In this document: positions 1 to 64,000 of the stretch, piece after piece
Layout of the letters: each line of letters opens with the position of its first letter
How positions within the stretch are numbered: position 1 is the stretch's first letter
Source: Nitrospira sp.
GTDB lineage: Bacteria; Nitrospirota; Nitrospiria; Nitrospirales; Nitrospiraceae
Direction of reading: 5' to 3'
Length of the DNA: 64,000 nucleotides
Assembly: GCA_030653545.1 (NCBI GenBank)
Contig: JAURZE010000009.1
Coordinates: 1-64,000 of the forward strand
Position numbers and translations under genes: made by a program
The notes under the pieces: generated by a model
Database searches by the model: none
The model's input: only the letters and a program-made list of their open reading frames with translations
What the model was told of the DNA's origin: nothing

Positions 1-2455
<2,455 letters not shown>

Positions 2456-2478
2456 TGCGACATATCTTCCTACGGCTC

Positions 2479-2568
2479 GGAGGGGTGACGGAGCGGCCGA
2501 ACGTGCCAGTCTTGAAAACTGGAGATGGGGCAACCTATCCGCGAGTTCAAATCTCGCCCCCTCCGCCA
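2479..2568 (+). tRNA. tRNA-Ser (anticodon TGA)
   Basis: Acceptor strands GGAGGGG (2479-2485) and CCCCTCC (2558-2564) pair perfectly, followed by discriminator G and an encoded CCA. The anticodon stem CCAGT/ACTGG holds the loop CTTGAAA with TGA at 2513-2515. The long variable arm typical of serine tRNAs is present. It lies immediately after serS. Confidence 0.95.
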
Positions 2569-2897
2569 TATACCCATCGGACAGTCACAACCTCCCCATC
2601 ACGCCTCCACTCACATCTCCATTGCATCCGATCACTTAACTCATCATAGGAATCAGCGCCCCACTCACAATCGAATCCATACCATTAATATTTCAATCGC
2701 AAACTATTGATATAGCTATGCAATAAATAATCTGAAGCGCCAAAGTATGAACTGCGGAATTCTAACCCATCTCCCTCTTTCGGTTGGTGCACTCCTACCT
2801 CTACGGTATTTCCAGTCCGCACGGCCTCGCCTATCCTGACACCACCTGCGCACAGCGGACACGACATCAGGAATAGCCCGGGACAAGGAGGCAGCAC
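2569..2897. other. intergenic region, no gene recognised
   Basis: About 330 bp between tRNA-Ser and a small zinc-ribbon gene. It includes an AT-rich stretch around 2640-2740 that may hold the promoter of the next gene. No convincing coding frame, tRNA or repeat is seen. Confidence 0.5.
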
Positions 2898-3098
2898 ATG
2901 CAAAAACAAGTCGGCAAGATCGGAGCCATTCGCCGAGAGATCCGAGGCAAAGCCTGCACATCTTGCGGCGGGCACATCTATCAAATAGTCCTTCGCTCGT
3001 CGCTTACCCCGGAAGACGCGACACTCTTTGCGCGGTGCACCCATTGTCACCACCCCAGAGGCATCGACAAAGATTTCGGAAAAGTGCTTTGGATGTAG
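2898..3098 (+). CDS. small zinc-ribbon protein, unknown function
   Basis: A 66-residue protein with two Cys pairs, CTSC and CTHC, about 25 residues apart, which together can bind one zinc ion. The spacing suggests a minimal zinc ribbon, but no family was recognised. The ATG at 2898 has a strong ribosome site AAGGAGG about 7 bp upstream. The following small gene starts 44 bp after its stop and may be co-transcribed. A second zinc-ribbon protein of similar size lies at 10189-10404. No membrane segment or signal peptide is seen, so it is probably cytoplasmic. Confidence 0.7.
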   Translation: MQKQVGKIGAIRREIRGKACTSCGGHIYQIVLRSSLTPEDATLFARCTHCHHPRGIDKDFGKVLWM

Positions 3099-3142
3099 CG
3101 AGTTGCCCTCAACACAGCATACGCACCACTGGAGACAGATCC

Positions 3143-3472
3143 ATGCCTTTGACACGATGGACTCAGTATCGGCAAGCACGCGCTCAAAAGAAAAAAGCCC
3201 TGCACATGCTCGCGCTCAGCGGCGTGGTTCGTCCAAGCACCGTTGAACTTCGCTATACAACCCCTCTCTCCCATATTTCAGTGGAGCCTTTGTGTGAGGA
3301 GCAGACGCCCATCATTCCGGATGCAGCCGCGCCTGCCATCTCCACCCTTCTCCTACATTCGGCCGAGGCGACTCAGCTGGCGCATCATCTCTGTTCGACA
3401 GCCGTCAGCTTTCTCGCCAAATCCAGACGGCACATCCAAAGTCTTCAGTGGGACACCAGAAGCGCCGCATGA
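3143..3472 (+). CDS. hypothetical protein, 109 aa
   Basis: I do not recognise this protein. The N-terminus is basic (MPLTRWTQYRQARAQKKK) and the C-terminal half is rich in Ala, Leu and His and may be helical. No signal peptide, membrane segment or cysteine motif is visible. The ATG at 3143 is preceded by GGAG at 3131-3134. The frame extends upstream to 2963 but overlaps the better supported zinc-ribbon gene, so the shorter form is preferred. It sits between that gene and tRNA-Ser(GCT). Confidence 0.45.
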   Translation: MPLTRWTQYRQARAQKKKALHMLALSGVVRPSTVELRYTTPLSHISVEPLCEEQTPIIPDAAAPAISTLLLHSAEATQLAHHLCSTAVSFLAKSRRHIQSLQWDTRSAA

Positions 3473-3616
3473 CCCGGCTAAACTTTTAACCCGACGGCCG
3501 AGACCTTTCACTTGTACCTCCTGCACCGGCTGAGGTAATATCAGCCCGCTCGTGAGCGACGTAACCGCGCTGACGACTCTGCCCGCCTGCGGACAGACCC
3601 CTATGCAACTGGTCGT

Positions 3617-3709
3617 GGAGAGGTGGCCGAGTGGCCGAAGGCAACGGTTTGCTAAACCGTCGTAGGGAGAATATCCTTACCGAGGGTTCAAATCCCTCCC
3701 TCTCCGCCA
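3617..3709 (+). tRNA. tRNA-Ser (anticodon GCT)
   Basis: Acceptor strands GGAGAGG (3617-3623) and CCTCTCC (3699-3705) pair perfectly, with discriminator G and an encoded CCA. The anticodon stem ACGGT/ACCGT holds the loop TTGCTAA with GCT at 3651-3653. The long variable arm is present. This is the second serine tRNA within 1.1 kb, reading the AGC/AGT codons. Confidence 0.95.
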
Positions 3710-3868
3710 TCCAGCGCGCCGGCCATCAGTCCTAACCAATCAACCGGCTGGCTCCAATCATCCCTGCAACTCCCCCACTCAATTCTTTCCTGTTGTGCGG
3801 AGCACCTTCATATCGTAAGGTAAGATTCGTCGACCGTTCCCACCGCCACCATCAAGAAAGGATGACTC

Positions 3869-4549
3869 ATGCGCATGTTCGCAGTATTTGCCGTAATCAT
3901 TGCCCTGCTGGCCGGCCCATCGGCGTTTGCCGCATCGGGAGAGCCGACGAATGACGACCAAAAAACGCTGTACGCTCTCGGCCTGGCTATCAGCCAATCG
4001 CTTGGCACCTTCGCCCTGTCCGAATCGGAGTTGGATTTCGTCAAGTCCGGCCTCACCGATGGTGCCTTGAAGCGCGCACCAAAAGCCGATCTTCAAACAT
4101 TCGGCCCGAAAATTCAGCAGCTCCAGCAAGCCCGGGCAGCCGTGGTTGCGGACGCGGAAAAGAAAGCCGGCGCAACCTATCTCACGAAAGCCGCAGCTGA
4201 AAAAGGCTCCACAAAGACGGAGTCCGGAATTGTCATCACCGCGATCAAGCCAGGAACCGGCGCCACACCAAAACCGACCGATACCGTCAAGGTGCATTAT
4301 CATGGCACCCTGCTCGACGGCACCGTCTTCGACAGCTCCGTGAAGCGCGGCGAGCCGGCCACATTCCCCTTGAGCCAAGTGATCAAGTGCTGGACGGAAG
4401 GCGTGCAGCAAATTAAGGTCGGCGGCAAGAGCCGTCTGGTTTGCCCGGCCAATCTAGCCTACGGCGATCGCGGATCACCACCCGCCATCAAGCCTGGCGC
4501 CACGCTCATCTTTGAAGTGGAACTGCTGGAAATCGTCGCCGCGAAATAA
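3869..4549 (+). CDS. FKBP-type peptidyl-prolyl cis-trans isomerase, exported
   Basis: Catalyses cis-trans isomerisation of proline bonds to help fold periplasmic or outer-membrane proteins. The 226-residue product has a signal peptide (hydrophobic segment then AFAA, residues about 1-22), an N-terminal helical domain like that of FkpA/Mip (about 25-110), and a C-terminal FKBP domain (about 118-224). The FKBP domain includes [18 protein letters not shown] and the end segment [17 protein letters not shown]. An ATG two codons downstream is an equally possible start. The gene stands alone between tRNA-Ser and tRNA-Phe. Confidence 0.9.
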
Positions 4550-4702
4550 CAACTGCGGTATTCACGGGGCGGTGACTTGAGTGATGAGTCGCCGCCCCGA
4601 CAAACCCTCGAAAAGTTCGCACGATCCGTTCAATTGGCCTTGACCCAATCACGGCTTCTGCGGTATCGTCCACCACTTTCCAGAAGTGAGTCCCCGTGTC
4701 GT

Positions 4703-4778
4703 GCCGAGGGAGCTCAGTTGGTAGAGCACAGCCCTGAAAAGGCTGGTGTCGACAGTTCGATTCTGTCCCTCGGCACCA
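4703..4778 (+). tRNA. tRNA-Phe (anticodon GAA)
   Basis: Acceptor strands GCCGAGG (4703-4709) and CCTCGGC (4768-4774) pair perfectly, with discriminator A and an encoded CCA. The anticodon stem CAGCC/GGCTG holds the loop CTGAAAA with GAA at 4736-4738. tRNA-Phe 3' ends are common integration sites, and a recombinase remnant lies 1.2 kb downstream. No second copy of the tRNA 3' end was found by eye up to 7345. Confidence 0.96.
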
Positions 4779-4869
4779 CATCCCCTTCAAAATACTACTG
4801 AAATCCAGCTTCATTCGGTCCCTTCCAAAAGTCACGATTTCAGCATTTTTCAGCCCGTTTCGCCCGATT

Positions 4870-4889
4870 GGTTGTCCAAATGGTTGTCC
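4870..4889 (+). repeat. left copy of a paired tandem motif (GGTTGTCC twice)
   Basis: GGTTGTCC occurs twice, 12 bp apart (4870-4877 and 4882-4889). The same pair with the same phase occurs at 6993-7012 in the last codons of the recombinase. Read in frame here, the sequence gives DWLSKWLSKTM before a stop, close to GLSAWLSTRA at the recombinase C-terminus. It may therefore be the tail of a second, lost integrase. Confidence 0.5.
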
Positions 4890-5085
4890 AAGACCATGGG
4901 CGGCAAACCAGCTCCCAGGGCTTAGAGACGATCATTTTTCAGGCTCTACAATACCCCACTTCAAACCCCGATTCACTTTTCAGCTCCACTCCCTCCTCGT
5001 CACTCCCCCTAATCATCAGCACAACACACCGTAGCCCCCAATCGCCGACTGAAATTCCATCGCATGCTGTGCTTTACCTCATCGA

Positions 5086-5120
5086 GAATCATTGTCATGA
5101 CACTGTCTTGACAATGATTC
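5086..5120. promoter_or_regulatory. operator-like palindrome of the toxin-antitoxin operon
   Basis: GAATCATTGTCA (5086-5097) and TGACAATGATTC (5109-5120) are perfect 12-bp inverted repeats with an 11-bp spacer. The inner TGTCATGACA (5094-5103) is itself a palindrome. The element lies 40 bp before the antitoxin start, where ribbon-helix-helix antitoxins bind to repress their own operon. Assignment as the operator is inference. Confidence 0.65.
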
Positions 5121-5159
5121 ATTCGTGGGCTACCTTCAATAACCAAGAGAGGTGACACG

Positions 5160-5468
5160 ATGGCCGTACGCGCCGTTCGCAGTGAGAAACTGGATCTTCG
5201 GCTGAGTTCCTCAGATAAACGGATACTGGAAGCAGCGGCATCTGTTTCCAGTCGGTCGGTGAGTGACTTTGTCCGTGAAAGTGCACTGGCCCGCGCTGAT
5301 GAAACTCTGGCGGATCGTCGCACCTTCCTGCTGAGCAAAGCGCAATGGGCTGAGTTTCAGACGGCGCTCGATGCTCCCACTCGCCCCCTCACTCGCATGA
5401 AAGAACTCCTGACTAAGCCAGGATTCTTTGACGTCCCCCCTCTTCACCGCACAACAAACAAGCGGTGA
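5160..5468 (+). CDS. DUF1778-family (TacA-like) antitoxin
   Basis: A 102-residue ribbon-helix-helix antitoxin expected to neutralise the acetyltransferase toxin encoded next and to repress the operon. The N-terminal RHH region (RSEKLDLRLSSSDKRILEAAA, with SVSDFVRESA after it) is characteristic of the DUF1778 family. The C-terminal part would wrap the toxin. The ATG at 5160 follows a GAGAGGTG ribosome site. Its stop codon overlaps the toxin start by 4 bp (GTGA), the usual coupling for such pairs. A strong palindrome 40 bp upstream is the likely operator. Confidence 0.88.
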   Translation: MAVRAVRSEKLDLRLSSSDKRILEAAASVSSRSVSDFVRESALARADETLADRRTFLLSKAQWAEFQTALDAPTRPLTRMKELLTKPGFFDVPPLHRTTNKR

Positions 5469-5959
5469 CTCGAAAGATCGAAAAGCTTCAGCGACATCAC
5501 ACCGTTGATACGTTCGACTGTGGGCGGGAAGATCTGAATCGTTTTCTCCAGCAATACGCCCTCCCCAATCAACACAGCGGAGGATCTCAAACCTATGTGG
5601 GGGTGGTCGACGACACCGTAGTCGGCTATTACGCACTCGCGGTGGGATCGGTTGAACAAGACATTGCCCCGGAACGATTAAAGAAGGGACTCGCAAAACA
5701 TTCCATTCCGATCATGCTGCTTGCTCGGTTAGCTGTAGACCTCCACTGGCAAAAACAAGGCGTGGGTGCCGCGCTCTTGAAGGATGCGGCGCTACGGACG
5801 CTGCAGGCCGCGGATATTGCCGGAATCCGTGCCTTGGTGGTCCATGCCAAAGATGAGGTGGCGAAGCAGTTCTACGAGCGTTTCGATTTCCTCCCTTCCC
5901 CAAGCGATCCGTTACATCTCTTCATGCTCCTCAAAGATCTTCGAAATCTCGTCTCGTAG
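5465..5959 (+). CDS. GNAT-family acetyltransferase toxin (TacT/AtaT type)
   Basis: Toxins of this class acetylate aminoacyl-tRNAs and stop translation. The 164-residue protein has the acetyl-CoA-binding loop (QKQGVGAALLKDA) and the conserved C-terminal region with the catalytic tyrosine (FYERFDFLPSP). The length matches TacT-like toxins. The start is GTG at 5465, overlapping the antitoxin stop. It ends just before a recombinase remnant in the same frame, so the pair was probably cargo of the tRNA-Phe island. Confidence 0.87.
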   Translation: MTRKIEKLQRHHTVDTFDCGREDLNRFLQQYALPNQHSGGSQTYVGVVDDTVVGYYALAVGSVEQDIAPERLKKGLAKHSIPIMLLARLAVDLHWQKQGVGAALLKDAALRTLQAADIAGIRALVVHAKDEVAKQFYERFDFLPSPSDPLHLFMLLKDLRNLVS

Positions 5960-6010
5960 GACGCTCTCTCATCAAGACCGTCGCGACCAACCTCTCTCCC
6001 CGTTTCTATT

Positions 6011-7045
6011 CACCACGGCAAATCGCCGGGGCAGGTCAAAGGACAGAAGCTGACGCTCGCCGACTTCTGCCGGCTTCCCGCCAACGAGGATCCCGACGAT
6101 CGTGGCGGGCAGTTTTGGCAATATCTGGTCGCCAATCGCGCGGGTAACACCAGGAATCGGCATCGGGACATTCTGAAGAACCAGATCCTCCCGCACTTCG
6201 GACGTTATCGCTTCGATGACCTGGAACCGGAGCACATTGAGATCTGGAAACAGCAGCGGCTCGAGGAAGTTGAACGCGCCACGGTCTTAAAGGAACTGCA
6301 TTGCCTGTCGGCCGTCTTTCGCGTCGCACGCAAAGTGTACCGCTACACAAGTCAGAATCCCGTGGCCGACATCGAAAAGCCGACCGTGCCCAAGCGGAAG
6401 AAACAGATTCCGACGCCCGACGAGTTCAAAGCGTTCTTGAACGCCGCAGGCCTGCTCACGCCCCACTACTACCCGTCATTCTTAACGGTTTACCAGGGCG
6501 GGCTCAGGATTGACGAAGCGCGGCATTTAGAACCATCTGATGTGGATGAGCAAGAGAACGTCTTGCACATTCGCGTGAAGAAAGGGTGGAGTCCCAAAGA
6601 CCAAGAGGATCGGGACGTCCCCCTCGTCGAGCCGATGCGGACCGTGCTGCTGACGCTAAAACAGCAGAATCCGCAGGCCCGCTGGCTCCTCCCCCGCGGC
6701 GACACACGCACCTATACCTGTCAACGCTGCGGCGGACCCACCACGCACATCGGCAATCTCCGGACAGCCATCCTGGCGCTCGCCAAGGCCGCCGGGATCT
6801 CCAAACGCATGACGCATCACATCCTGCGGCACTGTAATTCCACCCACAATCGCCAACTGGGCGCCAAAGACTACGAGGTCATGGAATTGCTGGGCCAGCA
6901 GTCTACGAAAGTCCATACGATCTACACACACGCGGAATGGGAGAATATCGTAGCGGCAACTGAACGGTTGGGGAATTCAATTGGGGGAGACGGGTTGTCC
7001 GCATGGTTGTCCACGCGGGCCCGCGGGACTGAAACGTCAGAGTAA
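6011..7045 (+). pseudogene. tyrosine recombinase (integrase), 5'-truncated
   Basis: The frame is open from the toxin stop (5959) to 7045 but contains no ATG, GTG or TTG before a GTG at 6335, which falls inside the core-binding domain. Readable homology begins near 6011. The core-binding domain (segment GNTRNRHRDILKNQILPHFG) covers about 6140-6340. The catalytic domain keeps GLRIDEARHL (Arg), HHILRH (His-x-x-Arg), the LGQQSTKVHTIYTHA region and its nucleophilic Tyr. The N-terminal arm-binding domain and a start codon are missing, so the gene is probably dead, or at best makes the 236-residue catalytic fragment from 6335. It was probably the integrase of an element in tRNA-Phe. Confidence 0.8.
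6993..7012 (+). repeat. right copy of the paired tandem motif (GGTTGTCC twice)
   Basis: GGTTGTCC at 6993-7000 and 7005-7012 lies inside the final codons of the truncated recombinase and matches the copy at 4870-4889 in spacing. The two copies are about 2.1 kb apart and bracket the toxin-antitoxin and recombinase segment. Confidence 0.5.
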
Positions 7046-7345
7046 TTGGAGCCTTAGACCGACAACATCAGCCGGGCAAGGGCTGGGTAGAGTAGGGCTC
7101 TGAGAGATCACCATCGTTCAAAATGGTCGCAGTGGATGTCCTTGAAAAGCAAGAACTCACTTCAATCCTAAGTGCGACGGGATGGCCCTTGATTCATATG
7201 ACCACATGCCAAACGCTTGGGGGAATAACGTCCCCGATTACAGGAAGAACGTGGTTAATACGGCTGTAACATTGGAGGATTATGCTGCAAGCGCTGACAT
7301 AGCAGTAGGAAACAGTCCGAACGCATGTTCACCGGGTAACACACG
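7046..7345. other. intergenic region, right edge of the decayed island
   Basis: 300 bp with no convincing gene. One frame from about 7122 reads 48 residues (begins MVAVDVLEKQELTS) but has no ribosome site and no recognisable family. No copy of the tRNA-Phe 3' end is visible, so the island boundary cannot be fixed. The promoter of the regulator gene at 7346 should lie here, but no clear hexamers were found. Confidence 0.4.
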
Positions 7346-8056
7346 ATGTCCACAAACACTGCAAAGAAAATTCTCATCGTGGAAGACGAGACTGACATTG
7401 CACAGCTGGTGAAGATCTACCTGGAGAAAGAAGGATTTCGTACGGTCCATGCAAAAACGGGAAACGAAGGACTGCGGCTCACCAAGAGCGAGTATCCCGA
7501 CATGGTCATCCTTGATCTCATGCTTCCTGAGATGGACGGATTGGAACTCTGCAAGAAACTCCGAAGCGAGCAGGAGACCGCCCTTCTTCCCATTATCATG
7601 TTGACGGCCAAAGCCGAGGAGTCCGACACTATCGTGGGGCTCGAACTCGGTGCCGACGACTATATCGCCAAGCCGTTCAGCCCCAAAAACCTCGTCGCAA
7701 GGGCCAAAGCTTTGTTTCGCCGGATTGGACGGGCCAACGACACCCAGCAAACGTCTTACCACTACGGCTCACTACTGATGGACCTCCCTCGCCATGAAGT
7801 CACCGTCGATGGGAAAGAAGTCGGTTTGACGGCCAAAGAGTTCGGGCTCCTGGAACATCTATTGCGAAATCCCGGTCGGGTACTTACACGCGACGTCTTG
7901 CTGAATTCCGTGTGGGGCTACGACTACTATGGCACTACAAGAACTGTGGATGTGCACATCCGTCGCCTGAAGCAGAAACTGCCTGCCCTGAATGAAGCGA
8001 TTGTGTCAGTAAAATCGCTGGGCTATAAGTTGTCTGATCCGGCTCTGACAAAGTAA
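7346..8056 (+). CDS. OmpR/PhoB-family response regulator
   Basis: A two-component transcription factor of 236 residues. The receiver domain (about 8-120) has the acidic pair in IVEDE, the phospho-acceptor Asp57 (MVILDLMLP), and Lys109 in YIAKPFS, so it should be phosphorylated normally. The winged-helix DNA-binding domain (about 140-232) ends with RTVDVHIRRLKQK and VKSLGYKL, as in PhoB/OmpR. No histidine kinase is adjacent. A lipoprotein gene follows 5 bp after the stop. Because many Pho-box-like sites occur in the window, this intact PhoB-type protein is one candidate regulator, but sequence alone does not show the link. Confidence 0.9.
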   Translation: MSTNTAKKILIVEDETDIAQLVKIYLEKEGFRTVHAKTGNEGLRLTKSEYPDMVILDLMLPEMDGLELCKKLRSEQETALLPIIMLTAKAEESDTIVGLELGADDYIAKPFSPKNLVARAKALFRRIGRANDTQQTSYHYGSLLMDLPRHEVTVDGKEVGLTAKEFGLLEHLLRNPGRVLTRDVLLNSVWGYDYYGTTRTVDVHIRRLKQKLPALNEAIVSVKSLGYKLSDPALTK

Positions 8057-8061
8057 TTTCC

Positions 8062-8373
8062 GTGCATGTATTCTCTCAACATCGCGAGACAAGGCCTCGC
8101 CTAAGAGGCCGCCTAATCTGCCTGTTCCTTCTTTCCCTCAGTTCTTGCGTCCATTCACCCCGCGTCGAGGAATTCGAAGCCGGCATTGGACAGTTGACAC
8201 AAGACGAACTGACTCGCCGGTTCGGTTATCCCCAAAGGCTCAAACGCCTGTCGAGCGGATCCGAAGCCTGGGAGTACGAATTTTTATCGGGACAGTCACG
8301 CTGTGTCGGCTATCGCGTCTATTTCGACCGCGAGCTGCGTTCGCAGAAGTGGGAACCCATTCCCTGTCGGTAA
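8062..8373 (+). CDS. small lipoprotein with BamE/SmpA-like motif
   Basis: A 103-residue protein with a basic N-terminus, hydrophobic segment and lipobox LSSC (Cys near residue 29), so probably a membrane-anchored lipoprotein. The mature part (LTQDELTRRFGYPQRLKRL then EAWEYEF) resembles the short beta-alpha motif of BamE/SmpA-like proteins, where a lone domain of this kind has no assigned role. The start is GTG at 8062, 5 bp after the response regulator stop, so the two are probably one transcript. Confidence 0.65.
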   Translation: MHVFSQHRETRPRLRGRLICLFLLSLSSCVHSPRVEEFEAGIGQLTQDELTRRFGYPQRLKRLSSGSEAWEYEFLSGQSRCVGYRVYFDRELRSQKWEPIPCR

Positions 8374-8684
8374 GACTATCGACATCACACTGCGTCATTG
8401 CGGAGATCTCATACATGTCGTAAGACGGGACTTCCTCTGCCCCTCCTCTCTGTCCCCCCCCTGCTGAACACGCCACCTGCTCCCAAGCATACCGTCCGTT
8501 CAAATTCTCTACAGATCACAGACGAACCAAGATTCTATTGCAATCCAGTTACATCACCCCCATTCCACCGTTTCACAGCACCAACACATTGATGCCCGAC
8601 CTCCTGTAACTAAAAATTGAGGCCGGCATGATCCAACTGTGTCTTTGGTCCGGTACAACTCTCCCTGGAAAGGGGAACAATCCA
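8374..8684. other. intergenic region, nothing recognised
   Basis: About 310 bp separating the lipoprotein gene from the DksA-like gene. It contains C-rich and A-rich tracts but no believable coding frame, RNA gene or perfect inverted repeat. The DksA-like reading frame extends upstream to 8628, but the better start is 8685. Confidence 0.4.
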
Positions 8685-9110
8685 ATGGCGTACACCATCT
8701 CTCCTCGACGAAGACAACCGGGGATATTTATCGGAACGGCCAGCCGTACGGCTCCCCCTCCGAATGTGCGACGCCTCGACCTTTGGCAGGAACTTGTGAG
8801 ACAGCGAGCGGTGCTGCTCGCGAGCGCCAACCTCTCGCTTGCCGCGGAGTCGGCCGCAGAACTCTATGCGGATCCGGCCGACCAGGCCTCGACCGATCTC
8901 GAGCATGACGTCGCCATGCAGGTCAAGGCGCGAACCTTTGAACGGCTTCGACACATCGAGCACGCGCTGCAACTCATGCGCACCAAAGACTACGGACAGT
9001 GCCTCCACTGTCATGGGGACATTCCTTACGAGCGGCTGAAGGTCCAACCCGACGCCCAATTCTGTGTCCCCTGCCTGACAACGGTCGAACAGAAGGCAAC
9101 CCATAACTAA
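8685..9110 (+). CDS. TraR/DksA-family C4 zinc-finger protein
   Basis: A 141-residue protein of the DksA/TraR family, whose members bind in the secondary channel of RNA polymerase and modulate initiation. A helical region (LEHDVAMQVKARTFERLRHIEHALQ) precedes the C4 zinc finger: CLHCHGD and CVPCLTTVE. The coiled-coil tip residues of true DksA (DxxDxA) are not evident, so polymerase control like that of DksA is uncertain. The ATG at 8685 has an A/G-rich ribosome site (AAAGGGGAAC). A clear terminator follows at 9183-9226. Confidence 0.8.
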   Translation: MAYTISPRRRQPGIFIGTASRTAPPPNVRRLDLWQELVRQRAVLLASANLSLAAESAAELYADPADQASTDLEHDVAMQVKARTFERLRHIEHALQLMRTKDYGQCLHCHGDIPYERLKVQPDAQFCVPCLTTVEQKATHN

Positions 9111-9182
9111 CGCCATGACACCGTTCATAACAACGACACATTATTGGAGCCCAGCTGCGCCTCTCACGCACCTGGCCCCCGC

Positions 9183-9226
9183 GCTCGTCCCTTCCTGCCA
9201 GGAGAAGGGACGAGCCCCGGGTTTTT
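9183..9226 (+). terminator. rho-independent terminator of the DksA-like gene
   Basis: A 12-bp perfect stem (9183-9194 with 9204-9215, core CTCGTCCCTTC/GAAGGGACGAG) with a 9-nt loop is followed by a run of five T at 9222-9226. It separates the DksA-like gene from the deacetylase gene. Confidence 0.8.
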
Positions 9227-9251
9227 GCTGCCGCCTCGGAAGGCATCGATC

Positions 9252-10178
9252 ATGATTGCAGATCGACCGCCTCGGCACGCCCTGACCATCGACCTGGAAG
9301 AGCACTTCCAGGCGCCCCGCTTCGACTCGCCGATGCGCCGCCGCTGCTGGTCCAACTTTGATAGTCGTGCGCGAAAGAATACCGAGCATCTGCTGAATGT
9401 GCTGGCGCGCCGCTCCACCACGGCGACGTTCTTCGTGCTCGGATGGCTTGCCGAACGCCATCCGTCGCTTATCCGCACTATCGCCGCTTCCGGCCACGAG
9501 ATCGCATGTCTCGGCTATGCCCACGAACAGGTCGCGGCACAGACGCCGGAGCAGTTCCGACAGGATATCCAGCGCGCCAAGCATCTCCTGGAGGATATGA
9601 TCGGGCAATCCGTCCGGGGCTTCCGGGCCCCCGCTTTCAGCATCACGGCAGATACCTTGTGGGCACTCGCGATTGTCGCGGACTGCGGCTTCGTCTACGA
9701 CAGCAGCGTGCTTCCGGTCGGATTCACTTCCAACAGACTGTACAGCGAAAACCGATTGCAGCGTCTCCAGGCCGGAACCCGTTCCATCTGGGAAGTCTCG
9801 CCATCGACATCGAATATGTTGGGATTTCTCGTGCCGATCGGAGGGGGAGGCTACCTCCGAACATTGAACTATCCGGTCCTGCGCACGTTGTTCTCACAGA
9901 TCGAGAACCTCGGCAAATCGATCGTGATGTACATAAGAGTTTGGGAATTGGACTATGAGCAACCACGCATGGTGGGGCCACTCCTCGCCGAATCCCGCCA
10001 CTACTGGAATCTCCACAAGATGGAGCCGCGACTGACTCAGTTATTGACCGATTTCTCCTTCGGGTCCGTCCGTGAAGCAATCCAGCCCGTCCGGACGCTC
10101 GCAGATTGCCCCGAACCATCGGATGACTCGGAATCTGCAATCCACAACGACGAAACACTATCTACCGCCGTGCAATAA
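9252..10178 (+). CDS. polysaccharide deacetylase family protein (DUF3473/XrtA type), active site altered
   Basis: Homologous to deacetylases that accompany exosortase-type EPS loci. Family features include an N-terminal ALTIDLEEHFQ, TTATFFVLGWLAERHP, the RGFRAPAFSIT segment and GGGGYLR. Two metal-site positions differ from the family: the second Asp of motif 1 is Glu (DLEE, residues 14-17), and the first His of the SHGYAH motif is Leu87 (CLGYAH), leaving only His91. Catalysis may be weakened or lost. The start is ATG at 9252. A zinc-ribbon gene follows with its ribosome site touching this stop codon. The main EPS locus is about 30 kb away. Confidence 0.82.
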   Translation: MIADRPPRHALTIDLEEHFQAPRFDSPMRRRCWSNFDSRARKNTEHLLNVLARRSTTATFFVLGWLAERHPSLIRTIAASGHEIACLGYAHEQVAAQTPEQFRQDIQRAKHLLEDMIGQSVRGFRAPAFSITADTLWALAIVADCGFVYDSSVLPVGFTSNRLYSENRLQRLQAGTRSIWEVSPSTSNMLGFLVPIGGGGYLRTLNYPVLRTLFSQIENLGKSIVMYIRVWELDYEQPRMVGPLLAESRHYWNLHKMEPRLTQLLTDFSFGSVREAIQPVRTLADCPEPSDDSESAIHNDETLSTAVQ

Positions 10179-10188
10179 GGAGGATCAT

Positions 10189-10404
10189 ATGCAATGTGCC
10201 CGCTGTGCCGGACTGCGAGTGCCGGAGATCATGAGCGAGGGAGGAACGAGAGTGTGGGCGCTCCGGTGCGTGCACTGCGGAGACATCACCGACCGGCTGA
10301 TCGCCAAGAATCGGACCCGTCGGAGGGACCCGCTCACGCGACCCCCTCGCACACCGATCTATGGAAGCGACCGGTGGAAAAAAAAGAAACTACAGCTCTC
10401 CTGA
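10189..10404 (+). CDS. small zinc-ribbon protein, unknown function
   Basis: A 71-residue protein with CARC near the N-terminus and CVHC about 25 residues later, a likely one-zinc ribbon, followed by a very basic tail rich in Arg and Lys (TRRRDPLTR, RWKKKKLQLS). The tail suggests nucleic-acid contact, but this is inference. The ribosome site AAGGAGG (10178-10184) is perfect and overlaps the deacetylase stop, so the two genes form one transcript. It resembles the 2898-3098 product in size and layout. Confidence 0.75.
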   Translation: MQCARCAGLRVPEIMSEGGTRVWALRCVHCGDITDRLIAKNRTRRRDPLTRPPRTPIYGSDRWKKKKLQLS

Positions 10405-10664
10405 CTCCCTTTATCGCAGACTGCTTCTGATCGTCTCCACACTCTATGAGAGTCGCAGCCATAGGTAGCAACTCTCTGCCTTATTCTCTGCAGACCGGAG
10501 ACGAATCATCATCTCCGCAACCTCTCCCCCGCAGCAGACACGACCAGCACTGCCGGCCGAACCGGAACATTTCCGGCAGCCTCACGCCTTGGTTCTGAGA
10601 CCGAGTGACTGACCTCGACGCTTCGTGAGGAGGGCGCAGGATGCATCTGATCCGGCGTGAGAGA

Positions 10665-10693
10665 GGCGGCGTGCGCCCAATGCGCACGCCGCC
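10665..10693 (-). terminator. strong hairpin downstream of phoX
   Basis: GGCGGCGTGCG (10665-10675) and CGCACGCCGCC (10683-10693) form a perfect 11-bp GC-rich stem with a 7-nt loop, 27 bp past the phoX stop on the minus strand. No T-run follows, so termination may be rho-assisted. The rest of 10405-10719 shows no gene. Confidence 0.6.
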
Positions 10694-10719
10694 GGGGAGA
10701 GAAGATGGAACGAAATGGT

Positions 10720-12729
10720 CTAGCTGCCGATCTTGCCGCCGTCGTCCTTGGTGATCACGATACAGGCCGAGCGGGGCCGGCCGCCGGCAGGACCGTCCGG
10801 CCAGGAGCTGAACTGCTTCGGATTCGCCGGATCCCCGGGCAAATCATCGGGCCGCTCGCCCGGATGCTGGATGCCGACGAACATCGTTCGACGATCCGGC
10901 GTCATAAAGACACCCGTGACTTCGCACTGATTCGGCCCGACCAGGAACCGCCGGGTCTCCCTGGTGTCCGGATCCGCAGCCACCATCACATTGTTGCCGA
11001 ATCCGGCATAGGCACCCGCATTGATCGTCGAGGTCGACACATCGGTCTGAATCCAGAGCAGGCCGCTGGGATCCACATAAATCCCGTCCGGCGATCCATA
11101 CTTGTCGCCGAAGATCGTGGAACCGTGAGCAGGATTCGCCGGATCGCCGCAGAGCGCGAAGATGTCCCAGCCAAACGTGGGCTCCGTCCAATCCTGGCGA
11201 TAATGCCAGCGGATGATGTGGCCGTAGTTATTGATCGCCCGAGGATTAGCCGCATCCACCGGCGGACGGGCTGAGCCCGCAGCCGCAGACCCGTCCGGAT
11301 TGTTGACCGACGGCGGAGTCGAACCCCGGCGACTATTGTTCGTCAACGTGGCAATCGCCGTTAAGGATCGAGGGAACGTGTCGATCCATTCAGGACGGTC
11401 CATCATCGTCGCGCCGGCCGCATCCGCAGCCCCGCGCGTATTGATGAGAATATCGTTCAACGACCACCCCCCGAGACGCGGATTGTCCGGAGTCAGCGGC
11501 AGCCATTCCCCGGTCCCGTCCGCATGAAACTTCGCGACATAGAGGATGCCATCATCGAGCGGGTTGATGCCTTGCCGGCGCGCCTGGCGCCAAGGCAGGT
11601 TCGACACAAAGCGATAGATGTATTCGTTTCGCTCATCGTCCCCCATATAGACCACGACACGGCCGTTCCTGGCCTCCTGCACCCACGCGCCCTCATGCTT
11701 CAAACGTCCAAGTGCGGTGCGCTTGACCGGAGTTGAGTTCGGCCGAAATGGATCGATCTCCACCACCCAGCCGAAGCGATTCGGCTCGTTCGGTTCCTCA
11801 TCTGTCCGGAACCGCTTGTCGGTGGTGTGCCAGAGATACCCGAAGCCCGCAGCGGTAATCCCGTAGCGCTTTTCGAGTGGGGTCTGCGGGCCGTTCTTCC
11901 GAAAGTACCCGTTGAAGTTTTCTTCGCAAGCGAGATACGTGCCCCATGGTGTATAGCCCATCGCACAATTGTTGAGCGTTCCCAACACGCGCTTCCCGGT
12001 CGGATCCTCGCTGGTGATCAATCGAGCATCGCCTGCCGCCGGGCCTCCGATTTCGATTGGAGTCAGGCCGGTGATGCGCCGCCCGAAGGGAGAAGGGCGG
12101 ACGACATCCCATTTGCCCCGCCGGCGCCGCCAGTCCCATGGGAAGCCGGTCCGCTTCGTCACTTCGATGATCGACACGCCGTGTGCATTCAATGACTTTT
12201 TGGTTTTCTCGGGGGTCCAGTTATTCACGCCGTCCGGGAACAAGAGTCCGTCATCGGTATATTCATTATTCTGCACGATGATCCCGCGCTGGGACCCGAC
12301 GATCGGAAAATAGACCATGCCATCGTTGTGCATACCCCACTGGCGCGCCTGTTCATCGGCTGAATTGCTTCCATCCTGCTTGAATGCGGGGCCATGGGAG
12401 ACGGGATCGCCCCAGGCAATCAACACTTCCGCCGAATACCCTTTAGGCACCACAACGGTATCCGCAGATGACACCGGCACACTTTCGAACCCGAGCACGG
12501 GCCGTCGTCGCCCACCATCCTCATCGGCTTGTCCAGCCTCTTCGGCCCCTTCGTCTGCGGAAGCAGGCACGGCCTTCAACAGCGCCTCGACGCCGCCGAG
12601 CGACACCGCCGCCACAGTCGCAATACCGCCAGTTATAAATCCCCGACGGGACAAGCGTGCGTCCAGGACATCTTGAAAATGTTCGTTGCTTGATTGATTG
12701 CTACCCCCCTCGTCATCGATGATCGACAT
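10720..12729 (-). CDS. phoX: PhoX-family alkaline phosphatase (DUF839)
   Basis: A periplasmic phosphatase that releases phosphate from organic esters; family members use Ca and Fe cofactors. The 669-residue protein starts at 12729 with ribosome site AAGGAGTG. A twin-arginine signal (LSRRGFITGG, residues about 27-36) precedes a hydrophobic stretch, as in Tat-exported PhoX. The DUF839 region follows with LACEENFNGYF, FGWVVEIDPF, LKHEGAW and the late block SPDGIYVDPSGLLWIQTD. A small gene and a repeat array of Pho-box type lie upstream on the same strand, fitting induction by phosphate starvation. A hairpin follows its end. Confidence 0.92.
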   Translation of the reverse strand: MSIIDDEGGSNQSSNEHFQDVLDARLSRRGFITGGIATVAAVSLGGVEALLKAVPASADEGAEEAGQADEDGGRRRPVLGFESVPVSSADTVVVPKGYSAEVLIAWGDPVSHGPAFKQDGSNSADEQARQWGMHNDGMVYFPIVGSQRGIIVQNNEYTDDGLLFPDGVNNWTPEKTKKSLNAHGVSIIEVTKRTGFPWDWRRRRGKWDVVRPSPFGRRITGLTPIEIGGPAAGDARLITSEDPTGKRVLGTLNNCAMGYTPWGTYLACEENFNGYFRKNGPQTPLEKRYGITAAGFGYLWHTTDKRFRTDEEPNEPNRFGWVVEIDPFRPNSTPVKRTALGRLKHEGAWVQEARNGRVVVYMGDDERNEYIYRFVSNLPWRQARRQGINPLDDGILYVAKFHADGTGEWLPLTPDNPRLGGWSLNDILINTRGAADAAGATMMDRPEWIDTFPRSLTAIATLTNNSRRGSTPPSVNNPDGSAAAGSARPPVDAANPRAINNYGHIIRWHYRQDWTEPTFGWDIFALCGDPANPAHGSTIFGDKYGSPDGIYVDPSGLLWIQTDVSTSTINAGAYAGFGNNVMVAADPDTRETRRFLVGPNQCEVTGVFMTPDRRTMFVGIQHPGERPDDLPGDPANPKQFSSWPDGPAGGRPRSACIVITKDDGGKIGS

Positions 12730-12796
12730 GAGGATCACTCCTTGTTCGTGAAGGTGAATGAGTGTGCAGAACCGACCGGGCCCCCTTGAAGCCGCC

Positions 12797-12961
12797 TTAT
12801 GCTCGAGAGACCGCCAACAACCACTTCTTGATTCGCACCACGATTGTCTCATGATGGAGTCGTCTCACTGCCCCGGACGAAGCCAGCAGCAGTGAACGCC
12901 CCATTGTGATTGTTGCTGTGGATGACTGACCGAATACTCCTCTCCCCACCGGCTGTTTCAT
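12797..12961 (-). CDS. small hypothetical protein upstream of phoX
   Basis: A 54-residue frame starting MKQPVGRGVFGQ with a strong ribosome site (GGAGGGAGTT before the ATG at 12961). It is Ser/Thr- and Arg-rich with a short hydrophobic segment in the middle (ITMGRSLLLASSGAV) and ends KKWLLAVSRA. It lies between the Pho-box-like repeats at 13121-13149 and phoX, on the same strand. I do not recognise it. It could be a leader peptide or simply part of a long leader. Confidence 0.4.
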   Translation of the reverse strand: MKQPVGRGVFGQSSTATITMGRSLLLASSGAVRRLHHETIVVRIKKWLLAVSRA

Positions 12962-13120
12962 AACTCCCTCCTCCGTCTCAGTGCACGAGCGGTTGCGGAG
13001 TTGGCATCGTTGCCTGTCGCTTGCGAGTGGACGAAGCTGCAGTCTCCGGCTCACCCTCATGCGCGGCACGATACCCGTGTATACTTTCACAGGGAGTCGT
13101 TACGAGCGGATCTGTGCCGG

Positions 13121-13149
13121 ATCAAAACCTTGTAACACGGGCGTTAAGA
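13121..13149 (-). promoter_or_regulatory. Pho-box-like repeats upstream of phoX
   Basis: Read on the minus strand, CTTAACG, TGTTACA and TTTGATC occur at an exact 11-bp period. Two 7-mers separated by 4 bp is the layout of PhoB boxes. The site is about 390 bp before the phoX start and 160 bp before the small gene; a TATACA lies between, near 13078-13083. Confidence 0.55.
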
Positions 13150-13275
13150 GATGAATGCGGAGGCCTGCGGGAGAACTTGGAACAGAACTCGCGATGACTG
13201 TTGCGGCTACCGGGGAGTCAGGATAAAGAAGCAGGGTTTCAGCAGACGTGGCACGAGGCCGCGCCAAGACACCCG

Positions 13276-14010
13276 TTAACGAGCGACAGCTCCGGCCATC
13301 TCCTTCAGCATCCGTTCCGCTTCCGGCTTGTAGGTCCGCTCCCAGGCGAAGCGATAGTGGGGATGGTCGGCGCGAATGACAGTCTCCAGTTGCCGTTTCG
13401 CGTCGTCAATGCGATCCTGCTTCTTGTAGAGCTTTGCGACGAGAATGCGAGCGTTCGTAAAATTCCCGTCGGCGGCGATCGCCCGTTCGAGATACTCCTG
13501 GGCTTTTTTCTCATCTCCCCCGAGAAACCAGGGAAGCTCCATCAGCAGTCCGCCCATCATCTGAAGCGCTTGAGCATGGTTGGGATTGAGTTCGATCGCC
13601 CGCATCGCACAGTACTTGATTTCTTTCACGACCATCGCGGCATTGGCGATCCCCCGAAGCCGCTCGGCGCTACCGAGATTAGCAGCGTGAAAGAAATGGG
13701 CGTCCGCATTGGAGTCATCCAGTTGAAACGCTTGTTCTGCGGCTTTCGCGCCGGCTTCGAAGGCTGTCCGGCGCTTTTTCTCGTCCGTCAGCAAATCATC
13801 GGCGAGATCGAAGTAAGTCGAGGCCAGTTGAACGAGCAGCCCAGGTGACGCATCGCCTTCGTTCAACCGAGCGAGCAACGATGATAAATCCCCCTCCAGC
13901 GACTGCGGATACCCGGCCGGCATTTCGTCGCGCTGAGCGAGCGCCTGCCCGGTTCCTATGAGAGTGGCGAGTACTATACAGCCAACACCGATCCATGTAG
14001 CGCGATTCAT
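13276..14010 (-). CDS. exported TPR-repeat protein
   Basis: A 244-residue protein with a signal peptide (MNRATWIGVGCIVLATLI, cleavage after ALAQ) and several tetratricopeptide-like helical pairs (for example YFDLADDLLTDEKKRRTAFE and AKAAEQAFQLDDSNADAHF). This suggests a periplasmic protein-protein interaction scaffold. Conserved residues place it near RMDN/regulator-of-microtubule-type TPR families, but no function can be named. The start at 14010 overlaps the stop of the upstream hydrolase gene by 4 bp (ATGA), so the two are translationally coupled. Confidence 0.78.
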   Translation of the reverse strand: MNRATWIGVGCIVLATLIGTGQALAQRDEMPAGYPQSLEGDLSSLLARLNEGDASPGLLVQLASTYFDLADDLLTDEKKRRTAFEAGAKAAEQAFQLDDSNADAHFFHAANLGSAERLRGIANAAMVVKEIKYCAMRAIELNPNHAQALQMMGGLLMELPWFLGGDEKKAQEYLERAIAADGNFTNARILVAKLYKKQDRIDDAKRQLETVIRADHPHYRFAWERTYKPEAERMLKEMAGAVAR

Positions 14011-14711
14011 TCTTCCTCTTTCTCGACCATGAACTCCGTAATGGCGGAAACCGCCGCTGTCGGATTCGTGTAGAGCGCGAAGTGCTGACCATCTATCATC
14101 CGAACTTGAACGGATGGTTGCACGCATGCGATCTCTTTAACATTGGAATGGGGCACGATCCCGTCGTCGCTGCCGGCGAGGCAGAGCACAGGAACTGGAC
14201 AATTCTTCAAACGCTCTCGTGCGTCCATCTGTAACAGCGACCTGATCCGGGCCGCCACCATGGACGCCTTCACGCGCTTCCAGGTTTCTGTCTTGTCCCG
14301 CCTGAGCCGGTCACTCGAACTTCGAGAGAGCCAGACCGGAAGCCGCTTACCAAATCGAAGCATCCACACCGTCGGCGTCACGGCAGCCCATCCCAGCCGC
14401 GCGTAAATCGGTCGCGGCGGGCGCACAAACGTGGACGCCAGAATCACACCCCGCACCTTGGCCGGCTCAGCCGCGGCAAGCATGAGCGCCAGCGGCCCTG
14501 AGAATGACCAGCCCAATACATAACATGTGGTCGTTTCCGCCAGGGCGCACTGAGCCAGCCTCAGCAAATCGGGATACTCATTCGCTCCGGCGGTCGGGAA
14601 CTGCACGATCATCGGCGTGATCCACCCCGGCAATGCCGCCAGCAATGGCCGAAAGAACACATCCGTACCGTCGAGACCAGGTAGAAGCACCAAGGTGATC
14701 GGATTCAACAT
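14007..14711 (-). CDS. alpha/beta-hydrolase
   Basis: A 234-residue alpha/beta-fold hydrolase with a Ser nucleophile in GWSFSG, Asp in AGSDDGIVP and His in DGQHFALYTNP, so the catalytic triad looks complete. The oxyanion region is LLPGLDGTD. Esterase, lipase or thioesterase activity is possible; the substrate is unknown. No signal peptide is seen. The start is ATG at 14711 (alternative 14732; neither has a good ribosome site). It is coupled to the TPR gene downstream. A perfect Pho-box-like pair lies 95 bp upstream, so a role in lipid turnover during phosphate limitation is a reasonable guess. Confidence 0.8.
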   Translation of the reverse strand: MLNPITLVLLPGLDGTDVFFRPLLAALPGWITPMIVQFPTAGANEYPDLLRLAQCALAETTTCYVLGWSFSGPLALMLAAAEPAKVRGVILASTFVRPPRPIYARLGWAAVTPTVWMLRFGKRLPVWLSRSSSDRLRRDKTETWKRVKASMVAARIRSLLQMDARERLKNCPVPVLCLAGSDDGIVPHSNVKEIACVQPSVQVRMIDGQHFALYTNPTAAVSAITEFMVEKEEE

Positions 14712-14805
14712 ATCGGAGGATGTCAACCTCATTGGTGATGGCCAGCCTACGCCGACAGCTGAATTCTGGGGCGATCACGGACCGAGGTCAACAGTTAGAA
14801 CCGCA

Positions 14806-14834
14806 TGTAACGCAATCTTAACGATGCGCTAAGA
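14806..14834. promoter_or_regulatory. Pho-box-like repeats between the hydrolase and metallophosphoesterase genes
   Basis: TGTAACG (14806-14812) and CTTAACG (14817-14823) are separated by CAAT, giving an 11-bp period; a weaker third unit GCTAAGA follows in phase. The first 21 bp (to 14826) recur exactly at 22269-22289. It lies in the 352-bp gap between divergent genes and could serve either. Nothing else is recognised in that gap. Confidence 0.7.
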
Positions 14835-15084
14835 CAGCGTTCTCTCGCAGTTTGGGAACCGAAGCCCGCCACACCTTGTTCTGTCACGCACAGCCTGGTG
14901 ACGTGTTTTGTCCATTCCGTACGTTGCGCGGCCATTTGTTATGAAACCGTTTCAGCCGTAATCGTTTTCACATGGACAATTCACTGAACTCCACCGGTAG
15001 TCCTAACCAAGCTGAAACAAGGCTGTTATAGCCTTCTTCTCATGATGTCCCTTCGAATATCACCATCAGCGGGAGGTGACGCGG

Positions 15085-15942
15085 GTGCATAAACCACTTG
15101 GAGCTCGCTCTCTGTCGTACCGCACCGTCTGGATTTCCGATGTCCACTTAGGTTTTCGTGGATGCCGCGCCGATCACTTGCTGAACTTCCTCCATTCCGT
15201 CGACTGCGAGTATCTCTATCTGGTCGGCGACATCATCGACATCTGGGAAATGAGGAAGCGGATCTTCTGGCCGCAATCGCACAACAACGTCGTGCGAACG
15301 ATCCTGGGCAAGGCCAAACACGGCGTCAATGTCATCTATGTGCCCGGCAATCACGACGAACTCCTGCGGGATTTTCACGATATGACGTTCGGCAACGTGC
15401 AGATCCTGGAGGAAGCCATTCACACAAATGCCGATGGACGGCGTCTCCTGGTCACTCACGGAGACAAGTTCGACAGCGTAGTCCGGTGCTCCCGGGCGAT
15501 GGCGATGCTGGGCACCCGCCTCTACGACTGGCTGCTCAAAGCCAACTACGTGGTGCACGGCGTCCGGAGGAAACTCGACCTGCCCTACTGGTCGCTGGCG
15601 GGATTCCTCAAGCACAAAGTCAAGAACGCGGTGCAATTTATCAGCAACTTCGAAGCGGCCGTGGCCTATGAAACGGCCAGGCTCGGCGTCGACGGCGTCG
15701 TCTGCGGCCATATTCACCGGCCGGAAATCACCAAGTTGAACGACGTGATCTACTGCAACTGCGGCGATTGGGTGGAGAGCTGCAGCGCGCTCGTGGAGCA
15801 CCACGACGGCAGCCTGGAACTGTTGCGATGGGCGGACACGATGGCCAGTCTTAAACATTCCCACAAAGGAGACCGGGAACGCACCAGCTTGTTTCCAGAT
15901 GAGGAACTCGTTGTCGCGAAAGACCGAAGGTATGTGGCATAG
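15085..15942 (+). CDS. LpxH-like calcineurin-type metallophosphoesterase
   Basis: Related to UDP-2,3-diacylglucosamine diphosphatase but probably acting on another phospho-lipid or nucleotide-lipid. All metal-site motifs are present: WISDVHLG, GDIIDIW, GNHDE, THGDKFD and GHIHRP. The length (285 residues) is longer than E. coli LpxH (about 240). The start is the GTG at 15085, 8 bp after GGGAGG; an upstream GTG at 15076 overlaps that ribosome site. It is first in an operon with the aminotransferase-Mpo1 fusion (39-bp gap) and the PEMT-like gene. The operon follows a Pho-box-like site, which points to lipid remodelling. Confidence 0.85.
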   Translation: MHKPLGARSLSYRTVWISDVHLGFRGCRADHLLNFLHSVDCEYLYLVGDIIDIWEMRKRIFWPQSHNNVVRTILGKAKHGVNVIYVPGNHDELLRDFHDMTFGNVQILEEAIHTNADGRRLLVTHGDKFDSVVRCSRAMAMLGTRLYDWLLKANYVVHGVRRKLDLPYWSLAGFLKHKVKNAVQFISNFEAAVAYETARLGVDGVVCGHIHRPEITKLNDVIYCNCGDWVESCSALVEHHDGSLELLRWADTMASLKHSHKGDRERTSLFPDEELVVAKDRRYVA

Positions 15943-15981
15943 GGAAACCTGCGCGTAAACCTGGAGGAAGAGGAGGATTGT

Positions 15982-18294
15982 ATGTTCGACGAGACACTGC
16001 AACGATGGGGCGCCTGCGCGGATCTGCGCACAATCACCGCCTGCCGTCCCGGATGGGACGATGCCGGTTCCATCATCGCGCTCAGCCTCGCCGTCGGCAT
16101 CGCGATCGCTATCCTCGTGCGGGTGACCGGGGTACTGATGAACCTTCGGGCCCGTTCGTTCACGCCGCTGTTCTCCCGCTGGCTCTCTCGATGGGTCAAG
16201 ACCAACGATTATACCGGTGTAGACTTTTTCCGGGCCGACGGCGCGGATGATGCCACCGTCATCACACGCCAGCGGGCATTCGATCGCCTTGCGGCCTATT
16301 TTCAAGAGCACCATGCGCAGTCGATTGCCTGGGGCAACGCCATCCGGGACGGCCTCTCTGATCTGCGATTCACGGATGCCGGGCGCGTGCCCTTTCCCTT
16401 CGCCCGGGTCATGCGGGAGAAATTCAATCTCTGCTCAGTGGTGACCGCCTCTGCAGGACCGGAGCTGCGCGATCTTGACGGGCAGTGGTCGCTGGACGTG
16501 ACGGGCTCCTACGGGGTCAACGTCGCGGGATACGATCGCTATAAGGAATGGATGGAGAAGGGCTGTGAGCGCGTGAAAGATCTCGGTCCGGTTCTCGGAC
16601 CGCTTCACCCGATCGTTGCCGACAATATCGCGATGCTTAAATCGATCTCGAAACTGGATGAAGTGTCCTTCCATATGAGCGGCACTGAGGCAGTGATGGC
16701 CGCCATCCGGCTGGCACGCTTCAATACCCGCCGAGACAAGATTGTCTGCTTTGCCGGCGCCTATCACGGCTGGTGGGACGGTGTGCAACCAGGTCTCGGC
16801 AGCGAGCGGGAGATCAAGGACTGCATCACGTTGAAGGACGTCAACCCGGCGTCGCTTGATGCCATCCGCCGGATGAAGCGCGATATCGCGGGCGTCGTCG
16901 TCAACCCGATCCAATCGTTCCACCCCAATTCGCCGCCCCCGAGCGACGCCATCTTATTGACGAGCGACATCCGGAAAATTCAGGACGCCCATGCACCCTA
17001 CGCCAAGTGGCTCCGGCAGCTCCGCGACGTCTGCACCGCCTGCGACATCCCGCTGATCTTCGATGAAGTGTACTCGGGCTTCCGCCTGGCCCCGGGAGGC
17101 GCGCAGGAATACTTCGGCGTCCAGGCCGATCTGGTCGTCTACGGCAAGACCGTGGGCGGCGGGATGCCGGTCGGAGTCTGCTGCGGCAAGAAAGAGTTGA
17201 TGCGCCGCTTCGATCCTGACCACCCCATGCGTCTTGCCTATGTGATCGGCACGTTCTCGGCCCACCCGCCCGTGATGGGGGCGATGTACGAGTTCCTGCG
17301 CTGGGTGATCGCGCCGCAGGCCGTGCAACAGTACGACGAGGCGAACCGCCGCTGCACCGAATGGGCGGCCTCGATCAACAAGGATTTTGCGGAACGCGCG
17401 CTGCCGCTCCGTCTGGTCAACCTCGCGACGGTCTGGACCATCCTGTTCCAACAGCCGGGGCGGTACAACTGGCTGCTGCAATATTACTTGCGCGCGGAAG
17501 GCGTGACATTGAGCTGGGTCGGCACAGGCCGTTGCTTGAGCAACATGGCGTTTACCCAGGACCACTACGACGAGCTGCAGGCCGCCTTGATCGCGGCGGC
17601 TTCACGGATGAAGGTCGACGGCTGGTGGCTGGAAGGGCTCGATCAACCCGAACGGAGGAAGGCGATGAAATCTCGCTTGATATGGGAAATGCTCGGCAGC
17701 ATTGTCCAGGTTCCGAAACCACTGCGCACGTTTTACACCGAGGTCATGCGGCGCAAACACGACGATCACGTGGCGTCGCACAGCCATCCGCTGAATCAGC
17801 TGTTTCATCTCCTGAGTTCGAGCGTGTTCATCTACTGCTACGTCCTGATCTTCACAGATCTCACAACCGCCGTCACGGCCAGCCTCGCGGCGCTCTTCGT
17901 CCGCCAGTTCGGCCATGCGATCGTCGAACCGCCCTGCCACGATAAGGAAGAACTGCTCCTCGGATTCAACACGCCGAACAAGACCCTGATCGTCTCAGCC
18001 TACTGCCTGATCCCGCTGGCCAACATGCTCTCAGCCGGCAGCGTAACCTGGACGGCCTTCGTCGAGAAATGGCCGACCATCGCGCAGCAATGGTGGGGGC
18101 TCACGCTGGTGGTCGTCCTGGGCCGCGTGGCCTACCTGGCCTGGCTGCATGACTTCCGGATTTCCATGATCTGGTTCGTGAAGCTCGTGACCGATCCCTT
18201 CACGGACATCAAGGCCTATGCGCCGAAGTCTGGCAGCGACTGGCGGGCGTTCCTGCCGCCCTATTCGACCGGCGAGATGAGCCACAAGCACTGA
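15982..18294 (+). CDS. membrane-anchored class III aminotransferase fused to an Mpo1-like (DUF962) domain
   Basis: A 770-residue multidomain protein. Residues about 27-53 form a membrane segment. Residues about 110-545 form a PLP-dependent class III aminotransferase fold close to glutamate-1-semialdehyde aminomutase, with FHMSGTEAVMAA, FDEVYSGFR and the Schiff-base Lys389 in VVYGKTVGGGMPVG. Residues about 590-745 form a multi-helix membrane domain with HSHPLNQLFH and RQFGHAIVEPP, matching the His-rich signature of Mpo1/YGL010w (DUF962), a fatty-acid alpha-oxidation enzyme in yeast. A haem-pathway role is unlikely given the membrane domains. Its stop overlaps the start of a PEMT-like methyltransferase. 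I infer amination of a lipid aldehyde or ketone; the substrate is unknown. Confidence 0.82.
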   Translation: MFDETLQRWGACADLRTITACRPGWDDAGSIIALSLAVGIAIAILVRVTGVLMNLRARSFTPLFSRWLSRWVKTNDYTGVDFFRADGADDATVITRQRAFDRLAAYFQEHHAQSIAWGNAIRDGLSDLRFTDAGRVPFPFARVMREKFNLCSVVTASAGPELRDLDGQWSLDVTGSYGVNVAGYDRYKEWMEKGCERVKDLGPVLGPLHPIVADNIAMLKSISKLDEVSFHMSGTEAVMAAIRLARFNTRRDKIVCFAGAYHGWWDGVQPGLGSEREIKDCITLKDVNPASLDAIRRMKRDIAGVVVNPIQSFHPNSPPPSDAILLTSDIRKIQDAHAPYAKWLRQLRDVCTACDIPLIFDEVYSGFRLAPGGAQEYFGVQADLVVYGKTVGGGMPVGVCCGKKELMRRFDPDHPMRLAYVIGTFSAHPPVMGAMYEFLRWVIAPQAVQQYDEANRRCTEWAASINKDFAERALPLRLVNLATVWTILFQQPGRYNWLLQYYLRAEGVTLSWVGTGRCLSNMAFTQDHYDELQAALIAAASRMKVDGWWLEGLDQPERRKAMKSRLIWEMLGSIVQVPKPLRTFYTEVMRRKHDDHVASHSHPLNQLFHLLSSSVFIYCYVLIFTDLTTAVTASLAALFVRQFGHAIVEPPCHDKEELLLGFNTPNKTLIVSAYCLIPLANMLSAGSVTWTAFVEKWPTIAQQWWGLTLVVVLGRVAYLAWLHDFRISMIWFVKLVTDPFTDIKAYAPKSGSDWRAFLPPYSTGEMSHKH

Positions 18295-18830
18295 TGACGC
18301 TCTGGAGTGTGCTGATCGCGGCCGGCGCCCTGAGTCTCGAACGAGTCTGGTACGCGTGGGTCTGGCACCATCCGGACTCGTTTCGCCGGTTCTGCTCCAA
18401 ACCGCTCCTCGCCGCCTTCGGTGAACCGGTGGATGTCTTGCGAAGCTGTTTCGTCTGTTTCAAAATGCTGCAGCTCGCTGTGTTCTTCGGCTGGTGTTAT
18501 CTCCATGGTGACGGCACCGTCCTCCCGCCCGGCGATGACGGACCCTGGATCGCCGCGGGTGGAGTGCTGATCGCCATCGGCCAAGTCCTCAACTTCGGCG
18601 TGTTCATGCAACTGGGCAAGATCGGCGTCTTCTACGGAAACAGACTGGGGTATCACGTCCCCTGGTGCCGGAGCTTTCCCTTCTCCCTCATGCCCCATCC
18701 GCAATATGTCGGCGCAATCCTGTCGATCTGGGGCTTCTTCATGACGACCAGATTTCCCTATGACGATTGGTTCATCCTCCCCCTGCTACAAACGGCACAA
18801 TACGCGGCGGGAGCGTATCTCGAGCAATGA
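18294..18830 (+). CDS. PEMT/ICMT-like membrane methyltransferase
   Basis: A 178-residue integral membrane protein with about four helices and the C-terminal signature of phospholipid N-methyltransferases (FPFSLMPHPQYVGAILSIWG, then a final Glu near the end). Members transfer methyl groups from SAM to amino-lipids or carboxyls at the membrane. The ATG overlaps the stop of the aminotransferase-Mpo1 gene (TGATG), so the two are co-translated and probably act on the same lipid, plausibly methylating the amine made by the upstream enzyme. That pathway is inference. The gene is the last in the operon. Confidence 0.8.
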   Translation: MTLWSVLIAAGALSLERVWYAWVWHHPDSFRRFCSKPLLAAFGEPVDVLRSCFVCFKMLQLAVFFGWCYLHGDGTVLPPGDDGPWIAAGGVLIAIGQVLNFGVFMQLGKIGVFYGNRLGYHVPWCRSFPFSLMPHPQYVGAILSIWGFFMTTRFPYDDWFILPLLQTAQYAAGAYLEQ

Positions 18831-18860
18831 CACCGATCGGGTGAGAACCGCCTGAGATAG

Positions 18861-18899
18861 ATTTACCCATTGTTAATATCAATTTAATCTATCCGTAAT
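18861..18899 (+). promoter_or_regulatory. Pho-box-like four-repeat array upstream of pit
   Basis: ATTTAC (18861), GTTAAT (18872), TTTAAT (18883) and CGTAAT (18894) lie at an exact 11-bp period. The array is 118 bp before the phosphate transporter start, and no other gene can use it in the plus direction. This is among the clearest links between the motif and phosphate uptake. Confidence 0.7.
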
Positions 18900-19016
18900 G
18901 CTCCATACCCATACATGTGTCTCTTGTACTCCACGCTGCGCGTTGATCCGAGTTGAGGCGTTCTGCATACGAGCCGGATCATGAATCGGGCGGGCTCGTA
19001 AGAGATCAGGACCATC

Positions 19017-20507
19017 ATGGACATGCTCTTCGGTGAGTCGTTAAGCGTCCAGACGGCGCTATTTTTATTGCTGGCGCTTGCCCTTGCGCTCAGCTTCGAG
19101 TTTGTCAACGGGTTTCACGACACCGCCAATGCGGTGGCGACGGTCATTTACACCAATGCGCTCGAGCCTAACACCGCGGTCGTCTGGTCCGGCTGTTGGA
19201 ACCTGATCGGCGTCCTCAGCTCCAGCGGCGCGGTGGCGTTCGGCATCATTGCGCTATTGCCGGTGGAACTGGTGATCAATGTCGGCTCGGGCGCCGGCTT
19301 CGCGATGGTCTTCGCGCTGCTGATCTCCGCTATCGTGTGGAACCTGGGAACCTGGTACCTCGGCCTGCCTGCGTCGAGTTCCCATACGCTGATCGGCTCG
19401 ATCATGGGAGTGGGCCTGGCGAACTCCCTCTTCTCAGCGAACCACGCTTTCGGCGACGGAGTGAATTGGGCCAAGGCCAAGGATGTGGGATTGTCGCTTC
19501 TCGTGTCGCCGGTCGTCGGATTTTGCGCAGCGGCGCTGCTTTTATTGCTGGCCAAAGCACTGCTCAGAAAACCTGCGCTGTACAGCGCGCCGGATCCTGG
19601 CAAGCCCCCCCCGCTATGGATCCGGAGTATCTTGATCCTGACATGCACCGGCGTTAGTTTCGCCCACGGGTCCAATGACGGGCAAAAAGGCATGGGCCTG
19701 ATCATGCTCATTCTCATCGGCATTCTGCCGGGCGCGTATGCCCTGAACTTAGAAACGAGTACGGCGGCAATTGCGCATCTACAGATCTCTGCCCGCACGA
19801 CGGACGACATCCTCAAGTCCTACGCCGGCGCGACGGCCTTGAAACCCGAAGATGCAGGCGAGGAGCTGTCCAATTTTTTGAGCAGCGCCGGCACAACCAG
19901 CGAAAGAACGTATGCCGCCCTGCAGCAGAAGAACGGATATATTGCGGAGCAGCTGAATGGGAAGCGCAGCCTCCGTGAGCTGAGCCGCAATGAGCGCAGC
20001 GAGTTCCGAACGGTGGTATATCTCGTGGGAAAGTCGCTCGACAAACTGCACACAGAGAACACGTTCACCGTTCCAAGCGAAAGAAACCACCTGACGACGT
20101 ACCGGGCGGACCTGGACAACGTCACCCGGGTCCTTCCTGATTTTGTCAAATACGCCACTGCCCTGGCGCTTGGCTTAGGGACGATGATCGGCTGGAAACG
20201 GATTGTCGTGACGGTGGGCGAAAAGATCGGCAAAGCCCATCTCACCTATGCGCAAGGCGCGGCGGCGGAACTGGTTGCCATGTCCACGATCGGAGCGGCT
20301 GATTATTGGGGCCTCCCCGTGAGCACTACGCACGTGCTCTCATCCGGTGTGGCCGGAACGATGGCGGCCAATCGCTCCGGCCTCCAAATGGACACGCTGA
20401 AAAACCTCTTGCTGGCCTGGGTGCTGACGCTTCCCGTATGCGTGCTGCTGGGCGCCACCTTCTTCGCCGCAGGGCTCTATGTCGTGGCCCATTGGCTGGG
20501 GCTGTGA
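19017..20507 (+). CDS. pit: Pit-family inorganic phosphate transporter
   Basis: A low-affinity, ion-coupled phosphate permease of the inner membrane, 496 residues, the size of PitA. The duplicated PHO-4 signature is present: FEFVNGFHDTANAVAT near residues 28-43 and FAHGSNDGQKGMGL in the second half. A soluble loop of about 120 residues (with SRNERSEFRTVVYLVGKS) separates the two membrane halves, as in PitA. The start ATG follows AGGACC. A four-unit Pho-box-like array precedes the gene. Confidence 0.94.
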   Translation: MDMLFGESLSVQTALFLLLALALALSFEFVNGFHDTANAVATVIYTNALEPNTAVVWSGCWNLIGVLSSSGAVAFGIIALLPVELVINVGSGAGFAMVFALLISAIVWNLGTWYLGLPASSSHTLIGSIMGVGLANSLFSANHAFGDGVNWAKAKDVGLSLLVSPVVGFCAAALLLLLAKALLRKPALYSAPDPGKPPPLWIRSILILTCTGVSFAHGSNDGQKGMGLIMLILIGILPGAYALNLETSTAAIAHLQISARTTDDILKSYAGATALKPEDAGEELSNFLSSAGTTSERTYAALQQKNGYIAEQLNGKRSLRELSRNERSEFRTVVYLVGKSLDKLHTENTFTVPSERNHLTTYRADLDNVTRVLPDFVKYATALALGLGTMIGWKRIVVTVGEKIGKAHLTYAQGAAAELVAMSTIGAADYWGLPVSTTHVLSSGVAGTMAANRSGLQMDTLKNLLLAWVLTLPVCVLLGATFFAAGLYVVAHWLGL

Positions 20508-20579
20508 AGTCCAGCCGATCTCACCACAAAGGCAGCACGGTCACCGGCAGAAATTTCGCATTCGCCGGGTCGGTTGAGG

Positions 20580-21041
20580 CTAGTGTGGCTTTGGCGTGAA
20601 TCTCGCGCCGTCCAACAGACGGCTCAGCTGCGATTGCAGTTCCCTCTCACCCCGCTGTTGATAGAGCAGGGCCCAGACCGGCAGAACCACGACGAGCGCC
20701 GCCACTACCCACGCACCAATCGAACGATCCGAAAAGATGGCGATGAGAAGTCCGAGCAAGAGACCCGCTCCGGCGAGCGCGCGGGGAAAGGGAGCCGGGA
20801 GCGGCCCCCACATGAGCCGGAGCACTACCTCAGCGCCCCCGGACTGTTCAAGGATCGCAACCTCCGCCGCGGCCGGCGGCATCATCGGAGCTCCGGCAAG
20901 AAAGAACTTAGGAGGCATGCGATCCATCGCATACAGTAGTTGGCGCGATGGCGTGGAGTCCTCACGTCCGGACTTTCCTGAAGCTTCAAACCTGACCCGC
21001 ACCGTATACGGAGTCAGGGTGGTTGTGGTGTGTACATGCAT
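20580..21041 (-). CDS. small integral membrane protein, unknown function
   Basis: A 153-residue protein with a soluble, Thr/Pro-rich N-terminus (MHVHTTTTLTPYTVRVRF) and two adjacent membrane helices (about 92-128: ALAGAGLLLGLLIAIF and GAWVVAALVVVLPVWALL), followed by a charged tail. I do not recognise a family. The ATG at 21041 has GGGAG 7 bp upstream. The start codon lies within a 14-bp palindrome (GTACATGCATGTAC, 21032-21045). It converges with pit and follows the glycosyltransferase gene on the same strand. Confidence 0.7.
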   Translation of the reverse strand: MHVHTTTTLTPYTVRVRFEASGKSGREDSTPSRQLLYAMDRMPPKFFLAGAPMMPPAAAEVAILEQSGGAEVVLRLMWGPLPAPFPRALAGAGLLLGLLIAIFSDRSIGAWVVAALVVVLPVWALLYQQRGERELQSQLSRLLDGARFTPKPH

Positions 21042-21109
21042 GTACTATCTCCCGTACAATTATTTAATACTCTGGATTTGGGAGAACTTGACGGAGTCCC
21101 TCCGCTTTG

Positions 21110-22132
21110 TTAGCGCATGCTCCCCCACCGGCTCTCTTCAAACGGCTCCAGCAAGGACGCGAAGCGTTCCGTCCAATTGCGCCAGGAATGCTGTCTGGCA
21201 TAGGCGATGCAATCAGCCGGGTCGAGCTTCAGCGCGCCGAGGATGGCCTTGCGAAGATCGTGATCCAACACGCCGGTTTTCCCGTTCTGCACCACATCGA
21301 TCGGGCCGGTGACGGGAAACGCCGCAACCGGCACACCGCAGGCCATGGCTTCGAGCAACACAAGCCCGAACGTGTCGGTCAGGCTCGGAAACACGAAGAC
21401 ATCCGCCGCCGCGATGTGCGCCGTCAGCTCCTGCCCCGTCTTCTGTCCGGTAAATGTCACGTTCGGATAGCGCCGCCGAAGCTGTTCCAGATCAGGGCCA
21501 TCCCCCACCACATACTTCGAGCCGGGCAGATCGAGATCCAAGAACGCTTCGATGTTTTTCTCGACGGCAACGCGGCCCATGTACATGGAGATGGGCCGTT
21601 CCCCTGACAAGAATGATTTTAGCCCAGGCTGGAACAGATTCGAATCCACGCCCCTCGCCCAGATTTCCAGATTCTTGAATCCTCGGTCTTCCAGCATGCG
21701 CCGCATCGATGGCGTGGCGATCATCGTGCGGGTCGCGCGGCTGTGATACCGGCGCAGATAGGCGTACGACCAGGAGAGGGGAAGGGGAAAGCGGGCACGG
21801 ACATATTCAGGAAACTGCGTGTGATAGGACGTCGTAAAGGGCAGCGAGAGACTGCGACAGAACGCATGCGCCGCATGGCCGATAGGGCCTTCCGTCGCGA
21901 TGTGAATCGCCTGCGGGCGAAACTCCCGGAGCATCCGCCTGACGCCACGTTTCGGAAATACCGCGAGCCTGATAGAGGGATACGTCGGGCAGGGATAGGT
22001 ACGAAAATCCTGCGGCGTGATCACTCGCACCTCATGCCCCAGCTCTCTCAAATGCGTGACGGTGTGCCCGAGCGTGCGGACGACCCCGTTGATCTGCGGC
22101 TGCCAGGCATCGGTCGCGATTGCGATTTTCAT
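21110..22132 (-). CDS. GT4 glycosyltransferase, glycolipid-synthase type
   Basis: A 340-residue GT-B fold enzyme with N-terminal MKIAIATDAWQPQINGVVRTL, acceptor-side TTSYHTQFPEYVRARFP, and the C-terminal donor motif (DTFGLVLLEAMACGVPV). These features match the SqdX/MgtA-like group that puts sugar on diacylglycerol or related lipids, often to replace phospholipids at low phosphate. The precise sugar cannot be told. The start at 22132 is chosen from homology; the frame runs open upstream through the Pho-box-like region. The site TGTAACGCAATCTTAACG lies 137 bp upstream. Confidence 0.85.
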   Translation of the reverse strand: MKIAIATDAWQPQINGVVRTLGHTVTHLRELGHEVRVITPQDFRTYPCPTYPSIRLAVFPKRGVRRMLREFRPQAIHIATEGPIGHAAHAFCRSLSLPFTTSYHTQFPEYVRARFPLPLSWSYAYLRRYHSRATRTMIATPSMRRMLEDRGFKNLEIWARGVDSNLFQPGLKSFLSGERPISMYMGRVAVEKNIEAFLDLDLPGSKYVVGDGPDLEQLRRRYPNVTFTGQKTGQELTAHIAAADVFVFPSLTDTFGLVLLEAMACGVPVAAFPVTGPIDVVQNGKTGVLDHDLRKAILGALKLDPADCIAYARQHSWRNWTERFASLLEPFEESRWGSMR

Positions 22133-22268
22133 GGTACTCGATGGGCTCGAATCAACGGAGAGGCCGCCCCCATCACTGATCCCTCCTCCGACTACCGACA
22201 GGCTACGACACCGAACGATGAACCTATTCTGAAAGGAGTACGGAGACCGGTCAACAGACAAGATCACT

Positions 22269-22286
22269 TGTAACGCAATCTTAACG
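22269..22286. promoter_or_regulatory. Pho-box-like repeat pair upstream of the glycosyltransferase
   Basis: TGTAACG (22269-22275), CAAT, CTTAACG (22280-22286). The 21 bp from 22269 to 22289 are identical to 14806-14826. It sits between the divergent glycosyltransferase and RMND1-like genes. Confidence 0.7.
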
Positions 22287-22304
22287 ATGGACCGGGAAGA
22301 TACT

Positions 22305-22332
22305 TTTAATCGAACCTTCATCAAGCTGTAAC
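22305..22332. promoter_or_regulatory. weaker 11-bp-phased repeats
   Basis: TTTAAT (22305), CTTCAT (22316) and TGTAAC (22327) follow an 11-bp period but match the core less well than the neighbouring site. It could serve the plus-strand RMND1-like gene. Confidence 0.35.
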
Positions 22333-22471
22333 GACACGCGGGTATCCTTTTTCGCCCTGGCGCTACCCTCCCCGGCCACCTCACAGACTTTGATGCCAGA
22401 GGGGACAAGAGCCTGGCTCGACTTCCTCTGATCAGCAGATTTCAAGCCCACCCACCATAAGAAGCAGTCAC

Positions 22472-22480
22472 TGATATAAT
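22472..22480 (+). promoter_or_regulatory. extended -10 promoter of the RMND1-like gene
   Basis: TGATATAAT contains a perfect TATAAT (22475-22480) with an upstream TG. Transcription would start near 22487, before the ribosome site GGAG at about 22504 and the ATG at 22515. No good -35 hexamer is seen, which is normal for extended -10 promoters. Confidence 0.6.
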
Positions 22481-22514
22481 GAGGCCTCATCTGTGGAATG
22501 ATCGGAGATCAGCT

Positions 22515-23630
22515 ATGTCGACACCACTCGAAACGACGGTGACCGTAAACAAAGGCACCTGCTATGCCATCTTCGCCTATGACATCGGCACGTCCATCGC
22601 CCTCGACGAGGCCGATCGCCGCATTACCGCCGGAACCGAACGCGGGCGAATCCGCCATAAAGCCAGGGCGCCGCAGCACTTCAACTACCATCCGGCTCCG
22701 CTAAGACTCATGCAGGAAGGCATCTCGCTGACAGTAGGCGCCTACTCGTCGCGTCCGACTGTCGAAGTCATGGTATATGACTTCGGCGCCGTGACCATCA
22801 CCTATCGCCTGGCATTGGACGGTCCCTTCGGCGGCATGCTTGAGCTGAGCAACGCACTCTATGAGAATGAGTTATTGCTGAAGGAGTCCCGCACCAGAGT
22901 CGAGCAACTGGTGCATGCGATCCACCCCGCCATCGAACGCCCCCAAATAGCCCCGGAAGTCGAAGACTATCTCATCTTCTCGATCGAAACCTGTACGCCG
23001 TCTCAATCCTCTCCGATCTGGACCGACCGGGAAGCCGATCTCGCCAGGATTCTGCGCGGAGAACGAACGCCGCTCTCCGAGCAGGAGACGCGCGACGCCA
23101 TGGCCTGCCGCATTTCTTTCGGGCTCGAGGACACGGCCTTCATCGACTGGCATGCGGCGGTGTTGTTCGGCAATGACATGGATGACGTGCGGGCGGTGCT
23201 GGAATTTGCGAACGTCGAATTGCTCGAAATGCGGATGCTCGACGAACAACTCGATACCGCGCTGGACGAGGGATACGAAGCGCTCACGCGAAAGCCCCGG
23301 CTGCTGCCGCTCCCCGGTGCGCACGACAAGGACACCACCCACATCGCGCGGCTGCAAGTCGACGGCGCGCTGCTCTTCGAGCGGGTCACGAACACGTTGA
23401 AGCTCTTAGGCGACCAGTACCTGGCGCGGGTCTATCGCCTGGCGTCTCAACGGTTTCACCTGGAAGCCTGGGATGCGAGTATTCTGCGCAAGCTGGATAC
23501 GCTGGATAGCATCTACGGAAAGATGTCGGACCGCGCGACGACCCGGCGCATGGAAGTACTTGAATGGATCATCATCGTACTGATCACGATCTCCATCGCC
23601 GTGTCGTTCCTCCCGATGGCCGGTCACTAG
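22515..23630 (+). CDS. RMND1/YagE-like (DUF155) protein with C-terminal membrane anchor
   Basis: A 371-residue protein resembling the DUF155 family (RMD1/RMND1/Sif2). The family pattern is a soluble domain followed by RRMEVLEWIIIVLITISIAVSF, where RxExxEWxII leads into a single C-terminal membrane helix. The biochemical role is unknown in bacteria; the mitochondrial relative supports translation. The ATG at 22515 follows GGAG, and an extended -10 lies 35 bp upstream. About 115-140 bp of this gene (around 22986-23124) are duplicated in decayed form at 27789-27950. Confidence 0.72.
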   Translation: MSTPLETTVTVNKGTCYAIFAYDIGTSIALDEADRRITAGTERGRIRHKARAPQHFNYHPAPLRLMQEGISLTVGAYSSRPTVEVMVYDFGAVTITYRLALDGPFGGMLELSNALYENELLLKESRTRVEQLVHAIHPAIERPQIAPEVEDYLIFSIETCTPSQSSPIWTDREADLARILRGERTPLSEQETRDAMACRISFGLEDTAFIDWHAAVLFGNDMDDVRAVLEFANVELLEMRMLDEQLDTALDEGYEALTRKPRLLPLPGAHDKDTTHIARLQVDGALLFERVTNTLKLLGDQYLARVYRLASQRFHLEAWDASILRKLDTLDSIYGKMSDRATTRRMEVLEWIIIVLITISIAVSFLPMAGH

Positions 23631-23808
23631 CCTACCCTGCATTATTCATGGCGATTCGACTCGCAATCGCTTGAACATCTGTTTCTCATGAACCGTGTCG
23701 CGCAAACACAGATCGAGACGCACTCTTTCCATCCTACGCTTCACGAGATATGAGCGACGAAGAACTGGACAGCGCAATTGATATTGGTGCGGAATTGCAG
23801 AGGGGGGG

Positions 23809-24195
23809 CTATCGCTCGAAGTGGAACCGGCCCAGCACGGCATGGTGCAGTTCGTGGCCGCAGACTTCGAAGTTCATCTTGGGACAATAGATGGTGCGGG
23901 TGTGAAAATCGTAAAAACCCACCACGACTTCTTCGCGCCGCTGCGATTCCAGCACGAGCCTGGGAGTCATCATGACGGCAGGCTTGCCGGTCACTTCCTT
24001 CCACTTGGCCTGAATCTGCGGCTCATCGAGAAAGACGACGCGGAGATCCGACAGCTCGTGTTGCTCGCCGGGCGAGGGATGACCGACCGCGCAGCCGGCG
24101 ATGGCACTAACCAGCGCCGCACCCGCGAGGCTTCGGATCATCCACCCTCGCCACTCTCGAACGCATTCCTGCACAGCCATCTCATCACCGATCAT
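23809..24195 (-). CDS. lipoprotein with HELHH metal-binding motif
   Basis: A protein of up to 128 residues. The segment MIRSLAGAALVSAIAGC is a short signal with lipobox ending at Cys, so translation may begin there (24141) rather than at 24195. Near the C-terminus it has CGHELHHAVLGRFH, which contains the HExxH signature of zinc metallopeptidases; the whole domain is very short for a protease. It lacks any other recognised motif and stands alone on the minus strand. Peptidase function is only a possibility. Confidence 0.65.
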   Translation of the reverse strand: MIGDEMAVQECVREWRGWMIRSLAGAALVSAIAGCAVGHPSPGEQHELSDLRVVFLDEPQIQAKWKEVTGKPAVMMTPRLVLESQRREEVVVGFYDFHTRTIYCPKMNFEVCGHELHHAVLGRFHFER

Positions 24196-24678
24196 CTATC
24201 GCGCCGATGATTCCCCGTCGGGCGCGAAACCCGGAGCCCCGCTCGATATCGCAGCCGGCGATCCCTTGCTGACTCTGACTCACAATCATTGTAAGAGTAG
24301 CAGCGGTTCATCTCTCGTCAAGTGCACGAGAGCCAGATCGATTCACACGCAGCGAAGCACACCGAACCCTGCGAACGAATCGCCCACCTAACAAGACGGG
24401 TTAACGACTGTTCCGATGATGCTGAGTCGAAGGGGCGAAGCCGGCTGTCGGCCCGTCCGCTCGTTGAGACGTACCAATCAAGCCGGCTGAGATTGGTTCA
24501 TGCTCGTTCGTGAATCGGAAGCTTCTCCAACACGATGTCATTTCGGAACGTCCAGACGTACTCGGGAAGGCCTCCACGCTCACATCGACACAGCAGCACC
24601 CCGCTGAGGCCGGTCGGTCCCTGAGGTATCGCTACGGCTGTTGCCCGGCTCCTTCGTACCAGCTACGCCGTCCCCAAT
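24196..24678. other. intergenic region upstream of the choice-of-anchor-I gene
   Basis: About 480 bp with no supported gene. A GTTAAC at 24400 is 13 bp from the nearest TAAC match, so it does not fit the 11-bp pattern. The regulatory array begins at 24679. Confidence 0.4.
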
Positions 24679-24718
24679 CGTAACTGAATCTTAACGCCCG
24701 CTTGATTTCAGTCTAATC
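24679..24718 (+). promoter_or_regulatory. Pho-box-like four-repeat array
   Basis: CGTAACT (24679), CTTAACG (24690), CTTGATT (24701) and TCTAATC (24712) lie at an exact 11-bp period. A possible -10, CATAGT, begins at 24728, about 10 bp after the last repeat, as in PhoB-activated promoters. The gene start is at 24784. Confidence 0.65.
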
Positions 24719-24783
24719 GAACTCGGCCATAGTGCCCGGCTCACAACAGGGCAGGAGATTCGCCAAACCTGGAGGGAACCAAG

Positions 24784-26427
24784 ATGAAGATCGAACAGGT
24801 GTTCGTCGGAATAGGACTACTCAGCGTGATGGGGCTGCCGTTGCTCGCACAGGCGTCGGACTCGAAATCCATCACGCTGAAACAGATCGGCCGGTACAGC
24901 GCGGGCGCCAGCACGAACCCAGACGAACCACGCGCAGAAATCACCGCCTTCGATCCGCAGTCGAAGCGGTTGTTCAGCATCAATCTGAATCTGCGCCAGC
25001 TCGACGTGCTCGACCTGAGCGCGCCGGAATCGCCCGTCCTCGTACAGACGGTTCCGCTCGGCGGGAAACCTAACAGCGTGGCCGTGCGCCGAGGCATTGT
25101 CGCCGTCGCCCTTGAAGGCGCGCAGAAGACCGATCCGGGCTGCGTGAAGTTATTCAACGCGAGCGGCGCGTTCCTCAACCAGCTCACGGTCGGCGCCCTG
25201 CCGGATATGCTCACCTTCTCGCCCAATGGCCGTTGGCTGCTCATCGCCAATGAGGGCGAACCGAACAGCTACAATCAGACGGACAGCGTGGACCCGGACG
25301 GGTCGGTCAGCGTGATCGACATGCGCGGGGACGTCACCGCCCTCACTCAGCTCGATGTCCGGACCGCCGGATTCAGCACGGCCATTCCACAGGAGAATTC
25401 TTCTAGCATCAGGATCTTCGGCCCCAATGCGACGCTCGCCAAGGACCTCGAACCGGAATACATCACCATCTCCAAAGACTCGAAGACGGCTTGGGTCACG
25501 CTGCAGGAGAATAATGCGATCGGCATCCTCGATATTCCCTCCGCCACCTTCACCAAGATCGTCGGGCTCGGCTTCAAAGATCACTCCCTGGCCGGGAACA
25601 CGCTCGATGCCAGCGACCGCGACACCCCTGGTTCGAGCAACGCCGGGATCATCAACATCAGGAACTGGCCGGTGCTCGGCATGTATCAGCCCGACAGCAT
25701 CGCGTCCTATCGCGTGAAGGGCCGGACCTATCTCGTCATGGCCAATGAAGGCGATGCCAGGGACTACACCGGCTTCACGGAAGAGACCCGCGTCGGGTCC
25801 CTCTCGCTCGACGCCGCAGCTTTTGCCGCGCAAGGATATCCTGACGTGACCACCGGGGCGGCCGGCCTCCGCAACAACGACAACCTCGGACGGCTGACCG
25901 TCACCAATACCCTCGGCAACACCGATGCCGACGCCGACTTCGAGAAACTCTACGTGTTCGGCGCCCGGTCGTTCAGCATCCGCAAAGCTGACGGCGGGCT
26001 CGTCTACGACAGCGGCGACGATCTCGAACAGCGGACGGCGGCATTAGTTCCGACGACGTTCAATTCCAACGGCGCCGTCGACACCTTCGATACCAGAAGC
26101 GACAACAAGGGGCCGGAGCCGGAAGGGCTCGCGCTCGGCAAAGTCGCCGGACGAACCTATGCATTCATCGGCCTGGAGCGGACTGGCGGTGTCATGGTCT
26201 ACGATATCTCTAAACCAGAAGCGCCGCAGTTCGTCACCTATGCCAACACCACGCCCACAGACCTATCACCTGAAGGCTTGATCTTCATCAAGCGGAAAGA
26301 CAGCCCGAACAGCAAGCCGCTGCTGGTCGTCTCGCACGAAGTCAGCAATACTGTCACCATCTTCGAAATCGATTGTGTGTCTAACGAAGACGACGGCGAC
26401 GAAGAAGACGACGAGAGCGATCGCTAG
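24784..26427 (+). CDS. secreted choice-of-anchor-I family beta-propeller protein
   Basis: A 547-residue exported protein with signal peptide MKIEQVFVGIGLLSVMGLPLLAQA cut near residue 25. The body has repeating beta-propeller blades (for example LDVLDLSAPESPVLVQTVPL, FSPNGRWLLIANEGEPN, DGSVSVIDM, GPEPEGLALGKVAGRTYAFIGLER) as in the choice-of-anchor-I family, some members of which are annotated as alkaline phosphatases. The C-terminus is extremely acidic (EDDGDEEDDESDR), which could bind cations. The gene has a strong ribosome site (GGAGGG), a four-unit Pho-box-like array upstream and a terminator after it. I infer a role in phosphate scavenging, not proven. Confidence 0.8.
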   Translation: MKIEQVFVGIGLLSVMGLPLLAQASDSKSITLKQIGRYSAGASTNPDEPRAEITAFDPQSKRLFSINLNLRQLDVLDLSAPESPVLVQTVPLGGKPNSVAVRRGIVAVALEGAQKTDPGCVKLFNASGAFLNQLTVGALPDMLTFSPNGRWLLIANEGEPNSYNQTDSVDPDGSVSVIDMRGDVTALTQLDVRTAGFSTAIPQENSSSIRIFGPNATLAKDLEPEYITISKDSKTAWVTLQENNAIGILDIPSATFTKIVGLGFKDHSLAGNTLDASDRDTPGSSNAGIINIRNWPVLGMYQPDSIASYRVKGRTYLVMANEGDARDYTGFTEETRVGSLSLDAAAFAAQGYPDVTTGAAGLRNNDNLGRLTVTNTLGNTDADADFEKLYVFGARSFSIRKADGGLVYDSGDDLEQRTAALVPTTFNSNGAVDTFDTRSDNKGPEPEGLALGKVAGRTYAFIGLERTGGVMVYDISKPEAPQFVTYANTTPTDLSPEGLIFIKRKDSPNSKPLLVVSHEVSNTVTIFEIDCVSNEDDGDEEDDESDR

Positions 26428-26444
26428 GACCGACAACACAACCA

Positions 26445-26482
26445 GGGCCGGGAGTCTTGAGCTCGATCGAGACTCCCGGCCC
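26445..26482 (+). terminator. strong terminator hairpin
   Basis: GGGCCGGGAGTCT (26445-26457) and AGACTCCCGGCCC (26470-26482) form a perfect 13-bp stem with a 12-nt loop, 17 bp after the choice-of-anchor-I gene. There is no T-run. Confidence 0.65.
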
Positions 26483-26532
26483 CAGATCGGTCGCGCAAGA
26501 CACGTCTGTCATCCCGTGAAAGGGTACTGTAC

Positions 26533-26982
26533 ATGATGAATCGCGTAGCAGCCGTAATCATAGCGCTCGCCATGGCTGCCGCATTGGCCGGCGGCCCCGC
26601 CATGGTCTATGCGGCTGCACCTGAGAAGGCCCCTGTTGCAATCAAGGTTCGCGTCAGCGAAAAGGGCTTTCTGGACGAGAAGGGCAAGCTCTATAGCGCG
26701 AAACGTGTCCTGACTGTCCCGAAGGACGCCGTGGTGACCATCACCTTCCTGTTCGGAGAAGACCTGACCAGCCTGGCCGTAGGCGATACCCATCAGATTG
26801 CCGTCAAGTCAGAAGATGGGTGGAAGCAGGAAACCGGCTCCATCTGGATCATGAACCGGGAGTCGAGTCTGACCTTTCGCGCCGGAGAAAACGGCCGCAC
26901 CCAGTATCGGGCCTATTGCATCCTCGACTGCATCGGTATGGAACACCTGACCAACCTGATCATTCAAGTCGCCGCAACCTGA
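26533..26982 (+). CDS. periplasmic cupredoxin-like protein
   Basis: A 149-residue exported protein (signal peptide ending PAMVYA, residues about 1-28). The mature domain has the beta-sandwich pattern of cupredoxins: VVTITFLFGEDLTSLAVGDTHQ, and near the end CILDCIGMEH. The Cys-x3-Cys-x4-His arrangement is reminiscent of the CuA loop of cytochrome oxidase subunit II, although the His spacing differs by one. Copper binding and electron transfer are inferred. It follows the terminator of the previous gene, so it probably has its own promoter. Confidence 0.72.
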   Translation: MMNRVAAVIIALAMAAALAGGPAMVYAAAPEKAPVAIKVRVSEKGFLDEKGKLYSAKRVLTVPKDAVVTITFLFGEDLTSLAVGDTHQIAVKSEDGWKQETGSIWIMNRESSLTFRAGENGRTQYRAYCILDCIGMEHLTNLIIQVAAT

Positions 26983-27083
26983 GCCGATTTCCTCACGGCT
27001 GCCGCCTCTTGCCCCCCGCTCGACGCGATCCGACGCTCCCACGGAACAGACCGTCGTCGCACCATCCGCCACTGTTCGCACAG

Positions 27084-27112
27084 AGTTAACATCGCCGTGA
27101 AGACAGTGTAAT
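27084..27112 (+). promoter_or_regulatory. possible Pho-box-like repeats upstream of the OmpA-like lipoprotein
   Basis: AGTTAAC (27084-27090) is followed 11 bp later by CGTGAAG and then GTGTAAT (27106), only a partial match to the core. TAGTAT near 27123 could be a -10. Weakest member of the series. Confidence 0.3.
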
Positions 27113-27190
27113 CGACGGCACGTAGTATTTCGTCCAGCTATACGCCTCGACCGACATCGGGCCATGCAATCCTGGAGAGGAGCCTCCATC

Positions 27191-27763
27191 ATGATATCGC
27201 GCACATTCGACGCTGCCGTGCTGTGCAGTCTCCTCGTCGCGGCGGCGGCCTGTTCTCAACCGACGATCCGTGCCGCCGGCGAATTTCGGCAGCCGGCCCC
27301 CGGTGCATCCCTGCAGGATGATGAGACCGAACAGATCGTCCCGGAACCGATCGTGGGCCGGGAACTCCCGCAAGCCTCGGTCAGGCGGATGGAGGAGGAG
27401 CATCGAATGGAACAGGCCGGCACTGCGGCGGCGGGGCTGCGGGATGCCTTCTTCGCCTACGACAGCTGGGATCTGGATAAGGAAAACATGCGGGCCCTGA
27501 CGGAAAACGCGAACTGGCTGTTGGCGCACCGCGACACGCGGCTGCGCATCGAAGGCCACTGCGACGAACGAGGCAGCACCGCCTACAACCTGGTCTTGGG
27601 CGAGCGCCGCGCGCTGGCGGTGCGGGAATTCTTGACGGATCTCGGCGTCGCAACTCAACGACTGGCAATCATGTCGTACGGCGAATCCCAGCCGGTCTGT
27701 CGGGAGCCGCGCGAGTCCTGCTACCGGGAGAACCGCCGGGGGCATCTCGTCGTCAAACCCTGA
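27191..27763 (+). CDS. Pal-like OmpA-family lipoprotein
   Basis: A 190-residue peptidoglycan-associated lipoprotein. The signal MISRTFDAAVLCSLLVAAAACS has a lipobox with Cys near residue 21. A linker (about 22-85) leads to an OmpA/Pal domain with LRIEGHCDERGSTAYNLVLG and LAIMSYGESQPVC, including the diaminopimelate-contacting region. The four Cys in SQPVCREPRESCYREN and upstream are unusual for Pal. The start is ATG at 27191, following GGAGAGGAG. It is not in a tol operon. A degenerate copy of part of the RMND1-like gene directly follows its stop. Confidence 0.82.
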   Translation: MISRTFDAAVLCSLLVAAAACSQPTIRAAGEFRQPAPGASLQDDETEQIVPEPIVGRELPQASVRRMEEEHRMEQAGTAAAGLRDAFFAYDSWDLDKENMRALTENANWLLAHRDTRLRIEGHCDERGSTAYNLVLGERRALAVREFLTDLGVATQRLAIMSYGESQPVCREPRESCYRENRRGHLVVKP

Positions 27764-27788
27764 CCGCTCCCGCCGCGCTCATTCCTCC

Positions 27789-27950
27789 AGAGCCTGCACG
27801 CCACCTCCACCCTCTCCGCTCTGGATCGACCGGGAAACCGATTGCGCCAGGACTCTACTCGAAGAACAGAGGCCGCTCTCCAAGCAGGAAATACGGGATG
27901 CGATGGCCTGCCGCATTTCCTCCGGACGCTACACACATCACGGGACGTAG
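27789..27950 (+). pseudogene. relic fragment of an RMND1/DUF155-like gene
   Basis: The translation includes SPLWIDRETDCARTL, RPLSKQEIRDAMACRIS and ends at a TAG at 27948. It aligns without gaps to 22986-23124 of the intact gene (there SPIWTDREADLARIL and TPLSEQETRDAMACRIS), offset by 4803 bp. The match fades before 27789 and after 27926. It has no start or membrane anchor, so it is a leftover of a diverged duplicate. Confidence 0.8.
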
Positions 27951-28077
27951 GACCATTGAGTGCTATGTTGATCCCAAGACCCAGTAAGATGCTCCCCGCA
28001 CCCTGAGCCCCTTTTTAGGTATCTCCTCAATTGAAGCCCTGAAATGGACGAAGGCGCCATTTCCTCGCTCCCTGTCA

Positions 28078-28458
28078 CTATTGAACCTCCAGCACAACCC
28101 CGCGGGCATCGTATCGAATGCGGAAGTCTTTGTTCGGCCGGTCCACAGCGCCGGCATTCAAAGCCCTCGCTCCCAAGCCGGGATTCACCGATTGCGTCTT
28201 TGTCGTCATGGTCCCGAAAGGACCCATCTGCGCCGTTGGAATTTCGATGCGCATAGAGGCTTGTCCCGGAGCCTTGGCTCGATAGATCGCCGTTTCTTCA
28301 TCGTTCGAGACCGTCACCATATCCGGTTCGCCATACTGTTCCACCACTTCTGCGCGCGTCGTGACACCGACTCGAATCCACTGCTCGGAGGACCCGGTCG
28401 TGGCGCAAGCCATGAGAAGCATGAGTATGACGCCGCTCAGAGCATGAGAAATTCTCAC
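28078..28458 (-). CDS. small lipoprotein, BamE/SmpA-like
   Basis: A 126-residue lipoprotein. The GTG at 28458 is preceded by a strong GGGAGGTGATCC site. The signal VRISHALSGVILMLLMAC ends in a lipobox. The mature part (VGVTTRAEVVEQYGEPDMVTVSNDEETAIYRA) has the conserved G-x-T-x-x-E-V-x-x-x-x-G-x-P pattern of BamE/OmlA-like domains, which in some families modulate outer-membrane assembly. Divergent from ppk, with two Pho-box-like pairs between them. Confidence 0.7.
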   Translation of the reverse strand: MRISHALSGVILMLLMACATTGSSEQWIRVGVTTRAEVVEQYGEPDMVTVSNDEETAIYRAKAPGQASMRIEIPTAQMGPFGTMTTKTQSVNPGLGARALNAGAVDRPNKDFRIRYDARGVVLEVQ

Positions 28459-28595
28459 CGGATCACCTCCCTGACCACAAATCCCAAGAACGCCAGACAC
28501 CATTTCGTTTACGGTACGATGCTTTGCAAGCCCTCATCATACCGCGAGGCGTGATACCATGCCTCGCACAGTACTGAGGAAGGCGAGACCGTGCC

Positions 28596-28613
28596 AGTTA
28601 AGATTGGGTTAAC
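28596..28613. promoter_or_regulatory. Pho-box-like repeat pair (lipoprotein side)
   Basis: AGTTAAG (28596-28602), ATTG, GGTTAAC (28607-28613), an 11-bp period. It lies 138 bp before the minus-strand lipoprotein start and 175 bp before ppk. Confidence 0.65.
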
Positions 28614-28658
28614 GAATACTCGAGGCAAGAACAAAGCCGACGCGAAACGCGCGAGAAA

Positions 28659-28676
28659 AGTTAACACATATTTAAC
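28659..28676 (+). promoter_or_regulatory. Pho-box-like repeat pair upstream of ppk
   Basis: AGTTAAC (28659-28665), ACAT, ATTTAAC (28670-28676), an 11-bp period. TATCCT at 28710-28715 may be the -10. The ppk start is at 28789. Confidence 0.68.
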
Positions 28677-28788
28677 AAAGCGCTCTTGAGGCATCGCGTA
28701 CGATCTGCCTATCCTAGTGCCGACCGATGTTCGACTAAAGATTGATCCCCTACCGTTGAACCCTCTAGTCAGAAAAGAACGATACGCG

Positions 28789-30882
28789 ATGGATCTGACC
28801 GACCCGTCTCTCTACATCAACCGAGAACTGAGCTGGGTGCGTTTCGACGAACGCGTGCTCGAAGAGGCGCTCGATCAGCGCCATCCCCTCCTTGAACGGC
28901 TGAAATTCCTCTCCATCTTCAGCAGCAATCTGGATGAGTTCTTTATGATCCGGATGTCCGGGCTCTACTGGCAGCAGCAGACCGGCTCCGTCGAAGCCCC
29001 GCCGGACGGCCGCACGCCAGAAGAGCAGATTCTGGCAGTTCACCAGGCTCTCGCCCCCCTCCTGGCCAGGCAGATGGCCTGCTGGAAAGACGACCTACTG
29101 CCGAAGTTCCGCGAGACAGGCATTCAGGCACAGCCACTCTCTGAGATCCCGAGTGAAGCGATCGCGCGACTCCGGGACTATTTCAAATCCGCCATTCTCC
29201 CGGCCCTGACCCCGCTGGCCTTCGACGCCGCCCATCCCTTTCCCCATATTTCCAATTTGTGCATGAACCTCGCCATCGTGGTGCACGACGGCGAGGACCA
29301 TGAACGGTTCGCGCGCCTGAAGGTCCCGCGCCTTTTTCCACGTCTTCTCCCTGTGCCACGTGAAGTCCAACCGGCGAGCGGCTCCGACGGAAACCCCGGC
29401 AGTTTTGTCTGGATCGAAGACGTCATCGCCGCCAATCTGGATCTCCTGTTTCCCGGCTGCCGCGTCGCGACGGCTTATCCCTTCCGGGTCACACGCGACG
29501 CAGACCCCGATATCGAAGCGGACGAAGCGGCCGACCTTCTGCAAGCCATTCAGGAAAGCCTTCGTCAACGGCATTTCGGTTCCGCCGTGCGCCTGGAAGT
29601 CAGCGCGGCGATGCCGGAACAGATCCGGGAGATTCTGGCGAAGAATCTGCATCTCGGCCCCGACCAGATCGACGCCGTGGACGGCCCTCTCGGCATGGCC
29701 GATCTCATCGAACTCACCAAGCTGGACCGGCCCGATCTGAAAGATGCACCGCTGCTGCAGAAAGTCTCACCGCTCATGGCGCGCCAGGATCTCTTCACCG
29801 TCATGCAAGAACGCGATCTGCTACTCTATCATCCCTACGACAGCTTCCAGCCGGTGGTCGACCTTCTCCGTAATGCGGCAGCCGATCCTCAGGTCTTGGC
29901 CATCAAGATCACCCTGTATCGGGTCGGGCTTGCTTCGCCCATCGTGCAGGCCCTCATGCAGGCGCGGGACAACGGGAAAGAGGTCACCGCCCTGGTCGAG
30001 CTACGGGCCCGCTTCGACGAAGAAAATAACATTCAATGGTCCAAAGAATTGGAACGGGCGGGCGTGCACGTCGCGTACGGACTGGTCGGGTTGAAGACCC
30101 ATGCCAAGATGTGCCTGATTGTGCGCCGTGAGGATCACGGGCTCGCCCGATATGTTCATCTCAGCACCGGCAACTACAATCCTGCGACCGCGCGCGTCTA
30201 CACCGACCTCGCGCTCCTGACCAGTAATCCAGCCATCGCCTCCGACGTCGCCATGCTCTTCAACGCGTTGACCGGGTACGCCGGGGAACATCCCTATCGC
30301 TGCCTGATGGTCGCCCCAAGCGGAGTGCGCAGCGGCATGCTCGAGCGGATCGAACGGGTTACGGCTCAACACCGGCAGACAGGACAGGGTTACATTGCCT
30401 TGAAGCTCAACGCCCTCACCGATCCGGCCTGCATTCAAGCCCTTTATCGCGCCTCTCAGGCGGGCGTCACTGTCGATCTGCAAATCCGAGGCGTCTGCGG
30501 ACTGCGTCCCGGCGTCCCCGGCGTCAGCGAACGGATTACGGTCACGTCGCTGGTAGGCCGCTTTCTCGAACACAGCCGGATTTTCTATTTCCGGTTCGAC
30601 CGGGAAGAAGAGGAGCTATGGATGGGGAGCGCCGATCTCATGCCGCGCAATCTGGATGGTCGTGTCGAAGCGGTGTTCCCGATCGAAGCCGCGCACCTGC
30701 GCCAGGCCATCCGTGACGATATTCTATTCCCGCATTTACGCGACACGGCGCACCTGCGCCGGATGAATGAGCAGGGCTTGTACGAACGCGTGGCACCGCA
30801 GCCGGATGAAGCGCCGCTCGACTCCCAGCAGCAAATGCTGGAGCGGGCCGGTAGCTGGAATCAGACTCCGCATGAGCGATAA
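28789..30882 (+). CDS. ppk1: polyphosphate kinase 1
   Basis: Polymerises the terminal phosphate of ATP into polyphosphate, reversibly. The 697-residue length fits PPK1. The N-terminus shows YINRELSWVRFDERVLEEA and the head-domain signature FLSIFSSNLDEFFMIRMSGL. The autophosphorylated His is His438 in KTHAKMCLI, with the second catalytic His457 in HLSTGNYNPATARVYTD. The ATG at 28789 is chosen because the open frame upstream (GTG at 28717) touches the putative -10. Preceded by Pho-box-like repeats, so polyphosphate turnover may belong to the same regulon as the Pit and Pst genes. Confidence 0.95.
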   Translation: MDLTDPSLYINRELSWVRFDERVLEEALDQRHPLLERLKFLSIFSSNLDEFFMIRMSGLYWQQQTGSVEAPPDGRTPEEQILAVHQALAPLLARQMACWKDDLLPKFRETGIQAQPLSEIPSEAIARLRDYFKSAILPALTPLAFDAAHPFPHISNLCMNLAIVVHDGEDHERFARLKVPRLFPRLLPVPREVQPASGSDGNPGSFVWIEDVIAANLDLLFPGCRVATAYPFRVTRDADPDIEADEAADLLQAIQESLRQRHFGSAVRLEVSAAMPEQIREILAKNLHLGPDQIDAVDGPLGMADLIELTKLDRPDLKDAPLLQKVSPLMARQDLFTVMQERDLLLYHPYDSFQPVVDLLRNAAADPQVLAIKITLYRVGLASPIVQALMQARDNGKEVTALVELRARFDEENNIQWSKELERAGVHVAYGLVGLKTHAKMCLIVRREDHGLARYVHLSTGNYNPATARVYTDLALLTSNPAIASDVAMLFNALTGYAGEHPYRCLMVAPSGVRSGMLERIERVTAQHRQTGQGYIALKLNALTDPACIQALYRASQAGVTVDLQIRGVCGLRPGVPGVSERITVTSLVGRFLEHSRIFYFRFDREEEELWMGSADLMPRNLDGRVEAVFPIEAAHLRQAIRDDILFPHLRDTAHLRRMNEQGLYERVAPQPDEAPLDSQQQMLERAGSWNQTPHER

Positions 30883-30920
30883 CGCAGAAATGAATGTGGA
30901 ACTTTAGGTAATCACCAGAT

Positions 30921-31391
30921 CTATGCCACGTCCAATCGCACCAACCGATTCCGGTGCCCTTCATAATCCGGCACAAGACGCTCGTACGATTTCGGCATCA
31001 GTGAGGAAGAGATAAGGAAATCCGCCGATGCCCGGTTGCAGGCAATCGGAATATTCCAGACGACGGCGATGCGCAGCAGCGCTTTCACGTCCGGATCGTG
31101 CGGATGTGGTTCCAGCGGGTCCCAGAAGAATATCAGCACGTCGATCTTGCCTTCGCTGATCTTCGCGCCGATCTGTTGATCCCCGCCTAGCGGTCCGCTC
31201 TGCAACCTGGTCACCGGCAGATCTAGTTCCGTCGCGAGCAGCTTGCCGGTCGTCCCGGTTGCGATGAGATGATGCCCGGCCAGCGCCTCACGGTTAAACT
31301 TCGCCCAGGCCAGGAGATCCTGCTTCTTATTATCGTGCGCCACAATCGCAATCGTTTTCTCGTCCGCCATCGACACCGTATTGTTGTTCAT
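30921..31391 (-). CDS. mgsA: methylglyoxal synthase
   Basis: Converts dihydroxyacetone phosphate to methylglyoxal, releasing inorganic phosphate; the enzyme family is inhibited by phosphate. The 156-residue product has the MGS fold with [29 protein letters not shown] (phosphate-binding), [20 protein letters not shown] (catalytic Asp) and [13 protein letters not shown]. The ribosome site GAGGAGAAG precedes ATG at 31391. It may be in one transcript with the small membrane gene and the 31755-32558 gene. Its phosphate-releasing reaction fits the phosphate theme of this region. Confidence 0.94.
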
Positions 31392-31543
31392 CGCTTCTCC
31401 TCGGTCATGAATCTACGGACTTTCCAGCACCGTTCTTCCCGAAGTATGGCAGGCTCTTGTTACGAATGGATTTCATGCCAAACGCCGCTGCGGGATCCAG
31501 CACTTACGCGGGTATCAGCCGGCCGTAAACAACCGTGGACCAG

Positions 31544-31678
31544 CTAAACGAGTGACTTGGGACGCTCACACCACCGGCCCGGCTTCATGACCGTACCCAT
31601 GGCCAGAACAACAAGAATGCCGGCAAAGAGCACCAGCGTCACCATGAGAAAGAACGCACCGCGCAGATTGGGAAGCAT
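31544..31678 (-). CDS. 44-residue single-pass membrane protein
   Basis: A short gene with a perfect AAGGAGGT ribosome site 8 bp before its ATG at 31678. The product has one long hydrophobic helix (GAFFLMVTLVLFAGILVVLAM) after a basic-flanked N-terminus and a polar, basic tail with a single Cys (MKPGRWCERPKSLV). It follows the 31755-32558 gene by 76 bp and precedes mgsA by 152 bp on the same strand. No family is recognised. The strong ribosome site and helix make it more than chance. The remainder of 31392-31754 holds no other gene. Confidence 0.65.
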   Translation of the reverse strand: MLPNLRGAFFLMVTLVLFAGILVVLAMGTVMKPGRWCERPKSLV

Positions 31679-31754
31679 GCAGGCTCACCTCCTTGCCGTT
31701 CGTCATGTTGTTCACACTGACCCGCGCCACGGCCGGAACACTTCCGGCTTCACC

Positions 31755-32558
31755 CTATTCAAGATACTGTTCCGGATCGAGGACGATCTTCTCGATCGGA
31801 CCGTCTGACGGAATCGTCAGAAGATGGAGCTGGCCGCCCACCGCGCCGTTCTCCATCTGGAATGTCTCTGCGTGATCGATCGTCGCTCGCACCGCAAGCT
31901 TGTACAAAACCTTTGCATCGTCGAGGCTGAATGCCGACAAGAAGCAATGGTCCTCTGCGCGCAGGCGATTCGCCTCGATCGCCCGACTGACTTCGGGTCG
32001 CTGCTTGTCCCGTTCAAAGTGGCCGCTCGTATCCAGCAAGAGCGCCGCAACACGCTCCTCTCCCAGGAATCGTACCCCACAGCCGTCGAAACTGAGCTTC
32101 CCGACCGGCGCCGTTTTGACGCTCCAGAGCCCTTTGCGGTTCTTCTCCCAGCGCAGCTCTCGAACCGCGGCCATCGGCGTGGCGCCATCAAACCCGGCCA
32201 CTGCGACAAACGCGATGTGGGGGTTCGCCGGAGCCGGCAGTGCCGCCGCCGGAGTTGTGCCCGGCCCCTGCTGTTCCCGGTACCTGTCGAACAGTTTGCG
32301 AATGAGAAGGTCCGCCTGTGCATCGACCGACAGCGGCTTACGCGACCGGGAGAGGGTCTTGCAAACAGCCTGAAACTGCTGATGCAGGGAAAGCCGTTCG
32401 CCATACCACCCCTCAAAAGCCGCCACCGTCCGCTGACTGGGCATACAGGTTTTTTCTATTCGGGAAGGGTTAGGGGCGCCGGATCCCCAGAGCACGGTGT
32501 CGGCTCCGAGCATGATGCCGGTGGAAGTGAGAAAGATTCCGATCAACGTCCCAAACAT
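31755..32558 (-). CDS. exported hypothetical protein, possibly Ntn-hydrolase-like
   Basis: A 267-residue protein with a hydrophobic N-terminus (MFGTLIGIFLTSTGIMLGADTVLWG) that may be a signal or anchor. The body alternates beta-strand-like segments (NPHIAFVAVAGFDGATPMAAVREL, VAALLLDTSGHFE), and the start GADTV... resembles the first strand of 20S-proteasome-like enzymes, but the nucleophile cannot be assigned. I do not name a function. It heads a possible three-gene run (this gene, the 44-residue protein, mgsA). Pho-box-like repeats lie 94-131 bp upstream. Confidence 0.6.
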   Translation of the reverse strand: MFGTLIGIFLTSTGIMLGADTVLWGSGAPNPSRIEKTCMPSQRTVAAFEGWYGERLSLHQQFQAVCKTLSRSRKPLSVDAQADLLIRKLFDRYREQQGPGTTPAAALPAPANPHIAFVAVAGFDGATPMAAVRELRWEKNRKGLWSVKTAPVGKLSFDGCGVRFLGEERVAALLLDTSGHFERDKQRPEVSRAIEANRLRAEDHCFLSAFSLDDAKVLYKLAVRATIDHAETFQMENGAVGGQLHLLTIPSDGPIEKIVLDPEQYLE

Positions 32559-32651
32559 GATGGTTTCATCCTATCGCAGGCTCATCACCAACAGGTTGCA
32601 GCCGGTTCAAGATCGCGTTAACCGTCCGCATTCCATAACAGGCAAGGATAA

Positions 32652-32689
32652 TTAACACATCCGTTACAACAACCCGAGCGGCGCGTAAC
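32652..32689. promoter_or_regulatory. Pho-box-like repeats between the 31755 and 32717 genes
   Basis: TTAAC (32652), GTTAC (32663) and GTAAC (32685) lie 11 and 22 bp apart on the same phase, with a CGTTAAC at 32616-32622 out of phase. TATATA at 32701-32706 is near the plus-strand gene. The site sits between divergent genes and could serve either. Confidence 0.55.
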
Positions 32690-32716
32690 AGCTTCTCCTC
32701 TATATATCTCTCCGCG

Positions 32717-33298
32717 ATGTCTACAACCAACCCGCCGGCTCGTTTCATTACATCGACAGGTAGCCTGCGCCGACAGGCAGTAGTTCAGGCCATCCTATGG
32801 CCGCTTCTCACCGGGTTGTTGCTCGTCACGGCTTCCTGCGGGGATTTGCAGGATCCGGCCTCCGGAACGCAAGGGGCCTCTTCTACACAACCGTCCGTCA
32901 CCCCGGTTTCCGGACAACAGACCGGAGATACCGCGACGCCCGGCGCTGATGCCCCCGCGGTTCCCGCTGAACCGGCTCCCTCACTCCCGTCGCCGGAAAC
33001 CTCCCAGCTTCCGACAGAGACGCCCTCCGGCGCGCCGCCTCAAGCCCTGGCGTTGGAGAAGCCTGAGACGCAGCCCATCACATTCGAATGGAACCCGAGC
33101 CCTTCCGGCGATGCAGTAGGATACAAGATCCTGATCTCGACGATGTCTGCCACAACCCAATATACATTCCAAACCGGCCCTGAAACCCGCCTCACCGTAG
33201 ACCTCCCGAAAGGGGAGAGCTACTACGCAACCCTATTCGCCTTCAATAGCGCCGGGCAAAGTCCGCGGACCGACTACATACGATTCGATCTGTTCTGA
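32717..33298 (+). CDS. lipoprotein with fibronectin-type III domain
   Basis: A 193-residue lipoprotein. The signal (residues about 20-41: VVQAILWPLLTGLLLVTASC) has a lipobox ending VTASC. A long Pro/Ser/Thr/Ala linker (about 45-110) leads to a single fibronectin III domain (ITFEWNPSPSGDAVGYKILIS through YYATLFAFNSAGQSP). Such domains bind polymers or proteins outside the cell. The putative -10 TATATA ends only 10 bp before the start codon, so the leader would be very short. No catalytic motif is visible. Confidence 0.75.
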   Translation: MSTTNPPARFITSTGSLRRQAVVQAILWPLLTGLLLVTASCGDLQDPASGTQGASSTQPSVTPVSGQQTGDTATPGADAPAVPAEPAPSLPSPETSQLPTETPSGAPPQALALEKPETQPITFEWNPSPSGDAVGYKILISTMSATTQYTFQTGPETRLTVDLPKGESYYATLFAFNSAGQSPRTDYIRFDLF

Positions 33299-33403
33299 TT
33301 CCTGCCACAATCAGCGTGACCGGGAAGGGCCTAAGAAGGCCGGCGAGGAGCAGTCCTGCCCACCAGGCAGACTCCTGAAGAATCCGTTTTTCTGTACGCA
33401 CCG

Positions 33404-35224
33404 TCAGTGCGCTGCTGGGGCGAACATTTGAGCCTGGTTCTGCAGGATTGCGTCGAGCCTGATTCGGGATTGGCTCTGAAGACGTTTCACGTCATCTATC
33501 GCAAGGAGCGGATCGGCAAACGCCTGGTCGGACGGAGCGATCGGGGCCAGCGAAAACATGCTTAAGGCAGAGCGCTTCGCAGCCGGTTTGTTCTTCCAAG
33601 GGTTATAGAGCGGGTCGCCGACCAGCACCATACGCCAGCTCACCCAACGGCTGGTCAGATAATAGGACTCGACCAAGGAGTACTGGCCGGTCATGAGCAG
33701 CGCAGCGAATTCGAGCGGCTCTGGGAACGCATCCAGGTAGGGCTCCCCGACTGAGCCGAGCGTCGCGGTAATCCCGTGATCCAACGCATTCTTGCACCAG
33801 CCTGCCTCTCCGTGGCGGTGGAGACTCACGGCTTCGCCGGACGCCATGTGGTACCCGATCGCGCCGGTCCGGAAGGTAAAGGCATCTTCATATTGTCTCA
33901 GCCGGTACCAGCCCGCATAGAACGCGACGTCCGGCGCGGCGCCGGGACGCTCAAACCGCGCCTCCGTGTTGTCCAGTTGCGAGCGGTACATCGTGTGCTG
34001 CGTGACAAACTGATGCAAGTCCCGCAGGCTTTGATCGTAGCGGCCATACGTATCGGACGGATCCTTGACCGGCATTCCACGCGCGTCCAGATAGACCGTG
34101 CCGTTCAGCCCCTGCCGCTCCGCTTCCATCGCGCGATCCACCAAGCGGCTCGCCAGATCGGCTGTCGAAGCATCGAGCCGGCCCACCATGAGAACAGGGA
34201 TCTCTCGATGTCCCCCTCCGGATTTCTTGAACGCATGGTACAGCGGATTCGCCCGGCGCCAGGCCGCGCCGTACAGCGACCGATCCCACCAGAGCAGACT
34301 CAGTTCACTATCGACACTGGCGTCGCCATGTTCCTCCGACAACCGGCTCTGTTCCATCGCGGCCAAACCGAACACTCCGTAAGTTCCGTACACCTGTTCG
34401 ATCCGCTGATAGAACTCGCTCCGCCGGTCTCGCACCGGAAGGTCCAACGATCCGAGCAGCAATTGCAATCCCTCCGCCTGCTGCCCTCGCGCCTGCCTGG
34501 CAGTCTCGCTCTCGGAACTCTGCCCGCCCCGGCGCATCTCGTGCTGCAGTTGCGAGAGCCCAGCCACCCCCTGGTGGTCCCGAACAATGGCCTCTAGTCG
34601 TGAAGACCACTGCGCATCGGCCGGCGGCTTCAGCTGTCGCACCCGTCCGGCGGAGGCTTGAACGGCCTCATCGACGCGCAGCAAGAAGGCGATGTGGCGT
34701 TCATAGGTGACGGGATCCTCAGCCTGCGGCGCGGCCTGAGCAGAAGCAGGCGCAGAGCCGGAACTCGCCGCGATGGCACCGGCCCGGCGCTCAAGATCCT
34801 CCAGCCGCGTCCGCGCGGCCCCGAGCCTGGCAGTGGCATCGCGACGCCAGCGCTCTTCGTCGTCCGTGAGCCTCGGCGCGGCGACGCGGAGCGGAACACC
34901 GAAGACCGTCACGACGACACGAATCGCTTTATGAATATCCCGCGCGTGGAGCGTCTGCCGGAGAGGCGCCGCCAGCCGGCGCTCATAGTCCTCCCGGCTC
35001 ATGGTGTCGTCGAGGGGAAGATCCAGTTCGACGATGTGCTGCGCGGGAATTCCCCGGCGCGTCGCATAATGTTGTGCGACCGAGAGACTCTCACGGCTAT
35101 TGACGTTAGCAACAATCACGACCTGATTCGGGGAGAGCTCCGCTCGAGCAGTAGGAATATCGAACAACAAGATCAGGCCCTGGAGAATCAACACAAATCC
35201 AATGAGGAGCACCGAAGCAGACAT
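33404..35224 (-). CDS. TIGR03790 family protein, exported
   Basis: A large protein of about 606 residues (length depends on the start; 35224 chosen, with GGGGAGGG upstream). It begins with a hydrophobic signal (SVLLIGFVLILQGLILLFDI) and then ELSPNQVVIVANVNSRESLSVAQHYATRRGIPAQHIVELDLP, the hallmark of the TIGR03790 family, whose function is unknown. A helix-rich insert rich in Ala and Glu (LGAARTRLEDLERRAG) is followed by conserved blocks (LMVGRLDASTADLA, GYHMASGEAVSL, GDPLYNPWKN). It is probably exported; no catalytic residue can be pinned. Confidence 0.78.
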   Translation of the reverse strand: MSASVLLIGFVLILQGLILLFDIPTARAELSPNQVVIVANVNSRESLSVAQHYATRRGIPAQHIVELDLPLDDTMSREDYERRLAAPLRQTLHARDIHKAIRVVVTVFGVPLRVAAPRLTDDEERWRRDATARLGAARTRLEDLERRAGAIAASSGSAPASAQAAPQAEDPVTYERHIAFLLRVDEAVQASAGRVRQLKPPADAQWSSRLEAIVRDHQGVAGLSQLQHEMRRGGQSSESETARQARGQQAEGLQLLLGSLDLPVRDRRSEFYQRIEQVYGTYGVFGLAAMEQSRLSEEHGDASVDSELSLLWWDRSLYGAAWRRANPLYHAFKKSGGGHREIPVLMVGRLDASTADLASRLVDRAMEAERQGLNGTVYLDARGMPVKDPSDTYGRYDQSLRDLHQFVTQHTMYRSQLDNTEARFERPGAAPDVAFYAGWYRLRQYEDAFTFRTGAIGYHMASGEAVSLHRHGEAGWCKNALDHGITATLGSVGEPYLDAFPEPLEFAALLMTGQYSLVESYYLTSRWVSWRMVLVGDPLYNPWKNKPAAKRSALSMFSLAPIAPSDQAFADPLLAIDDVKRLQSQSRIRLDAILQNQAQMFAPAAH

Positions 35225-35418
35225 GGGGCTCCGACCCTCCCCTCTCAAACAGTCGCTTCGCAACATCTTTAGCCTTTGCCTCTCAAGGCCGGTGCCAGGA
35301 TTGCCCAAGACCAGGCCCGCTCTACTCGAAATTTACGCATCGGTAATCCGCCTCTAACTCTGCCGCAACGCCGGGTTTGTAGACTGTACACAATACAACA
35401 ATATAAAGGGAGGAACAG

Positions 35419-35802
35419 ATGGTCACAGTCGGACAATTGATGAAGAAGGAACTGATTACAGTGGACGCCGGGACATCAGTCATCGACGCGGCGAAGCTCA
35501 TGAAAACCTGCAACGTGTGCAGCGTGCTGATCGCGGAGAAGGGGCGCATCATCGGCATCGTCACGGAATCGGATATCGTGAAAAAGGTCATCGGCTCAGA
35601 CCGCGGTCCGTACTTCGTTCCGGTGGAAGACATCATGAGCACCCCGGTCGTCGGGATTGAAGAGCGAAGACCTCTCACAGAAGCGGCAGACTTGATGAAC
35701 AAGCACCGGACCCGCCATCTGGGAGTCATGAAGGGTGGATCGGTCATCGGGATTTTGTCCGTCCGTGACTTACTCCAGCCGGTTTCTGTCGACGAATTCT
35801 AA
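35419..35802 (+). CDS. CBS-domain-pair protein
   Basis: A 127-residue protein consisting of two CBS domains (about 4-60: VGQLMKKELITVDAGTSVIDAAKLM, and 70-125: VEDIMSTPVVGIEERRPLTEAADLMNKH). Such pairs bind adenine nucleotides and serve as energy or redox sensors; stand-alone pairs often control partner proteins. The ribosome site GGGAGGAAC precedes ATG at 35419. It stands alone, with no partner gene next to it. Confidence 0.85.
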   Translation: MVTVGQLMKKELITVDAGTSVIDAAKLMKTCNVCSVLIAEKGRIIGIVTESDIVKKVIGSDRGPYFVPVEDIMSTPVVGIEERRPLTEAADLMNKHRTRHLGVMKGGSVIGILSVRDLLQPVSVDEF

Positions 35803-36106
35803 CCCCCTCAATCCCTTCCCGTCTCAAACTTGTCATACCCTGCTCTCCTGCAACTCTCGCGGGAGGGCGGTGTCTATCTATGTCGTGAACCATGGGTGCC
35901 GGACAGGAATGACGCAGGCAGGGCGAGGAGCCTGTCCGACATTGCCTTCGTGACGAGGCGAAGGAGATGTGATCAGCTGCGAGGCCGCAGGCCGGGAAAC
36001 ACCGGAGGCGTATCCCTGAATACGCTGAGGATTTTTTCTGGCCGAGAACGACGCAGATGGTGACAGATCATTCGCCGCAGTAGAACGGTCAGTGTCGGAG
36101 AGGCTC
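35803..36106. repeat. intergenic region with inverted repeats, possible dispersed repeat
   Basis: About 300 bp without a supported gene. CGGACAGG (35900-35907) and CCTGTCCG (35931-35938) are perfect inverted repeats, and CCTTCG/CGAAGG form another short hairpin nearby. Non-coding with this symmetry, it may be a dispersed intergenic element. Only one copy is in the window. Confidence 0.3.
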
Positions 36107-36826
36107 CTAATTCCGCAATTTATACCCGACACCGCGCACCGTCACGATCAAGGCAGGATGAGTCGGATCGATTTCGATCTTGTGGCGGAGCGAGTGGATA
36201 TGGACGTCCAGCGCATGTTCTTCCAGCGCATAGCCCTCGCCCCACACGCGATTCAGCATTTCCTGGCGTGAAAAGACACGGCTGGGAGACTCTAAAAACT
36301 GGCGGAGGATTTGGAATTCTTTCGGCGTCAGTTCAACCTGGCGCCCTTGCACAGTCACCTCATGCCGATCGAGGTCCATCTTCACATCGCCGACCCCATA
36401 GTGCATGGGGGTACCGCTGGATGTGTCACGCCGTCTCAGAATGGCACGGACTCGCGCGACAAGTTCACGGGTACTCTGGCTGCACACAACCAGATCGATC
36501 CCGCGATCGTAGTCCTGCACACATTCGTCTTCACTACAAACCGGCACAGTGTCATCTATGGCAACGATGGGAACCGTCGCCAATGTCCGAAGGTTACGCA
36601 GATTCGAGGTGGTCCCGGTTTGACGATCAATGACAATCAGGGAGGGCACCGACGCCTTCGCCTCGGTAAACGCCGCCGACTCAGTCGTCACGACCGTGCC
36701 GCGGTAGCCATTACTCTCCAGCGCTTTCTTCAGCGATTGCGCGAACGAATCCGTCCGAACGAAGATGAGGATGGATTCAGGAGGCTGGGCGGAGCTTGAT
36801 ATGGTTGCATGCATCGCGATGCCCAC
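36107..36826 (-). CDS. PhoB/OmpR-like regulator with degenerate receiver
   Basis: A 239-residue transcription factor. The winged-helix domain (about 145-238) is intact (ELTPKEFQILRQFLESPSRVFSRQEM, DVHIHSLRHKIE, VRGVGYKL). The receiver is unusual: the acidic pair after ILIF is replaced by VRTD, the phospho-acceptor Asp67 remains in LIVIDRQTG, but the conserved Lys near 115 is replaced (VVCSQSTREL). Normal phosphorylation is therefore doubtful. It starts at GTG 36826 or ATG 36814. Four 11-bp-phased repeats lie just upstream, suggesting autoregulation, and pstS is divergent. It is a second candidate, besides the 7346 protein, for the regulator of these sites. Confidence 0.88.
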   Translation of the reverse strand: MGIAMHATISSSAQPPESILIFVRTDSFAQSLKKALESNGYRGTVVTTESAAFTEAKASVPSLIVIDRQTGTTSNLRNLRTLATVPIVAIDDTVPVCSEDECVQDYDRGIDLVVCSQSTRELVARVRAILRRRDTSSGTPMHYGVGDVKMDLDRHEVTVQGRQVELTPKEFQILRQFLESPSRVFSRQEMLNRVWGEGYALEEHALDVHIHSLRHKIEIDPTHPALIVTVRGVGYKLRN

Positions 36827-36840
36827 ATTACGGCCTCGCA

Positions 36841-36879
36841 GTTAAGCCCGCCTTAGGGCCGTGTAAATTGTCCGTTAAC
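36841..36879 (-). promoter_or_regulatory. Pho-box-like four-repeat array upstream of the regulator
   Basis: GTTAAG (36841), CTTAGG (36852), GTAAAT (36863) and GTTAAC (36874) are spaced exactly 11 bp apart. The first unit is 15 bp from the regulator start codon, so it may overlap the promoter and act as an autoregulatory site. Confidence 0.65.
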
Positions 36880-36912
36880 TCCTGCACCCCTCGCGACGGC
36901 TTGCCCGGATCT

Positions 36913-36940
36913 GTCATTCCGGAGTTAACATGGAGTTAAC
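36913..36940 (+). promoter_or_regulatory. Pho-box-like array upstream of pstS
   Basis: GTCATT (36913), GTTAAC (36924) and GTTAAC (36935) are spaced 11 bp apart; the first is inside CTGTCAT, identical to the enterobacterial PhoB half-site. It is 96 bp before the pstS start at 37036. The next array upstream (36841-36879) is out of phase with this one. Confidence 0.72.
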
Positions 36941-37035
36941 AATTCATTGATCCGGCGGCAATCCCGACTCCGTAACGTGCAAGTGTGCTCGGCCACTGTT
37001 CTGGCACGATGCTATTCCTTGGAGGTCTAATAGTG

Positions 37036-38094
37036 ATGTGGAACTACCTGCCCGCATTGATCGATTGTCCGCAGGCCTCTCGCCTGCTTGTCCTGGCCGT
37101 CGGCACCTGCCTGGCATGGAGCAGTCCCGCAGCGGGGCAAGTCCGGCCAGGCCTGGATCCGCAAATCGCCGCCTACCAACCCACAAGCGCCCTAAACGGC
37201 TCTCTCTCCATTTCAGGCTCGGAGACCATGCGTCCGATCACGGAATCCTGGGCTGCCGACCTCAGACAGCTCTACCAGGGGCTAAAGATTTCTGTGACGA
37301 GCGAAGGGTCCGAAGCAGGGTTAGTGAAACTGCTGGAGGGCAAGGCGCAGATCGCGGCCATGTCCCGCCGGATGAATAAGCAAGAGATCGGAGAGTTCAT
37401 CAGGGAGTTTGGATACGAACCGACCGAGGTCCCGGTCGCCGTCGATGCGTTGGCGGTGTTCGTGCATAAAGACAATGCCATCGAAGGGTTGAGCCTGGCC
37501 GAACTCGATGCGATTTTCTCGAACGAGCGGCGGCGCGGACTGAAGTATCCGCTTCTGACCTGGGGCGATCTGCTTTTAGATGGAGAATGGAAAGAGGCAC
37601 CGATCCATCTCTATGGAAGAAACCTCCAATCCGGAACCACCACCTTCTTTCGTGAGCACGTACTGAACGGCGCGGCGGCCAAGAAAAGCATGTCCACGGC
37701 GCCGGGATCAGCCTCAGTCGTGATCGAGTTGATGAAGGACCGGTTCGGGATCGGATTCAGCAGCATCGGGTATCAGACTTCAGGAGTTCGGGCTGTTCCT
37801 CTGGCCTCGGTGCAGGGAGGACGATATGTCGTACCCAGCTTTCAATCGGCCATGGACGGATCCTACCCCCTCAGACGGAATCTGTATCTCTATGTCAATA
37901 AACTGCCCAAAGCGGCGCCGCCCGCCCCGCTCGCAGAATACGTGAAGTTTGCCCTCAGTCAGCAGGGGCAGCAAGCCGTTCTTGCGCAAGGCTATTATCC
38001 ACTCGCAACCGCAGAGTTGACTCGGCTGACGATGCTGTGGGCGACACCGATCCGCGCCGCAGCGGCTGACCAGCCCGCAAAGCTCAGAGATTAG
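37036..38094 (+). CDS. pstS: PstS-type phosphate-binding protein
   Basis: A 352-residue periplasmic solute-binding protein of the PstS/PBP-like family. After a signal peptide (about residues 15-35, cut after AAG) the conserved phosphate-site blocks are present: ISGSETMRPITESWAADL, SEGSEAGLVKLLEGKAQIAAMSR, GRNLQSGTTTFFREHVL and GIGFSSIGY. It probably delivers phosphate, but no PstC, PstA or PstB gene is in the window. The ATG at 37036 follows GGAGGT with 9 bp spacing. A lipoprotein gene follows 17 bp after the stop. Preceded by the Pho-box-like array. Confidence 0.9.
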   Translation: MWNYLPALIDCPQASRLLVLAVGTCLAWSSPAAGQVRPGLDPQIAAYQPTSALNGSLSISGSETMRPITESWAADLRQLYQGLKISVTSEGSEAGLVKLLEGKAQIAAMSRRMNKQEIGEFIREFGYEPTEVPVAVDALAVFVHKDNAIEGLSLAELDAIFSNERRRGLKYPLLTWGDLLLDGEWKEAPIHLYGRNLQSGTTTFFREHVLNGAAAKKSMSTAPGSASVVIELMKDRFGIGFSSIGYQTSGVRAVPLASVQGGRYVVPSFQSAMDGSYPLRRNLYLYVNKLPKAAPPAPLAEYVKFALSQQGQQAVLAQGYYPLATAELTRLTMLWATPIRAAAADQPAKLRD

Positions 38095-38111
38095 GGATCC
38101 CGTTCTATCCG

Positions 38112-38846
38112 ATGAAGAGTATACTGCCCCATGCTTTCAGCGTTGCCGCGGCCATCGGGCTCACGGCAGCCTGCGCTCCAGGCCAGTTTACGACCGTCAC
38201 GATCTACGACACCCCGGCCGCGTTCGTCCGGCTGGAACTCGACCGGACCGTCGAAACGGGGCAAACACACTCGCACCCGCTGTCTCTCACCCCCGCACAG
38301 ATTGCGGCCGTTCTGGCCGGCGTCATGATCGAAGAGCCGCTCGCCAAACTCCCGTTTTACGACGACACAAGCCAGCCACGCCGCCACCGGGCGTTCACCG
38401 AGCAAGAAGTGATCTTCTTCGCTCCGTTGCTCGCCGGCGCATTAGCCCAGGCAACGCCTGAAGAGGTCGTTACCTTTTATGAATCGCGGGATATCTCGAG
38501 GACCCGAAGGGAAGTTACCTCAGGCGGGCTCTTTGCCGATGGGGAGGAGCTTCATCTCGTGCTGGGCAACTACCGGTCAGAAACTCATTATAGCGCAGAC
38601 TTTGGCGGCGCCGATAACACCGACGACCGGCTCACCCCCATGAAAGCGCTTGCCCCCCAGCGAGGCCGTCTATACTTCGAGCCACGCTACGCTGAACGCT
38701 CCAGCGACCGGAGCGGCCTGCCCCGTTGGTTCCAGTTGGACCGGCGGGAAATCATCGTACAGCACTCGCTGCTCCCTCCACGCGCCATATTCAACCCCAC
38801 ACCAGCCACGCCCCCCGTCGACGCGCCGGCCAGCATGCGGCACTGA
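38112..38846 (+). CDS. lipoprotein of unknown function, in operon with pstS
   Basis: A 244-residue lipoprotein with signal MKSILPHAFSVAAAIGLTAAC, lipobox ending AAC. The mature protein has no recognised domain; it contains MIEEPLAKLPFYDD, LLAGALAQATPEEVVTFYES and a long acidic and Gly-rich region. It starts 17 bp after the pstS stop on the same strand, so it is probably co-transcribed and may aid phosphate binding or delivery. That role is inference. Confidence 0.68.
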   Translation: MKSILPHAFSVAAAIGLTAACAPGQFTTVTIYDTPAAFVRLELDRTVETGQTHSHPLSLTPAQIAAVLAGVMIEEPLAKLPFYDDTSQPRRHRAFTEQEVIFFAPLLAGALAQATPEEVVTFYESRDISRTRREVTSGGLFADGEELHLVLGNYRSETHYSADFGGADNTDDRLTPMKALAPQRGRLYFEPRYAERSSDRSGLPRWFQLDRREIIVQHSLLPPRAIFNPTPATPPVDAPASMRH

Positions 38847-38884
38847 GCACCGTGCAGAACGCGCGACTCCGGTAGAAGCCCAGG

Positions 38885-40306
38885 CTAGAAGCTCCACTGC
38901 AGCTGGAATCGGAGGAGATTGCCGGACTGCAGCTGGTAGGGAGTCTGTATACAGCCCACCGGCGATCCGGACAGGCTGCAGGTATTCACTGGGAGCGTGG
39001 CTGACTCACCTGAGGTACGCTGAGTCCACGTATACATGACCGTCAACTCCAACGCCCGATTGAACTGATACTCGAACCCTGCCTCCCACTCTCGCACGGT
39101 ATGTCTCGGCGCATTGGCTTCATGCTTCTTACCCCCGTAGTATTCCTGTACACGGATAAAGGGCAAGATGCTTTGGCAATATGTATCGCACGTATACTTG
39201 TAGTAAAATTGCAAATACCCTCCGCGAAGGCTGCCTAGCGTTACGTCCGTCAAAGCCTGGTTCAGCTCCGGACCTCTTCCGATCGTATACTCCGCTTGAA
39301 ACCCAAATGGTTGAGGAAACAACACGGCATGCCATGCGACCCGCTCATCCAGATAATTTCCCCCGTTCGTCACCCGGGGAGTGATGGTATCGCCACCCGT
39401 AATCCCCGCATTGGCTGGAACGACGGGAGCCGTCGAGACATGAAAATACCCGGTGTACGCATCCATCCCGAGTTCCAGAATCTGCCCGTTGGGAAACTCG
39501 TAAGGATACATCGAGTGAAAAATTACATGTTTGTTTTTGTTGGCCTCCCGCTGGTTGGCCGTCTGACCGTTGTAGACCCCGATCCCGAGCATCCCGTAGT
39601 CGCCCGAGCCCTTCAGCCCACTGTCAACGAGACGGCGGAACCGTTCACGCACGCTGGTCGGCGCGTAGTAGAGAAACAGCCCCATGTCACGCTCGTCCTT
39701 CGCCGCACTATTTATGGCGTCGTTACGATCCAACGCCAGACGGTTTTGACTCGATTGCATGTTCTCAAACCCGTAGGGCACCTTCGATTGTCCGGCGCGA
39801 ATACGCCATTCCTTGTTCTCAGTCAGAAACAGATCGGCGTACCAGTCCCGAAGCTGCCCGACGTTGTTCGACCCGTCTACCGAGGAGGCGAAGTCCGGCT
39901 GGATGTAGACGAAGACCCGCTCATGTGGCTGTCCGCTGATGATGACGCGGCCGCGGCGGAGAAAAAATTCGTTGTTTTTGCCGATCGACCGGTCACCCTG
40001 ATTATTGACCAGTTCATCGCGGTTCAGGCTGTGGTTATAGCGAAGCTGTGAGTAGCCACGGATGCTGATTTTCTCGTACCATCGCTCTCGCAACGGCACG
40101 TCGCCCACCCCACGGCTTTCCTCAAACGATTTGGCTTCACGCTTCTCTTCTTCGGCTTTGAGCTTAACCCACTGGTCGATCGAGATCTGCTTGTTCTCAA
40201 GCAACAGATCTTCGAGTTGACCGGCCATGACCGGAGAACCGAACAAGCCCAGACACACAGAGACCCACGCAGAGTTCCGCAACCAGCCCGCCGCTTTCGT
40301 CTTCAT
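38885..40306 (-). CDS. OprO/OprP-like phosphate-selective porin
   Basis: An outer-membrane beta-barrel of 473 residues with a signal peptide (MKTKAAGWLRNSAWVSV, cut after VMAG) and a short coiled-coil segment (LKAEEEKREAKSFEE). Porin features follow: ISIRGYSQLRYNH, FFLRRGRVIISGQPHERVFVYIQPDFAS, and a terminal Phe (LLRFQLQWSF), as in OMPs. The set fits the phosphate-selective porin O/P family, which passes phosphate or polyphosphate. The ATG at 40306 follows GGAAGGG. A Pho-box-like array lies 55-93 bp upstream. It is not adjacent to a transporter. Confidence 0.85.
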   Translation of the reverse strand: MKTKAAGWLRNSAWVSVCLGLFGSPVMAGQLEDLLLENKQISIDQWVKLKAEEEKREAKSFEESRGVGDVPLRERWYEKISIRGYSQLRYNHSLNRDELVNNQGDRSIGKNNEFFLRRGRVIISGQPHERVFVYIQPDFASSVDGSNNVGQLRDWYADLFLTENKEWRIRAGQSKVPYGFENMQSSQNRLALDRNDAINSAAKDERDMGLFLYYAPTSVRERFRRLVDSGLKGSGDYGMLGIGVYNGQTANQREANKNKHVIFHSMYPYEFPNGQILELGMDAYTGYFHVSTAPVVPANAGITGGDTITPRVTNGGNYLDERVAWHAVLFPQPFGFQAEYTIGRGPELNQALTDVTLGSLRGGYLQFYYKYTCDTYCQSILPFIRVQEYYGGKKHEANAPRHTVREWEAGFEYQFNRALELTVMYTWTQRTSGESATLPVNTCSLSGSPVGCIQTPYQLQSGNLLRFQLQWSF

Positions 40307-40360
40307 GCACATCCCTTCCGTCATGGTCACATACAGAGACATGCACAATATGTAGAGACG

Positions 40361-40399
40361 ATTACAGCCGGGTTACGATCAGCTCCTGTCTCGGTTAAC
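40361..40399 (-). promoter_or_regulatory. Pho-box-like repeats upstream of the porin
   Basis: ATTACA (40361), GTTACG (40372), CTCCTG (40383) and GTTAAC (40394) lie at an exact 11-bp period, three of them matching the core. On the minus strand CATATT near 40346 could be the -10. Confidence 0.6.
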
Positions 40400-40406
40400 T
40401 CATCAG

Positions 40407-40676
40407 GGAGGGGGAGTTTCGGTGGCGGCAACCATGCCGGACAAGCCGGCGGGACAGAGTCGGGAAGGATCTAGCAGGTGTTGACAACCTCAACCCCCGT
40501 TCGCCGAGGCGCGCTGTTCCGCGGGCGAGGCCGTCCGCTTCGTCCGTCGCTCGTGAAGCGTCGTTCGTCTCTCGTGGTAGGGTCGGCGGAGGCAGGCTCG
40601 CGAGATACGCTTCACGTTTCACGCCTCACGTTTTGCGGTGCGCTGGACGCCGCTGGTGGACTTTTTCAGCATCCTG
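40407..40676. repeat. intergenic repeat-like segment
   Basis: Non-coding, GC-rich, with CGTGAAGCGT (40552-40561) and ACGCTTCACG (40607-40616) as perfect inverted repeats, and GGACTTTTTCAGCATCCTG near its right end, which looks like a recurrent intergenic tag. The adjacent ATPase gene ends directly in this tag. Only one copy is in the window, so its dispersal is untested. Confidence 0.4.
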
Positions 40677-42074
40677 TTAAAAGCAGGCCCGCAGGCGCTG
40701 ACTGTAGTATTTCGCAAAGCCTTTGATCCATCTCGGTGAACTGAGGGAGCCCAGGCTCCACGCCGGATTGAGCCGCCGGAGACGGATTTTGACATCGCGG
40801 AACTCCGGATCCTGCTTGTGAATAACCATGTACAGCTCGCATGCCTTCTGCGTTCGATGGAGGGTTTCCAGTGTGCGGGCGAGAAAATAACGCATATTGA
40901 GACGCTCAATGTCCGTTCCTTGCTTGCTTTTCAAGAGAGCCACCAGCTCCTTGGCCGCGTCCTCATGCCGGCCCACCGCGCTGAGACACAACGCAACTTG
41001 GGACAACGCCCGCACCTGCTGCAGCGCGTCCGTCGCCGCCCGTTCAAACGCGGCAATCGCCTGTTTGTACGATCCGGCCTGTTTCAAGGCGAGTCCCTGT
41101 TCGTAATACGACTGGGGCTGGGCTGCGGGCTGAGTTGACGGCTGGGAAAGCGCTGCGGCCTGTTCTGGCGCAGAAGAAGCCGCCGCAGCAGCCGCAACTT
41201 CCAGTTCTTCAGCGACGGCATCCTCCCGACTGAACAGATCGTCGAACGCATGCTGCGCGACAGGCAGGATGCCCCCCGCCCGCCGATCATTGGTCGCGCG
41301 CCACACAATGCTGGCGGTCACCAGCGGCGCTCGCTCCGCATAGCCATAGGCGAGAGACACATCGCAGACCTGGTTGATCAATCGGGCGTTGCCGCCCGTC
41401 AGGCGGTGCACCATGACCGACGCCTGGGTTGTCATAACCGGTCGCGCGCCACCCGCCGTCGCCATGCGGTGCCAGATATACAACGGGGTTTCATCCTCCC
41501 CCAGCGGTAGTAAATGATAATCGACGGAGATGCGCTGAGCGAATTGGATGAGGTCCCCGCGCTGGAGCAGACCGCGGAGGCCCGGCTGGCCCGACAACAC
41601 GATCTGGAGCGGCTGATTCCGCCCGTTGTTCACGTTCGACAAGAGACGCAATTCTTCCAGCATCGCCGGGCCGAGATTCTGCGCTTCATCCACAACCAGA
41701 ACGACCCGCCGCTGGCACTGATGCTCACGGGCGATGAAGGCCGTGAACGTCTTGAACAGCTCGACGCTGTCCATGCCCTTGCCGTCAAGATTGAACGCCA
41801 TCAGCACCCAGGGCATCAGACTCCCCAGACCGGCGTGCGTGTGCGAGAGCACGCCCAATGTCACTTCATGCTGCGACTGCTCCAGGATCGTGTTCAGCAG
41901 GGTCGTCTTGCCGGTCCCCGGCTCGCCGGTGATGACCGTGAAGATGGCCCGGTTGAATAATCCATACTCCAGCAGATTCAGAGCCGTCTTGTGCTGCTTC
42001 CCCAGATAGAGGAAGCGGGGATCCGGCACCAGCGTGAAGGGATTGGTTCGAAACCCATAGAACGATTCGTACAT
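40677..42074 (-). CDS. ExeA/GspA-type AAA ATPase with TPR tail, exosortase-EPS associated
   Basis: A 465-residue protein whose N-terminal AAA domain (about 1-270) resembles ATPases of the exosortase EPS locus (TIGR03015 type) and ExeA. Walker A GEPGTGKTT is near residues 50-58 and Walker B is VVLVVDEAQ; a conserved start MYESFYGFRTNPFTLVPDP is typical. An Ala/Gln/Pro-rich linker leads to TPR-like helices (about 330-450). The role in EPS export is unknown. The C-terminus ends in a repeat-like tag and may be altered. It is the last gene of the first EPS transcription unit. Confidence 0.85.
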   Translation of the reverse strand: MYESFYGFRTNPFTLVPDPRFLYLGKQHKTALNLLEYGLFNRAIFTVITGEPGTGKTTLLNTILEQSQHEVTLGVLSHTHAGLGSLMPWVLMAFNLDGKGMDSVELFKTFTAFIAREHQCQRRVVLVVDEAQNLGPAMLEELRLLSNVNNGRNQPLQIVLSGQPGLRGLLQRGDLIQFAQRISVDYHLLPLGEDETPLYIWHRMATAGGARPVMTTQASVMVHRLTGGNARLINQVCDVSLAYGYAERAPLVTASIVWRATNDRRAGGILPVAQHAFDDLFSREDAVAEELEVAAAAAASSAPEQAAALSQPSTQPAAQPQSYYEQGLALKQAGSYKQAIAAFERAATDALQQVRALSQVALCLSAVGRHEDAAKELVALLKSKQGTDIERLNMRYFLARTLETLHRTQKACELYMVIHKQDPEFRDVKIRLRRLNPAWSLGSLSSPRWIKGFAKYYSQRLRACF

Positions 42075-42095
42075 ACAAGCCTCGCAGGCGGTCGG

Positions 42096-42923
42096 TTAGT
42101 TTGCAGCCAGCGCGCGCATGGCATCGACGTTGCGTTGGTCTTTCCCCGATTGATTCAAGACCGTCCCGAGCACAGGCACCGCCCCCCGCACCAGGGCCAG
42201 CGACTCTTTGATATCCTGGCGGGTGGTCATACCCTCCCCGGCCACCAGCAAGAGCGCGTCCAGTGAAGGCGCGAAGGCCAGCACATCCGAGCTGACCAGC
42301 AACGGAGGCAGATCGATCACGATGACCCGGGCCGGATAGCGATGCTTCACGTCCGTGATCAGCCCCGACATCCGCGTAGACGTCAGCACCTCGGCGGAGC
42401 GCTGGATCGGGCGGCCACCGGGAAGGACCACCAAACGCCCCAACCCAGGGTGGATGAGAATGTCCTCCAGCGGGCAGTCTTCCAACGCATAGTCCGCCAG
42501 GCCCCGACAGTCCCCCAATCCGAGCAAGGTATGGATATGCGGCTGCTTCAAGTCGGCATCGATCAACATCACGGTTTGCGTCGTTTCCATTGCCAGAGTG
42601 ATCGCGAGATTCAACGCCGTCAGCGACTTCCCTTCCTGTGCTCGGGGGCTCGTCACACCGAGGACATTCCAGCGATTCTCCCACAAGCGATGCAGCACCT
42701 GCGTGCGCAAGAGCTGATACCCGTCGGCAAATTCCCCCCGGTCAAAGGCCGACACGACGCGGTGACGCCGCAAGACCTCTTCCCGGCATTCCACCACCCG
42801 TGTCTTGGAGTACACGATCGGCGGAGGGTTCTGTCGGGAAGACTGATAGGGTTCGGAACGCCCCCCGGCCCCCTGCCGGGACTCCTGCTTAAACTGTTCG
42901 ATGGCTTGCGAGAGTTCTTCCAT
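42096..42923 (-). CDS. CpsD/CapB-type tyrosine-protein kinase
   Basis: A bacterial tyrosine autokinase of 275 residues that controls EPS chain length with the Wzz-like partner next to it. The P-loop GVTSPRAQEGKSLTALNLA is typical of this group, followed by VMLIDADLKQPHIH and VIVIDLPPLLVSSD. A tyrosine-rich C-terminal tail is absent, as in other exosortase-EPS kinases. The ATG at 42923 follows AAGGAGAAG. Next to ATPase and Wzz genes, 20 bp apart on each side. Confidence 0.88.
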   Translation of the reverse strand: MEELSQAIEQFKQESRQGAGGRSEPYQSSRQNPPPIVYSKTRVVECREEVLRRHRVVSAFDRGEFADGYQLLRTQVLHRLWENRWNVLGVTSPRAQEGKSLTALNLAITLAMETTQTVMLIDADLKQPHIHTLLGLGDCRGLADYALEDCPLEDILIHPGLGRLVVLPGGRPIQRSAEVLTSTRMSGLITDVKHRYPARVIVIDLPPLLVSSDVLAFAPSLDALLLVAGEGMTTRQDIKESLALVRGAVPVLGTVLNQSGKDQRNVDAMRALAAN

Positions 42924-42943
42924 GGCTCTTCTCCTTATCCCAA

Positions 42944-44722
42944 TCAGGCCAGACCGAGTTTCCTGAGCGCGGCAAACCAGACGATATCGAGCGGCAGCCA
43001 AAGGTAGTGCGCTACGACCGCGGCCACGACTACCGCCCCCGCTCCCGCCCACCACCAATAGCGGCGGCGGCGAATCACGTCCAGGACCTCCTCTTCCATC
43101 GGGAGATAGCGAATGACCGCCAGCGGGGCCATCCCGGCCGCCAGACTCAATTGATAGGGAGTGCGGATGGTCTCGTCCAGCTGTTCGGCCGCCGCCCCGG
43201 CTCCCACCCCGCCGACGATGGCGAGCAAGCCCGTGAGAATCAATATGACCGGCCGGTTCGGCCGCTCTGTCCGCTCCGGAAGGTCGGCGGGATCGATCAG
43301 GGAAAATCGTTCTCCCTTGCGCTGAACTTCAAGCCCTTCCGAAACCTGGGCTTCCATCAGGCGGGAGCGAATTTCCTGATACTTGTGCGTCGTGCCCTCT
43401 CGATCGCGCATCAAGTCCTGGTATTCCGGTTCAACCTCCGGAAGACGCTCGACCCGTCTGGCCATCTCCTCGGCGCGTCTTTTCAGCGAGATTTTGGACT
43501 TTAGAAGCGCCTGCAGCGAGGCCGACGTGGACGCGAGCTGCGATTGAATGTTGATATAGGCCGGGTTCTCCGGTTTGAACAACGCCTTCCTCGGCGGTCG
43601 CTTGGTCATCTCCGCCAGGTCTCGTTCCAAACCCGCCACGGCCTGTCGCGCATGGGTCACGTCCGGATGGTCTGCTCCATAACGCTCCATCAGAGTCGCC
43701 AACCGGGACCGTTCTCCCTCCAATCGCTTCGGGACATCCTCTCCCGGCGCGTCGCCCCCCGTTTCCCGCTCCAGCGCCGCCAGCTCCTGCTTCATCTTGA
43801 TAATGTCAGGGTGGTCCTCGGACAAGTACCCGCTTGCGCTGGCGTATTGCGCGCGCAAGGCCTTCAACCGCTCCCCCGAGTCGAAGATCCGCTCGCCGCT
43901 GGCGGCAATCATGGGGGTGTTGGGTTTCAGCGTCGCCAGCTCGCCTTCCAGAAACCGCTTGCGCTCTTCAAGACTCCGGATCTCTCGATCGACGTCGATC
44001 AACTCCCGGTCTGCCTGATTCAACAGTTGCATATTGAGCTGGGTCAGCTCCGGCAAAGCGCCGTCGGCCTTCTGTTTGACCACCGCGATCTTGCTTTCGA
44101 GCGCTTCGATGTGATGCGCGAGATTCTCGGCTTCTTGTTTCAGGAACGCCGTCGTCTGCTGCGCGTGGCGCTCCCGCGACTTCAGATTCTCTCCCAGAAA
44201 CAAATCCGTCAGCTCGTTCGTCACCTTCTGGGCCAGATCGGGGGTTTCTCCGTCATAGGCCAGCGTAAAGGCGATCGTCGCCTGCGTGGGAGTCTGGGTG
44301 CGCTTATCGACCACTTTGACGTTGATCACTTCAATCTGAATATCTTTGACGAACTGCTGCAAGACCTCCTCGGTCGGGCTGCCCTTCCGGAGCCGTTGGT
44401 ACAGCCCGTACTGCTCCACAATTCTCCACAGACTGGCCCGGCTCATGACCTGCTGCTTGATCGTTTCGATCCGCTGATCGGCATAACTGGTGATCGTCGA
44501 GCGGACGAGATCGGTGGGAATCTCCTGCTCCTCGATCAGGATCGTCGCCTTCGACCGGTACACCGGAGGCCACAGGAAGGCCGTGGCCAGACCGACGGCC
44601 GCGATCACAGACACGACGGCAAAAATGACCGACCGGCGGCGGCGGACCATCTGCCGGAAATCCTTCACGGCATGACCTGCTTCGACCGACCGATCTGCTC
44701 CGATAGACTGCGCGATCGCCAT
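42944..44722 (-). CDS. Wzz-like polysaccharide chain-length determinant
   Basis: A 592-residue inner-membrane protein with two membrane helices: VIFAVVSVIAAVGLATAFLW near residue 33 and VILILTGLLAIVGGVGAG near residue 505, and another late helix (about 565-585). A long periplasmic coiled-coil lies between them (for example SRERHAQQTTAFLKQEAENL). It fits the exosortase-EPS chain-length family (TIGR03007 type) that works with the tyrosine kinase. The ATG at 44722 has AAGGAG 8 bp upstream. Confidence 0.88.
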   Translation of the reverse strand: MAIAQSIGADRSVEAGHAVKDFRQMVRRRRSVIFAVVSVIAAVGLATAFLWPPVYRSKATILIEEQEIPTDLVRSTITSYADQRIETIKQQVMSRASLWRIVEQYGLYQRLRKGSPTEEVLQQFVKDIQIEVINVKVVDKRTQTPTQATIAFTLAYDGETPDLAQKVTNELTDLFLGENLKSRERHAQQTTAFLKQEAENLAHHIEALESKIAVVKQKADGALPELTQLNMQLLNQADRELIDVDREIRSLEERKRFLEGELATLKPNTPMIAASGERIFDSGERLKALRAQYASASGYLSEDHPDIIKMKQELAALERETGGDAPGEDVPKRLEGERSRLATLMERYGADHPDVTHARQAVAGLERDLAEMTKRPPRKALFKPENPAYINIQSQLASTSASLQALLKSKISLKRRAEEMARRVERLPEVEPEYQDLMRDREGTTHKYQEIRSRLMEAQVSEGLEVQRKGERFSLIDPADLPERTERPNRPVILILTGLLAIVGGVGAGAAAEQLDETIRTPYQLSLAAGMAPLAVIRYLPMEEEVLDVIRRRRYWWWAGAGAVVVAAVVAHYLWLPLDIVWFAALRKLGLA

Positions 44723-44734
44723 AAACACCTCTCC

Positions 44735-45931
44735 TTAACGCCCGACCGACAGCTTGGGCGGATAGTACGTCAGCATCACCGTCGTCGCGTTTCCCAACGC
44801 CCGTTCGCCGAAGCTCTCCACCTCGCGCCGCCCGTACGTATAGGCGGCATCCACCGACCACCATTGATCGAGTTTCCAGGTCAACCGCGGCGTCACATTG
44901 ATATAGCGGTTTTCCGGAAACGTGAACGGGACCGCTTTCGACGCAATGGAGGAGGCCAGAAGCACCTGCGCATTCACCGAGGCGGTCAACCGGTCCGTCA
45001 GATTGTGAGACAGGTTGATGCCGACCCGTTCCGTCTTCAGGAGCAGGCCGAATCCGCTCGGATTGATCTCCCGGCCCACCACGAGTTCCGCAAACCCGGC
45101 ATCCCATTGCTTTTTGACATTGGCGCTGGCCACCCACAGGGTTTGCGTATCGGTGAGCCGCACCGGTCCGAACGAGATGCTGGAGGTCACCAGCTGCGGC
45201 CCTCCGGACACGGTCGCCGTCAGTGTTTCAGTAAACGCGTGCGACCACGAGGCCTGCGCCCCGACGATATGAGATCGCATGGCGCTGGCGTTGGGCACAC
45301 TGAAGTTCGTATAACTTCCCGTCACCTGCATGCGATCGGTCTCTGTCGGTTGATACGCCAGTCCGGTGGACCCGCCCTGCACCTGATAATCCACCAGTCC
45401 CAGCCGCGCGCCGTCCTCGTACGTGGCGTTGGAATACTGGTAGGAACTCTGGAGAGACAGCCGCTCCGTGAACGCGTGCGACCACGACGGCGCCAGGTTC
45501 CACATATTGCGCTGCGTGAAGCTGAGCACGACGCCGGTCCGCAACAGTTCCCCCATCAATGTATTGTCTCTCGTAAACCCGCCGTCGAATCCGAAAGTCT
45601 CCCGAGCCAGCCCGTACTTCACGGAGAGCGGAAAATAAAGGTTGAGCAGGTCCTGATTCCGGCCGCCGTAGTAGCGCACCAGATCGGCCGCCGCTTTCCC
45701 GCTGACGTCCAGGTTTTCCGTCGACCCGGCGAACCTGACGCCGGGCGAAACCCAGTGCCCGTAGACCGGCTTTTGCGGACCCGCCACCAGCAGCAGGTTG
45801 CTGTTGTACTCACCCCTCACTCCCAACGACGGCTCAGCCGACCATTCTGCCGCGTGCCCGCTTAGGACAAGCCCGCCTATGCAGAGACTGCTTCCCGACA
45901 ACACCGCCGTCACAAGCCATCGCCACATCAT
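44735..45931 (-). CDS. outer-membrane beta-barrel protein of the EPS locus
   Basis: A 398-residue protein with a signal peptide (MMWRWLVTAVLSGSSLCIGG... cut after GHAAEW) and amphipathic beta-strands throughout, ending in a strand. It resembles the exosortase-associated beta-barrel family (TIGR03016 type) whose members lie next to Wza and Wzz genes and may form an export pore or a surface anchor. The upstream open frame overlaps the wza stop; the ATG at 45931 is chosen, though without a clear ribosome site. Confidence 0.75.
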   Translation of the reverse strand: MMWRWLVTAVLSGSSLCIGGLVLSGHAAEWSAEPSLGVRGEYNSNLLLVAGPQKPVYGHWVSPGVRFAGSTENLDVSGKAAADLVRYYGGRNQDLLNLYFPLSVKYGLARETFGFDGGFTRDNTLMGELLRTGVVLSFTQRNMWNLAPSWSHAFTERLSLQSSYQYSNATYEDGARLGLVDYQVQGGSTGLAYQPTETDRMQVTGSYTNFSVPNASAMRSHIVGAQASWSHAFTETLTATVSGGPQLVTSSISFGPVRLTDTQTLWVASANVKKQWDAGFAELVVGREINPSGFGLLLKTERVGINLSHNLTDRLTASVNAQVLLASSIASKAVPFTFPENRYINVTPRLTWKLDQWWSVDAAYTYGRREVESFGERALGNATTVMLTYYPPKLSVGR

Positions 45932-45963
45932 ACATCTACATCGTTGCGATGGAGGGTGATCCC

Positions 45964-46578
45964 TCAAGGCACCATGACCACATCACCGCGCTGCAACAAC
46001 GCATTGCGCTCCAGATTCTTCCCCCGTTTGAGATCTCCATAGGGAACGGGAATCACCTGTTGCTCGCCATTGATACGCCGGATGATTCGAATATCGTTTT
46101 CAGACGCAAACGGCGTCAGCCCGCCGGCAAGACTCAATGCCTGCAGGACATCCGTCGTGTGACCGATCATGAACTCGCCGGGCTTGTTGACGCGGCCCAG
46201 CACATAGACCCGGTAGCTCAGTACTTTGATCGCCGCGACCGAGACATTCGGGTTGGGAATAAACTTCGCCAGCCGCTTGGCGATATCCGCCCGCACCTCT
46301 TCGACCGTCCGCCCCGCCGCCTGCACTTCACCCACAAGGGGAAAGGACACGAACCCGTCAGGCCTGACGACGACCTCTTTGGTCAGATGTTCATCCTTCC
46401 AGACGGCGATCGCCAGCACGTCTTCCGCTCCCAGGAGATACTCGACGCCGGATCCGGCGCCAGGCGTCGCCCCCGACTTACTCGAAGACTCCAATACACT
46501 GCAGCCGCCGAGCCAGAGCAGCAGCCCGCCGAGAAGCGTCCGGGACAGCATTCGCATGACATGAGAGAGCGGCATCAT
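45964..46578 (-). CDS. Wza-like polysaccharide export lipoprotein
   Basis: A 204-residue outer-membrane export protein. A lipoprotein signal (MLSRTLLGGLLLWLGGC) leads to the polysaccharide export domain (YLLGAEDVLAIAVWKDEHLTKEVVVRPDGFVSFPLVGEVQAAGRT), then SLBB-type segments (YVLGRVNKPGEF, ALSLAGGLTPFA). It is shorter than Wza of E. coli, as in exosortase EPS loci. It starts just past the TPR gene stop (46580); alternative starts at 46587 and 46551 are possible. Confidence 0.87.
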   Translation of the reverse strand: MMPLSHVMRMLSRTLLGGLLLWLGGCSVLESSSKSGATPGAGSGVEYLLGAEDVLAIAVWKDEHLTKEVVVRPDGFVSFPLVGEVQAAGRTVEEVRADIAKRLAKFIPNPNVSVAAIKVLSYRVYVLGRVNKPGEFMIGHTTDVLQALSLAGGLTPFASENDIRIIRRINGEQQVIPVPYGDLKRGKNLERNALLQRGDVVMVP

Positions 46579-46579
46579 A

Positions 46580-48967
46580 TTACCCATCGATCTTCGCCAG
46601 CATGGATTTGGCCTCTTCAAACCAGGGGTAAGCCTGCTTGGACTGGAGCGCCTGACTTAAAAGCTGCCGCGCCTCCGTCTTCTCACCCGACTGGGCATAG
46701 GCCACACCCAGGTGATAGTTGAGCACCGGATGGCTCGGCGCCTGGGCGAGCGCTTGCTTGAGTAGCCTGAGCGCATCCGGCCGATGACCCAGCTTGAGAT
46801 GCACCCATCCGAGCGTATCGAGGAGATAGGCGTTCGAGGTCTGGGTTTCGAAATCCCGGCTCAACAGCAGCGCCCGTTGCAAACTCTCCGCATCGCCTTT
46901 CCGATCAACCAGCAGCGCCGCAAGATTATTGGCAGCCAGGAGCGATTTTGGATTGGACTTGAGCGCCAGCTCGTACTGCGCCATCGCCTCGTCGGTGAGA
47001 TCCCGTCCCTCCAGGCTCGTCGCCAGCATCACCCGCAGCTGTTCATTGTCCGGACTCGCTTCCAGCGCCTTCTTAAGAGCCGCATCCCCGGCGGCCATGT
47101 CCCGCTTGGCGTAGCGGAACTGCGCGAGATGCACCCAGGGGGTCGTCCACGACGGATTCAACTGCGTGGCCGTTTCGAACCGCCCCATGGCAGCCTCGGC
47201 CTCCCCCTTCATCAGCAACACCTCGCCGAGAAAACCCGCCGCATAAGGATGGCCCGGCTGTTCCGCGACAATTGCCTCGAGCCGGGTCTGAGTTTGTTGC
47301 AGGGCCCCGCGCTGCACCCCGAGCCGGACCAGGGCAAGGAGCGGCTCGGCCGCGAGCGGCTGTTGTGTCAACGCCCGGTTGAAGGCGGCCTCCGCTTGAT
47401 CCCATTGTTGCTGCGCCGCGGCCGTCTGCCCTTCCGCCAGATCGACCTTGGCGCGATCGGCCCCGGCGGTACGGAGGCGGGACAGCGTGTCGTGCGAACG
47501 GTCCCAATCCTTCTCCTGCATTTGGATCTGATAGAGGAGGCCCAGAAACGTGAGATTGCCGGGATCGCGGGCCAACAACGGGTCGAGCCGCTTCTTCGCC
47601 TCCGTCAGCCGGCCGCCGGTCACGTCCAATCCGACCAGCACAATCTGGGCCTCGGAGTGAGCCGGAGCCAGGGCGACAGCCTTTTCCAGACTTTCACGCG
47701 CCAGAGCGAGATCGCCGTTCATCAATTGCGCGCGCCCCAGGAGCACGTGGACGTCCGCCGCTTCCGCCGCATCCTTCAAGACTGATCGAAAATCCTGGGC
47801 CGCCGCCTTCCCGTTCCCGCGTTGTAACGCGATCTTCCCGCGCAACAGCAGGGCATCCGACGAAAGAGGATTGTCTTTGAGAATCTGCTCCAACGCCCGC
47901 TCGGCCTTGTCCGGCTGTCCTGCCGCCCATTCCAGACCAGCCAGTTTCACTTGCGCGTCCAGACCTTCAGGTTTCCCTGAGAATTCCTTCTGGATCGCCT
48001 CATAGACCGACTGAGCTTTCGCCTGTTGCTGCGTCCGCTCATATAGCCCCCCCAGCGCAAACCGGATCTTCCCGGAACGCGGCAGATCTTCGAGGGCCTT
48101 TTGCAATGCGGTTTCAGCCTCAGCGGTGCCGCGCCGCTTCGCTAAATACTCCGCAAGAGCCAGACGACGGTCGTCGCTGTCCGGATCGAGCTTCGCCGCC
48201 TCGCGCATGATCGCCTCGGCCTGCTCATACTGTTGCTGTTGGTCGAAGAGAGCCGCTCGACGGAGACGGTGGTCGAGCACCTTCGGTTCCAGCGTAATCA
48301 TGCGCTGGAACGTTCGATCCGCCTCGGCCGGGTTGCCGGCGCGCACATAGATCGTGGCCAGCGCTCCAAGCAGCTCGACGCTGTCGGGGTGCGCGTCCAA
48401 CGCCTGCCGGATCACCGGCACCGCGTCCGCCGTACGCCCGCGTGACGCATACAACGAGGCCAGTAACAGGGCGGCATCGACATCGGCCGGAGCGCCGGTG
48501 CGCAGCTGCTCCGCCTGCGCGATCGCCTGATCGACCCGTCCGCCCACGGCCAGCGCGGCAATTTTGAGCGACCGGGCTCCCACATGCTCGGAATGCAAGG
48601 CGAGCACGCGGTCGGCCGCCTGATCCACCCGCTCGATCGCCCGCGCTTCGAGGAAAAATTTTCCCAACTTGATCCAGGCGCGATCATGCGCGGGATTCAA
48701 CTCCACCACCTGTTGATATCCCGCCACCGCGTTGCGCCAGTTCTTTTCCTTTTCCTCGACCTGCGCGTAGAGGAAGTAGGCCTCCGCATCTTTCGGATCA
48801 ATCTTGAGGACATTCCGCAGGGCCACCCTGGCCTTGGGATAATTCCCTTCCTGAAAATAATCCTGCGCGCGCAGCAGATATTTTGCCTTGCGTTCTTCCG
48901 GACCACCGCAGGACACCAGACTGACCGCCGCAATCGCCGTCACGACGGCTATCAGATATCGATTCAT
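46580..48967 (-). CDS. TPR-repeat lipoprotein of the exosortase-EPS locus (PrsT type)
   Basis: A 795-residue lipoprotein with signal MNRYLIAVVTAIAAVSLVSC, lipobox ending VSC, followed by about twenty tetratricopeptide repeats covering the whole protein (for example AQDYFQEGNYPKARVALRNV, GFLGEVLLMKGEAEAAMGRF). The length and architecture fit the TPR lipoprotein of PEP-CTERM/exosortase EPS clusters. It is probably a periplasmic or outer-membrane scaffold for EPS assembly. It lies between Wza and WecA-type genes. Confidence 0.88.
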   Translation of the reverse strand: MNRYLIAVVTAIAAVSLVSCGGPEERKAKYLLRAQDYFQEGNYPKARVALRNVLKIDPKDAEAYFLYAQVEEKEKNWRNAVAGYQQVVELNPAHDRAWIKLGKFFLEARAIERVDQAADRVLALHSEHVGARSLKIAALAVGGRVDQAIAQAEQLRTGAPADVDAALLLASLYASRGRTADAVPVIRQALDAHPDSVELLGALATIYVRAGNPAEADRTFQRMITLEPKVLDHRLRRAALFDQQQQYEQAEAIMREAAKLDPDSDDRRLALAEYLAKRRGTAEAETALQKALEDLPRSGKIRFALGGLYERTQQQAKAQSVYEAIQKEFSGKPEGLDAQVKLAGLEWAAGQPDKAERALEQILKDNPLSSDALLLRGKIALQRGNGKAAAQDFRSVLKDAAEAADVHVLLGRAQLMNGDLALARESLEKAVALAPAHSEAQIVLVGLDVTGGRLTEAKKRLDPLLARDPGNLTFLGLLYQIQMQEKDWDRSHDTLSRLRTAGADRAKVDLAEGQTAAAQQQWDQAEAAFNRALTQQPLAAEPLLALVRLGVQRGALQQTQTRLEAIVAEQPGHPYAAGFLGEVLLMKGEAEAAMGRFETATQLNPSWTTPWVHLAQFRYAKRDMAAGDAALKKALEASPDNEQLRVMLATSLEGRDLTDEAMAQYELALKSNPKSLLAANNLAALLVDRKGDAESLQRALLLSRDFETQTSNAYLLDTLGWVHLKLGHRPDALRLLKQALAQAPSHPVLNYHLGVAYAQSGEKTEARQLLSQALQSKQAYPWFEEAKSMLAKIDG

Positions 48968-48992
48968 GACCGATCCCTCCTCATATACCCCG

Positions 48993-50618
48993 TCACGCCC
49001 ACCACACCCGAACGGCCAGACCGGCCAGCATCCCGGCCGTCAGCCATCCAAGCCGGACAACCATGGCCTGGTGCATCTGGAGCAGAAGCTCAAACGCAAA
49101 AAACAACACGATCAGCGTTGCGGTTACTACACTCAAATGGACGGCTCCGACCGTCAGATCCGAGAGAAACGGCATCACCACTGCGAGGAAGACGATCAGA
49201 TAATCCAACGGAGTCGTCTGGAATCGCGCATCGCCCATCCATCGAATGGCGAGGACGACGAGCACGGCCAGCGCGACAACCCCCAGCGTCAGCGGCGACA
49301 GCCAGTCGGCCGGCGACTGGCGTGACGACATCTGCGCGTAGTACACCGCACAGGTGCTCCCGATATAGAGACCGGCCCGCACGGCGCTCGCCGTGCCTCG
49401 CGCGATCACCAGACTCCCCAGCACCGCGGCGCCGAGTCCGGCGGCGATCACCCCGACTTCCGCAGGGATATCCCCCGGCGTCGCCAGACAGGCGAGAAGA
49501 TACAACGGCACGAGCAGCGTGAGCGCTCGCAGCGGCCATGCGCGCAACGTGGCAGACGCAACTCCGGCCGTCGCCGGCTCCTCCGACGGAACGACCGCAG
49601 GCGGTAGAGTGGCGGGCCGCCAGGATGACCAGACGAATACCGACAGCACCGATACCGCTAACACCGCATAGACACTCAGCAGAACCGCATCGCTCTGCCA
49701 GCGCAGCAGAGCGGCGCACAGGACCGACAACCCCTGGGCCAGATAGATAGCCGTCACGGCCTGCCGGTGCGACAGGCCCGTCGCCAGGAGTTTGTGATGC
49801 AGATGATTGCGGTCGCCGACAAAGGGCGAGCGCCCCTGCCAAATACGCTGTCCCATCACGCCGGCGGTATCAAGGAGCGGAATGCCCCAGAGAAACAGCA
49901 CGAGCAGCGGGCTGTAGGGAGCGCGGGCCGGATCGATCAATAAGATCGCGGCCACGGCGAGGTAGTGCCCGAGGAACTGGCTGCCTGCATCGCCCATGAA
50001 TACGCGAGCCGGATAGGTGTTGAACCGGAGAAATCCCAGGAGACTGCCCAGCACCGACACCATCAGCAGCATCAGCATCTGGTCGTTGGCCTGGTAGGCC
50101 AGATAGGCGATCCCGGCGAAGCTTATCAGCGACAATCCGCCGGCCAGCCCGTCGAGCCCGTCGGCAAGATTCACGGCGTTCGTCATGCCGACGATGACGA
50201 TCATGGTGATTGTCGCCGCGGCCCAGAGCGGGAGCGCCTGATCGTCGGCGAACGGCATCGCGGTCACTCGCACGCCGGCATAGGCCACGACGATCGCCGC
50301 CGCCAGAATCTGTCCGGCAAATTTCATCCGGTGGTCGAGCCCCACCCGGTCGTCCCACATCCCGAACAGCAGAATCACCACGCCGCCCAGGAGACTGGCG
50401 AGGATCATCCGGTCCTGAGGCGCCCAGAGCAGCACCGCCGCGATCGTGCCGGCCGCAAACGCAATCCCGCCCACTTTGGCGATCGGCTCCGCATGCATCC
50501 GGCGGTCGCGCGGCACATCGATGAACTGAAAGCGCCAAGCCGAAGCGGTCAGCGCCGGAATCAGCGCCATGCAGATCAGCAAGGAACCGATAAAACTGAA
50601 AAACAGCGCGCTAGACAT
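48993..50618 (-). CDS. WecA/MraY-type glycosyl-1-phosphate transferase
   Basis: Starts EPS repeat-unit assembly by transferring a sugar-1-phosphate to undecaprenyl phosphate. The 541-residue integral membrane protein has the Mg2+-binding signatures of the family: GMTNAVNLADGLDGLAGG and FMGDAGSQFLGHYLAV, then the conserved GDRNHLHHKLL. About 11 to 14 membrane helices are seen, including an extra C-terminal part not needed for the core. The ATG at 50618 is preceded by GAGGAAG. Between the TPR lipoprotein and exosortase genes. Confidence 0.9.
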   Translation of the reverse strand: MSSALFFSFIGSLLICMALIPALTASAWRFQFIDVPRDRRMHAEPIAKVGGIAFAAGTIAAVLLWAPQDRMILASLLGGVVILLFGMWDDRVGLDHRMKFAGQILAAAIVVAYAGVRVTAMPFADDQALPLWAAATITMIVIVGMTNAVNLADGLDGLAGGLSLISFAGIAYLAYQANDQMLMLLMVSVLGSLLGFLRFNTYPARVFMGDAGSQFLGHYLAVAAILLIDPARAPYSPLLVLFLWGIPLLDTAGVMGQRIWQGRSPFVGDRNHLHHKLLATGLSHRQAVTAIYLAQGLSVLCAALLRWQSDAVLLSVYAVLAVSVLSVFVWSSWRPATLPPAVVPSEEPATAGVASATLRAWPLRALTLLVPLYLLACLATPGDIPAEVGVIAAGLGAAVLGSLVIARGTASAVRAGLYIGSTCAVYYAQMSSRQSPADWLSPLTLGVVALAVLVVLAIRWMGDARFQTTPLDYLIVFLAVVMPFLSDLTVGAVHLSVVTATLIVLFFAFELLLQMHQAMVVRLGWLTAGMLAGLAVRVWWA

Positions 50619-50641
50619 CACCAAACTTCCTCATGACCTCA

Positions 50642-52276
50642 TCAATCGGGCACATAGGCGGACAGTAACGGCTGGACGGCCGCCGCCATCTGCATGACCC
50701 GGTGATCCGCCGCTCCCTCCGATTCGCCGGGCTGCACCGCGGCCACTAACCGGATCAGGGCCCCGTCCGTCCGTTTCATCGTCAGCGCATCCATGAACAG
50801 GAAGAACTTCACCAGGTATTCGCTCGTCACCACCCGGTGGCGCTGCTTGAACCAATAGAGCACGACTTGTTTCTGCTCGCCCTTCTGGATCATCACCCGG
50901 TTGGCGCGAAACCCGCTCCCTGCCAGGACGTCACCGGGCACGACCACTTCATCGAGCGACGTGATTTCCCAGCCGCCGCCGGGAATACAGGTCTTCGGAG
51001 AATGCGTCGCGCGCCCTTTTTCCTGGGAACGATAGTACGCAGCATAGACATTGATCGGGCCACCGGGGCCTTGATAGTTGGCCAGCAGGTAGTCGTCGAA
51101 ACGCAACACATCCACATACTGTCGCTCCATCACCATCGGTTCGCCCTGCCATCCGGCCACATGCATGGGAAAATCGACAAAATTCTGGCGCGGAGGGGGT
51201 GCGTGGTCGCGCCCGGCGGCATGAAACGACATCGACGTCGTCACGGCCAGGAGTCCGATGCAGGCGAATATTGGGCCGCTCACGACAACCGCGGCGGGAC
51301 CGGAAGACAACGCCGCTCCCGGGCGCGCCGCAGGCCGAGCGACGTCGGGCGCAGATCTAACGCCGACCTGCTCCAGGAGCCACATTTCCGCGCCGAGTAT
51401 CGCCAGACTCAAGACGAAGAGGACCCAGCCCTCGAACGCGTGCATAAACCCTTCAGCCGCTCCGTGGCCGAATCTATCGACGAGAACCCCGATCAATCCG
51501 ATCCGGAGACCGTTCAAGAGCACGGCTAAGGGGATCGCCGAAGCGACCAGCACCACCCGCTTCCATAGGCGACTCTGGAATAGGTACGCGCTCAACAAGG
51601 TCAGGGCGATCAACGGAATCAGGTAGCGCAAACCGCTGCAGGCTTCGACGACTTGCAACTGGATCGGGCCGAGGTCGATGACGTTGCCTTCGCGGAAGGC
51701 CGTCACTCCGATCAGTTGAAGAAAACCGACGCCCAGTGTCGACGACATGAGTTGCAGGGAAGAAGATAGACTCTGTAACAGCATCTGCGGCGGGGGAATC
51801 ATGGTCAGGAGATACCCGAGGGGAAACGCCATCTCACGGGTCGCGCGCGGGCCTGCGACCGCCAGAGCCAACCCGACGATCACCAGCCACAAGGAGAGAT
51901 GCTGAAGAAAATAAATAGTAGCGAGTTCACCAACGAGGTAGAGCGCGAGCCCGAGCACGGCCGGACCGAGGCCCCACCAGGACGGGACCATGCCCGCCGC
52001 CACAACCTGTTCACGGCGTAACCAGATGAGAGCCACCGTGATGACCGGCACGAAGAACCCGTGGCTGAAGTTATCATCCTCCATCCACTGCGTCACCAAA
52101 TACGCCAGACTCTCGGCATAGGCGATGCCGATCAGCACGACGACAGCCAAGGCCGCCCCCCAGAGCATGATCGGCCGGCGACGAGGAAGTCCGGGAGCGC
52201 TGACTTCGGTTAAGACCATTCCACTAGTCGGCATGGACGTCACTCCGGAGAATTCCATTTCGTGCTGCTGTCCCAT
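50642..52276 (-). CDS. exosortase fused to EpsI domain
   Basis: A 544-residue membrane protein. The exosortase half (about 1-310) has several helices and the catalytic triad: Cys213 in VEACSGLRYL, Arg258 in LLNGLRIG and His279 in FMHAFEG. Exosortases cleave C-terminal sorting signals and attach proteins at the surface. The C-terminal part (about 320-540) is the EpsI domain (QNFVDFPMHVAGWQG, and CIPGGGWEI). A fused form is less common than separate genes and resembles XrtD-like layouts. No substrate with a PEP-CTERM type tail was found in the window. The ribosome site GAGGGAC precedes ATG. Confidence 0.88.
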   Translation of the reverse strand: MGQQHEMEFSGVTSMPTSGMVLTEVSAPGLPRRRPIMLWGAALAVVVLIGIAYAESLAYLVTQWMEDDNFSHGFFVPVITVALIWLRREQVVAAGMVPSWWGLGPAVLGLALYLVGELATIYFLQHLSLWLVIVGLALAVAGPRATREMAFPLGYLLTMIPPPQMLLQSLSSSLQLMSSTLGVGFLQLIGVTAFREGNVIDLGPIQLQVVEACSGLRYLIPLIALTLLSAYLFQSRLWKRVVLVASAIPLAVLLNGLRIGLIGVLVDRFGHGAAEGFMHAFEGWVLFVLSLAILGAEMWLLEQVGVRSAPDVARPAARPGAALSSGPAAVVVSGPIFACIGLLAVTTSMSFHAAGRDHAPPPRQNFVDFPMHVAGWQGEPMVMERQYVDVLRFDDYLLANYQGPGGPINVYAAYYRSQEKGRATHSPKTCIPGGGWEITSLDEVVVPGDVLAGSGFRANRVMIQKGEQKQVVLYWFKQRHRVVTSEYLVKFFLFMDALTMKRTDGALIRLVAAVQPGESEGAADHRVMQMAAAVQPLLSAYVPD

Positions 52277-52282
52277 CGTCCC

Positions 52283-53083
52283 TCAAGAAAAATCTCTCCA
52301 GCCGGCCAGTTCCAGCGCGACCAATCCGACGAACTGCGTCCCTTCGATCAACACACGTCTCCACAGCCGGCGCGGTTCGCAGGCAAACCGCCACAACCAC
52401 TCGAATCCCATGTCGCCGACCCAATCGGGCGCGCGCTGCACCGTCCCCGCCAGAAACTTGAATGCGGCCCCGACCCCGAGCACCAGCGGAACATTCAACC
52501 GGTCACGATGGGTGTAGATCCACTGCTCTTGCTTGGGGAGCCCGAGCCCGACCCACAACACATCCGGCTTCGCCTCATTGATGCGCCGGATGACGGCTTC
52601 GTCTTCCTCTTCCGTCAACGGACGGAACGGCGGCGAATAGGCTCCGGCAACCGTCAGCCCGGGGTACTGCTGCGTCAGATTGCCCGCAAGGCGCTCAAGG
52701 GTCAGATCGGTATCGCCGTAAAAGTAATGCCGGAATCCCAAGCCCTGGGTGCCGAAAAAAAAGGCTTTCATCAAGTCGGTGCCGGCGACGCGGGACCGCA
52801 CGGCGCCGCCCTTCCACTGCGCGACTTTCACCAGGGAGATGCCGTCAGGAACGGTCAGGTCCGCCTGCCGGACCATGCGCCGGAAGTCGGCCCGGTTGTG
52901 CGCTTCGACGACCGCGTGCATGTCGGCCACCACGACCCAATGAGGGCGGAAACGCTCGTGGGTGACCCAATGCGTCATCACCGATACGACGTCAGGAATT
53001 TGAATCATGTGGACGGGAAGCCCGAGAATGGGCACTTGGGAAAATCGACTCGCTTGCTCTTGCTCAATCGTCGCTGAAGCCAT
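52283..53083 (-). CDS. WecG/TagA-family glycosyltransferase
   Basis: A 266-residue GT26-family enzyme that adds the second sugar (often N-acetylmannosamine type) to a lipid-linked intermediate. Typical blocks are VVVADMHAVVEAHNR, VPDGISLVKVAQW, FYGDTDLTLERLA, VLWVGLGLPKQEQWI and GVGAAFKFLAGTVQRAPDW. The ATG at 53083 follows a perfect AAGGAGGT. First gene of the transcription unit that runs to 40677, and a Pho-box-like array lies 86 bp upstream. Confidence 0.9.
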   Translation of the reverse strand: MASATIEQEQASRFSQVPILGLPVHMIQIPDVVSVMTHWVTHERFRPHWVVVADMHAVVEAHNRADFRRMVRQADLTVPDGISLVKVAQWKGGAVRSRVAGTDLMKAFFFGTQGLGFRHYFYGDTDLTLERLAGNLTQQYPGLTVAGAYSPPFRPLTEEEDEAVIRRINEAKPDVLWVGLGLPKQEQWIYTHRDRLNVPLVLGVGAAFKFLAGTVQRAPDWVGDMGFEWLWRFACEPRRLWRRVLIEGTQFVGLVALELAGWRDFS

Positions 53084-53168
53084 CGCAGACCTCCTTGTGA
53101 TACGCACGACGCCGGATCCATGGGAGGCCAAGTCTAGCGAGTCCGCCCGATCGACAGGCCACGCCTAG

Positions 53169-53196
53169 CTCAAGTTTGTGTTAACGAATCGTTAAA
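53169..53196 (-). promoter_or_regulatory. Pho-box-like repeats at the head of the exosortase EPS unit
   Basis: CTCAAG (53169), GTTAAC (53180) and GTTAAA (53191) lie at an exact 11-bp period. The same three units in the same order occur at 55352-55379. The site is 86 bp before the WecG-type gene. Confidence 0.65.
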
Positions 53197-53275
53197 CTGT
53201 GGGGAGCTCGGGAGTTGCGGTTGAGAGGACTGAATCCGGCAGGGGGGGGCACCAGACTGGCCGGATAAGGCCGGG

Positions 53276-54235
53276 TCAGTAGACGACTTCCCGAAGCGAT
53301 TCCCGGTGTGCCTGAAACCAGGACACCGTTTTTTCAATGCCTTCCGGCAGGGACTGTTGCGCCCGGAAGTGGAACAACTCTGCGGCTTTGGAGACGTCGA
53401 CGCACCGGCGGGGCTGCCCGTTGGGCTTGCGCTCATCCCAGACAAACTCCCCGGAATAGCCGACTTTCTGAGCAACCAGCATAGCCAGATCCCGGATCGA
53501 GATTTCCAGCCCGCTCCCCAGATTGACCGGTTCGCTTTGATCATACTGTTCCGCCGCCGCCAGGATGCCCTCTGCCGCATCCTCGACGTACAGGAATTCA
53601 CGAGTGGGCGTCCCGTCTCCCCAGATCGTCACGGCGGTCGCGCCCTGCTCTTGGGCTTCGGTGCACTTGCGGATGAGCGCAGGAATGACGTGAGACGTTT
53701 CGAGATGGAAATTGTCCCTGGGGCCGTACAGATTCACAGGGAAGAGCACGATCGCATTGAACCCGTACTGGGTACGATAGGCTTGCGCTTGAACCAGGAG
53801 CATCTTCTTTGCGAGCCCATAAGGAGCATTGGTCTCCTCCGGATAACCGTCCCAGAGCGCCGCTTCTTGAAAGGGAATGGGCGCATGCTTCGGGTACGCG
53901 CAGATCGTGCCGAGCGCCACGAATTTCTTGAGGCCGCGGCGCCGTCCGACTTCCATCAATTGCGCGCCCATCATCAGATTGTCGTAGAAAAATTGCCCGG
54001 CGCAGGCCTGATTGGCGCCGATCCCCCCGACACGAGCCGCTAGATGAAGGACCAGATCAGGGCGGGCGTCATCATACAGCCGTTCGACGGCATCCATTGT
54101 AACCAGGTCATAGTCCCGGCTCCTCGGCACCACGATCGCTCGACATCCGCGCTCTCTCAGCTTCTCCACAACGTAAGAGCCCAGAAAGCCGGCGCCGCCC
54201 GTTACCACAACCCTTTGATCTCTCCAGAAGTGCAT
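53276..54235 (-). CDS. fcl: GDP-L-fucose synthase
   Basis: An epimerase/reductase that makes GDP-L-fucose from GDP-4-keto-6-deoxymannose. The 319-residue protein has the NAD(P)-binding start [18 protein letters not shown], the catalytic YxxxK in APYGLAKKM, and the Cys in GTICAYPKH. The start overlaps the gmd stop by 34 bp, so the two are coupled. It provides fucose for the EPS. Confidence 0.92.
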
Positions 54236-55245
54236 AACTCCGCCTTTGCCTGGACACCGGTGAGGCGCTGCTGTTCCGCGTCCATGTCGGCCCGCACCAT
54301 CGTCCGGACCAGGTCATGGAAAGACATCGTAGGCCGCCACCCCAAATCGCGGGCTACTTTGCTCGCATCGCCGATCAGCAGATCCACTTCGGTCGGACGG
54401 TAATAGCGAGGATCGATCTTCACGTACTGCGTCCAATCCAAATCGAGGACACCGAAGGCCACATCCAGCAACTCCCGCACGGAATGGGTTTCTCCGGTCG
54501 CGACGACATAATCATCGGGGCGATCGGCCTGCAGCATCATCCACATGGCCTCTACGTAGTCACCGGCAAATCCCCAATCGCGCTTCGCGTCGAGGTTGCC
54601 CAGAAACAGTTCGTGTTGCAGGCCGAGCTTGATGCGCGCGGCCGACTTGGTGATTTTCCGGCTGACGAATGTTTCCCCGCGGCGCGGCGACTCGTGATTG
54701 AACAGGATCCCGTTGCAGGCGAACATCCCGTACGCCTCGCGGTAGTTTACGGTCATCCAATGCGCATAGAGCTTGGCCACGCCATAGGGGCTCCGGGGAT
54801 AGAAGGGCGTGGTTTCGCGCTGGGGGATTTCCTGAACCTTGCCGAACATCTCGCTGGAAGAGGCTTGATAGAATCTTGGCCGGAGTCCGGTTTCACGAAC
54901 CGCCTCCAATAGCCGTAAGGTTCCGAGACCCGTGACCTCACTGGTGTATTCCGGGATATCGAAACTCACGCGCACATGGCTTTGCGCCCCCAGATTATAA
55001 ATTTCATCGGGCTGGACACGGCGCAGCACCTTATTTAAGGAACTCGCGTCGTTGAGGTCTCCATAGACCAGGCGCAACCGCGCCTCGGGGAGATGCGGAT
55101 CTTCATAAATCTGGTCGATGCGAGCAGTATTGAAAGAACTGGATCGGCGAATGATCCCGTATACCTCATAGCCCTTCGCCAACAAGAGTTCGGCAAGATA
55201 CGATCCATCCTGCCCTGTAATTCCCGTGATCAATGCCTTCTTCAT
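54202..55245 (-). CDS. gmd: GDP-mannose 4,6-dehydratase
   Basis: Converts GDP-mannose to GDP-4-keto-6-deoxymannose, the precursor of fucose or rhamnose. The 347-residue product begins [21 protein letters not shown], with [13 protein letters not shown], the SSSEMFG triad region and [21 protein letters not shown]. The ATG at 55245 has GGGAGGCG. The frame continues upstream without homology. The next gene, fcl, overlaps its end. It follows a Pho-box-like array and heads its own two-gene unit. Confidence 0.95.
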
Positions 55246-55351
55246 GACGCCTCCCGGGTCCAACCTGGCCGCCCCATGCCTCGCGCTGATGATCGCCCTT
55301 TGGCAGCGGGGGGAGTGTAGCGACCTCTGCAAGATCCGATGCCACAGAGGG

Positions 55352-55379
55352 CTCAAGACTCCGTTAACAAAACGTTAAA
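55352..55379 (-). promoter_or_regulatory. Pho-box-like repeats at the head of the gmd-fcl unit
   Basis: CTCAAG (55352), GTTAAC (55363) and GTTAAA (55374) are spaced 11 bp apart, matching the units at 53169-53196 in sequence and order. It is 107 bp before gmd. Confidence 0.65.
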
Positions 55380-55472
55380 TTATTCATCAACGGATCGGGG
55401 ATGGAGAGGACTGCGCAGCCGCACCAGACCGGCAGTCCCGCGGTGGAGGGAAACAAGCGGTGGAGCAACCGG

Positions 55473-56636
55473 CTAACGCGGCCGGGAAGCACTGAGGGAG
55501 GGGCGGCGGTTCGGCGACGCGTCCTCCAGAACCTCTTGAAACGTTTGGATCATTCGTTCGATATGCCGATCCTTGCTGAAGTGCGATTCGCAACGGCGGC
55601 GGGCATTTCGTCCGAACTGCCGTTGGTCCTCGGCGTGGTCCAGCAACGCGCAAATGCGCAAGGCCAGGTCATAGGGGTCGTTCGTATAGGCTTCGACGCC
55701 GCATTCCCCGTTGACGACCGTTTCCCTGAGACAGCCTTGATTCGTATAAATAATCGGCAGGCCGGCGGCCATCGCTTCCAGCACCACCATCGGCTGGCCC
55801 TCCTGCTGGATTCCTGGAAAAACAAAGATGTCGGAGGACTGTAGCACCGCGTCTTTCGCCAACCCGGTTACCTCTCCGACAAACGTGATATAGGGCTCCA
55901 ACCGGTGTTGACCGATGTACCATTCCGCCGTCTGCCGATGGAGCTCATGCGACCAGCTTCCGGCGAAGATGAAGGCGACGTCACGGCGATGCCTGAGCAC
56001 GGTCGGAAGCGCCGCCAGGAGTATCAGCGTGCCTTTCATGCGGTTGAGCGTATTGAGATGCAGAATGCGCCAGGGCCTGGTCCCGCTCGGCGGATTCCGT
56101 CTCGGCTCATCACACGACAGCTCGACGCCGTTCGGCACGACCGCGATCCGCTCGTCCGGAATGAGGCCGGCAAACATCCCGCGGAACGTCTCCCCTAGCA
56201 CGATCATCTTGGCGACAGTACCCAACACCGCGCGGGCATAGAGGCGGATCGGGGCCCAGCTGGACTCGTACCAGTCGCGCAAGGCCCCGCCATGCAGATG
56301 CGCCACGATCTTGGCTCCCGTCAGCACCGCAGGCCAGATGAGCAGACTATCCCGGATAAAACCCAGCGTGGTTTGCGAGAGCACAAGGTAGACAACCTGC
56401 GGACGGCGGGCCAGCAGCAGACGCCAGAGACGGAACCATTGCCGCACAAATAACACGACGTCGTGCCAATCCGGATTGTTGACATGCCCGATGCCCCGCC
56501 GGTCGGCCAGGTCCAGATGGCTCACATCGAACGACTCCGTCAGTTTCGAATCGAGCAGGGTCCGAATCGCCACCGCCACACCGTGATAGGGAGGCGGGGT
56601 CGGACCGATGATCAGCAGCTTCGGCTTGTCAGACAT
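55473..56636 (-). CDS. GT4-family glycosyltransferase
   Basis: A 387-residue GT-B enzyme adding a sugar to the EPS repeat unit. The N-terminal GPTPPPYHGVAVAIRTLL and the C-terminal donor motif QEGQPMVVLEAMAAGLPII (with E as the general base) are typical of GT4. No membrane segment is seen. It is the last gene of the seven-gene unit starting at 63837; the following gene on the minus strand is gmd. The donor sugar cannot be told. Confidence 0.85.
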   Translation of the reverse strand: MSDKPKLLIIGPTPPPYHGVAVAIRTLLDSKLTESFDVSHLDLADRRGIGHVNNPDWHDVVLFVRQWFRLWRLLLARRPQVVYLVLSQTTLGFIRDSLLIWPAVLTGAKIVAHLHGGALRDWYESSWAPIRLYARAVLGTVAKMIVLGETFRGMFAGLIPDERIAVVPNGVELSCDEPRRNPPSGTRPWRILHLNTLNRMKGTLILLAALPTVLRHRRDVAFIFAGSWSHELHRQTAEWYIGQHRLEPYITFVGEVTGLAKDAVLQSSDIFVFPGIQQEGQPMVVLEAMAAGLPIIYTNQGCLRETVVNGECGVEAYTNDPYDLALRICALLDHAEDQRQFGRNARRRCESHFSKDRHIERMIQTFQEVLEDASPNRRPSLSASRPR

Positions 56637-56652
56637 GTCGCCCCTGGTTCAA

Positions 56653-57825
56653 TCACAGATTTCCCTCCCGGCCTTCTACCAATGGGAACCGATCGGATTG
56701 CTCCGTGATGCTTCGCATGAATCCCACGATGCGGGCGGCAGAAGGCACAGCGTCGAACGCCCGCACATGTTCGTATCCGGCGCGTCCCATGCTGATGCGC
56801 TCTTCTCGAGACAGCCCAAGTAGTGTCAGAATCGTCGCAGACGACGCTCCCGCGTCATGCGGGTCGATAGAAAACCCCGTCACTCCCTCTTTGACCAGGT
56901 CGCGCGTGGCGGCGGCATGCACGGACGATACGACCGGCAGTTCTGCGGCCATAGCTTCGCTGAGCACCAGTCCGAACGCATCGTACAAGGTATGAAACAC
57001 AAACAGGTCCGCGCAGGCGAGGTATTGCGGCAGATCTTCGGCCTGCACGTACCCTTCGAAAAAGACATGCGGGATGCGCTGTTCATCAACCATCCGTTCC
57101 AACGCAGCCCGTTCCGGCCCATCGCCGAGAATCACCAGACTGACGTCCGGACGAACCAGCGCGACCTGGCGAAAGATCTCCAGCATTTCCCGACAGCCTT
57201 TCCGGGAAATGAGCTGGCCGATAGACAGCAGGACCACACCGGGGTAGCGGCTACGGAAGGCCTGATAGCCGGGGCTCCGCCGCACGACGTCCGTTCGTTC
57301 ATGAATCCCCGTCACATCGAGCGGCATGACGGCCCGCAAGACACGGCGTGGCGGAGCCCCGTAGTGCACAAACGCGTCGCGCGCCACCGAAGATTCCGCT
57401 ATCGATCCATGGGCCGACCCGATCACGAGATGCCTGATCCACCGCCGGACGCGAGACGACTCGGCGCCGTCCTGCAGAGTCAGATGCGTCCAGGCCACAT
57501 ACTTCTTTCGAAAGAGCCGGCAGTAGACGAAGGCGGCCACATTCGCCGCGGCAAATCCTCCGCTCAACACCACGTCAGGATTCAGCCGCCTAAGCGCCCG
57601 AATCACCCCGTAATTGAGATGAATCGAGACATCGGCCCGGCGAGGACGAATGTGGAATCCGGGCAGCATCTGCACCGCGAACGGGATCGACCCCAGCTCC
57701 CATTGACGATTTTCCTCCCGTTCGGCCATCAAGAGAACCGTCAGCCGGTCCACCTGCCCGGCCATCGCCGCAAACAGCGGGATACGATAGGGCGTCAGAA
57801 TATTCGTGACGATTGCAAGCTTCAT
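56653..57825 (-). CDS. GT4-family glycosyltransferase
   Basis: A 390-residue GT-B enzyme. It starts MKLAIVTNILTPYRIPLFAAM, has the conserved LLSIGQLISRKG in its C-terminal half, and ends in the donor motif YDAFGLVLSEAMAAELPVV. It is one of three GT4 enzymes in the same EPS unit. The gene is 16 bp from its downstream neighbour. Substrate unknown. Confidence 0.85.
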   Translation of the reverse strand: MKLAIVTNILTPYRIPLFAAMAGQVDRLTVLLMAEREENRQWELGSIPFAVQMLPGFHIRPRRADVSIHLNYGVIRALRRLNPDVVLSGGFAAANVAAFVYCRLFRKKYVAWTHLTLQDGAESSRVRRWIRHLVIGSAHGSIAESSVARDAFVHYGAPPRRVLRAVMPLDVTGIHERTDVVRRSPGYQAFRSRYPGVVLLSIGQLISRKGCREMLEIFRQVALVRPDVSLVILGDGPERAALERMVDEQRIPHVFFEGYVQAEDLPQYLACADLFVFHTLYDAFGLVLSEAMAAELPVVSSVHAAATRDLVKEGVTGFSIDPHDAGASSATILTLLGLSREERISMGRAGYEHVRAFDAVPSAARIVGFMRSITEQSDRFPLVEGREGNL

Positions 57826-57866
57826 ATCGTCCCTCTGTTCGTCAACTCGTTAGTCATCAGCAGCAC

Positions 57867-58742
57867 TCATGCGCTCTTGTTGCACAGAACGGCATGATGC
57901 GCATAGTAGAATTTGGCCCAAAGAGACTCGAGTAGGCTTGGCAGATAGTAATTTGTGATCGTCATCCTCATGCGCTGTAGCCTATTGGCGGAATTTTTCT
58001 CAGACACAAACTTGATGGTGTCTCGATCAAGGATCGGCACGTACGTCCGTTCGGCAATCACGCTGAGGCCGTTGCCGGCGAGCAAGCGCCTAAAGGACGG
58101 CGCGTTAAAGAACTGGACGTGTCCGCTTATATTCCGGGTACGATCCCAGATCCATGACTTGAGCCTGCCCGCATACAGATCTTCTAACGGGACTTCCGCA
58201 ATCAGATAAGAAAACTCAATGTGGCGCAAGGCTTGAAGGAAAACAGCCGGCGCTTCCAGGTGTTCAAGGACATGGCTGACAATGACGACGTCAACCTGTC
58301 GAGGCAGCGTTCCAGGAATCGTGATGTCCGTGCATATGGTTTCGATATTCGTGGTGGAATCCTGAAGGTATTGGAGCGCGTCAGTTGAATAATCCGCAGC
58401 GATATATCGCTGCGCCAGCCCACGGGTCTGACATTCTCGAATGACGGCCCCCGTCCCGCATCCCAGCTCCATGAGTGTCGTGGGATGTATGCCGTGATTA
58501 TTCAAGAGTCGTTCGATAGAGTTAGCCTTTTCAATCGCGCCCCTTCTCAACCACTCCGCCTCCGCGTCAACCTGCTTCTGATATAAGGACTCGTAATAGT
58601 CTCTGCCGGAGACCGTCGGATCCTTGACCGGCACACTAGATGAGGTATTTCTCATCACGACTTTCGTTTCCCGCGATCCGACCAATTCTCCATCTAAGAG
58701 CTTGGCCTGCCATAATTGACTTCCGGCTATCTCCAACGTCAT
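57867..58742 (-). CDS. class I SAM-dependent methyltransferase
   Basis: A 291-residue protein with the SAM-binding motif MELGCGTGAVIREC, ADYSTDALQYL for motif II, and VDVVIVSHVLEHLEAP, as in UbiE/type 11 methyltransferases. It probably methylates a sugar or lipid during EPS synthesis. Its start overlaps the flippase gene stop by 4 bp. No membrane segment. Confidence 0.82.
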   Translation of the reverse strand: MTLEIAGSQLWQAKLLDGELVGSRETKVVMRNTSSSVPVKDPTVSGRDYYESLYQKQVDAEAEWLRRGAIEKANSIERLLNNHGIHPTTLMELGCGTGAVIRECQTRGLAQRYIAADYSTDALQYLQDSTTNIETICTDITIPGTLPRQVDVVIVSHVLEHLEAPAVFLQALRHIEFSYLIAEVPLEDLYAGRLKSWIWDRTRNISGHVQFFNAPSFRRLLAGNGLSVIAERTYVPILDRDTIKFVSEKNSANRLQRMRMTITNYYLPSLLESLWAKFYYAHHAVLCNKSA

Positions 58743-60256
58743 TTCAATCCACCGTTCGACAACATTGCCGACGATCCAGAGTCCGGCTGCCTCCGCATCA
58801 GGTAAGTCCGGAACAAATCGAGATCGACAACTCCAGAGGCTGCCAGACCGCCCAAATGGACCAGCAGATACCCTCCGAAAAGCACCGGTTCAGGGAAATG
58901 AGGAAACACCCACTTGCACGCGGCATAGATAACCGACGGCAAGATCAGCAGGATCCACTGTGTCCTCGTAAAGAGTCGGATGCGCGCACATGTGGTCCGA
59001 AAGACAATGATATTCAAAATTGAAAACACCACAAATCCCACGGTGAGAGACCAGGCGGCAAGGGCGAGCCCGTGAGAGGAGAATAGCCAAAAAGTGGCTA
59101 CTTGGAGCGTCAATACTGCGCCCTGAATGACGGCGCTGTACCAGGACCGCCCGGATCCTTCTATTGTCTTATAGAGCGCCTCAGTGGCGTAGTACACGGC
59201 GAACCCGGCACACATCACCGGAAGGACAAGGCCGACGGCAAGATCGTCCCGTCCTAACCAGCGCTGCATCAGCGGCTCAGCGAATACGGCGACGCCGATC
59301 GCGCCGGGCAACAGCCCCCCAAGGGTCCAGCCGAGCAACGGACGCAACAGGGTGGTGAGATCCTGCTGCCGTCCCGACAGCAAGGCCGCAGCGCCGAAGA
59401 GACCGAGGAGCGGAATCGTCATGACCGACATAAGTTGCGTACAGAGCTTGTAGGCAATTTCGAAGCTCGCCACCGATGCCAGATCGGAGGATCGCGCAAT
59501 CAGGACCTTGTAAACCGGTTCTCGCATCGCGATGCAGATGGAAGCGATCTGTATCCCCAAACCGAATCCAGCTATGGAACGCACAGACCCGTTGAACAAT
59601 CCGTACCAGCGGAGGGTGATATGCGGGAACCGGCTCCGTACCGTCCAGAAGAACGCTCCAAAAATAAACATATTTCCGCAGAGGCCTGCCCATCCGAGCC
59701 CGTACACTGTTGGATCCACGGCGAGCGCGATAAGCGTCGTGGCAAAATGCACGCCCAACCAGACCAGAAAGATCAGTTGAGACCGGAAGAGCTCCTGATA
59801 CCCTTCGACAACCGCCTGATACGGCAACGCGAGAAGGCGCCAGACCAAACCGGCGATCGTCACCCACAAGACAAATATGGCAGCCTCCCGCAGAGACGCC
59901 GGGACATTGAGCAGAACTGGAAACGCCTTCGCTCCCCACGCCGCTGTGCCGATCACCAGTAACAGCGCAATGGCGATATAGCTCCAGAGCGTGATAGAGA
60001 AACACTGTCGGGCTTCGTCCGGCTCCTCATTATGCTTCGCAACGTGGTAGACCAGGCTATCCTTGAGGCCGAAGTCCGTGACGTTCATCAAACTGATGAC
60101 GAGCGTGCTGAACGCCCAGATGCCGAACTGCTCCGGACCCAAAGCGTGAAGAACCGCCGGCGTGAGCACCAGATAGACCGGGATCGCCAAGGCGACCCGC
60201 ACCAGGCCTGCCATCGATCCATGAAACAGCTTTTGCTGGAGCGCAGGAAGATTCAT
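58739..60256 (-). CDS. Wzx-like flippase of the polysaccharide transporter family
   Basis: A 505-residue protein with about 12 to 14 membrane helices (first SMAGLVRVALAIPVYLVLTP). It fits the MATE/Wzx-type lipid-linked oligosaccharide flippases, which move EPS repeat units across the inner membrane. It starts at 60256 (MNLPALQQKLFHG); the frame is longer upstream but overlaps the GT4 gene. Overlaps its neighbours by 4 bp on both sides. Confidence 0.86.
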   Translation of the reverse strand: MNLPALQQKLFHGSMAGLVRVALAIPVYLVLTPAVLHALGPEQFGIWAFSTLVISLMNVTDFGLKDSLVYHVAKHNEEPDEARQCFSITLWSYIAIALLLVIGTAAWGAKAFPVLLNVPASLREAAIFVLWVTIAGLVWRLLALPYQAVVEGYQELFRSQLIFLVWLGVHFATTLIALAVDPTVYGLGWAGLCGNMFIFGAFFWTVRSRFPHITLRWYGLFNGSVRSIAGFGLGIQIASICIAMREPVYKVLIARSSDLASVASFEIAYKLCTQLMSVMTIPLLGLFGAAALLSGRQQDLTTLLRPLLGWTLGGLLPGAIGVAVFAEPLMQRWLGRDDLAVGLVLPVMCAGFAVYYATEALYKTIEGSGRSWYSAVIQGAVLTLQVATFWLFSSHGLALAAWSLTVGFVVFSILNIIVFRTTCARIRLFTRTQWILLILPSVIYAACKWVFPHFPEPVLFGGYLLVHLGGLAASGVVDLDLFRTYLMRRQPDSGSSAMLSNGGLK

Positions 60257-61368
60257 TGGAGTATAGGATCGAAACAACCGACAACCGGTTGCATCGCATT
60301 GAAATAGCCGGTCATGAATCGACCGGGGGAAAACTGTTGTTGCGCATGCAGCCGCGCGCGCGCACCCATCCCCCTGGCATCGACCGGGTGGTCGATCAGC
60401 CATTGAAGCCTGGCTGCGAGTGCCTCCGGATTGCCCGGCTCATATAAGAATCCGCACTCTTCGTCGATGATCAACTCGGGATGGGAGCCTGCATCGGCAA
60501 TCACAACAGGAAGCCCCGCGAGCATAGCCTCAACGACCGCAATCCCGAATCCTTCATCAACACAGGGATTGACATAGATATCCATCACACCCAGCAGATC
60601 CCCGGGATCCCGATACCCGGTGAAGCGCACCAGCCCGTCCAAATGCAGCTCGTGCACGAGCGCCTCGAGACGCGCACGCTCCGGTCCGTCGCCGACCAGC
60701 ACCAGCTTGACGCGGGGGTCGAATCGCCTCAACCGATCGACTGCCCGAATCAACGTCGCCTGATCGCGCTCCGGAATAAGCCCGCCGATATGCCCGATGA
60801 CCAGATCGGTCGCACTCAGCCCGAGTTCCTCCCGAACCCCCTGCGCAGGCGTGGCCGCCGGGCGTTCCACCACAGGGTCATGGAGATGGCAGAGCCGGCC
60901 GGCAATGCCGGGATAGGCCGCCTGAATCGACCGCAGGGTATAGAGGGAATTGCAAATGACCCGGTCGACCCGGGGCATGATAGCCTGGGCCGCAAGCCGT
61001 CCAATACCCTGACGATAGTGCGCGCTGCTGTGCTCATGATGGATGAGGGGGAGGCCGCGCCGCTTGGCTGCAAGGTAGCCCGTGATCAATCCACGTGTGT
61101 GATGAGAACACACCACATCCGGCCGCTCTTCCTCAATCGCCCGATCGAGCGCTCGAACAATGCGCACCGGCGAAACCGAGCAGACCTGTCGGACGCTTGA
61201 GCCCAAGCGGCTGATGGCGCCATCAAGCGAGCCCGGCTGAAGCACGGTGAAAATCAGCCGTCCCCGCTCCGGATCGATCTCTTTCGCGAGACGGAGCAAC
61301 TTGACAGGCACGCCTCCGAAGGGCGTCAAGACTTCAACTATGTGCAGCATCGTCAGCATCCTCGACAT
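60253..61368 (-). CDS. GT4-family glycosyltransferase
   Basis: A 371-residue GT-B enzyme with LHIVEVLTPFGGVPVKLLRL at the start, GHIGGLIPERDQATLIRAV, and the donor motif DEGFGIAVVEAMLAGLPVV. The start is uncertain: ATGs at 61398, 61368 and 61359 are close together, and 61368 is chosen. Overlaps the flippase start by 4 bp. Substrate unknown. Confidence 0.85.
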   Translation of the reverse strand: MSRMLTMLHIVEVLTPFGGVPVKLLRLAKEIDPERGRLIFTVLQPGSLDGAISRLGSSVRQVCSVSPVRIVRALDRAIEEERPDVVCSHHTRGLITGYLAAKRRGLPLIHHEHSSAHYRQGIGRLAAQAIMPRVDRVICNSLYTLRSIQAAYPGIAGRLCHLHDPVVERPAATPAQGVREELGLSATDLVIGHIGGLIPERDQATLIRAVDRLRRFDPRVKLVLVGDGPERARLEALVHELHLDGLVRFTGYRDPGDLLGVMDIYVNPCVDEGFGIAVVEAMLAGLPVVIADAGSHPELIIDEECGFLYEPGNPEALAARLQWLIDHPVDARGMGARARLHAQQQFSPGRFMTGYFNAMQPVVGCFDPILQ

Positions 61369-61381
61369 CCCTTCGATGGCC

Positions 61382-62521
61382 TCAGCGGGTTTGAACATCC
61401 CTCGGCGCCGCCATATCATTGGCCGGTCTGCGCCGGTCGAAAAACTTCAAGGCCTCCACCTGTTCATCGGACAGTTGATTGTAGAGATAGAGGGCCACAC
61501 CGGATTGAGGCCAGCGGGACGCGATCCCCTGCAGCGTGTCTACGAGCCATCGTCCCGACCGCGGCAACGCGCCTTCTTGAACGAGGTCATAGTTGCCGGC
61601 GATCATCGTCAGCCGGTCGGGATTCTTGAGGCGCGACCGGACAGCCTCTGTGGCGATACCATTGATGGACTTGTCATAGTCCATGCGGAACAGTACGTCG
61701 ATATACCCGCGATTCATCCAGTCCACACTGTTCTGTCCGTTGAGATAATCCGTCAGGTCCGGATAGGCATCGGCGCTGATGACCGCGCGTGGCTTTACGG
61801 CCCGGACCGCCTCCGCGATCTTCCGGACCAGGCCGGTGACGGCCGATTCTTGATACTCGATCAGCGATGGAACCATTCGAGGGGCCACACGAAACAACAA
61901 CGCATCTTTCTCGAGGTCTCGCTGATACCGAGCGTGATACTCGGCCCCGCACGCGGTCGTATTACACATCCCCATCGCACGGATATAATCGAGGTTGACG
62001 CCGTCGACATCATAGTTGCTCACGACCTCGACGATCAGGTCCGTAATCCACGCGCGGAACCGGGGATTGTGCACATCGAAGATGCCGAGCTTGCCGCCCT
62101 CCAGGACCCCCTGCAACGCAAACTCCGGGAAAAGGTCGGACCGGCGCAACACGACCGTGAACCAGGGATGCACCTCGATCCCCAGCGCATGCGCCTTCTC
62201 GATCACATAGCGAAGCGGATCAAAACCCGATGCCGCCTGTGTCTTCAGCGCGGGATCCCAGGGAGCCAGTCGGGAAGGCCACGTCGTGCCTGCTCCATAC
62301 CACACGACCGGAATATACACATTGAATCCGGCCTCTTTGATGCGACTCAAAGTACGATCGGCAGCCTCGCGGGTCGTCCAGAATTGAAACGTTTCATCCA
62401 GAATCGCGCGCTTCCCGGCCATCGGTCCTCCCGCGGTTCCTTGCGGCGGTTGGGCATTCGCACACGTGGGAGCCGCAGCCGCCATGAACGCGAGCCATAG
62501 CACGATCACGAACCTGCTCAT
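61382..62521 (-). CDS. glycoside-hydrolase-like (GHL10/DUF187) exported protein
   Basis: A 379-residue exported protein with a signal peptide (MSRFVIVLWLAFMAAAAPTCANA). The body has a TIM-barrel-like pattern of the GHL10 family: FNVYIPVVWYGAGTTWPS, GIEVHPWFTVVL, YDVDGVNLDYIRAM (likely catalytic Asp) and AVISADAYPDL. It may cleave or trim the EPS in the periplasm. The start overlaps the ligase stop by 4 bp and follows GAGGGAG. Confidence 0.85.
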   Translation of the reverse strand: MSRFVIVLWLAFMAAAAPTCANAQPPQGTAGGPMAGKRAILDETFQFWTTREAADRTLSRIKEAGFNVYIPVVWYGAGTTWPSRLAPWDPALKTQAASGFDPLRYVIEKAHALGIEVHPWFTVVLRRSDLFPEFALQGVLEGGKLGIFDVHNPRFRAWITDLIVEVVSNYDVDGVNLDYIRAMGMCNTTACGAEYHARYQRDLEKDALLFRVAPRMVPSLIEYQESAVTGLVRKIAEAVRAVKPRAVISADAYPDLTDYLNGQNSVDWMNRGYIDVLFRMDYDKSINGIATEAVRSRLKNPDRLTMIAGNYDLVQEGALPRSGRWLVDTLQGIASRWPQSGVALYLYNQLSDEQVEALKFFDRRRPANDMAAPRDVQTR

Positions 62522-63837
62522 AACCGGGTCTCCCTCGACTGCACCAGCGGAAAGCGCCTGGGCTCCGGCACTCCCGCCGTGAGAACCCACCCTGCCTCCG
62601 CTTCTCGTGTGGCCTCTCGCCTCACGGGGTCTGCGCGCTTGGGCAAAGGGGCTTGGGGCGCGAGGGAAGGAAGCGTGAGCGCCAGGACCGTGACATACCA
62701 AAACCACACCCCGTGCAGCACCGCTGCTCCAAAGATCACTGTTTCGCCAAGGTTGGCAATCGCCAGAAAGAGGAGGCAATAGAACTCGGCGGCATATTGT
62801 TTCGCGCCGTCGTACCGGAGAAAACACAGCAGCGCGGAGAGAATCACCGCCACATACAACGCCGCGCCGATCCCCCCTGAATCCAAGAGCGCCTGCACAT
62901 ATCCATTGTGGAGGGTGATCGCTCCCTGCGACGGCGAGTTGGACGATGCGCCCCCTGCCCCCCTCCAACCGCTTTCATCGAGCACCACCCCGCCGGCCGT
63001 GAACCCGTAGCCCAACCATGGATGCTCCCAGTACCGTTGAAGCGCCTGCGCCCACATCGCCGTCCGTCCGGACAGATTTTCAATCGAGTCCTGTCTGAAA
63101 ATCTTTGCTCCTTGCGCCGGAGTCATTTGTGTGCCGATCACGATTCCCAGACAGAGTACCGTCACAATCAGCGTAGCGGCTATCGGCACGAACGTCCGGC
63201 GCCAACGCACATACCGAATCCCCGCCGCGCCCAGGCTGACAGTGGCCGCAACCCAGAACGTTCGTGAACCGGTCAGAAAGAGACAGGGAAGACTTGCGGC
63301 GATACCGATTACACGTATGCTCCAATGCCACGGGACAAACAGGCAGAGTCCGAGCAGGAGTCCAGAAGCTGCGCCCATCATCGCGGGTTTGCTGAAAAGC
63401 CCACGGAATCGAGGCCCCTCGAACGTCTGTTCAAAAGTAAGGGCCGGGAGCCACAGCCGCAGCAGAAGACTGACCAGGCACACCACTGTCAGCGCGATGA
63501 GCATCGTCCGGGCCACAAGGAGGGGTTGTCGAGGGTCGAGTTTCGCTGCATCCAGAAAGGCCAGCGCGAATAAGAGGATGGCCGCCAGCGCAAGAATTTG
63601 TAAGGAGACAAATAACGGACTCATGGCTTGGGGGATGGCAAATACCAGAGCGGTGAAATAGAGACCCAGCACCAGGTGCCAACGGTTGAAGATGCGTCCG
63701 CCGGATAGAGCGAGCCATCCTCCGCCGACGGCTAACGCCGTCCCTTCCGACAAGGCCCGGAGAACGAACCGGTCTCCAAGCGGCGTCGCATCCTTTGCCA
63801 GCAGGGCCACAATCAAGAGAACAAATGCGACGAGCAT
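62518..63837 (-). CDS. O-antigen ligase/Wzy-like membrane protein
   Basis: A 439-residue protein with about 10 to 12 membrane helices and the Wzy_C family region: SGRTAMWAQALQRYWEHPWLGYG, then ITLHNGYVQALLDSGGIGAALY. It would polymerise or ligate EPS units in the periplasm. The ATG at 63837 follows GAAGGAAGG. It is the first gene of the seven-gene unit, with a Pho-box-like array 62-89 bp upstream. Confidence 0.86.
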   Translation of the reverse strand: MLVAFVLLIVALLAKDATPLGDRFVLRALSEGTALAVGGGWLALSGGRIFNRWHLVLGLYFTALVFAIPQAMSPLFVSLQILALAAILLFALAFLDAAKLDPRQPLLVARTMLIALTVVCLVSLLLRLWLPALTFEQTFEGPRFRGLFSKPAMMGAASGLLLGLCLFVPWHWSIRVIGIAASLPCLFLTGSRTFWVAATVSLGAAGIRYVRWRRTFVPIAATLIVTVLCLGIVIGTQMTPAQGAKIFRQDSIENLSGRTAMWAQALQRYWEHPWLGYGFTAGGVVLDESGWRGAGGASSNSPSQGAITLHNGYVQALLDSGGIGAALYVAVILSALLCFLRYDGAKQYAAEFYCLLFLAIANLGETVIFGAAVLHGVWFWYVTVLALTLPSLAPQAPLPKRADPVRREATREAEAGWVLTAGVPEPRRFPLVQSRETRL

Positions 63838-63898
63838 GGAACGCCTTCCTTCACCGGAACTGATCGAAGGTAAATGATTAAAACCCTACGCTGCCGCT

Positions 63899-63926
63899 GT
63901 TACGGATGCGTTAAGGCCTGGTTGCA
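63899..63926 (-). promoter_or_regulatory. Pho-box-like repeats at the head of the seven-gene EPS unit
   Basis: GTTACG (63899), GTTAAG (63910) and GTTGCA (63921) are spaced exactly 11 bp apart, 62 bp from the ligase start codon. The window ends 74 bp later. Confidence 0.6.
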
Positions 63927-64000
63927 GATAAGCGAACTTTCCGATTGATCGAGAAGCCAGCTTGCCTTGAGTCGGCACGGGACGTGCTTCAAGCCCCCCG

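Follow-up and report, generated by a model that had tools for sequence, protein, structure and literature searches.

A gene module that recurs in unrelated bacteria, and that is apparently undescribed, was found in a 64,000-nt stretch of Nitrospira sp. DNA (GCA_030653545.1, contig JAURZE010000009.1; hereafter the window). It encodes a PlcP-like metallophosphoesterase, a membrane-anchored class III aminotransferase fused to a divergent Mpo1-like domain, and a PEMT-type N-methyltransferase. We put at about even the chance that the module serves lipid remodelling during phosphate starvation and yields a nitrogen-containing lipid with a phosphorus-free head group, a chemistry that we infer. A partial literature search found no description of the gene set or of the aminotransferase-Mpo1 fusion, which agrees with the first-pass annotation that no pathway with such genes had been described.

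Gene Organization

Re-derived ORFs confirmed the three tightly spaced genes that had been proposed at 15085-18830 (Table 1). The plcP-like and fusion genes are separated by a 39-bp gap, and the fusion and PEMT genes overlap by 1 bp (TGATG). The plcP-like gene is also linked to a GT4 glycosyltransferase gene, as it is in most relatives; GT4 is the next module gene in related Nitrospira. The alpha/beta hydrolase gene divergent from plcP is a possible accessory of the module. PhoX, encoded upstream in the window, is also found close to the module loci of three relatives (L015, L019, and L021).

Table 1. Features of the module locus and its surroundings in the window.
Feature	Position	Strand	Remarks
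PhoX alkaline phosphatase gene	10720..12852	-	Phosphate context
Alpha/beta hydrolase gene, divergent from plcP	14007..14732	-	Neighbour shared by 5 Nitrospira module loci
Weak Pho-box-like site CTGAAACAAGGCTGTTAT	15012..15029	+	PWM 11.1, within-locus p 0.115
plcP-like metallophosphoesterase gene	15085..15942	+	GTG start; second in-frame GTG start at 15076
Aminotransferase/Mpo1-like fusion gene, 770 aa	15982..18294	+	
Hydrophobic N-terminal helix (membrane anchor), residues 28-46	16063..16119	+	Hydropathy; the model shows a long helix at 25-57
Class III aminotransferase domain, residues 149-535	16426..17586	+	PLP Lys389 = codon 17146-17148
Divergent Mpo1-like C-terminal membrane domain	17707..18291	+	Motifs DDHxxxHxxxxNQxxH ... 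RQxGHxxxEPxxxDKE
PEMT-type phospholipid N-methyltransferase gene	18294..18830	+	
PiT/PHO4 phosphate transporter gene	19017..20507	+	Phosphate context
GT4 glycosyltransferase gene, candidate DAG-glycosyltransferase	21110..22132	-	Probable start = Met at ORF residue 93

Distribution of the Module

The same fusion and its neighbours, which the first-pass annotation had proposed to look for in other genomes, were recovered among 80 fetched relatives (27 fused-type and 53 separate-type loci). The gene set is conserved (54-83% identity) across Nitrospira, Binatota, and other lineages and is therefore more than a chance assembly. At least seven phyla contain the module, among them Nitrospirota, Binatota, Myxococcota, Acidobacteriota, Planctomycetota, Verrucomicrobiota, and Pseudomonadota. 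Its carriers include N. moscoviensis, a nitrite oxidiser in culture, and Marinobacter, Paraglaciecola, and Halovibrio isolates.

The pairing of the aminotransferase with its Mpo1-like partner is obligate. Both occurred in the same genome in 13 of 13 cases tested, even when unlinked, and the partner was found in none of 15 aminotransferase-negative Nitrospira (co-occurrence p 3e-8). This pair is the most constant core of the module, around which PSD2 (a second PSD paralogue) and the methyltransferase come and go. In the Nitrospira/Binatota type the two domains are fused and accompanied by a PEMT or a PmtA-like methyltransferase. Most Gammaproteobacteria, Planctomycetota, and Acidobacteriota carry two separate genes plus PSD2. 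The fused/separate split appears in both trees (branch support 100/100 for the Mpo1-like domain and 93/89 for the aminotransferase). GT4 genes lie near 23/27 fused and 38/53 separate loci, often adjoining the aminotransferase gene, and Marinobacter-type operons have a PHP-GT4 fusion between the aminotransferase and PSD2.

The Phosphoesterase and Its PHP Alternative

The window phosphoesterase is calcineurin-like, with a Pfam match to Metallophos_2/Metallophos. It had been labelled LpxH-like; this label was dropped, as the protein scored only 47.7 and 50.6 bits against LpxH model cut-offs of 190 and 134. Among named homologues, the best are those of S. meliloti (46% identity), P. aeruginosa plasmids (51.6%), and Thiodictyon (59.5%), and such values of 46-60% are within the identity range between proven PlcPs (PMC8528852). 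The homologues reside in genomes with the PlcP pathway and are annotated as UDP-2,3-diacylglucosamine diphosphatase; the Thiodictyon gene is on a plasmid and adjoins a glycosyltransferase gene. By sequence, the window protein is closer to PlcP than to LpxH and is a predicted phospholipase C.

Within the genus Nitrospira, PlcP was present in 6/8 fusion-positive and 0/51 fusion-negative genomes (p 6e-7). The aminotransferase and its partner are usually accompanied by a phosphoesterase, either PlcP or a PHP-GT4 fusion, and these two phosphoesterases replace each other: PHP and PlcP were never found together in one locus, and PlcP is missing from 15/16 PHP-positive genomes while present in 11/16 of the others (p 6e-4). 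The PHP domain was assigned from invariant HxH, H, E, H, H, and DxH residues together with one sub-threshold PHP_C match; a phmmer search of the PDB with this domain gave no match.

The Aminotransferase-Mpo1 Fusion

Residues 149-535 of the fusion protein match Aminotran_3 (E 3.4e-30, 105.5 bits vs. a cut-off of 30.5). The AlphaFold2 model has a pLDDT of 84, this domain gave a class III fold match, Lys389 was confirmed as the PLP lysine, and a single N-terminal hydrophobic helix was found. The nearest solved structure is the MycA domain (6kfm, ∼27% identity), and the class III structures include the sugar C-6' aminotransferase 7lld. MycA and glutamate-1-semialdehyde aminomutase share the fold and the PLP lysine motif with the window enzyme, which differs from them in its low identity and its membrane anchor.

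The C-terminal domain is a distant homologue of Mpo1 and is probably iron-dependent. The DUF962/Mpo1 assignment made at first pass stands for the family, in which PF06127 is the sole Pfam match (30/39 members, some above the cut-off, e.g., 26.4 bits), and is weak for the window protein alone, which scored 18.9 bits vs. the gathering score of 24. A PF06127 profile search of 99 Nitrospirota genomes, the window genome included, returned no match. The H-x8-H and GH-x3-E spacing (candidate metal ligands) aligns with canonical PF06127 members (hhalign E 3e-5, probability 73). Both the domain and PF06127, the yeast 2-hydroxy-palmitic acid dioxygenase family, are multi-helix membrane proteins with these motifs, whereas the window type has an extra C-terminal half and invariant DDH, DKE, and KxxTDPFxDI motifs. 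Fold comparison gave no Foldseek match at E ≤ 0.001, and all VIA Z scores were < 5, results that we do not read as a new fold.

Methyltransferases and PSD2

The third window protein matches PEMT (PF04191) at 42 bits vs. a cut-off of 25. Two unrelated methyltransferase folds, PEMT or PmtA-like class I, recur at module loci, and a methyltransferase is close to only 16/27 fused-type loci. Separate-type genomes encode at least two PSDs (17/17), while fused-type genomes encode one (none in one MAG), PSD2 being missing from the Nitrospira type. The PSD2 proteins of relatives scored 174.1 and 151.5 bits vs. the TIGR00163 (archaetidylserine/PS decarboxylase) cut-off of 111.75. These accessory genes belong to the same enzyme families as the PSD plus PEMT/PmtA route to PE and PC. 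PSD2 is a second paralogue whose residues close to the catalytic motifs differ from those of an ordinary PSD: the GST self-cleavage site and YHRxH motif are retained, and adjoining residues are changed (WNVNP for FSVN).

Phosphate Association

In the relatives, Pho-box scores were above controls upstream of the aminotransferase gene (p 4e-5) and of plcP (p 3e-4). The Pho-box-like site reported upstream of the window operon at first pass was not significant (Table 1), and consensus matches in the window were not above chance (2 vs. 3.8 expected). Searches for a sigma-70 promoter or a terminator at the window operon gave nothing above shuffles, and none of the neighbouring response regulators reached the PhoB cut-off (best 264.7 vs. 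296.2). PstS adjoins Nitrospira/Binatia module loci. BtaA (PF11899) is absent from the window genome and from 24/27 carrier genomes. We regard the gene set as a lipid module tied to phosphate because of its PlcP or PHP, GT4, PhoX, PiT, and PstS neighbours, the Pho boxes of relatives, and the missing BtaA.

Proposed Pathway and Alternative Readings

In the proposed scheme, PlcP, a member of a well-studied family, would cut membrane phospholipids to diacylglycerol and phosphate-bearing head groups, and the nearby GT4 would glycosylate some of the diacylglycerol. The anchored aminotransferase and its Mpo1-like partner may then act on a lipid head group by oxidation and amination to give a phosphorus-free amino-lipid, an apparently undescribed step. 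This lipid would be N-methylated by PEMT (PmtA-like in some relatives); in the separate-gene type it could instead be decarboxylated by the dedicated PSD paralogue, or undergo both reactions. Taken together, these steps would parallel the PS to PE to PC route without phosphorus. We hold this complete pathway, with an amino or amino-acid head group built on diacylglycerol by the PLP enzyme and the Mpo1-like oxygenase and then decarboxylated and/or N-methylated, only tentatively, as somewhat less probable than not. The gene set has no obvious enzyme for joining the new head group to diacylglycerol, PSD2 and PEMT could act on ordinary phosphatidylserine and PE, and MycA, the nearest solved relative, acts on acyl chains. 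If true, bacteria without BtaA would reach betaine- or choline-like membrane lipids by an independent route. Where water or soil is poor in phosphate, bacteria spare phosphorus by altering their lipid composition, and several phosphorus-free lipids lack assigned enzymes. The module could account for nitrogen-containing lipids in organisms without BtaA and assign a function to an unstudied class III aminotransferase and Mpo1-like oxygenase. From the first-pass interpretation, the phosphate-stress lipid module, a probably late N-methylation, and a phosphorus-free nitrogen lipid as the most economical product are retained. The proposal that a long-chain aldehyde or ketone is aminated is unsupported; the relatives' PSD paralogue and PmtA/PEMT indicate head-group chemistry instead.

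Three other lipid chemistries were weighed. The Mpo1-like domain might oxidise a glycosyl-diacylglycerol at a hydroxyl, creating a carbonyl whose amination and N-methylation would give a cationic or zwitterionic amino-sugar glycolipid. The frequent GT4 neighbours, the PHP-GT4 position in Marinobacter-type operons, and the class III sugar aminotransferases fit this idea, but it leaves the PSD paralogue unexplained, several loci lack GT4 within 8 kb, and GT4 may have no more than its usual role in the regulon, making MGDG/GADG; we consider it unlikely. Chances lower still are given to an acyl-chain chemistry, in which a hydroxy- or keto-fatty acyl group is oxidised and aminated to yield a fatty amine or a lipid with an amino-fatty acyl chain. 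The substrates of yeast Mpo1 are 2-hydroxy fatty acids, as the PF06127 family name implies, and MycA makes a beta-amino fatty acyl chain. MycA is a remote relative, however, PKS/ACP genes are absent from the neighbourhood of the window aminotransferase, and PlcP, PSD2, and PEMT/PmtA suggest that head groups are modified.

An equally improbable reading is that PSD2 and PEMT/PmtA simply supply PE and PC under phosphate control, with the aminotransferase pair in a side role such as catabolism of head groups released by PlcP. PSD2 does exceed its family cut-off, PEMT is a genuine PEMT-family protein, and class III enzymes include ethanolamine-phosphate phospho-lyase. Yet the aminotransferase-Mpo1 pair is the constant part of the module and carries membrane segments, PSD2 and the methyltransferase are variable, and extra phospholipid synthesis would be counter-productive under phosphate stress. 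A 5-aminolevulinate role, the refutation named at first pass, would make the enzyme a glutamate-1-semialdehyde aminomutase accidentally fused to a membrane protein. HemL models are its top NCBIfam matches, but at 165.5 bits vs. the TIGR00713 cut-off of 527.3; a true HemL (636.7 bits) is encoded elsewhere in the genome and the linked genes are lipid genes. We rejected this role as extremely improbable.

Relation to Known Systems

PlcP-Agt is a known phosphorus-stress lipid-remodelling pair in S. meliloti, marine bacteria, and Pseudomonas aeruginosa (PMC4796936, PMC8528852). The window module shares with it the PlcP-type phosphoesterase, the GT4 glycosyltransferase, and the Pho association. The known PlcP variants carry glycosyltransferases or btaBA, whereas an aminotransferase or decarboxylase is unmentioned (PMC4796936, PMC8528852). 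The BtaA/BtaB (DGTS) pathway resembles the proposed scheme in its diacylglycerol-derived, N-methylated, phosphorus-free product; in place of BtaA the window module has a PLP enzyme and an Mpo1-like domain.

Gene content of the cluster

The tight packing of the three genes noticed in the first-pass annotation is seen on the + strand, in a 3.94-Mb Nitrospira-like genome whose closest relatives carry the name Nitrospira. The surroundings are phosphate-related, with PhoX, PiT and a GT4 glycosyltransferase. An XrtA/PEP-CTERM-system polysaccharide deacetylase is encoded upstream, so the genome probably has an exosortase system.

Features of the cluster and its surroundings in the window
Feature	Position	Strand	Note
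XrtA/PEP-CTERM-system polysaccharide deacetylase	9144-10178	+	upstream; 288 bits, above cut-off
PhoX	10720-12852		phosphate-related neighbour
Alpha/beta hydrolase	14007-14732	-	
Three-gene set, closely packed	15085-18830	+	metallophosphoesterase, aminotransferase-membrane protein, PEMT-type methyltransferase
PiT	19017-20507		phosphate-related neighbour
GT4 glycosyltransferase	21110-22132		neighbour of set

Gene 1 had been labelled LpxH-like; LpxH models score far under their cut-offs, and judged by sequence its product is PlcP-like instead. It shares 46-60% identity with named homologues from S. meliloti (not necessarily the characterised PlcP), P. aeruginosa plasmids and Thiodictyon, although these homologues are annotated as UDP-2,3-diacylglucosamine diphosphatase; the Thiodictyon gene adjoins a glycosyltransferase gene. 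Proven PlcPs share 46-47% identity with each other (PMC8528852). In some Nitrospira the complete plcP is immediately preceded by a short second plcP piece, likely the remnant of a duplication (L005:414-581, L096:2472-2639).

In the 770-aa product of gene 2, a class III aminotransferase is followed by a membrane domain at the C-terminus, and an N-terminal helix is the probable membrane anchor. By sequence and fold, its aminotransferase domain is nearest to the beta-aminating domain of MycA (173 bits; Foldseek E 1.8e-27), followed by the GSA aminomutases, and the protein sequence bears out Lys389 as the PLP lysine. A role as the cell's HemL was ruled out by the HemL-model score and by the presence of HemL elsewhere in the genome. 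The C-terminal domain gave a confident multi-helix model (pLDDT 89) and has the invariant motifs DDHxxxHxxxxNxxxH and RQxGHxxxEPxxxDxE. The proposed joining of an Mpo1-like/DUF962 domain to the aminotransferase holds as distant kinship, as indicated by PF06127 matches in 30/39 family members and by H-x8-H and GH-x3-E, which align with the Mpo1 family in a clean profile comparison.

Distribution of the module

A scan yielded 297 relatives, and 80 loci were retained from these, 27 fused and 53 counted as separate (the latter including Nitrospira L031, truncated with its C-terminus off the contig). The same fusion and neighbours, which the first-pass annotation proposed to seek elsewhere, do recur: the fused loci carry PlcP (18/27), a PEMT or PmtA-like methyltransferase (16/27) and GT4 (23/27), and PSD2 was found in none of the 27. 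The separate set consists of the aminotransferase, an Mpo1-like gene (45/53) and the long PSD paralogue PSD2 (44/53); most of the remaining loci are truncated contigs. At least two PSD copies were present in every separate-type genome tested, and one in fused-type genomes (none in one MAG). PSD2 and a methyltransferase occur together in L036, L049, L058 and L089.

The aminotransferase and the Mpo1-like protein behave as obligate partners. The partner domain was present in 13/13 aminotransferase-positive genomes checked, including unlinked cases (in Acanthopleuribacter it adjoins PSD2), and in 0/15 aminotransferase-negative Nitrospira. Trees of both parts show the same two-type split, and a single fusion or fission event is the simplest history of the pair. 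The module is able to reside on a plasmid, since L089 (NZ_CP155753.1), with PSD2, aminotransferase, Mpo1-like and PmtA-like genes, is a plasmid of Sphingomonas parapaucimobilis. Near the separate-type module, a membrane protein of ~265 aa that matches no Pfam family recurs (L047:6955-7779, L062:13720-14508 and four further loci). Three MAG records titled Bordetella parapertussis or Klebsiella pneumoniae (L017, L019, L024) group with uncultured proteobacteria in trees, and their titles look wrong.

Across the genus Nitrospira PlcP tracks the fusion, in 6/8 fusion-positive genomes (in the other two a contig edge truncates the fusion) vs. 0/51 negative ones. In Marinobacter-, Colwellia- and planctomycete-type clusters a fusion of GT4 with a PHP-type phosphoesterase takes the place of PlcP; the PHP type and PlcP never shared a retained locus. 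PlcP elsewhere in the genome was missing in 15/16 PHP genomes and present in 11/16 others; identity is just 36-39% for some of these copies, possibly paralogues. The PHP-GT4 fusions (~900 aa; L065:9638-12352, similar in L033-L083) keep all metal residues of the PHP-type domain, and their N-terminal half has no Pfam name.

Phosphate link and proposed scheme

Pho-box scores exceeded those of control genes upstream of the separate-type aminotransferase (p 4e-5) and of plcP (p 3e-4), p-values that are optimistic because the controls were mechanical ORFs and related loci among those compared are not independent. The sites often lie near -62. PstS genes are close to the Nitrospira and Binatia module loci, and the betaine-lipid synthase BtaA is absent from 24/27 carrier genomes.

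We infer all catalytic steps of the following scheme. PlcP would free diacylglycerol, GT4 would make a glycolipid, the aminotransferase-Mpo1 pair would build an amine on the lipid head group, and PSD2 and/or PEMT/PmtA would finish the product. We favour head-group chemistry mainly because two unrelated N-methyltransferase folds recur and PSD2 retains its catalytic motifs with changed flanking residues. The main rival is that the sugar of the glycolipid is the thing modified; the head-group scheme is weakest at the attachment or creation of the new head group.

PlcP-Agt is already known as a remodelling pair of phosphorus stress (PMC4796936, PMC8528852), and neither paper mentions an aminotransferase or decarboxylase. 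In line with the earlier claim of novelty, no described pathway with this gene set was found in the open-access literature, of which coverage was incomplete; the aminotransferase-Mpo1 core with PSD2 or methyltransferase accessories appears to be new. The alpha/beta hydrolase, divergent from plcP in the window and in five further Nitrospira module loci, may act in the module's pathway as a lipase or acyl hydrolase.
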